Shown here: positions 1 through 29,731 of the stretch, one piece after another | Layout: the number at the start of each line of letters is the position of its first letter | Position numbering within the stretch: the first letter of the stretch is position 1 | Virus record (IMG/VR): IMGVR_UViG_3300037520_002403 | Coordinates: 1 to 29,731 of that record | Source: a virus | Direction: 5' to 3' (one strand) | DNA length: 29,731 nucleotides | Made by a program: the position numbers and the translations under genes | The notes under the pieces: model-generated | The model's input: only the letters and a program-made list of their open reading frames with translations | The model's database searches: none | What the model was told of the DNA's origin: nothing

Positions 1-1
1 C

Positions 2-34
2 TACGAAATCACCTACCAAGCCTTCTCGTCCTGA
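2..34 (+). CDS. 3' end of an upstream gene (partial)
   Basis: Only the last ten codons are inside the window; they read YEITYQAFSS followed by TGA. The stop lies 3 bases before the ATG of the next gene, which matches the tight spacing of the rest of the operon. The product cannot be identified. Being directly upstream of tail genes, it is probably another head-tail or tail protein. Confidence 0.5.
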   Translation, partial: YEITYQAFSS

Positions 35-37
35 CCT

Positions 38-358
38 ATGGCCGCTCCCACCGCAATCGGAATCACTCAAGTCTCCACAACCACGGCGCAAAGCGTCGAG
101 GTCACCTCCCAAGGCGAAGTCGCCATCCTTGTGGACAAGTCCGGAATTTTTTCCAAAGCCGCCGTTTACGATCCCAAGTTCACCTTCACCGTCTCCGGAA
201 AAGGCGCGGTCTGCCCGGCCTCCATCAACGCCAGCGGCACAGGCAAACCCTCCGCCGTCTCCGGCAAGGTCATTATCAATTCCGTCAAAAACCAAACCAA
301 CAACGACGACTGGGAATCCTGGGAATATTCGGGAGAAGGCTTCCCGTCGGCCACCTAA
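38..358 (+). CDS. small putative tail/structural protein
   Basis: A 106-residue protein with no signal peptide, membrane segment or long helix. It is rich in Ser, Thr, Val and Gly in alternating patterns and looks all-beta, as tail tube or Ig-like virion proteins do. It ends in an acidic, aromatic segment (DDWESWEYSGEG). The gene is the first complete one upstream of the tail chaperone and tape measure genes, where lambda-like phages carry the tail tube gene, so a tube or tube-associated role is possible but rests on position only. The ATG at 38 is 3 bases after the previous stop and has no Shine-Dalgarno sequence. I do not recognise a specific family. Confidence 0.6.
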   Translation: MAAPTAIGITQVSTTTAQSVEVTSQGEVAILVDKSGIFSKAAVYDPKFTFTVSGKGAVCPASINASGTGKPSAVSGKVIINSVKNQTNNDDWESWEYSGEGFPSAT

Positions 359-409
359 CCGCGCACCCGCGCCCGCTCGCAGACCGGCCGTCTGCCCACC
401 GATCACATC

Positions 410-913
410 ATGTTAAAGCCAGGCGACAGCTACCACTACCTCACCGAGACATCGCTCGGCGAGACCACCAAAGACGGCCGCATCCGTTACGGCAACAACC
501 CCCTCAACGCCTCCAACACCCGCCTCATCGCCGACGCGCTCACCTCGGGCTTTCGGCTTCTCGATGTCGGCGGTTACCGCGACACCGTCGAGCAGACTGA
601 CAAAGGCCCGCTCCGCAAAGTCGAGTGGTATATCGACGGCAAATCCCGCGGCCTCTTCGTCACCGCCGAAGGCCGCGAGGAAATCGACTTCGAAGAATTC
701 CGCCGCCGCTACCAATCCGAGCAGTGGTGCCTCGAACATTGCCACCACCCCATCGCCTTCATGCGCTGGAGCGCCCGCCACTTGAGCGAGCTCCGCGACA
801 AAATCCGCGACCTCACACCCGCAGCCGTCCTCCGCCGAGGCCACCGCATGGTGACCGTCCCAGCCAATCTCCCCGCAGACAAAAAAGAAAAACTCCTCTC
901 CTACCTCAAATGA
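410..913 (+). CDS. phage protein of unknown function, probably tail-associated
   Basis: A 167-residue soluble protein with a mixed charged composition, an acidic central segment (EEIDFEEF) and a cluster of His/Cys/Trp residues near residues 106-120 (WCLEHCHHP). The C-terminus is basic and Lys-rich. Its stop overlaps the ATG of the next gene (ATGA at 910-913), so the two are probably translationally coupled. It lies between a putative tail protein and the tail assembly chaperone, which suggests a virion or assembly role. No family is recognised. The preceding 51 bases (359-409) carry no gene. Confidence 0.6.
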   Translation: MLKPGDSYHYLTETSLGETTKDGRIRYGNNPLNASNTRLIADALTSGFRLLDVGGYRDTVEQTDKGPLRKVEWYIDGKSRGLFVTAEGREEIDFEEFRRRYQSEQWCLEHCHHPIAFMRWSARHLSELRDKIRDLTPAAVLRRGHRMVTVPANLPADKKEKLLSYLK

Positions 914-1296
914 CCGATCCTAAATCCGACTACATGTTCCTCGACCCCGAGACCCTCGAGGTCGCCGGGCTCCGCCTCCGGCCGTTTTCCATCGGCACCT
1001 TTAACCTCATCCAGCGGTTGAACATCAAACTCGACGGCCAGCAGGACGAGGCCAAACAAATGCGCGACCTCGCCGCCATCGCCTGGATTCAATCCGTCCC
1101 CATCCCCGAAGTCCTCAAAGCCGTCCATGCGGGCAAAGCCGACGAAGCCATCGACGCCTTCATGTTCACGATCGACCTCTCCCGCGTCGGCGAACTCAGC
1201 GCCGAACTCAACCGCATCGGCGAGCAAGTTGCTGCCGCATCATTCTCCGTCGAGCCCAAGCCCGGCGACAAAGAGGAACAGACACCCCCAAACTAA
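910..1296 (+). CDS. tail assembly chaperone, short form (lambda gpG-like)
   Basis: A 128-residue protein that opens MTDPKSDYMFLD. Its position (two genes upstream of the tape measure gene) and its overlapping -1 frame extension identify it as the upstream half of a lambda G/GT-type tail assembly chaperone. In that family the short and frameshifted forms bind the tape measure protein and recruit tail tube subunits. The start at 910 overlaps the preceding stop; an open reading frame continues further 5' but covers the previous gene. The last sense codons are CCA AAC before TAA, forming a canonical slippery heptamer with the preceding C. The sequence itself is not one I recognise, as is usual in this fast-evolving family. 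Confidence 0.75.
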   Translation: MTDPKSDYMFLDPETLEVAGLRLRPFSIGTFNLIQRLNIKLDGQQDEAKQMRDLAAIAWIQSVPIPEVLKAVHAGKADEAIDAFMFTIDLSRVGELSAELNRIGEQVAAASFSVEPKPGDKEEQTPPN

Positions 1297-1336
1297 TCGA
1301 GCCAGGGCAGACCGCCTCCATGGTCTTCACCCTGGC
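1287..1336 (+). promoter_or_regulatory. programmed -1 ribosomal frameshift signal
   Basis: The heptamer CCCAAAC (1287-1293) has the X XXY YYZ form, with zero-frame codons CCA and AAC immediately before the TAA stop at 1294. After a 7-base spacer comes a stem-loop: GCCAGGG (1301-1307) pairs with CCCTGGC (1330-1336), and nested AGACC (1309-1313) pairs with GGTCT (1322-1326) around an 8-base loop. That gives twelve base pairs at the usual distance for a stimulatory structure. A slip of one base backwards enters the open frame that runs to 1520. Confidence 0.85.
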
Positions 1337-1520
1337 CCGCGAAACCGGATGGCCCGAATCCTACATACTTTGGCAACTCCCGCTCCACCGAGCCCTCGCC
1401 TACCAACACGCCGCACTCCGCTCCCACGGCGTCTGGACCGTCACCCCATCCGCAGCGCCCGAGCACGATCTCGCCGCGATTTTGACTCACCTCCCAATCA
1501 ATGACGACGACGATGGCTAA
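1293..1520 (+). CDS. tail assembly chaperone, frameshift extension (gpT-like part of GT)
   Basis: This frame is open across the end of the upstream chaperone gene and, after a -1 slip, would add 75 residues to make a fusion of about 203 residues. The segment TGWPESYILWQLPLHRALAY resembles the conserved part of many phage chaperone C-terminal domains (a Gly-Trp, then an aromatic and Leu/Pro-rich helix, then Tyr). An internal ATG at 1320 could in principle start a 66-residue free protein, but it has no ribosome binding site and lies inside the predicted stimulatory hairpin, so the fusion is favoured. The stop at 1518-1520 overlaps the next gene by 20 bases. Confidence 0.75.
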   Translation, partial: LIEPGQTASMVFTLARETGWPESYILWQLPLHRALAYQHAALRSHGVWTVTPSAAPEHDLAAILTHLPINDDDDG

Positions 1521-2148
1521 GGATTTCCAAGTCACCATAGACAACCAAAACATGACCAATGCTCTGAAGGCTCTGCAAAAAGTCACAGGCGCATCGTTCA
1601 GAGAGGTCGTCCGATTCGAGGCGGGCAAAGCGCTCGAGGCCGCCATCAAATTCACCCCGGCCCTCCAAGTTCAAAAAATCAAAGCCAACTACGAAAAACG
1701 ACCGGTCCAAGTGGTCGATGGAAAACTTTACTTTCTGCCCGCCTCGGGAACGAAAAGAAAATATCCCGTTTCGCTCTGGCTTAAAATCCTCGCCGCAAAA
1801 AAACGCTCTCTCGACCGTCGTCTCGCCGCCCGCGGCTTGGCGAAAAAAGCCTGGAGCCAACTCGCTCAAACCCTCGGCATCGCCGTCAAAATCCCCGCCG
1901 CTTTTTCCAAAGCCACCCACCGCGGCAAAGACTACCCGCAAAACGCCACGGCCACAGAAAACAAAAGCGGAGCCGCATTTTACATCCAAGGCCGCAACAC
2001 CCGCCTCTATGCCCGCGGCACAGTCGCCGCAATCAACCGCGGCATCAATGGCCGCGCAAAGTTTTTCGCCACCAATCTCCGCAAAGGCGTCTTCAAAAAA
2101 AATTCCGAGATCGCCGCTCGTTACCCTGGCCTTTCGGTGACTTACTGA
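1501..2148 (+). CDS. basic phage protein of unknown function upstream of tape measure
   Basis: A 215-residue, strongly basic protein (many Lys/Arg) with a helical N-terminal third and a run of positively charged segments. Two starts are possible, ATG at 1501 and ATG at 1513 (MAKDFQ), with no Shine-Dalgarno sequence to choose between them; 1513 would shorten the overlap with the chaperone extension. The N-terminal pattern, a helix followed by a TP motif, is loosely like HK97 gp10-type head-tail completion proteins, but the position between chaperone and tape measure is unusual for those. Virion-associated role inferred from position only. Confidence 0.6.
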   Translation: MTTTMAKDFQVTIDNQNMTNALKALQKVTGASFREVVRFEAGKALEAAIKFTPALQVQKIKANYEKRPVQVVDGKLYFLPASGTKRKYPVSLWLKILAAKKRSLDRRLAARGLAKKAWSQLAQTLGIAVKIPAAFSKATHRGKDYPQNATATENKSGAAFYIQGRNTRLYARGTVAAINRGINGRAKFFATNLRKGVFKKNSEIAARYPGLSVTY

Positions 2149-2149
2149 C

Positions 2150-3754
2150 ATGGCTAACGCACTCACATTCAAAATCGGCGCTGAAACGACCGGCCTTCGC
2201 ACCGCTCTTGGAAGGGCCCAGGCGGCCGTCAACTCCCTCAAGCCCGCCATGGTCGGCGTCGCCGCCGCCGGTGCCGCCGCCTTCGCCGCCCTCGGCGTCG
2301 CCGCCGCGGGCGTCAAAGCCGCCCTCGACATGGGCGGCCAGCTTTCCGACATCGCAGGCCAGACCGGCCTCACCGCCGGAAAAGTCATGCTCCTCCGCAC
2401 CGCCTTCGACCAGGCAGGCATCGGCGCGGACCAAGTGGGCACCACCATCAACCGCATGCAGCGCTCCCTCGCCGAGGCAACCAGCGGCACCGGCCCCGCC
2501 GCCGAAGCCCTCAACCGCCTCGGCCTCTCCGCCTCCGAACTCTCCGCACAATCCCCCGACCAAGCCTTCAACGCCATCGGCGCCGCCCTCGCTGGCATTG
2601 CCAACCCCACCGAGCGCGCCGCCACCGCCATGGACATCTTCGGCAAGAGCGGCGGCAAGCTCCTCACCCTCTTCGGCGATTCCGGCGCCCTTGCCACCGC
2701 AGGCGATACCCTCGGCGCGCAGGCGTCGATCATGGATAAGAACGCCAGCGTTTTTGACCGCACCTCCGATCTCATCAATGCGTCGTCGAATAAACTCCAA
2801 GGCGTCTTTGTCGGCATGGCCGAATCGATCGCCCCGGCGATCCTGCCGCTCCTCGAGCAATTCAATAAGATGGATTTCACCGCGCTCGGCCAGCAGATCG
2901 GCAGTGCCGCCTCGATGTTCATCCAAGCCATGACCGATGGCTCCATTTGGTCCATCATCGGGGACAGCCTCAAGATTTCCCTGGGCAACGCCGCCAATTT
3001 CCTTTTCCGCTCGCTCTCCGGCGTCATCACCTCCGTCGCCCGCCTCATTCCCGAGATCATTCAAAACGCCGTCACCCTCTTCGGCATCGTCACCAAGGCC
3101 GATTTCTGGAAAGGTATGCTCCAAGCCCTCCTCGGAGCCGCCCAGGCATTCGGTGCCAAGCTCCTCGGCATCATGGCCGAGTCCCTTGGTCTGTTCTCTC
3201 GCATTCCCGGCCTCGCCGGAATGCTCGAAGCTCCGATGGAAGCCGTGCGATCCGCCAGCGAATCCATGCAAGGCCAGGCCGACCAAAACCTCGCCGCCGG
3301 CGGAGACACGCTCACTCCATTTTTTAACCAAGCCCGCGAGCGAATCGAGTCCTCTCTCGCTGCCGCAGGCCAAGGCTTCATGGAAGGCTTCGACGGCGCA
3401 GGCGATGTCTTCGACCTCTCCGGCGTCCAAGCCAACCTCGACGGCACCTTCGACCGCCTCGGTAACACCGTCGAATCCCTCAAGGCCCAAGCCCAAGCCG
3501 CGCTTCCCGCCCCGAACACCGGCGGCCTCGCCACGGCCTTCGGCGCGATGGAAGAACGCACCGGAGCCGGTGGAGCCGCAGGCAAAGCCACCAACCAGCC
3601 CCTCTTCGCCAGCAGCCTCGCCAAGATCGGCGGCGGCGGCGGCATCGCCGGAGGCCCCAGCGCCCTCCTCGACGAAAACCGCCGCCAAACCCAATTCCTC
3701 CGCCAAATCGCCCAACGCCTCGGCAACCTCAACCCCACCCCGCTCCTCGCCTAA
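2150..3754 (+). CDS. tail tape measure protein
   Basis: A 534-residue protein that follows the frameshifting chaperone pair, the classical position of the tape measure gene. The sequence supports this: a long Ala/Gly-rich hydrophobic stretch at about residues 34-60, long amphipathic helices with phage tape-measure phrases such as GGQLSDIAGQTGLT and RTAFDQAGI, further hydrophobic segments around residues 260-345, and a Gly/Ala-rich linker near the C-terminus. In this family length sets tail length at roughly 0.15 nm per residue, which would imply a fairly short tail of about 80 nm if unprocessed. The ATG is one base after the previous stop. The many long reading frames on the opposite strand here are shadows of GC-rich codons. 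Confidence 0.85.
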   Translation: MANALTFKIGAETTGLRTALGRAQAAVNSLKPAMVGVAAAGAAAFAALGVAAAGVKAALDMGGQLSDIAGQTGLTAGKVMLLRTAFDQAGIGADQVGTTINRMQRSLAEATSGTGPAAEALNRLGLSASELSAQSPDQAFNAIGAALAGIANPTERAATAMDIFGKSGGKLLTLFGDSGALATAGDTLGAQASIMDKNASVFDRTSDLINASSNKLQGVFVGMAESIAPAILPLLEQFNKMDFTALGQQIGSAASMFIQAMTDGSIWSIIGDSLKISLGNAANFLFRSLSGVITSVARLIPEIIQNAVTLFGIVTKADFWKGMLQALLGAAQAFGAKLLGIMAESLGLFSRIPGLAGMLEAPMEAVRSASESMQGQADQNLAAGGDTLTPFFNQARERIESSLAAAGQGFMEGFDGAGDVFDLSGVQANLDGTFDRLGNTVESLKAQAQAALPAPNTGGLATAFGAMEERTGAGGAAGKATNQPLFASSLAKIGGGGGIAGGPSALLDENRRQTQFLRQIAQRLGNLNPTPLLA

Positions 3755-3757
3755 CCT

Positions 3758-4423
3758 ATGTCCGCCGTCGAAACCCGCGTCGAAAAAACACTGAACTCTC
3801 AAAAGCGCGGAGTCACCACCACCACGCTTGAAAAAGTTGGGGCCACCAGCGTCATGGAAATTTCCATTCCTGGCGCCGACGCCAAGGTTCGAAATGTCCG
3901 CCGCTCGCTCGCCGACGGCCGCGCCATCCTCACCTTCGATAAAATCGACGAAAGCGTCGGCGATGCCTACACTGTCTCCGGCACCGCCAGCCAAGAACCT
4001 CTCGCCACCCATCCGCATTTTCAAACCGGCGGCAAATGGGCTGTCACTGATGACGAATGGAAAACATGGGACAAATGGCAAAAGGAAGGCACCGACATCG
4101 CCGCCGAAACCCTCACCAGCTACGGCGAAGGCTTCCAAAAATTCATCACCCTCTACCTCCGCGGTTTCACCGATTACCTCCAGCCCCGAGTCACCATCCG
4201 AGTCACCGATGCCAATGCCGAAGAGCCAGACCTCTCCGAACTTGGAAAAATCGCCGAACCCGCTTTTGCACCTGTTTTGGCGGATGGCGCCAACTGGCTC
4301 ATGTCCGGCTGCGACGCCACGAAAGACCTCAGCGTGGACGAAGGAGAGCCAGGCTGGGAAGTCACCCGCGAATTCATCTCCTCCGGCCCAGGTGGCTGGA
4401 ATGCCGACATCTACGGCGCATAA
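3758..4423 (+). CDS. putative tail protein downstream of tape measure (distal tail/tip candidate)
   Basis: A 221-residue soluble protein with alternating beta-type residues, an acidic helix (DDEWKTWDKWQKEG) in the middle and a Gly/Trp-rich end (SSGPGGWNADIYG). It directly follows the tape measure gene, where siphophages usually encode the distal tail and tip proteins. No recognisable family signature was found, so the role is from position. Its stop TAA overlaps the ATG of the next gene at 4423. The start context (acctATG) is the same as that of the gene at 38 and lacks a Shine-Dalgarno sequence. Confidence 0.65.
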   Translation: MSAVETRVEKTLNSQKRGVTTTTLEKVGATSVMEISIPGADAKVRNVRRSLADGRAILTFDKIDESVGDAYTVSGTASQEPLATHPHFQTGGKWAVTDDEWKTWDKWQKEGTDIAAETLTSYGEGFQKFITLYLRGFTDYLQPRVTIRVTDANAEEPDLSELGKIAEPAFAPVLADGANWLMSGCDATKDLSVDEGEPGWEVTREFISSGPGGWNADIYGA

Positions 4424-5055
4424 TGCTCATCCCCACCTTCCAGAAAAAATCCCCCCTCTCCGCCGCGGACCTCAACCTCCTCGGCGACACCGTCCGCCGT
4501 GCCCGCGTCCTCCCCGGCGTCGGCATTAAACTCACCGAGACCCTCAACGGCACCGTCGTCAGCCTCAAGCCCACCCGCTCCTTCGGCGGCGGCGGCGGCA
4601 CCGAACGCCGCCCTTGGGACATCATCAACCTCCGCGGCGACGGTGAGCCAGACGAGGATGGCAAATTTTCTAACTACAAAGCCGAAGTCTGGCCCGGCAC
4701 CGCCGCCGGTCTCATGCCCTCCAACCTATTTGCCGACGGCAAACTCGCCACATTCACGGTCGGGGCCGCCCTGATGAAATGGAAGGCCAAATGCCTCACG
4801 GATGGGAAGCAAATTACCAGCGTCCAGATCGTCGTTGATGCTACCGACCCGCCCGCGCAAACGCTGGTCCCCTCCGCCCTCCCCGCCGAAGCCTGGTTCC
4901 TTTTCGGCCTTACCTTCGAGGGGGCCGTCTACCGCACCCTCGGCCCCGGCAACCCCGGCGTCACCCTTAACCAAGCCGTCGTCACCGACAAAACCCAAGC
5001 CCCGCCCCCCGGCGTCCCCGGTGTGGATCGGTGGTATCAAGTGAATTTCTCATGA
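4423..5055 (+). CDS. putative tail-tip/baseplate-associated protein
   Basis: A 210-residue protein starting MLIPTFQKKSPLSAADLNLL. It has a Gly-rich hinge (FGGGGGTE) at about residue 54 and then a beta-rich domain that ends in a Pro-rich loop and VDRWYQVNFS. The opening phrase followed by a Gly-rich hinge resembles short adaptor proteins that link the tail tip to receptor-binding proteins, but I cannot name a family. The start was set at 4423, coupled to the preceding stop; the reading frame is open further upstream only as a shadow of the previous gene. The stop overlaps the ATG of the low-GC adhesin gene. Confidence 0.65.
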   Translation: MLIPTFQKKSPLSAADLNLLGDTVRRARVLPGVGIKLTETLNGTVVSLKPTRSFGGGGGTERRPWDIINLRGDGEPDEDGKFSNYKAEVWPGTAAGLMPSNLFADGKLATFTVGAALMKWKAKCLTDGKQITSVQIVVDATDPPAQTLVPSALPAEAWFLFGLTFEGAVYRTLGPGNPGVTLNQAVVTDKTQAPPPGVPGVDRWYQVNFS

Positions 5056-7151
5056 TTTCCTGGCGGTCATTTACGACTTCAAAGGTTCTGCCGACTTTTG
5101 TAGGTGAAAGTGGATATACGGGAATTTATTCAAAAAGCGGATCAACTGTTAATCGTTCAGACAGCATAAAACATTTTTTAACACAGAATCGTTCTTTAAC
5201 AAGCTATTCAGCAACTTTTCAAGGAGCAGATAGTAGTAGTCTAACTACTTTTACAAGCAGAGGTTCAACTTTAAGTGTTACAAGCGTTACAGAAAATTCA
5301 ACGATAAGAAATAGTGAATTTGAATTGGGAACAGGCCCAAAAGTTGTTGGTCAGCCTACAATATTTTCCAGCCCATTGGCAACCGTTACGCAAGAAACTA
5401 CAAAAACAGAATCTTACGAATCGGCATATCGAACAACAAAAACTGATGATATGGGATTTACATTCAAATGGGTGACAACTCTTGTGGAAACAAAAAATTC
5501 AAAAGGCGAAGCCACGGAAATTCCAAGCGTATCAAGAGTCAGCACCTACACGACGCAGACGATTGAAGACAACAAAACCCGCCCCGGAACTCGCACAATC
5601 ACCGCAACAGCAGGCAACCCTATTCAATTAAAAACTTATACAGCGGTTGATGGAGATGTTCTTGTCGTAGCTAACACCATTTACGAGCTTAATGGAAAAA
5701 CATTGGCAGCCATGGTAGATACGCCTGGCTCAAGACGCCCGGTCACAGAATTCCCCTTCACCAATAATCGGTTTACGCTGTCTTATGTCGATGCGTATGC
5801 GGAAGCGCTGACTTTTCAAGTAAATGTCAATGATTTTACACAGACAACTACGCAAACAACAACTATACAAACAGGCATTTCGACTACACGCTCAAAGATT
5901 GTTTTTGAAACATGGAAGCAATGGTATCAAGATTTTAAATATACAACCTCTTGCGCCCCAGAAAAAAACATTGAAAGAACGGTTGCGGTTTCATTGCCTT
6001 TCACTAATCAAAAAACAATTACTGAAGAAACAATCGGAAATGGCATTCAAACAACTTCTCAAACTTTTCAAGGATTCTCAACTCAAACAACTTTGAATTC
6101 TTTTTTTAGTGTATTTAGTCGGACATCTGCTGGCAATGTAGGTCAATCAACTCAACGCCAACGAACTTATACTTTTACAAATACATTTTCTACGCAAACA
6201 ACAACTTTTTCTATTGTTGGCGATCTTACTATAACTTCTACAATAGAATCACCCGGATTTGTTGAAAACATTGCCTTCCCGTGGAGAACTTTTGGTGACG
6301 AAGCCAAGCGTTTATTTGGAATAAAAAACTCAAGCACTTCTTTATCTCAAAGCACAACAATTATAGTTGTCCCGCAAATAATTCGTGAAGATAATTTTGT
6401 TTCTGAAACACAAAGTCAAGGAGCGACTACTTATTTAAGTTATGAAGAAAAAAAAGGCGGCCAATTTTTTAGAAAAGCTACTAATTTAACACTGTTTCCA
6501 ATTAATGGTAGTATTGCTAAAGCTGCTCAATTAGAAGGACTGGCATCGCCACAACTCACCTACAATACGCAAAACACTCGTTCAACTGTCGGCATTTTTA
6601 TGACGGCCAATGCCCAGCACACTTGGGAAGGCTATAACAATCAAGCCTCGATTTCACAAAATGTCATTGGAGCCGTCCCTTTTTACCCAACTTTTACAGG
6701 AATTATCAGCCGCGATTCGGAAGGTTGGGAACTCTGCGATACCAGTGAATTCACAACTGTAAACGGATCTCGCATTGGTGCACAATTCACCACGACAATC
6801 GCATGGCAAACCGTCGAAGGAACTTCTACAAAAAACAGCACTTCAAGCGGCTCCTTTACTGTCAACTCTTCAATAGCTCAAGAGTTTGGAGTGACCACCC
6901 GCGCACCGACCATCGCAGGCGGCTTTGAAACTCCCAACGCAGCCCGCACGGTTATTGTTTCCCCAGGCGTTGTTCTTTCGACCACCTACGACGCCTCCGG
7001 TTCTGGCACAGCATCAAGCTCGTTTTCCACAGGCACTACTTACATTTCGGCTCCAACAGGCCCGCAGACCATTACAATTTCCAGCCTTATCCCGCGCGTG
7101 CAAGGCTACGGCGTTTACACCCAGCGACTCCTCGACGACGGCATGCCATGA
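5052..7151 (+). CDS. large Ser/Thr-rich low-GC tail adhesin/receptor-binding candidate
   Basis: A 699-residue protein dominated by Thr, Ser, Gln and Asn, with many short variants of TQTT and STQTT. It has no Cys-rich, Gly-X-Y or HTH motifs and looks like a long beta-structured fibre or spike. Base composition changes abruptly at about 5060: codons are A/T-ending (aaa, aca, ttt, aat) until roughly 6900, except for short GC-rich patches near 5580 and 5700, and then the normal C-ending style returns. The start at 5052 is coupled to the previous stop (ATGA); an in-frame GTG at 5031 is rejected because it lies deeper in the previous gene. It sits between tail-tip and fibre genes, so a host-recognition role is likely. 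The unusual composition points to recent acquisition or domain exchange. Confidence 0.65.
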   Translation: MISWRSFTTSKVLPTFVGESGYTGIYSKSGSTVNRSDSIKHFLTQNRSLTSYSATFQGADSSSLTTFTSRGSTLSVTSVTENSTIRNSEFELGTGPKVVGQPTIFSSPLATVTQETTKTESYESAYRTTKTDDMGFTFKWVTTLVETKNSKGEATEIPSVSRVSTYTTQTIEDNKTRPGTRTITATAGNPIQLKTYTAVDGDVLVVANTIYELNGKTLAAMVDTPGSRRPVTEFPFTNNRFTLSYVDAYAEALTFQVNVNDFTQTTTQTTTIQTGISTTRSKIVFETWKQWYQDFKYTTSCAPEKNIERTVAVSLPFTNQKTITEETIGNGIQTTSQTFQGFSTQTTLNSFFSVFSRTSAGNVGQSTQRQRTYTFTNTFSTQTTTFSIVGDLTITSTIESPGFVENIAFPWRTFGDEAKRLFGIKNSSTSLSQSTTIIVVPQIIREDNFVSETQSQGATTYLSYEEKKGGQFFRKATNLTLFPINGSIAKAAQLEGLASPQLTYNTQNTRSTVGIFMTANAQHTWEGYNNQASISQNVIGAVPFYPTFTGIISRDSEGWELCDTSEFTTVNGSRIGAQFTTTIAWQTVEGTSTKNSTSSGSFTVNSSIAQEFGVTTRAPTIAGGFETPNAARTVIVSPGVVLSTTYDASGSGTASSSFSTGTTYISAPTGPQTITISSLIPRVQGYGVYTQRLLDDGMP

Positions 7152-8182
7152 CCGCCATCACCGTCGCCGCAACGCGCAGCTACCTCCACGCATTTCCGCA
7201 ATGCGTCCGCGCCATCGCCGCCGCAGCGTGGCACCTCGAGCCCGCCCACTTTATCCTGGCCACCGACGAATCCAAAGAAGCCAAATCCGCCGCCGAGATC
7301 GCACAAAGAGAGTTGCCGGAAGGCTGGAAAGTCACTGTGCTGAATCTGCCGATCAAAGACGACGCCTCGACCCGCTACAAAGAAGAAGCCCAGCTCCGCA
7401 TCGCCGCCCTCCAAGGCGCCGCCTTCGCCTTCGCCCGTAAAATCCGCGCCACCCGCCTCCTCGTCGTCGAATCCGACACCATCATCCCCGCCGACGCCTT
7501 CCGCGTCCTCGAGTGGACCCTCGACATGCCCGGCGCCGACGGCCGCCCGCACTACCACATCGCCGCCGCCACATACCCAAACGGCCTCTTCCTCGGCGGC
7601 TTCGGCACCCAGGCCCACCAGATCGCCGAAGATTTCCTGCCCTCCGAGCGCAAACTCCCGTCCCGCCTTGCACTCTGCCTCGACACCTGCGAATCCCGCC
7701 TCAAGTCCTGCAAAAACCAAAAAACCGCCGAGCGCGAGCACAAGCGCATGCACCGCCTCCGCGAGCGAGTGAAAAAATGCCCCCCCGACGGCAACATCTG
7801 GGAAGTCACCGCCAAACACGGCTGGCGTCGCCGCGGCTGGCTCGATTTCGCCTATCCCGGCATCGGCCGCGGCAGCATCGTCCCCAGCGATTGGTGCGGC
7901 CTCGGCTGCACCCTCCTCAGCCAGGCCGCCCTGGCCCACGCCGATTTCACCGGCTACGAGGGAAAAGGCACCCAGGATTTATTCCTTTGCTGGCACCGCT
8001 GGCACCCCGCCGGTCTCCGCATCGCCGCCGTCCCCCACATCGTCTGCGACCACATCAAACGCCGCAGCCCCAGCGACCCACCCGACTCCCCCGAAATCTT
8101 GCATCACCGCGCCTACCACGAACTCGAAGGCGAACACCGCGGCCACCTCCGCGTCCGCACCCAGCCCTTCGTGTCCGTTTGA
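7148..8182 (+). CDS. glycosyltransferase-like protein (GT-A fold candidate)
   Basis: A 344-residue protein. Residues 1-120 look like a Rossmann-type nucleotide-sugar domain ending in LLVVESDTIIPADAF, where ESD (108-110) occupies the usual DXD position. Towards the end, GYEGKGTQDLFLCWHRW (about 269-285) and a later VPHIVCDH resemble the acidic and His motifs that close the active site of family-2-like enzymes. A basic, Cys-containing helical insert (about 165-215) separates the two halves. The gene starts inside the stop of the adhesin gene (ATGA) and precedes the fibre genes. A plausible job is glycosylating a virion fibre or the host surface. The fold assignment is motif-based and moderately sure; the substrate is unknown. 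Confidence 0.6.
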   Translation: MTAITVAATRSYLHAFPQCVRAIAAAAWHLEPAHFILATDESKEAKSAAEIAQRELPEGWKVTVLNLPIKDDASTRYKEEAQLRIAALQGAAFAFARKIRATRLLVVESDTIIPADAFRVLEWTLDMPGADGRPHYHIAAATYPNGLFLGGFGTQAHQIAEDFLPSERKLPSRLALCLDTCESRLKSCKNQKTAEREHKRMHRLRERVKKCPPDGNIWEVTAKHGWRRRGWLDFAYPGIGRGSIVPSDWCGLGCTLLSQAALAHADFTGYEGKGTQDLFLCWHRWHPAGLRIAAVPHIVCDHIKRRSPSDPPDSPEILHHRAYHELEGEHRGHLRVRTQPFVSV

Positions 8183-8206
8183 CAACCCGCCAACTCCTGA
8201 CCCGCC

Positions 8207-9379
8207 ATGCGCCTCTTCCTCGACATCGATACCCGCGAATTCCTCCAGTCCCCGTCCTTCCCCCGCGCCCTCACCACCCTCGCCCTAAAGCGCCGGGACA
8301 CCGACTTGATCGAACTGCAATTCCTCCGCGACCGAGTAGTCCAAGAACTCCCCACCGGCACCACGATCCGCCTCGGCCTCAAGCCCGACGCCGCCTACAC
8401 CGCCGAATTCCTCGCCTCCGGCACCTTTACCAAATCCGGCACCGGCACGGCGACCAAATACCTCCTCGACCTCAACCTCAACACCGTCACCCTCAACACC
8501 GCCTTTGCCGCCGCCACCCCCGAGCCCGTCACCCTCGCCGCCATGCTCGAAGTCGAGTGGGCCAGCGGCACCACCATCTCCTCCAGCCTCACGCTCCCCG
8601 TCACCATCGCCAACGATGTCATCCGCGGCAACGAAGGCACCCCCGCCACACTCCCGCTTTTCTACACCGCCTCCACCAGCGACTTCAAAGCCACCCAAGC
8701 GCAAGCTGAAGCCGGGACATCCAACGAAACATGGATGACGCCGCTGCGGGTGAAAGAATTACTTGAAGGCGCCCAAATTCCAAGCATCCAAGTAGGTGGA
8801 GACGAAACCGCTGGCTTCACGATTAACTTTACAGGCCAAGATCCAACTAAATTAAGTTGGTATAATTTAGCGCATCCTAATTTTGAATTAAATTTTGAAG
8901 AAGGCGCCATGCGCGACAGTGGCGGAGATGTTATGTTTTGGGGGCCTGGCTATGTAGGTTTTAACGAACGAACGCTTCAAGGATTAGGTGCTCCAGTAAA
9001 CCCGCCCGACGCCGTTCGGCTTGCTGATTTAGCCAGTGGAGCGGCGGTTGGTTTTACAACAGCCAATCAATCCACGCCATATTCCGCGCCCGGAAATAAC
9101 CATTTCAACCTTCGAATAACCGTTAACAGCTCCGTTTTAACCGCTGATCCTATTATAATCCTTCCAAACGAAAACGACGGTGCAAAATACGGTGCGACTT
9201 ACCGCCTCGTTTACAACCGCACCGGCCACACGCGCTCTTTGATTGTCCGCCATTATGTTTCCGGGACCAATCTGACCACGCTCTCCACTCTCACCAACAC
9301 CGGCGTCTTCGGTTTCTGCTTCAACGGCACCGATTGGCAAACCGAATCCTCTTGGACCGGCCTCCAGCCCGTTGCCTAA
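8207..9379 (+). CDS. tail fibre protein A (exchangeable C-terminal domain)
   Basis: A 390-residue protein opening MRLFLDIDTREFLQSP. Its N-terminal ~150 residues are a paralogue of the start of the fibre gene at 9489, and resemble BppU-like virion-anchoring domains. A linker at about residues 162-185 contains ATQAQAEAGTSNETWMTPLR, a phrase typical of tail fibres. Beyond it the composition turns A/T-rich (about 8790-9230) and the sequence becomes a different, beta-rich distal domain with Asn/Gly turns. TTTGACAA at 8178-8185 lies just upstream. No Shine-Dalgarno sequence is seen. Role: host-receptor contact or its carrier. Confidence 0.75.
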   Translation: MRLFLDIDTREFLQSPSFPRALTTLALKRRDTDLIELQFLRDRVVQELPTGTTIRLGLKPDAAYTAEFLASGTFTKSGTGTATKYLLDLNLNTVTLNTAFAAATPEPVTLAAMLEVEWASGTTISSSLTLPVTIANDVIRGNEGTPATLPLFYTASTSDFKATQAQAEAGTSNETWMTPLRVKELLEGAQIPSIQVGGDETAGFTINFTGQDPTKLSWYNLAHPNFELNFEEGAMRDSGGDVMFWGPGYVGFNERTLQGLGAPVNPPDAVRLADLASGAAVGFTTANQSTPYSAPGNNHFNLRITVNSSVLTADPIIILPNENDGAKYGATYRLVYNRTGHTRSLIVRHYVSGTNLTTLSTLTNTGVFGFCFNGTDWQTESSWTGLQPVA

Positions 9380-9461
9380 AAATCCCTGCCCCCGCCGTGC
9401 CCGCCGTGCCGCCGTGAGACCCCTCCGACCCGCTCCATAAGCCACTCGGAAGCCCATCCGA

Positions 9462-9491
9462 TTTGACACCCGCCGCTGGGTCAGCGGCATG
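9462..9491 (+). promoter_or_regulatory. TTTGACAC motif plus hairpin ending at the fibre B start codon
   Basis: TTTGACAC (9462-9469) is followed by a perfect 7-bp hairpin, GCCGCTG (9472-9478) with loop GGT and CAGCGGC (9482-9488), directly abutting the ATG at 9489. A very similar arrangement occurs at 16450-16479. TTGACA matches a -35 box, but there is no -10 box at the right distance. The element may therefore act on translation or bind a regulator. Function is inferred. Confidence 0.4.
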
Positions 9492-11354
9492 AAACTCTTC
9501 CTCGACACAAAAGCCCGGCGCTTCGTCAAGTCCGCCGCGTCGAATGTCGCGCTCCAGACCCTCCACCTCAAACGCCGCGACCAAGTCCCGCTCGAGATCG
9601 TCTTCGTCGCCAACAACGCCGTCGTCACCGCCCCCACCGGCACCGCCACCACCGTCGGCCTCAAAGCCAAATTCTCCGACGCCAACTTCCTCGCCTTCGC
9701 GGCCCCCGGCACCAACACGCTCAACCTGAACACCGAGCCGGTCGAGGCCGCATTCTCTTCCAACCCCGCCAGCCTCCCCGCCCTCCTCGAAGTCCGCTGG
9801 TCCGCCCCCGGCGAGAGCCTACGCACCGCGACCCTCCAAGTCGAACTCCAGAACTCCGTCATACTCGGCACCGAAGGAACGCCCACCGCCATCCCCGACC
9901 TCAAAGCCACCCAAGCCCAAGCCGAAGCCGGGACATCCAACGAAACATGGATCACCCCGCTGCGAGCCTGGGACGCCATCCGCGCGTGGGCCGCCGCCAA
10001 TTTCTCCTGGGCAAACCTCGCCGGAAAACCCACCTCCTTCCCGCCGTCCTCCCACACCCATCCCATTTCAGAAGTCACAGGACTCTCAACCGCCCTGGCG
10101 GATACCAACGCCCGTCTCGATTCGGCACTCGCCAACCTCGACCCCGCCGCCATTGATTCCATTTCCGAAGCCGTCACGGTCATCAATACCGAGCGCGCCG
10201 AGCGCATCGCCGCTGATACCGCACTCCAGTCCGCGGTGGATAGCAAAGCCGCCACCGTTCACACCCACACCGCCAGCCAGATCACCGACTTCTCTGCCGC
10301 CGTCGTCGCAGCAGCCCCGCCGACCACCGACGCCTCACTCCTCACCTCCGGCACCCTCGCCGATGCCCGCCTCTCCGCCACCGTCACCGCCTCCCTCGCC
10401 AAAGCCGACACCGCCAGCCAGCCCGGCCACGGCCACTCAATTTCCGATGTCGCCAACCTCGCGACCGCTCTCGCCGAAAAAGCCACCGTCACATCGGTCA
10501 CCACGGTCAGCGAAGCCCTCACCGCCGAGTCCCAAGCCCGCGCAACTGCCGACTCCAGCCTCCAGACCGCCCTCGACACTAAAGCTTCAATTTCCGATTT
10601 TCAGGATGCGGACAATTTCATCAACGGGCGCGTCGACCAGGAAATTCTCGACCGCGCCGCAGCCATCACCACGGAAGCCTCCACACGAGCCGCAGCCGAT
10701 ACCGCCCTCGACCAGCGCATCGACTTCCTCGCCGAAAATCTCGACCCCGCCGCTCTCGACTCCATCGCCGAAGCCGCCGCCAGCATCGGCAGTCTCCAGA
10801 CGCAGATCGACGGCAAAGCACCCACCTCCCACACCCACCCCGCTTTCACCTACAATTCCCCCGGCTTCGTCCCAAACAGCTTCGGCGCCGAGGCCGGAAA
10901 ATTCCTACGCGGAGACGGCACCTGGCAGACCCCGCAGAGCGAAATCTCCAATGTCAACGGCCTGCAGACCGCTCTCGACACCGAAGCCCAGACCCGCGCA
11001 ACGGCCGACGCCAACCTCCAGACCCAGATCGACGGCAAGCAGCCCACCGGCAACTATGTCACCCGCACCGATGTCCAATCCGGAGGCTCCAGCTACTTCG
11101 AACGCTCCAGCGACGCCGCCTCCCAGAACATCGGCCAGGGCCAGAGCGTCCACCAGCTCGTCTTAGCCAACGACACCCGCCTCGCCGACGCCCGCCGCGT
11201 CCAATGGTTCACCGCCCCTCCGAATTTCTACACCGTGCCGAACGGAGCCACCGCCGGAGCCATGGCCTACGACGGCTCATTTCTCTACCTCCTCGTCCCC
11301 TACGGCCCCACCTCGCTCCGCTGGGCGCGCTCACCCATGACCACCACCTGGTAA
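9489..11354 (+). CDS. tail fibre protein B (long repetitive shaft)
   Basis: A 621-residue fibre. The N-terminal ~150 residues parallel fibre A (MKLFLDTKARRFVKS; LHLKRRD), followed by the shared ATQAQAEAGTSNETWITPLR linker. The shaft then contains phrases common in tail fibres: HTHPISEVTGL, repeated heptad-like segments (ERAERIAADTALQSAVDSK; TEASTRAAADTAL), two or three copies of a LDPAAxDSI-AEA-ASI unit, and FLRGDGTWQTP before the C-terminal beta domain ending MTTTW. Trimeric coiled-coil shaft organisation is likely. The start lies directly after a hairpin. It is followed 3 bases later by a small accessory gene. Confidence 0.85.
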   Translation: MKLFLDTKARRFVKSAASNVALQTLHLKRRDQVPLEIVFVANNAVVTAPTGTATTVGLKAKFSDANFLAFAAPGTNTLNLNTEPVEAAFSSNPASLPALLEVRWSAPGESLRTATLQVELQNSVILGTEGTPTAIPDLKATQAQAEAGTSNETWITPLRAWDAIRAWAAANFSWANLAGKPTSFPPSSHTHPISEVTGLSTALADTNARLDSALANLDPAAIDSISEAVTVINTERAERIAADTALQSAVDSKAATVHTHTASQITDFSAAVVAAAPPTTDASLLTSGTLADARLSATVTASLAKADTASQPGHGHSISDVANLATALAEKATVTSVTTVSEALTAESQARATADSSLQTALDTKASISDFQDADNFINGRVDQEILDRAAAITTEASTRAAADTALDQRIDFLAENLDPAALDSIAEAAASIGSLQTQIDGKAPTSHTHPAFTYNSPGFVPNSFGAEAGKFLRGDGTWQTPQSEISNVNGLQTALDTEAQTRATADANLQTQIDGKQPTGNYVTRTDVQSGGSSYFERSSDAASQNIGQGQSVHQLVLANDTRLADARRVQWFTAPPNFYTVPNGATAGAMAYDGSFLYLLVPYGPTSLRWARSPMTTTW

Positions 11355-11357
11355 AAA

Positions 11358-11798
11358 ATGGCAAACACCGGCGACATACTGGCACCCAAGCTACTCGAAG
11401 ACGGAACATTCCAAGAAACCGTCCTCACGCCCGCCGCCATCGGCGCGGCCTCCCTCGTCTCCGGCCTCGTCCCCGCCACCCAGCTCCCCCCGATCTCCTA
11501 CCAGACCACCCGCTACGACGGCGACGGCACCACCTTCTCCTTCGCCCCTCCCGGCACCCTCACCGCCTCCGACTCCCCCAGCGCCATCTCCGTCACCGTG
11601 AACGGCGTCACCCAAGAACCCGGCAGCGACTACACGCTCAACACTGCCACCAATCGCGTCGTCCTCACCTCCGCGCTCCCCCTCGGCGACAAAATCGTCA
11701 TCACCCGCCCGATCCTGCTCCCCAGCGCCTCCACCCTCACCGCCGAGCAACTCGGAGCCCTCACCGCCACCTCAGTCATCGATGGAGGGACCTTCTGA
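11358..11798 (+). CDS. small tail-fibre-associated protein
   Basis: A 146-residue protein starting MANTGDILAPKLLEDGTFQET. A C-terminal beta domain (NGVTQEPGSDYTL... LGDKIVITRP) is the type found in phage tail-fibre hinge or carrier proteins, where a repeated unit of that kind is common. It ends SVIDGGTF, and a related Asp-Gly-Gly-X-aromatic ending occurs in two other proteins of this block. The start ATG is 3 bases after the fibre B stop, with an A-rich leader and no Shine-Dalgarno sequence. It is probably a fibre or neck component; exact role unknown. Confidence 0.65.
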   Translation: MANTGDILAPKLLEDGTFQETVLTPAAIGAASLVSGLVPATQLPPISYQTTRYDGDGTTFSFAPPGTLTASDSPSAISVTVNGVTQEPGSDYTLNTATNRVVLTSALPLGDKIVITRPILLPSASTLTAEQLGALTATSVIDGGTF

Positions 11799-11800
11799 CC

Positions 11801-13048
11801 ATGACCACCCTCTCCGCCAACCAACTCTCCAGCAACCTCGACCTCACCGGGAAAACCATCCTTCTCCCCATCGAGACCGACGCCGTCGTCCACTACCCAT
11901 CCCGCAGTGATTTTCCAACCCTCGGCCGCCTCAAGCGCCTCTACATCGCCGAAGACACCTCAGCCCACTGGCATTGGACCGGCACCACCTACCAGATCAG
12001 CGCCCCCACCACCGACGAATTCGCCACCCTCGAAGGCCAAGTCTCCGCCACCGAAGACGCCATTGCCGCCGAGACCACCGCCCGCATCGCCGCCGACTCC
12101 GCGCTCCAGTCAGCCATCTCCGCCCAAAGCGGCACACTCAGCGCCTCCATCGAGACGCTCCAGACCGACCTCGCCCACCTCACCGCCAATCTCGACCCCG
12201 CCGCCCTTGACAGCGTAGCCGAAGCCGCCGCCTCCATCGGCACCCTCACCACCACCCTCGCCACCGTCCAAGACCGCCAGCGCCAAGTCCACGCCCGCCT
12301 CTACCACGATAACGCCGCCGTCTTCGCCAGTGGCCGCCCCGGCACCGAAGACCCCAGCGCCCTCGTCCGCCCCGGCTGGTATTTCACCAACTCCAGCGGC
12401 GGGCAGAAAATCAACTGGTATTTTTGGACCACCAGCCAACCCGGCATCCCCTCCATCCCCGCTTCCGATTTCGCCCCCTACGCCGTCTTCACCCCCGACA
12501 CCCTCGGCAGCAGCCCCTTCATCACCTTCTACTCCGCCCCCACCGGCAGCGGCGACGCCGCGCCCGGCTTCTACCACTCCGCCTGGGTTTACCAACTCCC
12601 CACCGCCACCCGCAACGCCCTCACCCCCGGCCAGAAAGTCCTCCTCTACGCGCAGGCCGACCCCGTCTGCCACCCCGGCCTCCTGCACCGGGAACTCACC
12701 TTTGTTCCCTCGGCAAGCCACGGCGAACGCCTCCCCACCGAGACCATCGCCTTCGCCGCCCTCCACTCCGACAGCGGATCATCCCCCGGCAGCGTGCAAT
12801 GGCTCATCGAATCCCTCGGCGTCGATCACCCCACCCTCCGCCTCGAAATCGCCCTCGCCATCCGCCCCATCTCGACGCTCCAGACCGAAATTCTCAAAGG
12901 CTTCGAGCAAGTCGCCACCTTCGCCTCCCTGCCATCCCCCGGCCGCCTCACCCGCCTCTACCTCGTCCAAGAATCTAACCAGACCTACCGCTGGACCGGC
13001 ACCGCCTACCGCCTCACCCCCGACGAACTCGACGGCGGCCAATACTGA
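11801..13048 (+). CDS. tail fibre protein C with duplicated terminal domains
   Basis: A 415-residue protein. Near both ends it carries a short domain of the type often seen in phage fibres: GRLKRLYIAEDTSAHWHWTG close to residue 45 and GRLTRLYLVQESNQTYRWTG near residue 385, i.e. one copy at each end. The middle starts with a heptad-like shaft (ETTARIAADSALQSAISA) and the LDPAALDSVAEAAASIGTL unit shared with fibre B, then a Trp/Tyr/Gly-rich beta domain. The C-terminus is DELDGGQY. The start at 11801 follows the previous stop directly; an open frame upstream of it overlaps two other genes and was discarded. Confidence 0.75.
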   Translation: MTTLSANQLSSNLDLTGKTILLPIETDAVVHYPSRSDFPTLGRLKRLYIAEDTSAHWHWTGTTYQISAPTTDEFATLEGQVSATEDAIAAETTARIAADSALQSAISAQSGTLSASIETLQTDLAHLTANLDPAALDSVAEAAASIGTLTTTLATVQDRQRQVHARLYHDNAAVFASGRPGTEDPSALVRPGWYFTNSSGGQKINWYFWTTSQPGIPSIPASDFAPYAVFTPDTLGSSPFITFYSAPTGSGDAAPGFYHSAWVYQLPTATRNALTPGQKVLLYAQADPVCHPGLLHRELTFVPSASHGERLPTETIAFAALHSDSGSSPGSVQWLIESLGVDHPTLRLEIALAIRPISTLQTEILKGFEQVATFASLPSPGRLTRLYLVQESNQTYRWTGTAYRLTPDELDGGQY

Positions 13049-13122
13049 CCAACCCTTTGACACTCTCCTAACCGGGGAAACCCAAAAACCAACAACCAAC
13101 CAACAAATAGAAAACCACCACC

Positions 13123-14202
13123 ATGGCAAACCCACTCCTCAAACTGAAACGCGGTAACGGCGCCCCGGCGTCCCTCTCCGCTGGCGAACCCGCTTACGAT
13201 CTCCAGAACGAGATTCTCTACATCGGCGACGGCACCAACCTCGACAAAATCGGCGGTAAAGGCGCAGTCGTCATGCTCGACGGCACGCAGACCGTCGGCG
13301 GCGTCAAGACCTTCAGCGAGACCATCACCGGCTCCGTCAGCGGCAACGCAGGCACAGCCACCACGCTCCAGACCGCCCGCGACATCTCCCTCACCGGCGA
13401 CGCCACCGGCACCGCCTCCGCCTTCAACGGCAGCGCCAACGCCTCCATCAGCGTCACGCTTGCCAACAGCGGAGTCAGCGCAGGCACCCACACAAAGGTC
13501 ACTGTTGACGCCAAAGGCCGCGTCACCGTCGGCGCGAACCTCGAAGCCAGCGACATCCCTTCGTTGACCGCCTCGAAAGTCTCCGACTTCGACACCCAGG
13601 TCCGCACCAGCCGCCTCGACCAGATGGCCGCGCCCACCGCGTCCGTCTCGCTGAACTCGCAGAAAATCACCGGCCTCGCCGATCCTTCCGGGGCCAACGA
13701 CGCCGCCAACAAAGGCTATGTCGACTCCGCCGTCACCAACCTCGTCAACGGAGCCCCCGAGGCCCTGAACACCCTTCAGGAACTCTCCCAAGCCCTCGGT
13801 GCCGACGCGAACTTCGCCACCACGGTCAGCACCAGCATCGGCACCAAGCTGGCGAAATCCAGCAACCTCAGCGATTTGTCTGATGTTTCAGCAGCTCGCA
13901 CGAACCTCGGCTTAGCCATCGGCACGAATGTCCAGGCATACGACGCCGAGCTCGCCGCCCTCGCCGGACTCACCTCCGCCGCCGACAAGCTCCCGTATTT
14001 CACGGGCGCAGGCACAGCCAGCACCGCCGACTTCACTTCGTTCGGACGCTCCATCGTCTCGGGCGCAGATGCGGCAGCCGTTCGCACCACGCTCGCCCTG
14101 GGGACCATGGCCACGCAGGCCTCCTCCTCGGTCTCGATCACTGGCGGTTCGATCAGCGGCGTCACGCTGACCGACATCACCATCGACGGCGGCACCTACT
14201 AA
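13123..14202 (+). CDS. tail fibre protein D (phage fibre repeat family)
   Basis: A 359-residue fibre protein. The start MANPLLKLKRGNGAPASL with EPAYDLQN is a common virion-anchoring opening. Residues ~60-140 hold the widespread fibre repeat (GSVSGNAGTATTLQTARDISL, then TGDATGTAS and HTKVTVDAKGRVT). Then comes GLADPSGANDAANKGYVD, typical of phage tail fibre hinge regions, and a C-terminus ending ITIDGGTY. The 74-base leader (13049-13122) is C/A-rich, contains TTTGACAC at 13056-13063 and has no Shine-Dalgarno sequence. This gene and the next are set apart from the fibre genes above by real intergenic gaps, so they may have their own regulation. Confidence 0.85.
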   Translation: MANPLLKLKRGNGAPASLSAGEPAYDLQNEILYIGDGTNLDKIGGKGAVVMLDGTQTVGGVKTFSETITGSVSGNAGTATTLQTARDISLTGDATGTASAFNGSANASISVTLANSGVSAGTHTKVTVDAKGRVTVGANLEASDIPSLTASKVSDFDTQVRTSRLDQMAAPTASVSLNSQKITGLADPSGANDAANKGYVDSAVTNLVNGAPEALNTLQELSQALGADANFATTVSTSIGTKLAKSSNLSDLSDVSAARTNLGLAIGTNVQAYDAELAALAGLTSAADKLPYFTGAGTASTADFTSFGRSIVSGADAAAVRTTLALGTMATQASSSVSITGGSISGVTLTDITIDGGTY

Positions 14203-14218
14203 CCCACCTCAACCCCAC

Positions 14219-14249
14219 AGCGGCGGCGCGGTCCATACCGCCCGCCGCT
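14219..14249 (+). terminator. strong GC-rich hairpin, candidate terminator
   Basis: AGCGGCGG (14219-14226), a one-base bulge, and GCGGT (14228-14232) pair with ACCGC (14237-14241) and CCGCCGCT (14242-14249) around a CCAT loop: thirteen base pairs. It lies 17 bases after the stop of fibre D. There is no U-tract directly after it, so termination may be factor-dependent or the hairpin may stabilise the mRNA end. The next 15 bases lead into an A/T-rich segment before the following gene. Confidence 0.5.
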
Positions 14250-14264
14250 CCACGGGGTCAGTCC

Positions 14265-14295
14265 ACTTAAAACTTAATTCTTAAAACTTAAAACT
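14265..14295 (+). promoter_or_regulatory. A/T-rich direct-repeat leader before the beta-roll fibre
   Basis: Within very GC-rich surroundings, this 31-base stretch consists of repeats of ACTTAAAACT or ACTTAATTCT-like units. It follows the 14219-14249 hairpin and precedes the ATG at 14304, so a promoter or an unstructured translation leader is plausible. No clear -35/-10 pair can be defined and no Shine-Dalgarno sequence is present. Confidence 0.35.
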
Positions 14296-14303
14296 CCATC
14301 GAT

Positions 14304-15887
14304 ATGGCAAATGTTTTAATCCCCAAAAAATCGACCCAAGCGTCGAAAGTCCCCACCACCAGCGACCTCGCCCTCGGCGAGATCGCCATCAACTACGCCG
14401 ACCAAAAAATCTACGGACGCGACCCAAGCTCCGGCACCGTCAAAGAACTCGGCGGAGCCGCAGGCAGCCTCATCATCGACACCACCGCCGCCGACCTCTT
14501 CAGCGCCAGCAGCGGCACACTCACCGCCGACGACCCCGGAGCCGACCGCCTCTTTTTCTGGGACGACTCCGCAGGCCGCGCCACCCACCTCGAAGTCGGC
14601 AGCGGCCTCGCCATCACCGGCACCACACTTTCCAACACCGGCAGCCTCTCCGGCACCGGCTCCGTTGACAACGCCATCCTCCGCGCAGACGGCACCGGCG
14701 GCTCCACTCTTCAATCCTCCGGCCTCATCGTCGAAGATACGATTGTTTCATTCACCACAGTCACAGGCACTGCCAGCGATGATATCATCACGGCCACCGG
14801 GTCAACATTTTCAAATGGCCAACCCGTGCGCTTCACCGCTCTCACGGGTGGAACCGGGCTAAACACCACCACCAACTATTTTGTCCGCGCAGCCAGTGGA
14901 GCGACCTTCAAACTCGCCACAACCGATAGCGACGCCACCATCGTCAACTTTACCACCAACATCACCGCAGGCACGCTCCTCACAGGACACAGCGTTCAGG
15001 TCAATGTCACCCTCTCCGAGAACACCACCGAAACCAACTCCGCACTCGTCCTCTCGCCGAAAGGCACGGGGGCGTTGCTTGCTCAAAAGCCAAATGGGGC
15101 TACTACCGGAGGAAATGCTCGTGGAACAAATGCCGTTGATTGGCAAACATCTCGGGGTGCAGCAACACAGGTTGCATCTGGAGCCAAAGCAGTTGTCTGT
15201 GGGGGCGCGTCAAATTCCGCAACAAGCGAAGGCGCTTTCGTTGGAGGCGGTGAAGTAAATGCAACAAACTCTGCTTGGGGGACTGTCTGCGGAGGCTACG
15301 ACAATGCGACCTCTGGCGGTGGCGGAGGTCAAGTAATAGTTGGCGGCTATTATAATAGGTCGTCTGGTGGGACTGCATTTTTAGGAGGAGGCGACTCAAA
15401 CCAAAACACAGGCGTCAATTCTGGAATTTTGGGGGGCGCAAATGCCTTGGCAGATCGTCGCGGTATGCAAGCACATGCATCTGGCCAATTCGCCAACAAA
15501 GGCGATGCCCAGCGCGCCCGCTTTGTCCTCCGCAACAAGACGACGACGAACAGCGCAGTCGAGCTTTTCTTAGACGGCTCCTCGACCCGCCTCACGATCC
15601 CGTCCGGCAAAGTTCTCGCCCTCACAATCAACATCTGTGGCATTAGCAGCACAGGTGCGGCAGTCGCACACTACATGCGGCAGTATGCTCTCAAGAATGT
15701 CTCTGGCACTACCAGCGAAGTTTACGCCCCAGTCACCATCGGAACCGACAACGCCGCAGGCACATCCATCGCACTCTCCGCAAGCGATGCGTCAGACGCC
15801 CTCGTAGTCAGCGTCACCGGCACAGCCTCCACCATCTGGCGCTGGGTAGCCAGCGTCGATGCCGTCGAAATCGCCTTCGGAACTTAA
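14304..15887 (+). CDS. tail fibre protein E with YadA-like beta-roll
   Basis: A 527-residue fibre. It opens with an anchoring segment (LALGEIAINYADQKIYGRD, similar in logic to fibre D) and a GTGSVDNAILRADGTGG linker typical of fibres. Residues ~280-400 contain repeated GG-A/N-S-A turns (NSATSEGAFVGGGEVNATNS; WGTVCGGYDNATSGG) like the left-handed beta-roll heads of trimeric autotransporter adhesins such as YadA. A C-terminal beta domain follows. The beta-roll DNA (about 15060-15470) is A/T-richer than its flanks, suggesting it was exchanged as a unit. Likely trimeric and involved in receptor contact. The gene ends 14 bases before the first lysis-region gene. Confidence 0.8.
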   Translation: MANVLIPKKSTQASKVPTTSDLALGEIAINYADQKIYGRDPSSGTVKELGGAAGSLIIDTTAADLFSASSGTLTADDPGADRLFFWDDSAGRATHLEVGSGLAITGTTLSNTGSLSGTGSVDNAILRADGTGGSTLQSSGLIVEDTIVSFTTVTGTASDDIITATGSTFSNGQPVRFTALTGGTGLNTTTNYFVRAASGATFKLATTDSDATIVNFTTNITAGTLLTGHSVQVNVTLSENTTETNSALVLSPKGTGALLAQKPNGATTGGNARGTNAVDWQTSRGAATQVASGAKAVVCGGASNSATSEGAFVGGGEVNATNSAWGTVCGGYDNATSGGGGGQVIVGGYYNRSSGGTAFLGGGDSNQNTGVNSGILGGANALADRRGMQAHASGQFANKGDAQRARFVLRNKTTTNSAVELFLDGSSTRLTIPSGKVLALTINICGISSTGAAVAHYMRQYALKNVSGTTSEVYAPVTIGTDNAAGTSIALSASDASDALVVSVTGTASTIWRWVASVDAVEIAFGT

Positions 15888-15901
15888 CCAAAACCACACC
15901 C

Positions 15902-16138
15902 ATGAGAACATACGGCCTTATATTCGCAGACGCACGCAAGGAACTCGTCAGCATCGTGCTGGACGAAAACGACGAGCCACGCATCGACACCATCCGCCCA
16001 TACCCCTGCCCCGAAGATTGGGTGGACCCCCAAATCGTCCCCCTCGTCAAGCTCGAAAAGCCCGAAGAGGGCGACTGGCAACCCATCGTCGTCTGGTTTG
16101 AGGACCGCGTAGAGCGGCAATGGGAGCCAGTGCCATGA
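15902..16138 (+). CDS. small acidic phage protein of unknown function
   Basis: A 78-residue protein (MRTYGLIFADARKELVS) with many Asp/Glu/Pro residues and an aromatic C-terminal beta hairpin (WQPIVVWFEDRVERQW). No membrane segment or metal motif. It sits between the last fibre and the first lysis gene and overlaps the next ATG (ATGA at 16135-16138). It could be a fibre-assembly or lysis-associated protein; I do not recognise it. Confidence 0.6.
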   Translation: MRTYGLIFADARKELVSIVLDENDEPRIDTIRPYPCPEDWVDPQIVPLVKLEKPEEGDWQPIVVWFEDRVERQWEPVP

Positions 16139-16440
16139 CACCCGACTCCGCCCTCAACCTCGTAAACCACGCCGCCCAGCAAAGCGCCACTTGGCACCTC
16201 ATCGCCCTGGTCCTGATCGGCATCCTCTTCGTCATCGCCATTTTCCGGTGGTTCACCCGCCGCATGGAACTCCTCGAAGGCAAAATGGACACGCAAAGCA
16301 GCGAATTCATCTCTCACCTCAAAACCGCCAACCGCGAAATGTTGGAGGTTATCCACGCCAACCAACAAACCACCAACCGCGCCATCGCCGTCATGGATCG
16401 CCTCGAGCACAAGTTGGACACCTACAAACACACGCCGTAA
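16135..16440 (+). CDS. single-span membrane protein with coiled coil (candidate i-spanin)
   Basis: A 101-residue protein. Residues ~21-40 form one hydrophobic segment (WHLIALVLIGILFVIAIF) followed by basic residues (RWFTRR) and then a charged helix of about 55 residues suited to a coiled coil. A type-II inner membrane protein with a long helical domain immediately upstream of a small lipoprotein fits the Rz/Rz1 spanin arrangement, which fuses the inner and outer membranes at the end of lysis. The N-terminal 20 residues before the membrane span and the basic residues after it are not typical, so a holin-associated or other membrane role is possible. The start at 16135 is preferred over an upstream in-frame codon because of the ATGA overlap. 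Confidence 0.55.
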   Translation: MTPDSALNLVNHAAQQSATWHLIALVLIGILFVIAIFRWFTRRMELLEGKMDTQSSEFISHLKTANREMLEVIHANQQTTNRAIAVMDRLEHKLDTYKHTP

Positions 16441-16449
16441 CCCGCGTGG

Positions 16450-16479
16450 TTTGACACCATGGCCGTCAGTGCGGCCATG
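16450..16479 (+). promoter_or_regulatory. TTTGACAC motif plus hairpin overlapping the lipoprotein start
   Basis: TTTGACAC (16450-16457) is followed by CATGGCCG (16458-16465), loop TCAGTG, and CGGCCATG (16472-16479), a perfect 8-bp hairpin. The second arm contains the preferred ATG at 16477 and the first arm contains the alternative ATG at 16459. The layout matches that at 9462-9491. A start codon inside a stable stem suggests translational control; the function is inferred. Confidence 0.4.
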
Positions 16480-16701
16480 AAACCCGCCATCCTTTCACTC
16501 CTCGCAGCCCTCCTCACCGGCTGCGTCACCATCCCGGTCCCGCCATTCGGCGAGTCCCGCGGCGCCCTCGGCGACCTCAAAGTCTCCGTCACGGTCCAAT
16601 ATCTCCCCCGCGTCCAAAACCAAACCCCCGCCACCGCCTCCCAGTCGCACGCCTGGGAGCAATTCCTAAAAAGCCAACCCAAAACCCTAAAAGACAAATG
16701 A
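16477..16701 (+). CDS. small lipoprotein in the lysis cassette (candidate o-spanin)
   Basis: From the ATG at 16477 the protein is 74 residues with a short signal sequence MKPAILSLLAALLTGC, in which LTGC is a clear lipobox; mature lipoprotein would begin CVTIPVPPFG and be about 60 residues. An in-frame ATG at 16459 would add six residues that weaken the signal peptide, so 16477 is preferred. A short outer-membrane lipoprotein between a membrane/coiled-coil protein and a holin fits an Rz1-like o-spanin. It has only a few prolines, fewer than typical Rz1 proteins, so the assignment is tentative. The lipobox implies a host with an outer membrane if it is a spanin. Its stop overlaps the next ATG. 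Confidence 0.6.
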   Translation: MKPAILSLLAALLTGCVTIPVPPFGESRGALGDLKVSVTVQYLPRVQNQTPATASQSHAWEQFLKSQPKTLKDK

Positions 16702-16871
16702 ACAAAATCATCGCAACCGTCCTCAACCAACTCGCCCAGAACTCCACCTGGAGAGGAATCCTCCTAATTTTAACCAGCGCCGGGATCGTGATCGAGCCCC
16801 AGATGCAGGAGGCGATTTTGGCCGCCGGTCTCTCCGCCATCGGCCTCATAAATGTGATCCGCAAAGGCTAA
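16698..16871 (+). CDS. holin
   Basis: A 57-residue membrane protein, MNKIIATVLNQLAQNSTWRG then ILLILTSAGIVIEP and AILAAGLSAIGLINVIRKG. Two hydrophobic segments separated by a short polar turn (PQMQE), with a basic C-terminus, match a common class of small phage holins that precede the endolysin gene. The start overlaps the lipoprotein stop (ATGA) and the stop is 1 base before the amidase start. Holins make the inner-membrane hole that releases the endolysin at a programmed time. Confidence 0.7.
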   Translation: MNKIIATVLNQLAQNSTWRGILLILTSAGIVIEPQMQEAILAAGLSAIGLINVIRKG

Positions 16872-16872
16872 A

Positions 16873-17475
16873 ATGATCCTGCGCTGGCTCAGCCGATTAT
16901 TAGGAACGCCGTCGTCCCCGACGGCCCCTCAGCCCCCCGCCCCCAATCCGCCAGCACAGCCAGCCGCCGCCCCACTCCCCGTCACCGCCGTGACGCGCCT
17001 CTACCCGCAAACGAACCGCCGCACCCCCAACATCAGCGTCGGCCGCACCATCCGCCCCACCCACATCGTCCTGCACCACACCAGCGGCGCCTACGCCGGA
17101 TCCGTCTCCTGGTGCATGGACCCCCGCAGCGCCGTCAGCTACCACTGCATCATCGCCCGCACCGGCAAGCGAACCGTCCTCGCCCCGCCCACAGCCCGCA
17201 CCTGGCACGCAGGAGTCTCCTCCTGGCAAGGCCGCCGCGACTGCAACTCCTACTGCCTCGGCCTCGCCTGGGAAGGCGATACCTACCAGACCCCCCTCAG
17301 CGAAGACGCCATCCTCAGCGCCATCGAATACCTCCTCCCCCTCCTCGACCAATTCGACATCCCCATCACCCGCATCATCCGGCACGCGGACATCTCGCCC
17401 GGCCGCAAAAACGACTGCTCCCCCGCCGCCCAATCCGCCCTCCTCGCCGCCCTCCAAAAAATCCTCGGCAAATGA
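16873..17475 (+). CDS. endolysin: N-acetylmuramoyl-L-alanine amidase (Amidase_2)
   Basis: A 200-residue peptidoglycan amidase that would cleave the bond between N-acetylmuramic acid and L-alanine. The N-terminal ~40 residues are a Pro/Ala-rich tail (PTAPQPPAPNPP). The catalytic domain shows THIVLHHTSG with zinc ligand His68, VSYHCIIARTGK, TWHAGVSSW, and RHADISPGRKNDCSP with His171 and Cys182 as the other zinc ligands, in the canonical Amidase_2/PGRP order. There is no signal peptide, so release depends on the holin. The stop overlaps the next ATG. Confidence 0.9.
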   Translation: MILRWLSRLLGTPSSPTAPQPPAPNPPAQPAAAPLPVTAVTRLYPQTNRRTPNISVGRTIRPTHIVLHHTSGAYAGSVSWCMDPRSAVSYHCIIARTGKRTVLAPPTARTWHAGVSSWQGRRDCNSYCLGLAWEGDTYQTPLSEDAILSAIEYLLPLLDQFDIPITRIIRHADISPGRKNDCSPAAQSALLAALQKILGK

Positions 17476-18458
17476 AAAAACCCAACGCACTCCAAAACAT
17501 CGTCTCCAAAAGCCAAGTCGCCGCCGCGCTCAACGAAGCCGCCGCCGCCCGCTCCCAGCTCGAAGCCGAACGCCGCGCCCACGCTGAGACCGTCAAAGCC
17601 CTCGAGCGCGTCCGCTTCACCAAGCCCCCCAAAAAAATCACCCCACGCACCAGCACCGCAGGCACCGGCGATATCGTCGAAGTCATCTTCAGTGATGTCC
17701 ACGGCAACAAGCACGACCCCGCCGCCATGGCCGCCTTCTTGGGAGATCTCAAATCCCTCAACCCCGACCGCCTCATCATCGGCGGCGATTTCGTGGATTG
17801 CGGCGGCTTCCTCGCCGAGCACCACACCCTCGGCTATGTCGCCGAAACCGAAGACTCCTACGAAGACGATGTGGCCGTCGCCAACAGCCTCCTCGACCAA
17901 ATCCTCGCCGCCGCCCGCCCCAGCGAAGTCCACTACATCGAGGGCAATCACGAGTGGCGCGTCGAGCGTTGGGCACTCACCCAACGCCTCGCCCACCACA
18001 AAGACACCGACCTCCTCCGCCGCACATTCTGCCCCGAGCATGTCCTGCGGCTCAAAGACCGCGGCATCGCTTACTACCACCAAGGCAAAACCCACGGCGA
18101 CTGCGACACCCCCGGCTGGGTCAAAATCGACAAAGCCTTCTTCGTCCACAAAATCAGCAACGCCCGCGATGCCGCGGGACAAGCCATGGCCAAAGCCGCC
18201 GCCAACATCGTGTTCTTCGACACCCACCGCGCCGCCTACAAGCCCATGCACCTCCCCGGCGTCGGCCTCATCAGCGCCTGGAACCCCGGCTGCCTCTGCA
18301 AACGCCAACCCCTCTACGCCAACACCCGCCCCACCGAGTGGACCCACGGCTACCTCGTCCGCTTCATCTCCAAAAAGACCGGCAACTTCCAGATGGTCAA
18401 TGTCACCATCAACGACGGCGTCAGCTACGCCTCCCTCCTTTTGAAACCCAAGTCATGA
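17472..18458 (+). CDS. calcineurin-like metallophosphoesterase, variant active site
   Basis: A 328-residue protein. A helical N-terminal segment (~15-50) precedes a metallophosphoesterase domain with DVHGNKHD (Asp75, His77), LIIGGDFVDCGG (Asp106) and IEGNHEW (Asn159, His160), the first three metal-binding motifs. The final motifs differ: where phage relatives have a VHG and then GHTH, this protein has FVHKISN and FFDTH (249-252), so the Gly-His of the last motif is Phe-Asp. The enzyme may use one metal differently or have changed substrate. It is coupled to the endolysin gene by overlap and to the next gene by ATGA. Substrate unknown; nucleic-acid or nucleotide phosphodiester hydrolysis is usual for phage members. 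Confidence 0.8.
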   Translation: MKKPNALQNIVSKSQVAAALNEAAAARSQLEAERRAHAETVKALERVRFTKPPKKITPRTSTAGTGDIVEVIFSDVHGNKHDPAAMAAFLGDLKSLNPDRLIIGGDFVDCGGFLAEHHTLGYVAETEDSYEDDVAVANSLLDQILAAARPSEVHYIEGNHEWRVERWALTQRLAHHKDTDLLRRTFCPEHVLRLKDRGIAYYHQGKTHGDCDTPGWVKIDKAFFVHKISNARDAAGQAMAKAAANIVFFDTHRAAYKPMHLPGVGLISAWNPGCLCKRQPLYANTRPTEWTHGYLVRFISKKTGNFQMVNVTINDGVSYASLLLKPKS

Positions 18459-18898
18459 ACAAGCTCCTCGCCCTCGTCGCCAAGCACAAAGCCGCCAAAT
18501 ACGGCATCCCGCCCAACCAAGGCTGGCTCACCCGCCAGCAAGTTGCCCGCCAGCTCGGCACCACCGACCGCAATGTCCACGACCTCCTCCGCGACGCCAT
18601 TGAGGCCAAAGACATCGAGTGCAAAAAATTCTCCGATTGGGACGCCGCCAGCATGCGCCCCGTGCAAGTCACCTGCTACCGCATCCTCGCCGACCTCCCC
18701 GAGAAAAAATCCCCCGCCAAAAAATCCACGCCCCCCGCAGCCACCGGCCCCATCAGCGCCGAACTCCGCACCGCCGTCCTCGCCGCCCACAAACGCCATC
18801 CGCACCTCCCCGGCCGCCGCCTCCGCGAATACCTCCCCCCCCGCCTCCGCCGCGCCTCCACCGGCGACCAAGTCCTCGAAATCCTCGCCAAAGCGTAA
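18455..18898 (+). CDS. putative DNA-binding protein (HTH-like)
   Basis: A 147-residue basic protein. GWLTRQQVARQLGTTDRNVH (about residues 23-42) reads as a helix-turn-helix that decides sequence-specific DNA binding; it is followed by a wing-like beta segment (QVTCYRI) and a Lys/Pro-rich linker leading to a second basic helical domain (LRTAVLAAHKRHP). No dimerisation or ligand domain is apparent. It starts inside the stop of the phosphoesterase gene. It could be a late regulator or a structural DNA-binding protein; the role is unknown. Confidence 0.6.
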   Translation: MNKLLALVAKHKAAKYGIPPNQGWLTRQQVARQLGTTDRNVHDLLRDAIEAKDIECKKFSDWDAASMRPVQVTCYRILADLPEKKSPAKKSTPPAATGPISAELRTAVLAAHKRHPHLPGRRLREYLPPRLRRASTGDQVLEILAKA

Positions 18899-18910
18899 CG
18901 CCCCTCCGCC

Positions 18911-19207
18911 ATGCCCCACCGAACCGCCAGGTTAAAAATCCGCGGCCAATGGTGGCGCCTCCTCCTCCGCCGCATCGCCCCCCGGCGCCACGGCGACCAC
19001 TACCTGACCATGCACGGCGAGTGCAAATACAGCGACCGCGAAATCATCGTGAACCCCCAGTTCGACCCCGAGCGCACCACCATCCACGAAGTCCTCCACG
19101 CCGCCCTCCCCGACCTCGACGAGATCACCATTTTGGAAGTCGAAACCGCCGTCTGCGACGCCCTCACCGCCCTCCGCCGCCTCCAGCCGAAAAACTCAAG
19201 TCGATGA
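18911..19207 (+). CDS. small HEXXH zinc metallopeptidase-like protein
   Basis: A 98-residue protein with TTIHEVLHAALPDLDE, a classic HEXXH zinc motif (His59, Glu60, His63) with a downstream acidic run that may supply the third ligand. The preceding segment (HGECKYSDREIIVNP) matches the beta strand that commonly precedes this helix in small phage SprT/ImmA-like proteins of about 100 residues. The N-terminal tail is Arg-rich. Targets are unknown; related proteins cleave regulators or virion proteins. It ends with a 12-base overlap with the convergent repressor gene. Confidence 0.7.
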   Translation: MPHRTARLKIRGQWWRLLLRRIAPRRHGDHYLTMHGECKYSDREIIVNPQFDPERTTIHEVLHAALPDLDEITILEVETAVCDALTALRRLQPKNSSR

Positions 19208-19564
19208 TTTCCGCCTCCCACCCTTCGGGTATTTCATAGTCGTTCGGCGAATTGAGGACCCACCACCGAAGCTCTGCGAGGGCCTCAAGATGTTCCCGGC
19301 AGCAGTGGCATTCTCCACATCGGGCCCTGTGTGAGGTTGGGCCGCTGCTTTTCCCTCTTTAAGCGCCAAGAGGTCCCTCGCCGTTTGCAAATTTTGCGCC
19401 CGCAGCGCCGCCGTGTCCCGCTGCACCAGCCGCTGGATGTAGCGGGAAAACATGCTCTCCCCCTCTTCCTGCATCCGCTGGTGCGCCAGCGCATACAAAT
19501 CCGCATCGAAAGAAATCGTCCTCCGCTCGCACAATTTCTCTTTTCGTTTCCGCGTCGTTTTCAT
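19196..19564 (-). CDS. ribbon-helix-helix repressor A (leftward)
   Basis: A 122-residue protein. Residues ~12-52 (ERRTISFDADLYALAHQRMQ followed by SRYIQRLVQRD) have the ribbon-helix-helix pattern of MetJ/Arc repressors: a short strand that inserts into the major groove, then two helices. The remaining ~70 residues are helical and then basic, possibly for oligomerisation. The ATG at 19564 was chosen because the first 23 residues of the longer frame run through the intergenic region. It is transcribed leftward as a single gene, divergent from a similar RHH gene at 19666. By analogy with phage repressors it is likely to bind the shared intergenic region. Confidence 0.75.
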   Translation of the reverse strand: MKTTRKRKEKLCERRTISFDADLYALAHQRMQEEGESMFSRYIQRLVQRDTAALRAQNLQTARDLLALKEGKAAAQPHTGPDVENATAAGNILRPSQSFGGGSSIRRTTMKYPKGGRRKSST

Positions 19565-19585
19565 CGGTGAATCAACTTTCACACC

Positions 19586-19669
19586 AAGTATGAAAAAAAA
19601 CAACTTTTTGTGAACATTAGGTCTTGACCCCATTGACCAATCTTCATACTTTCCGCGTCACAAGTATGA
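19586..19669. promoter_or_regulatory. shared RHH operator/promoter region
   Basis: AAGTATGA occurs at 19586-19593 and 19662-19669, and its complement TCATACTT at 19644-19651. The last two form a perfect 8-bp inverted repeat with a 10-base spacer whose right arm covers the ATG at 19666. On the + strand, TTGACC at 19624-19629 is followed 17 bases later by TACTTT, a weak -35/-10 pair overlapping the inverted repeat. The interval is A/T-rich relative to its flanks. This is the expected place for autoregulatory operators of the two divergent repressors. Confidence 0.55.
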
Positions 19670-19842
19670 GGAAAGACGCAAAGAAAAAAACCGAAAAGCG
19701 CACGATCTCGATGCCCCGCCCGCTTCTCTCCGCCGCCCTGGAACGCAGTAAACAAGAGCATCGGACGCTTTCGAGCTACATCCAGTTTTTGATTGCGCGC
19801 GATGCCGCGCAGTCCTCCGAAAACGAAAAACAACCCGCCTAA
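19666..19842 (+). CDS. ribbon-helix-helix repressor B (rightward)
   Basis: A 58-residue protein that is almost only an RHH domain: EKRTISMPRPLLSAALERSK then SSYIQFLIARD. It aligns with the N-terminal domain of the divergent repressor A (RTIS, L, A, R, E, S-YIQ-L-RD), so the two are paralogues. It lacks the long C-terminal extension. The ATG at 19666 overlaps an operator-like arm; an upstream in-frame ATG at 19624 would read through the operator region and is disfavoured. It is the first gene of the rightward early operon, the position taken by cro in lambdoid phages. Confidence 0.7.
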   Translation: MRKDAKKKTEKRTISMPRPLLSAALERSKQEHRTLSSYIQFLIARDAAQSSENEKQPA

Positions 19843-19848
19843 AAAAAT

Positions 19849-20058
19849 ATGAAACTCCTCCTCGCCCTCAGTCTCCCCCTGCCCCTGGTAGCAGCCACCG
19901 TGCCAGTCGAACTCGGCATCGCCCTGGTCCTCCTCGGCGGCATCCTCGCCGCCATTTTCCCGCTCATTTCCGGGCGCCTCCGCCGCCGCCGCATCGAGCG
20001 CGACATCGCCCTCTTTTTCGAACGCCGCCAACGCCGCACTTACTGCACCCGCCTTTGA
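19849..20058 (+). CDS. small membrane protein
   Basis: A 69-residue protein. Residues 1-16 are hydrophobic (MKLLLALSLPLPLVAA) and residues ~22-42 form a second hydrophobic segment (LGIALVLLGGILAAIFPLI), followed by a strongly basic tail (RLRRRRIERD). It may be a two-pass protein or have a signal sequence and one span, with the basic tail cytoplasmic. Location right after the repressor B gene suggests an early role such as superinfection exclusion, but nothing specific supports this. It overlaps the next gene's leader. Confidence 0.55.
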   Translation: MKLLLALSLPLPLVAATVPVELGIALVLLGGILAAIFPLISGRLRRRRIERDIALFFERRQRRTYCTRL

Positions 20059-20063
20059 CCTCC

Positions 20064-20258
20064 ATGAACAAAATCGACCTCCCCGCAGACCTCTCCGGCA
20101 CCCACTGCACCCTCTGCCACACCGAGGGCAAAAAACAAGTCGCCCAGCTCCTCGATAAAGACCTCGGCCCCCTCTGCCACGAATGCTTCACCCACGCCCT
20201 CCGCGCCACCACCGCCCTCCACTGGATCACCCTCACCACTTCTCCCTCCAAAAAATAA
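20064..20258 (+). CDS. small zinc-finger-like protein (two CXXC pairs)
   Basis: A 64-residue protein with CTLCHTEGKKQVAQLLDKD and LCHECFTHA: CXXC and CXXC spaced ~24 residues apart, with a nearby His, the pattern of a small treble-clef or rubredoxin-type zinc site. The start at 20064 is chosen because the frame upstream begins with a TTG embedded in the previous gene. Likely protein-protein or nucleic-acid binding in early phage takeover; exact role unknown. Confidence 0.6.
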   Translation: MNKIDLPADLSGTHCTLCHTEGKKQVAQLLDKDLGPLCHECFTHALRATTALHWITLTTSPSKK

Positions 20259-20274
20259 CCCGCAGCCAAAAAAC

Positions 20275-20478
20275 ATGACACAGCACCAAACCCACGCCGC
20301 CCTTCTCGCCGCGGTAGAGGCCCTCCTCGCCGCCGTCAAAGCCCAAGGCACCCCCCAGCCCCCACGCCACTCCATATCACGCCCACGGCCACCCCGCCGC
20401 CGCGAACGCTGGCTTACCCCCGACGAAGTCACCGCAGGATTCGCCCGGCTCCGCGCCGAACTCGCCGCCACTGAATGA
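20275..20478 (+). CDS. small basic protein of unknown function
   Basis: A 67-residue protein with an N-terminal Ala/Leu helix (AALLAAVEALLAAVKA), a Pro/Arg-rich middle (PRHSISRPRPPRRRERW) and a C-terminal helix. No motif is recognised. It lies in the run of tiny early genes and its stop overlaps the next ATG (ATGA at 20475-20478). Confidence 0.5.
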   Translation: MTQHQTHAALLAAVEALLAAVKAQGTPQPPRHSISRPRPPRRRERWLTPDEVTAGFARLRAELAATE

Positions 20479-20915
20479 TCCACGAGCCCCACTACTGGAC
20501 CGATCCAGCGGCCAGCGACACCGAGGAGGAGCGCATCTGCGAGGAATTCGGCGTCGGCCCCGCCCTCGCCCGCCGCATCAAAGTTTACAAAGACGACGCC
20601 CTCGCCGAGGCCATTGATTGGGAAGTCGCCCAGATTCTCTCCAAAGTCCTCAGCGACTTCTGCCGCCCCTGCAAAAACCTCCGCGCCCGCGTTTACGGCC
20701 TCATCTTTGCCGCTGGTCTCGACATGGTCAACGGCATCCACAGCCAGGCCGAGATCGCCAAACAGATCGGCTGCACCCGCGCCCTCATCAGCCACTACAC
20801 CACCCAATGGGCCGACAAAATCCGGCTCGGCGTCTTTAAATTCAGGAAGGCCGAATCCTCCAGGCCGACCTTCCGCAACGCACAACTCGAAGCCTGGAAA
20901 ACCAGAAAATACTAA
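20475..20915 (+). CDS. HTH protein, possible early regulator
   Basis: A 146-residue protein with an acidic N-terminus and a C-terminal segment SQAEIAKQIGCTRALISHYT that is a good sigma-like/MarR-like helix-turn-helix (turn at IGCTRA). Between them a Cys pair (FCRPCKN) and helical region may stabilise the fold. It could act as a transcription regulator of early or late genes. It is too short and unlike small terminase subunits, and a better terminase candidate exists at 27379. Confidence 0.6.
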   Translation: MIHEPHYWTDPAASDTEEERICEEFGVGPALARRIKVYKDDALAEAIDWEVAQILSKVLSDFCRPCKNLRARVYGLIFAAGLDMVNGIHSQAEIAKQIGCTRALISHYTTQWADKIRLGVFKFRKAESSRPTFRNAQLEAWKTRKY

Positions 20916-20919
20916 AAAC

Positions 20920-21570
20920 ATGACCCAATCCACCGAACTCACCCTGCCCGAAGGGCTCTGCACATTCAGCCGCGGCGCCCTCGTCTTCACCCGCCCGCCC
21001 TCGCAAGAGGAATGGGAGCAAATCGGCCGCTATGTCCACGCCGCCCGCGGCTCCAGCCTCCGCTGGATGGCCGATTGGCGCATGGAAGGCCGCCGCCAGT
21101 TCGGCGACGCCATCGTCGCCGAGGCCGAGCGCCAGCTCGAATTCGAATTCAAAGACCTCCGCGCCGCCGAGGCCCTCGAGCGGCTCGACGGCGTCCACCC
21201 CTCCGCCCCATCCGATGCCCACGCCTTCGTCGCCGCGAAACTCTGCAAAGACTCCGACGACGCCCAGGAATGGCTCGAAAAAGCCCGCACCGAAAACCTC
21301 AGCCCCGTCGAACTCCAGAAATCCATCCGCGCCGGGGAAATCGTCCGCGACGAACCCACCAAGTCCACCGGCTCCGCCTCCACCGGCATCCTCACCCTCG
21401 AGGCCATCCACATGGACTTCCTCCGCTGGAAATCCCGCGCCGACGAAGACGGATTCCCCGACAACTGGACCCCGCAGCAACTCGAAAAAATCCGCGACCT
21501 CCTGATTCCCATGCACCGCGCCTGGTCCCTCGCCGTCCACAAAATCAGCCTCAACGAAGCCTCCGCATGA
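20920..21570 (+). CDS. phage protein of the WMADWRM type, ParB/DUF3102-like context
   Basis: A 216-residue protein. The segment LRWMADWRMEGRRQFGDAI at about residues 44-62 parallels the conserved SLxWWIGDWLxxGExxYG helix of a widespread plasmid/phage family annotated with DUF3102-like or ParB-related names. A later acidic helix (KDSDDAQEWLEKARTENLSP) resembles the second part of that family. DNA-associated functions are usual for relatives, but not proven. Start by ATG at 20920 directly after the previous gene; the frame extends further upstream only as a shadow. Its stop overlaps the next ATG. Confidence 0.5.
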   Translation: MTQSTELTLPEGLCTFSRGALVFTRPPSQEEWEQIGRYVHAARGSSLRWMADWRMEGRRQFGDAIVAEAERQLEFEFKDLRAAEALERLDGVHPSAPSDAHAFVAAKLCKDSDDAQEWLEKARTENLSPVELQKSIRAGEIVRDEPTKSTGSASTGILTLEAIHMDFLRWKSRADEDGFPDNWTPQQLEKIRDLLIPMHRAWSLAVHKISLNEASA

Positions 21571-21779
21571 AGACCCCGAACTTTTTCTCCGAGGTCTTCT
21601 GGCGCTCGGTGGATGCCGAGTTGCCCGACGACGAGATCACCGTTCTGCTCCACTTGCAAAGCGGCGAAATCTGGACCGGCTTCCTCGACGGCGACACCTG
21701 GCGCTTCGTCAGCGCCGACTCCATCTCCGAGCCCGTCCTCCATTGGGCACCGTTCCCCGAACCCCCCGAGGAATACTAA
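21567..21779 (+). CDS. small acidic protein with beta-type fold
   Basis: A 70-residue protein rich in Asp/Glu and Trp. FLDGDTWRFVSAD followed by HWAPFPEPPEEY resembles a small beta-barrel domain often found in short phage proteins (WxP-type ending similar to DUF551). Role unknown. It starts in the stop of the preceding gene and ends 2 bases before the next. Confidence 0.5.
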   Translation: MKTPNFFSEVFWRSVDAELPDDEITVLLHLQSGEIWTGFLDGDTWRFVSADSISEPVLHWAPFPEPPEEY

Positions 21780-21781
21780 CC

Positions 21782-21925
21782 ATGCTCCCCAAACCCGCCC
21801 ACATCGTCGCCGTCCTCACGCTCGGCCTCCTGGCCTTCGCCGCCTACCTCCACCTCCGCGAACTTCGCCAGCCCGATTTCGAACGCTGCCCCCTCTGCAA
21901 CCAAAAAATCACCGTGAAGCTATGA
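21782..21925 (+). CDS. 47-residue membrane protein with CXXC
   Basis: MLPKPAHIVAVLTLGLLAFA is a single hydrophobic span (about residues 8-24) followed by a short soluble tail containing CPLCNQK. The Cys pair may bind zinc with another protein. The ATG at 21782 lies 2 bases after the previous stop and its stop overlaps the next ATG, which supports a real coupled gene. Unknown function. Confidence 0.5.
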   Translation: MLPKPAHIVAVLTLGLLAFAAYLHLRELRQPDFERCPLCNQKITVKL

Positions 21926-22116
21926 GCAACACACTCGCCAGCGACATCGCCCGTTGCGACGGCTCCGGCTCCGTCGAAGACGGCATCCACTACTGGCGCG
22001 AAGGCTGCGAAACCTGCCTCCGCCGCACGGCCCCCCGCCCCGAGATCGCCGTCATGATCCAGCCCCCGCCCATCATCGCCTTCGAATGCGAATATCTCAT
22101 ACCTCCCACCCGATGA
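21922..22116 (+). CDS. small Cys-containing protein (CDGSGS...GCETC type)
   Basis: A 64-residue protein, with RCDGSGSVEDG, then WREGCETCLRRT: three Cys in a pattern reminiscent of short phage proteins with a DnaJ-type CxGxG or a WREGCxxCLRR element. Metal binding is plausible. The C-terminus is a Pro-rich beta segment. Role unknown. Its stop overlaps the next ATG. Confidence 0.55.
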   Translation: MSNTLASDIARCDGSGSVEDGIHYWREGCETCLRRTAPRPEIAVMIQPPPIIAFECEYLIPPTR

Positions 22117-22556
22117 CAGATTTGCAAAACAACCCCCTCCGCGATCTCAACAACGCTCGGAATCTTCCGAAGGACACGCCGGAAACGGATTCCCAAATCA
22201 CGCACTTTTGGTCGATTTCAAAATACGGGAAGCGCTTTACGAATCGCACAGGAACCGTCCCAGCCGATTTCGCCCGCCGCCTCGAACGCGAGCGCGATGA
22301 GGCGCGGCAAAAGCTCGATTGTCCCCGCTGCGAAGCCGGTGACGACAATTTCGCCCGCCTGGTCCGCAACCGCGAATGGCTCCTCGAGGAAAACCGCAAC
22401 CTTCAAAAACAGCTCGCCGCCGTCAACGACCAGCTTCTCGAAGCCCAAGCCGTCATCCGCACCCAGCGCCAAAACCTCCGCGATGACAACGCCGAACTCC
22501 AGCGCGTCGAACGCGAGCGCGATAACGCCCTCGCCCTACTCCGACTGCACAAATGA
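22113..22556 (+). CDS. coiled-coil protein with CPRC motif
   Basis: A 147-residue protein. Residues ~50-145 are predicted helical with heptads (ARRLERERDEARQKL; ENRNLQKQLAAVNDQLL; ERERDNALALL), and CPRC at about residues 69-72 interrupts them. Probably a dimeric coiled coil. Its function in the early operon is unknown. Stop overlaps the next gene's ATG. Confidence 0.55.
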   Translation: MTDLQNNPLRDLNNARNLPKDTPETDSQITHFWSISKYGKRFTNRTGTVPADFARRLERERDEARQKLDCPRCEAGDDNFARLVRNREWLLEENRNLQKQLAAVNDQLLEAQAVIRTQRQNLRDDNAELQRVERERDNALALLRLHK

Positions 22557-22738
22557 ACCTCGACCAACTCACCAGTGAAGAACGCCTCCAGCGCCTCTTC
22601 CGCGATTACAACGCCATCCTGGCCGACAACACCCAGCGCCTCGCCCAGATCGTGGACGACCTCAAACTCGAATTCACCCTTCTCAGCAACGAGGCCAAAG
22701 TCCTCCGCGACCAGGTCAAAACCATCCGCCCCGAATGA
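22553..22738 (+). CDS. small coiled-coil protein
   Basis: A 61-residue all-helical protein with heptad-like Leu spacing (LAQIVDDLKLEFTLL). It is coupled by ATGA overlaps on both sides and shares a coiled-coil style with the preceding protein, so the two may interact. No family recognised. Confidence 0.5.
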   Translation: MNLDQLTSEERLQRLFRDYNAILADNTQRLAQIVDDLKLEFTLLSNEAKVLRDQVKTIRPE

Positions 22739-23013
22739 GCCAATACGAACTCGACCCAGACCGCCTCGGCTTTCCGTGCGACCTCGCCCCCGTCATCGGC
22801 CTCTCGAAAAACGAAATCGCATTTCTAAAACGCAAAGGCTGCCCGTTTTTCGGACGCAAAACCACCGTCCGCTGGGTCCGCGACTTCATAGCCCGCCAGG
22901 CGGGGGCACCAACGCCGCAGCCGCCCGAGCATCAGACAAATTCAGCTTGGAATAGACCGCATGCACCAACCGCGTCGAATGGTTCACGAGCCGCATCGCC
23001 TGCGACTCGCTAA
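22735..23013 (+). CDS. HTH protein, candidate excisionase/regulator
   Basis: A 92-residue protein. LAPVIGLSKNEIAFLKRKG followed by CPFFGRKTTVRWVRDFI is a MerR/excisionase-like helix-turn-helix in which the wing would be the FFGRKTT segment. It is the last gene of the early operon and its final 128 bases overlap the 3' end of the convergent integrase gene, including the codon for the integrase catalytic Tyr. The location beside the integrase makes an Xis role plausible. The C-terminal ~40 residues are low-complexity. Confidence 0.55.
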   Translation: MSQYELDPDRLGFPCDLAPVIGLSKNEIAFLKRKGCPFFGRKTTVRWVRDFIARQAGAPTPQPPEHQTNSAWNRPHAPTASNGSRAASPATR

Positions 23014-23905
23014 GGCCCGCCCGATGGCACCTCGTCACGAAACTCACCCGAAGCGAATGGCTCGTCGCCCCGCAAGCCTTTTTCAAAATCGAATTGAAAA
23101 CCCTGTTCTGGTCACCCGTCAGACGCCCGCTCGTCCGGTCCCGTTTTTTAAAAACCTCCTTCAAATGCCCGGCCAGCCCCACCGGCAACGGCACGGCATA
23201 CCGCTTCCGCGGATCCCCCTCCTTCCGCTTTGAGTCATTCAACCAAATGACCCCTTCCACAAAATCCACATCCTGTTTGCCGAACTCCGCTTCATTGAAC
23301 CGGCAGCCCAAGTGCGCGCAAATCTCGAAGACCGTCCGCATCCATTTCGCCCGGTCCGCGAAGGCCGCCCGCGCCGCCGCGAAATCCTCCGTCGAAAGCT
23401 CCTTCTTCGGCTTCGGCGGCGTCCGCGCCACCTTCGCCAGCGCCAGGGCATTCTTGGCGCAAAGCTCCCGCCGCAGCGCCTCTTGGATCACGAAGGAAAA
23501 CAGTTTCAACTCCAGCCGCGCCGTGTTGTGGCTCGCCCCCTGCCCCTTCCGCCAGTCCATGAAATCGTGTGCATGCTCATACCGAATGTCCGCTGGATGC
23601 CGCAAATTCCGCACCCGCATCCACTCCAGACACCGGCTCCACGCCAACTCGTATCTTTTCCGCGACCGCACATTCTCGAAGTGGGATTCCAAATATGCCG
23701 GAGCCCACTCAACAAAATCCCCATGCCGGAGCGCCGTCAGCGCCTCCCGCTTCGAAGCCACCTCCGCCATCCGCTGCGCCTTCCGAGTCTCCTTCGGATC
23801 ATTGATCCGGCACCGAGTCGATTCCTCCCGCCATTTCCCCGAATCCAGGTCCCGATATTTCAGAACCCAAAACGCCGACTTCGAAGTCTTCCGCAAAAAC
23901 GCCAT
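22886..23905 (-). CDS. int: tyrosine recombinase (phage integrase)
   Basis: A 339-residue integrase starting MAFLRKTSKSAFWVLKYRD (AP2-like N-terminal arm-binding domain), then a SAM-like core-binding domain, then the catalytic domain with Arg202 (HLGCRFNEAE), probable Lys228, HSLR (His283, Arg286), VNHSTRLVHAVY (His309, Tyr318). This is the R-K-H-R-H-Y set. The ATG at 23905 was chosen because the longer open frame runs through the attP region and over the divergent primase gene; GGAGG lies just upstream, and GGGAG a few bases further. It integrates the phage genome at the host attB. Confidence 0.9.
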   Translation of the reverse strand: MAFLRKTSKSAFWVLKYRDLDSGKWREESTRCRINDPKETRKAQRMAEVASKREALTALRHGDFVEWAPAYLESHFENVRSRKRYELAWSRCLEWMRVRNLRHPADIRYEHAHDFMDWRKGQGASHNTARLELKLFSFVIQEALRRELCAKNALALAKVARTPPKPKKELSTEDFAAARAAFADRAKWMRTVFEICAHLGCRFNEAEFGKQDVDFVEGVIWLNDSKRKEGDPRKRYAVPLPVGLAGHLKEVFKKRDRTSGRLTGDQNRVFNSILKKACGATSHSLRVSFVTRCHRAGLSESQAMRLVNHSTRLVHAVYSKLNLSDARAAAALVPPPGGL

Positions 23906-24136
23906 GCCTCCAAACTCCCACAAGCTCCCACACACCTCCACAAAAATCGTGTGGGACAAAGTGGGCTTTTGTTCATTAACAACGCCTTGCGTAAGTTCAA
24001 ATTCTCTACCGTTACACCACGAGGCAATCTTTTGTCTTGTTTTTGAAGCACTTGCGGGAGGCTCCCACACGGCTCCCACATTTTTTTGGGTGTTTGCCGA
24101 TGTGCAACAGGCGTCACTTTCCAGCGGGAGACTTTC
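23906..24136. promoter_or_regulatory. int-primase divergent region, probable attP
   Basis: CTCCCACA direct repeats occur as two pairs: 23915-23922 with 23925-23932, and 24062-24069 with 24073-24080. Starts are 10 and 11 bases apart, about one helical turn. Another CTCCACA lies at 23936-23942 and TGTGGGA is inverted at 23950-23956. The pairs flank ~130 bp containing a tRNA-like stretch (24 bases from 23996). Paired arm-type sites flanking a core beside int is the attP architecture of lambda-type systems. The divergent promoters of int and primase must also lie here, though I cannot define their boxes. Confidence 0.6.
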
Positions 24137-25300
24137 GTGAGCAAGGAAAAAGTCCCCGTTGCCGAGCGCGCGCGCCGCTACCTTCAAAAAATGGGCCCCG
24201 CCGTCTCTGGGGCTGGCGGCCACACCCACACACTCTTGGCTGCCAGAGCACTCATCCGCGGCTTTTTGATGCCTTACGACGAGGCCTTGGCACTTTTGGA
24301 GGAATGGAACCAAGGCAATGCCGAGAAGTGGACGACACACGAACTCGAGCACAAGCTGCGCTCGGCGGCCAATGGCCCCGGTGCGGACGGTTATCTGCTC
24401 GGCGACACCCCCGCCGCCACTCACAGGCCCGCTATTCCGTCTCCGAGCAAGCCGCAGCCAAAAATCCAATACGATCTCGAAAAACTGCGCCGCCTGGCTG
24501 GCGACATGGCCGACACGGTGGACCTGCCATTTCTTGCCAACCGTTCGGAGATCGACCCGGCTGGCATCACTGCGACCGATTTTCTATCGCGGCTTTACAC
24601 GCCGTCCGCAGGCGAGCGCGTCATCGTTTTCTCGGAATACAAAAGCCAAGGCCAAGCCGTGTGGCCCACCGAGCAGATTCCCACGGCCGGTCCTGATGGC
24701 ATCTGGTTCCTCGCCCAGCCGGTGGACGGAAAACTCCGCCCCAACCCTCGCCTGGGGAAAATGTCCCGCCGTTCCGAGGAGTCTGTCTTGGCGTGGCGGT
24801 GGCTTGTGCTCGAGAGCGACGACGCCCCGCTGAGGCTCTGGCTGGCGGCCTTGGCCCGTGTGGTGCCTCGCATCGCCGCCATCACGACATCCGGCGGCCG
24901 CAGCGTCCACGCCCTGGTCCGCGTTGACGCTCCGACCAAAAAGGCATGGGACGAATTCAAACGCGAACTTATCGGGCTCGTGGCGGTGGGAGCCGATCAA
25001 GGCGCCCTGTCTGCGGTGCGGCTCACCCGGCTCCCCGCCTGCATGCGTGGAGATCGCGAGCAAAAGCTCCTCTACTTTTCTCCGTCTGCACCGGCTTTGA
25101 CGATTGCCGACATTCTTCCCCGCCGCGATGTCCTGGCGTTTTGGAAGGAAGAATGCACCCGGCTTGCATGGGCTGGTTATCCGGCCGCCGAGTTGCCGCG
25201 GGCCATCGCCGCCTGCCGCCATTACGCCCGCTTTGACTCTTTTTTCATTTCCGCGGTCGAGGAACTCGAACGCGAATTGTCCGCAGCAGCAGCCCCATAA
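24137..25300 (+). CDS. DNA primase-like protein (PriCT/AEP type)
   Basis: A 387-residue protein read from GTG at 24137, preceded by a good ribosome binding site (AGCGGGAG, 6 bases upstream), one of the few in the window. The N-terminus (RARRYLQKMGPAVSGAGGHT... ALLEEWNQ... HELEHKLRSA) resembles the primase C-terminal helical domain (PriCT) of phage primase-helicases. A later segment carries LVLESDDAP (about 224-231), TSGGRSVHALV (251-261) and VRLTRLPACMRG, which fit the three motifs of archaeo-eukaryotic primases. The domain order, PriCT first, is unusual. It pairs with the helicase gene that follows directly. Initiation of phage DNA replication. Confidence 0.7.
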   Translation: MSKEKVPVAERARRYLQKMGPAVSGAGGHTHTLLAARALIRGFLMPYDEALALLEEWNQGNAEKWTTHELEHKLRSAANGPGADGYLLGDTPAATHRPAIPSPSKPQPKIQYDLEKLRRLAGDMADTVDLPFLANRSEIDPAGITATDFLSRLYTPSAGERVIVFSEYKSQGQAVWPTEQIPTAGPDGIWFLAQPVDGKLRPNPRLGKMSRRSEESVLAWRWLVLESDDAPLRLWLAALARVVPRIAAITTSGGRSVHALVRVDAPTKKAWDEFKRELIGLVAVGADQGALSAVRLTRLPACMRGDREQKLLYFSPSAPALTIADILPRRDVLAFWKEECTRLAWAGYPAAELPRAIAACRHYARFDSFFISAVEELERELSAAAAP

Positions 25301-25307
25301 AAAAACA

Positions 25308-26933
25308 ATGAGTGAGATAGGAGACCAGGTCAGTTCCAAGCTGGCCGAATATGGCATCGTCGCGCACCCCGGCGATGCCCAGGAGGCCAAGACAGGAGAA
25401 AACCCCGAGATGCCCATGGTTCAAATCGTGCCGGTGATTTCGACCATGGCACGAGAGATCGGCGGCATCCTCAGCCAAAACGGCGTTTTCGTTCGCCAGC
25501 GCTCAGCCATGACCATTTCGCCCGAAGGCCGGTTGGTCGAAATGAGCGCGAGGCGTTTCCGAACCTACTGCGAAGACCATCTCGTCACATTCAAATGGGA
25601 GATGCCGAAGCCGAATGTTTTCGAAAAGAAACCCCAGACCATCACCGTCGAGGCCGCAGCCACGATCCTCGAGTCCGACCAATTCCTCGCCCGCCAGCGC
25701 GAACTCCTGCGGGTCGCCACCGTCCGGCAGCCGGTGCGTCGCAAGGATGGCCGCATCGAACTCCTGCCCTACGGCTACGATGCCGAGGCCCAGACTTACA
25801 CGCAAAACTCGGGCGTGGAATTCGCCATGGACATGCCGCTCTCCGAGGCGCGCACGGTTCTCCGCGAACTGCTCAAGGAGTTCCCGTTCGGAGACCGCAA
25901 GACCGACGGCCAATCGCGCAACGAAGCCATCGTCGTTTCCGCGATGCTCTCGATGTTTGCCGCGCCGCTCCTTCGACCGCAGGCTCGCCGGTTGAACTTC
26001 ATGTTTTCCTCAAACTCCGTCGGCTCTGGCAAAACTCTCCTCGCCCAGCTCGCCATCATCACGAGCATTGGAAGTTGCGATGTCCAGCCGCTCCCCGAAA
26101 ACCAAGAAGATTGGCGCAAAATCCTCGACACTGAATCCCTCGCAGGCAGCCCTTACATCCTCTTCGACGACTGCAACGGATTCCTTAAATCCCCGACCCT
26201 AAACGCATTTCTCACCGCCTCGACCTGGACCGGCCGCAAGATGAACACCCAGCAAAAGTTCGCCGTGCCTAAGATCGCCACCGTCTTCCTCACCGGCAAC
26301 AACCTCGAGGTCACCCCAGATGTCGCCCGGCGCTTCCTCCATTGCCGCATGGTCACCGACGAGGCCGACCCTCAAGCGCGCAAGATCGAAAAGGTTTTTT
26401 CGGATGAATGGCTCGAGACGCCCGCCGTGCGCTCCCAGCTCCTCGCCTGCCTTTGGGCCATCGTGCGCGAATGGGACGCCGCAGGCCGCCCTGGTCCCAA
26501 CCGCATCGTTCGCGGATACGAGCCATGGTCCCACACCTTTGGAGGCATGTGCGTCTTCGCCGGGTTCGGCGATCCCATGGAGCCGCTGCCGGTCGAAGAG
26601 TCTGGCAACAGCGAACTCGCCGACATGGTCGCCCTCGTGAGCCATTTGGCCCAGAACATCGACGACCTTTGCGAATACACCTTTCAACAAGTGGTGGACG
26701 CGGCCCGCGAGGTGAACGCATTCACTTGGATGCTGGAAGGCAAAGAAGAGCGGGAAGGCAAAGACGGCCCGAGCCGTTACATCCTCACAGCAAAGGCCAA
26801 TTCCAAGTTCGGACGCCTCCTCGCCGAGCATTACGGTGGCAAGAAGTTCCGCCTGCCCAACGGCCGCACCGTTCGCTGGGGCCAGCAGGGCAAGAACCGC
26901 CAGCGTCTCTATACGCTCACGGTGCTCGACTAA
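25308..26933 (+). CDS. AAA+ replicative helicase-like ATPase
   Basis: A 541-residue protein. The central ATPase shows SSNSVGSGKTLLA with Walker A Lys242, YILFDDCNG (Walker B, Asp287-Asp288), LTGNN sensor (329-332) and DVARRF with candidate arginine finger(s) 341-342, typical of phage/plasmid AAA+ helicases partnered with primases. The N-terminal 200 residues are a separate domain, perhaps DNA or primase binding, and the C-terminal ~140 a helical and winged-helix-like region. Starts 7 bases after the primase stop with an A-rich leader. Together the two genes form the replication module; base composition is noticeably less C-skewed than in the tail genes. Confidence 0.75.
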   Translation: MSEIGDQVSSKLAEYGIVAHPGDAQEAKTGENPEMPMVQIVPVISTMAREIGGILSQNGVFVRQRSAMTISPEGRLVEMSARRFRTYCEDHLVTFKWEMPKPNVFEKKPQTITVEAAATILESDQFLARQRELLRVATVRQPVRRKDGRIELLPYGYDAEAQTYTQNSGVEFAMDMPLSEARTVLRELLKEFPFGDRKTDGQSRNEAIVVSAMLSMFAAPLLRPQARRLNFMFSSNSVGSGKTLLAQLAIITSIGSCDVQPLPENQEDWRKILDTESLAGSPYILFDDCNGFLKSPTLNAFLTASTWTGRKMNTQQKFAVPKIATVFLTGNNLEVTPDVARRFLHCRMVTDEADPQARKIEKVFSDEWLETPAVRSQLLACLWAIVREWDAAGRPGPNRIVRGYEPWSHTFGGMCVFAGFGDPMEPLPVEESGNSELADMVALVSHLAQNIDDLCEYTFQQVVDAAREVNAFTWMLEGKEEREGKDGPSRYILTAKANSKFGRLLAEHYGGKKFRLPNGRTVRWGQQGKNRQRLYTLTVLD

Positions 26934-26946
26934 GTTCCCTGCGGTT

Positions 26947-27364
26947 CCCCGCACCCCTGCATAAGTCATGCACAGGTCCGCCTGTTCCCTCCGTCTGCGC
27001 CTGTTACCCGCGCCCCTTTGTTGCAAATTTGCACCGAACCCCCGCACCCCTGCCTGCACCTATGCACTGCGACAGGCTTGCAACTCATTCAACATCAACC
27101 ATTGGATTTTCTCTCTGCATAGGTGGCATAGGTGGCATAGGTCTTTAGAAGTTTGTGATTATGGGTTGGGGTGTCGTCGTGATTTAAAGGCGGAGACCCC
27201 CGCACCTATGTTCCCGGTTCCGTTGTCCACGGCGAGCGGAAGGAATCTCTTTGCGGTTTGGCTCCATGCAGTTTGCCAGTCGCCCGTTGTTTTTGAGAGA
27301 TCGGAACCCGAAGCCTACGGAACCGGAACCGAGGAACCGGTTCCGCTACCGTTCCGTTTGACAT
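26947..27364. repeat. repeat-rich gene-free region (candidate origin/packaging site)
   Basis: This occupies most of the 445-bp gap between the helicase and the small terminase; no coding signal is seen. Direct repeats: CCCCGCACCCCTGC at 26947-26960 and 27040-27053, and CCCCGCACCTATG near 27198. Iteron-like array: CATAGGTGG tandem at 27118-27126 and 27127-27135 plus CATAGGT 27136-27142, inverted copies ACCTATG at 27058-27064 and 27204-27210. Palindromes: TGCAAATTTGCA (27022-27033) and GGAACCGGTTCC (27333-27344). A cluster of GGAACCG/CGTTCCG occupies 27302-27376. Candidates are an origin fired by the replication module, or the terminase recognition site. Confidence 0.6.
27357..27364 (+). promoter_or_regulatory. 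TTTGACAT motif upstream of small terminase
   Basis: TTTGACAT at 27357-27364 precedes the ATG at 27379/27382 at about the same distance as TTTGACA precedes the starts at 8207, 9489 and 16477. It lies within the GGAACCG-type repeat cluster. Meaning unknown. Confidence 0.3.
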
Positions 27365-27378
27365 CGTTCCGTTCCGTA

Positions 27379-27978
27379 ATGATGAAAAGGCACGGAAGGG
27401 AACAAGCGGACCTGGTGAAGGCATGCGCGGCCGCGCACGGCGTCACCACCCGCGCCGTGCGGAAGTGGCGCGACCAGGTCGATCCCCGCTGGAACAAATT
27501 TTTAGCGGAACGCGCCGCGGCCGGAATGGTCCCGGTGGGAGCGGCCGCCCCGGCGGCGCCGGTCGTCGCCCGCGAGTGGACCGATGAGGAACTCGCCCTG
27601 GAAAACCAGATTCGGAAAATGAAAGAGTCCACCGCCGATCTGCGGGAGCGAGCGGAACTGGCAAAGTCGGCTGGCGATCTCGATGCGGAAATGGCACTCC
27701 GCCGCATGTGGCTCCAACACGCCGAAGCCCTCCGCCGGTTGGAAAAAGATGCCCCCGGCATCTCGGCGGCCTCCGGCGATGTCGTTCCAAAAAAACTCGC
27801 CGCCCAAACGATCCTCCAATACTCGGCCGCCGTCGCCGCGGCCGTCTCGAATCTGCCCGACCGCATTCTTTCCCTGATTCCTTCAGTCGGCGAAGACATC
27901 GCCGCCAAAATTCGCGCCGAGTCTGAAGAGGTGATGCGCGCGGCAAAATCAGTCCGCCTCGATGCCATCACTGTTTGA
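27379..27978 (+). CDS. terS: small terminase subunit candidate
   Basis: A 199-residue protein. KACAAAHGVTTRAVRKWRDQ (about residues 15-34) is an N-terminal helix-turn-helix for DNA recognition; the middle is a long charged coiled coil (ENQIRKMKESTADLRERAEL...) for oligomerisation; the C-terminus is a short acidic-basic tail. This domain order and position immediately before the large terminase are the TerS pattern, as in Nu1-like proteins. Two in-frame ATGs, 27379 and 27382, give MMKRHGRE or MKRHGRE. Its last 17 bases overlap the large terminase start. It likely binds the repeat cluster just upstream. Confidence 0.7.
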   Translation: MMKRHGREQADLVKACAAAHGVTTRAVRKWRDQVDPRWNKFLAERAAAGMVPVGAAAPAAPVVAREWTDEELALENQIRKMKESTADLRERAELAKSAGDLDAEMALRRMWLQHAEALRRLEKDAPGISAASGDVVPKKLAAQTILQYSAAVAAAVSNLPDRILSLIPSVGEDIAAKIRAESEEVMRAAKSVRLDAITV

Positions 27979-29674
27979 CGAACTCCAAGAGCAACTCGAC
28001 CGCATCTGGGAGCCGAGCCGCCGACCGTCTGCCCTCGAGTGGGCCCAAGAAAATGTCTATCTCGACAAACGCTTCTCCCCCCGCCCCGGCCGCTACGACG
28101 CCGACTACACTCCCTACCTTCGCCAGCTTCACCTCTGGTTCTCCGATCCAAAAATCCGCCAACTCACCTTCGTAAAATCCGCCCAGGTCGGCGGCACCAC
28201 CTGGCTGGCGAACTGCCTGATGTGGGCGATCTCCGAAGACCCCGGCCCGATCCTCTATGTGACCAGCACCAACGAAAACGCGAAATCCTGGTCGGAGCGC
28301 GAACTCCACCCGCGCCTCCGCGCCTGCCGCGCGCTCAAGCCCCTCCTCCCCGACAACGACGACGACTTCCGCAAAACGGAAATGCACTTCGCCACCTGCA
28401 CGCTGAAGCTCGTCGGTGCCTGCTCCGAAGGAAACCTCGCCTCGCGCCCCATCCGCTACCTCTTCGCCGACGAGGTGGACAAATGGCCGGACGACTCCTC
28501 CCTCGAAGCTCCCGCCCTCGAGCTCGCCATGGCGCGCCTCAATTTCTACCGAAAAATCAGCAAAGCCTGCCTCACCTCCACGCCCACCGTCGAGGCCGGT
28601 GCAGTCTGGCAGCAATTCCTCGCCGGGTCCCAGCACCGTTTTCACCTCACCTGTCCCGACTGCGGCCACGCCCAGCCGCTGCGCTTCGAGCAACTCCGCT
28701 GGCCCGAGCACCACCGCGACCTCGCTGGCATGTGGGACCTCGCCGGAGTCGAGCGCGACACCGCCTACCACTGCGAAGCCTGCAATTCCGCTTGGCCGCA
28801 ATCCCTCCAAAGCGATCTCGTCCGCCGCGGTGAATGGCGCCCTGGCAACGACAAAGCCCCCGCCGACCACATCTCCGCCCACATCTCCGCGCTCTACTCC
28901 CCCCAGATTTCCTGGGGCGATCTCGCCCGCATCTTCCTCCAAAAAAAAGAATCCACCGGCGGCCTCCACGATTTTTACAACAACTTTCTCGGCCTCCCCT
29001 GGGAAAACCGCGCCGCCCAGGTCAAAGAAGACGCCGTCCTCTCCCTCCGCGATCCCGCCTACCGCACCGGCCAGATCCCCCCCGGCATCGAGCCCGTCGT
29101 TCTCACGCTCTGCGCCGACCCCGGCGAACGCGCCACCCATTGGACCGTCGAGGCCCGCATACAATCCGGCGAATCCTGGATCATCGACTACGGCACCGTT
29201 CTCGCCATCGAGGACCTCGTCTCCCCCGAATTCCTCGCCGCCCGCCGCTACCCATGCGGCGACCAAATCCTCTCCCCCCGCTTCGGCCTCATCGACTCCG
29301 GCTGGTCCGCCGAGCGCGTCTATTCCGTCTGCGCCCGCTCCTCCGGCCTCTACATGCCCAGCAAAGGCTCCACCGCCGCCTTCGGCACATGGAACCAATC
29401 CGCCGTCCAGTCCTACCCCACGCTCCGCCTCGTCACCTATGTCGACCACACGGCGAAACTGGAACTCTACCTCGAACGCATTAACAAAAAAATGCCCCCC
29501 CTCCTGCACCTTCCCGCAGACGCCTCCACCGAGTTCATCCGCGGCCACTCCGGCCAGCAACTCCTCCAAAACAAAAACTCCCGCCTTGCCCCCTACTACT
29601 GGAAAAAAATCCCCGAAGATCACTACGGCGATTGCACGAAACTCCACGGCGTCGCCTGGTGGGTTCTCAAATGA
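27962..29674 (+). CDS. terL: large terminase subunit, GpA family
   Basis: A 570-residue packaging ATPase-nuclease. ATPase: KSAQVGGTT (72-80) is the GpA-family Walker A variant, YLFADEVDKWP (166-176) is Walker B. A zinc knuckle follows: CPDCG (231-235) and CEAC (271-274). The nuclease domain starts near Asp386 (LTLCADPGER) with further acidic residues (GLIDSGWS) and an ending DCTKLHGVAWW. It translocates DNA into the prohead and cuts it, at cos or pac. The length is typical. Starts within the terS end; its stop overlaps the next ATG. Confidence 0.9.
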   Translation: MPSLFDELQEQLDRIWEPSRRPSALEWAQENVYLDKRFSPRPGRYDADYTPYLRQLHLWFSDPKIRQLTFVKSAQVGGTTWLANCLMWAISEDPGPILYVTSTNENAKSWSERELHPRLRACRALKPLLPDNDDDFRKTEMHFATCTLKLVGACSEGNLASRPIRYLFADEVDKWPDDSSLEAPALELAMARLNFYRKISKACLTSTPTVEAGAVWQQFLAGSQHRFHLTCPDCGHAQPLRFEQLRWPEHHRDLAGMWDLAGVERDTAYHCEACNSAWPQSLQSDLVRRGEWRPGNDKAPADHISAHISALYSPQISWGDLARIFLQKKESTGGLHDFYNNFLGLPWENRAAQVKEDAVLSLRDPAYRTGQIPPGIEPVVLTLCADPGERATHWTVEARIQSGESWIIDYGTVLAIEDLVSPEFLAARRYPCGDQILSPRFGLIDSGWSAERVYSVCARSSGLYMPSKGSTAAFGTWNQSAVQSYPTLRLVTYVDHTAKLELYLERINKKMPPLLHLPADASTEFIRGHSGQQLLQNKNSRLAPYYWKKIPEDHYGDCTKLHGVAWWVLK

Positions 29675-29731
29675 ACTGCCCAAACTGCCACAACCGAAAA
29701 AGCCGCATCGTGGACACCCGCAGTCCCCGCC
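29671..29731 (+). CDS. zinc-ribbon protein, 5' part only
   Basis: The gene runs off the window after about 20 codons: MNCPNCHNRKSRIVDTRSPR. CPNC followed ten residues later by VDTR resembles the N-terminus of NrdR-type zinc ribbons (CPxC...KVxDSR) and small phage zinc-ribbon proteins placed next to terminase, such as Mu Com. The second Cys pair, if any, is outside. Starts inside the terL stop (ATGA). Confidence 0.5.
   Translation, partial: MNCPNCHNRKSRIVDTRSPR

Follow-up and report, generated by a model that had tools for sequence, protein, structure and literature searches.

The well-studied primary switches of phages are mostly built from helix-turn-helix repressors, and pairs of ribbon-helix-helix (RHH) repressors are known as an accessory region of phage P22. 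At lambda OR, CI and Cro are arranged around common operators, and immunity types are mosaic within the family. In the P22 immI region, arc and ant are under repression by Mnt, while mnt is inhibited in turn by Arc (PMC11016777). The immI region is secondary to immC (C2/Cro) and is not needed for lysogeny (PMC11016777, PMC8022706). YosL of SPbeta and the Arc-like proteins of Pf phages are single Arc-type RHH proteins that have been implicated in lysis-lysogeny control (PMC10516654, PMC7549136). They differ from the locus described here in the absence of a divergent RHH pair and in the presence of other repressors, the master repressor MrpR in SPbeta and an own repressor C in Pf. No description of an RHH pair as a primary switch was found in the open-access literature searched, which was an incomplete set.

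The window, the whole stretch of DNA that was analysed, was an IMG/VR virus record of 29,731 bp. It contained two divergent genes, A and B, whose start codons were separated by 101 bp (19565–19665). The proteins shared 20 of 48 residues in a pairwise alignment (42% identity, E = 1e-7) and were matched by profile-profile comparison with 97.4% probability (E = 1e-11); as judged by sequence, A and B are paralogues. These values agreed with the sequence-only reading, which had described a similar divergent pair of one long and one short protein. Gene B headed the rightward early operon, and the only clear genes on the minus strand of the window were A and the integrase. The earlier claim that A is transcribed alone held for the window and failed in several relatives, in which a DUF4177-type gene was located downstream on the strand of A. 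Such a gene, oriented like A and either close to it or immediately downstream, was found at 7310–7570 of L004, at 2425–2712 of L030, and in a Chthoniobacter prophage described below, and was absent from the window.

The layout resembled P22 immI, in which a divergent RHH pair of a long protein (Mnt, 82 aa) and a short protein (Arc, 53 aa) exerts mutual control and the short gene heads an operon (PMC11016777, PMC8022706, PMC7549136). The comparison with Arc and Mnt, already drawn in the sequence-only reading, was apt also in that an Ant-like Bro-N gene followed B in some relatives, in the order mnt-arc-ant. Of the 21 related records, 3 had a Bro-N antirepressor gene, and the window had none. 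Bro-N/Ant genes within the B operon, with differing RHH types upstream, were located at 2995–3777 of L033, 1216–1998 of L037, and 1–674 of L035. The locus differed from immI in that the pair headed the replication operon, ant was mostly absent, sequence similarity of the window proteins to Arc or Mnt was undetectable, and an immC-like pair was not found in the window or in the complete relatives. Because P22 immI is secondary and dispensable, and no immC-like pair was found here, the system was not filed as immI itself. With lambda OR, the locus shared two repressors of the same fold flanking common candidate operators that overlapped divergent promoters, as well as a family-wide mosaicism of putative immunity types. 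In contrast to lambda OR, the proteins were of the RHH rather than the helix-turn-helix type, without a RecA-cleavable S24 domain, and the half-sites were located in the −10 boxes and on a start codon.

Table. Positions of the gene pair, its candidate operators and promoters, and the integration functions in the window
Feature	Position	Strand	Remarks
Gene A, candidate RHH repressor	19196–19564	minus	122 aa; Mnt/CI-like position
Gene B, candidate RHH repressor	19666–19842	plus	58 aa, almost domain only; Arc/Cro-like position
Degenerate half-site TTCACACC	19578–19585		Fourth site, overlooked in the sequence-only reading
Half-site 1, AAGTATGA	19586–19593	plus	Overlaps candidate −10 of A promoter
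Half-site 2, TCATACTT on plus strand	19644–19651	minus	Overlaps candidate −10 of B promoter
Half-site 3, AAGTATGA	19662–19669	plus	Covers the ATG of B (19666)
Candidate operator, A promoter	19578–19594		Degenerate palindrome TTCACACC/AAGTATGAA
Candidate operator, B promoter	19643–19670		Dyad TTCATACTT-N10-AAGTATGA, spans −10 and start codon
Candidate A promoter	19585–19614	minus	TTCACA-N18-TACTTG
Candidate B promoter	19624–19652	plus	TTGACC-N17-TACTTT
Tyrosine integrase	22886–24028	minus	
attP core CTACCGTTACACCACGAGGCA	24006–24026		21 bp; the Chthoniobacter tRNA-Gln prophage has the identical core as attL and attR

The monomer models of A and B each contained two helices of the expected length after a TIS segment (residues 21–34 and 39–72 in A, residues 18–31 and 35–54 in B), and the strand itself was unformed. 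In the A model, the RHH domain comprised approximately residues 10–55 with pLDDT values of ~90, helix 2 ran on to residue 72, and the tail was modelled with low confidence. The Foldseek matches of both models were nearly all of the RHH type (NikR, P22 Arc, CopG, ParD, CdbA, and ORF56) and also included plant TCP domains; the E-values were about 1, and none was below 0.001. The Pfam RHH models matched neither A nor B of the window. Window B was weakly matched to phrog_582 (Arc-like repressor, E = 0.024), and a PDB sequence search gave weak matches only, such as the RHH protein CdbA (E = 0.09). The B proteins of two related sequence types, IV and V, exceeded the Pfam RHH_1/RHH_5 cut-offs. The presence of an RHH domain in A and B of the window, as claimed from the sequence alone, was well supported by the relatives and by the predicted fold.

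The exact half-site AAGTATGA/TCATACTT occurred three times in the 29,731 bp, each time at the A/B gap, while a first-order Markov model predicted 0.14 exact copies of AAGTATGA for the full record. The three sites reported before, including the one on the start codon of B, were thus recovered with no exact copy elsewhere. Any 8-mer in triplicate was obtained in 40 of 20,000 dinucleotide shuffles of the gap, and in ~2% of other real 136-bp windows, chiefly coding sequence; judged in one sequence, the triple is therefore significant and not overwhelming. Each candidate −10 box of the A and B promoters fell within a half-site. A promoter scan tool placed the A promoter in a different register (TTCACA-N16-CATACT). 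The TTGACC of the B promoter and its distance to TTCNTAC were constant across types I, II, and IIb.

The relatives were gathered by helicase or integrase searches, without an RHH query. A divergent RHH pair was present at the locus in all 14 of the records found in this way that covered it. These pairs fell into about five sequence types, each with its own candidate operators: type I (the window, L024–L029, and L036), type II (L004 and L034), type IIb (L077, L083, L085, L086, L089, and L091), type III (L030, L033, and L061–L064), type IV (L069), and type V (the Chthoniobacter prophage), with L037 intermediate between types. The C-terminal tails of A were shuffled between types, such as ESVDLPQDK...KTGSQK shared by L034 and L037, which indicates that the recognition domain and the tail move independently. 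No relative of B was found in INPHARED. The nearest isolate was the distant Akkermansia phage Moulinsart (helicase 25%, TerL 36%), and none of its annotated regulators was of the RHH type by eye or by Pfam. The phage appears to be temperate and to belong to Verrucomicrobia-type bacteria.

In the relatives, the candidate operators changed together with the proteins; conservation of the sites with both genes was a check that the sequence-only reading had proposed. Where the half-site changed from AAGTATGA to AAGTAGGA, both arms of the dyad changed together. The B promoter of type I contained TTCATACTT-N10-AAGTATGA, and the A promoter contained TTCATACTGAGTATGAA in most relatives, a perfect palindrome in L024–L029. 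The arms at the B promoter were TTCCTAC and GTAGGAA in type II, a symmetric change of both arms, and TTCCTACTT and AAGTAGCA in type IIb. Type III (L033) contained GTGAGCACACTTT-GAAAAT-AAAGTGTGCTCAC, and type V contained ACGCCGTAACACGGCGT between −35 and −10. Exact long dyads at the B promoter were matched in 1 of 1000 shuffles for L026 and in 0 of 1000 for each of L034 and L033, and the dyads of types IIb, IV, and V were no better than shuffles. The A/B gap of L037 (430–590) contained one TTTCATACTT together with several copies of TTTCTGA and its complement, which may represent another operator type in transition.

RHH proteins contact DNA by the N-terminal strand. Within a type, this recognition strand was common to A and B (RRTISF/KRTISM, KKSISM/KKSISL, FVGFR/FIGFR, and TLSLSL/TLTISI), as expected of two repressors with a common operator set; type IV did not fit this match. 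The true A/B pairing ranked best of 720 permutations by strand similarity, with the register set by eye, and within the top 38 of 5040 permutations by whole-domain similarity. As far as sequences can indicate, the joint change of sites and proteins from type to type supports the reading of one operator set by both proteins.

The window's own ORFs contained no CI, Cro, or S24 repressor by profiles or by Pfam and PHROG scans, in line with the earlier statement that no conventional helix-turn-helix pair was visible. As judged from the relatives, the record lacked ~5 kb of the phage, namely the head genes. A CI-like repressor was therefore sought in complete relatives, as it would have spoken against the RHH pair, and none was recognised in either of the two. 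The first was a prophage of 30.2 kb in a Chthoniobacter MAG, integrated at a tRNA-Gln gene and flanked by two copies of CTACCGTTACACCACGAGGCA with a spacing of 30,156 bp. In the window, this attP core was present as a single intact copy, identical to one end of the Chthoniobacter tRNA-Gln gene, which indicates a free or circular phage form rather than an integrated prophage. The prophage was complete and carried the type V pair, and no CI-like repressor was found in it with HTH_3/S24 profiles or in Pfam/PHROG ORF scans. Its sole XRE-type protein adjoined HigB and, by position, is the HigA antitoxin. The HigB-HigA pair (Chthoniobacter contig G021:C20, reverse-complement coordinates 34558–35127) was located between the lysis genes and the putative switch. 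The second relative, G003, had a full gene set and a length of 34,587 bp at closure, its ends being joined through an exact 127-bp repeat, and was taken as a complete genome with the caveat that its closure was of the same kind as that of G017. Among the PHROG/Pfam matches listed for G003, none pointed to a CI, Cro, or S24 gene. Across 21 records, no match to the HTH_3 profile reached the cut-off, and the S24 matches in the two MAGs were on other contigs. The record G017 (IMGVR_UViG_3300027746_000023, 57.5 kb) was dropped as a complete genome, since it is probably an assembly lariat of two phages joined at an exact 127-bp repeat, and for this reason its gene list was left out.

A and B probably form a mutually repressing RHH switch over common half-sites, which would also be the immunity determinant. 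In the mechanism that we infer, including DNA binding, the winner in each state, bistability, lysogeny control, and immunity, A and B would both bind AAGTATGA-family half-sites in the 101-bp gap, and this binding would control the two divergent promoters with −10 boxes inside the half-sites. A, on the strand of the integrase, would be the lysogenic repressor and would shut the rightward promoter for B and the early/replication operon. B would be the lytic repressor, which would use the same sites to shut A and to throttle its own promoter. Mutual repression at common operators would give two states, like CI/Cro at OR or Mnt/Arc at immI. Since the pair and its operator changed together among relatives, the locus may also define heteroimmunity groups. 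It is apparently an interchangeable heteroimmunity cassette, wired like P22 immI and serving as the primary switch.

The P22 antirepressor acts on a separate CI-like repressor. The RHH pair could likewise be a secondary region that tunes the early operon or an antirepressor, with another, unrecognised repressor holding lysogeny. This arrangement would be consistent with the Bro-N/Ant genes of G003, G018, and G020, which follow B or occupy the corresponding position (the mnt-arc-ant order), and with the dispensability of P22 immI for lysogeny (PMC11016777), but ant was missing from most relatives and from the window, and the two complete relatives yielded no CI/S24 repressor. A helix-turn-helix protein (20475–20915), with a sub-threshold HTH_3/CII-like match, was conserved in nearly all relatives and could fill such a role; however, it is a poor candidate for a lysogenic repressor because it sits inside the rightward early operon, where it would be silenced. 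It could be a CII-like helper or activator, and it could share in regulation with a possible DNA-binding protein (18455–18898). A secondary role of the pair is accordingly regarded as unlikely, though worth weighing.

RHH proteins also commonly serve as plasmid partition proteins or antitoxins, and some PHROG matches of the relatives were labelled partition proteins, so that A and B might act in ParA-type segregation or toxin neutralisation with autoregulatory sites. This is very improbable and was already disfavoured, since no ParA or toxin family was found in the window, the neighbours of the pair varied among relatives, one relative was a chromosomally integrated prophage, and divergent RHH genes with common sites match neither a toxin-antitoxin nor a partition layout. 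It is still more improbable that the dyad over the start of B is an RNA hairpin for B translation and the A-promoter site a promoter coincidence: co-varying arms would fit a hairpin equally well, but the conserved −35/−10 sets the predicted transcription start ~6–8 nt before the ATG of B, so that the first arm, within the −10, would stay untranscribed, the half-site was found again at the A promoter, and an Rfam search at the locus gave no match.

For this temperate phage clade with Verrucomicrobiota-type hosts, the RHH pair may well be the primary and only switch and immunity determinant, in the form of interchangeable cassettes whose two recognition strands and full set of half-sites co-evolve into heteroimmunity types. 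If true, this would be a phage family in which lysogeny depends solely on RHH pairs and in which variants of specificity occur naturally. It would provide a matched set of proteins and operators for the study of how paralogues keep a common DNA code as the code changes, and it would predict how the phages of a little-studied bacterial phylum divide into immunity groups.
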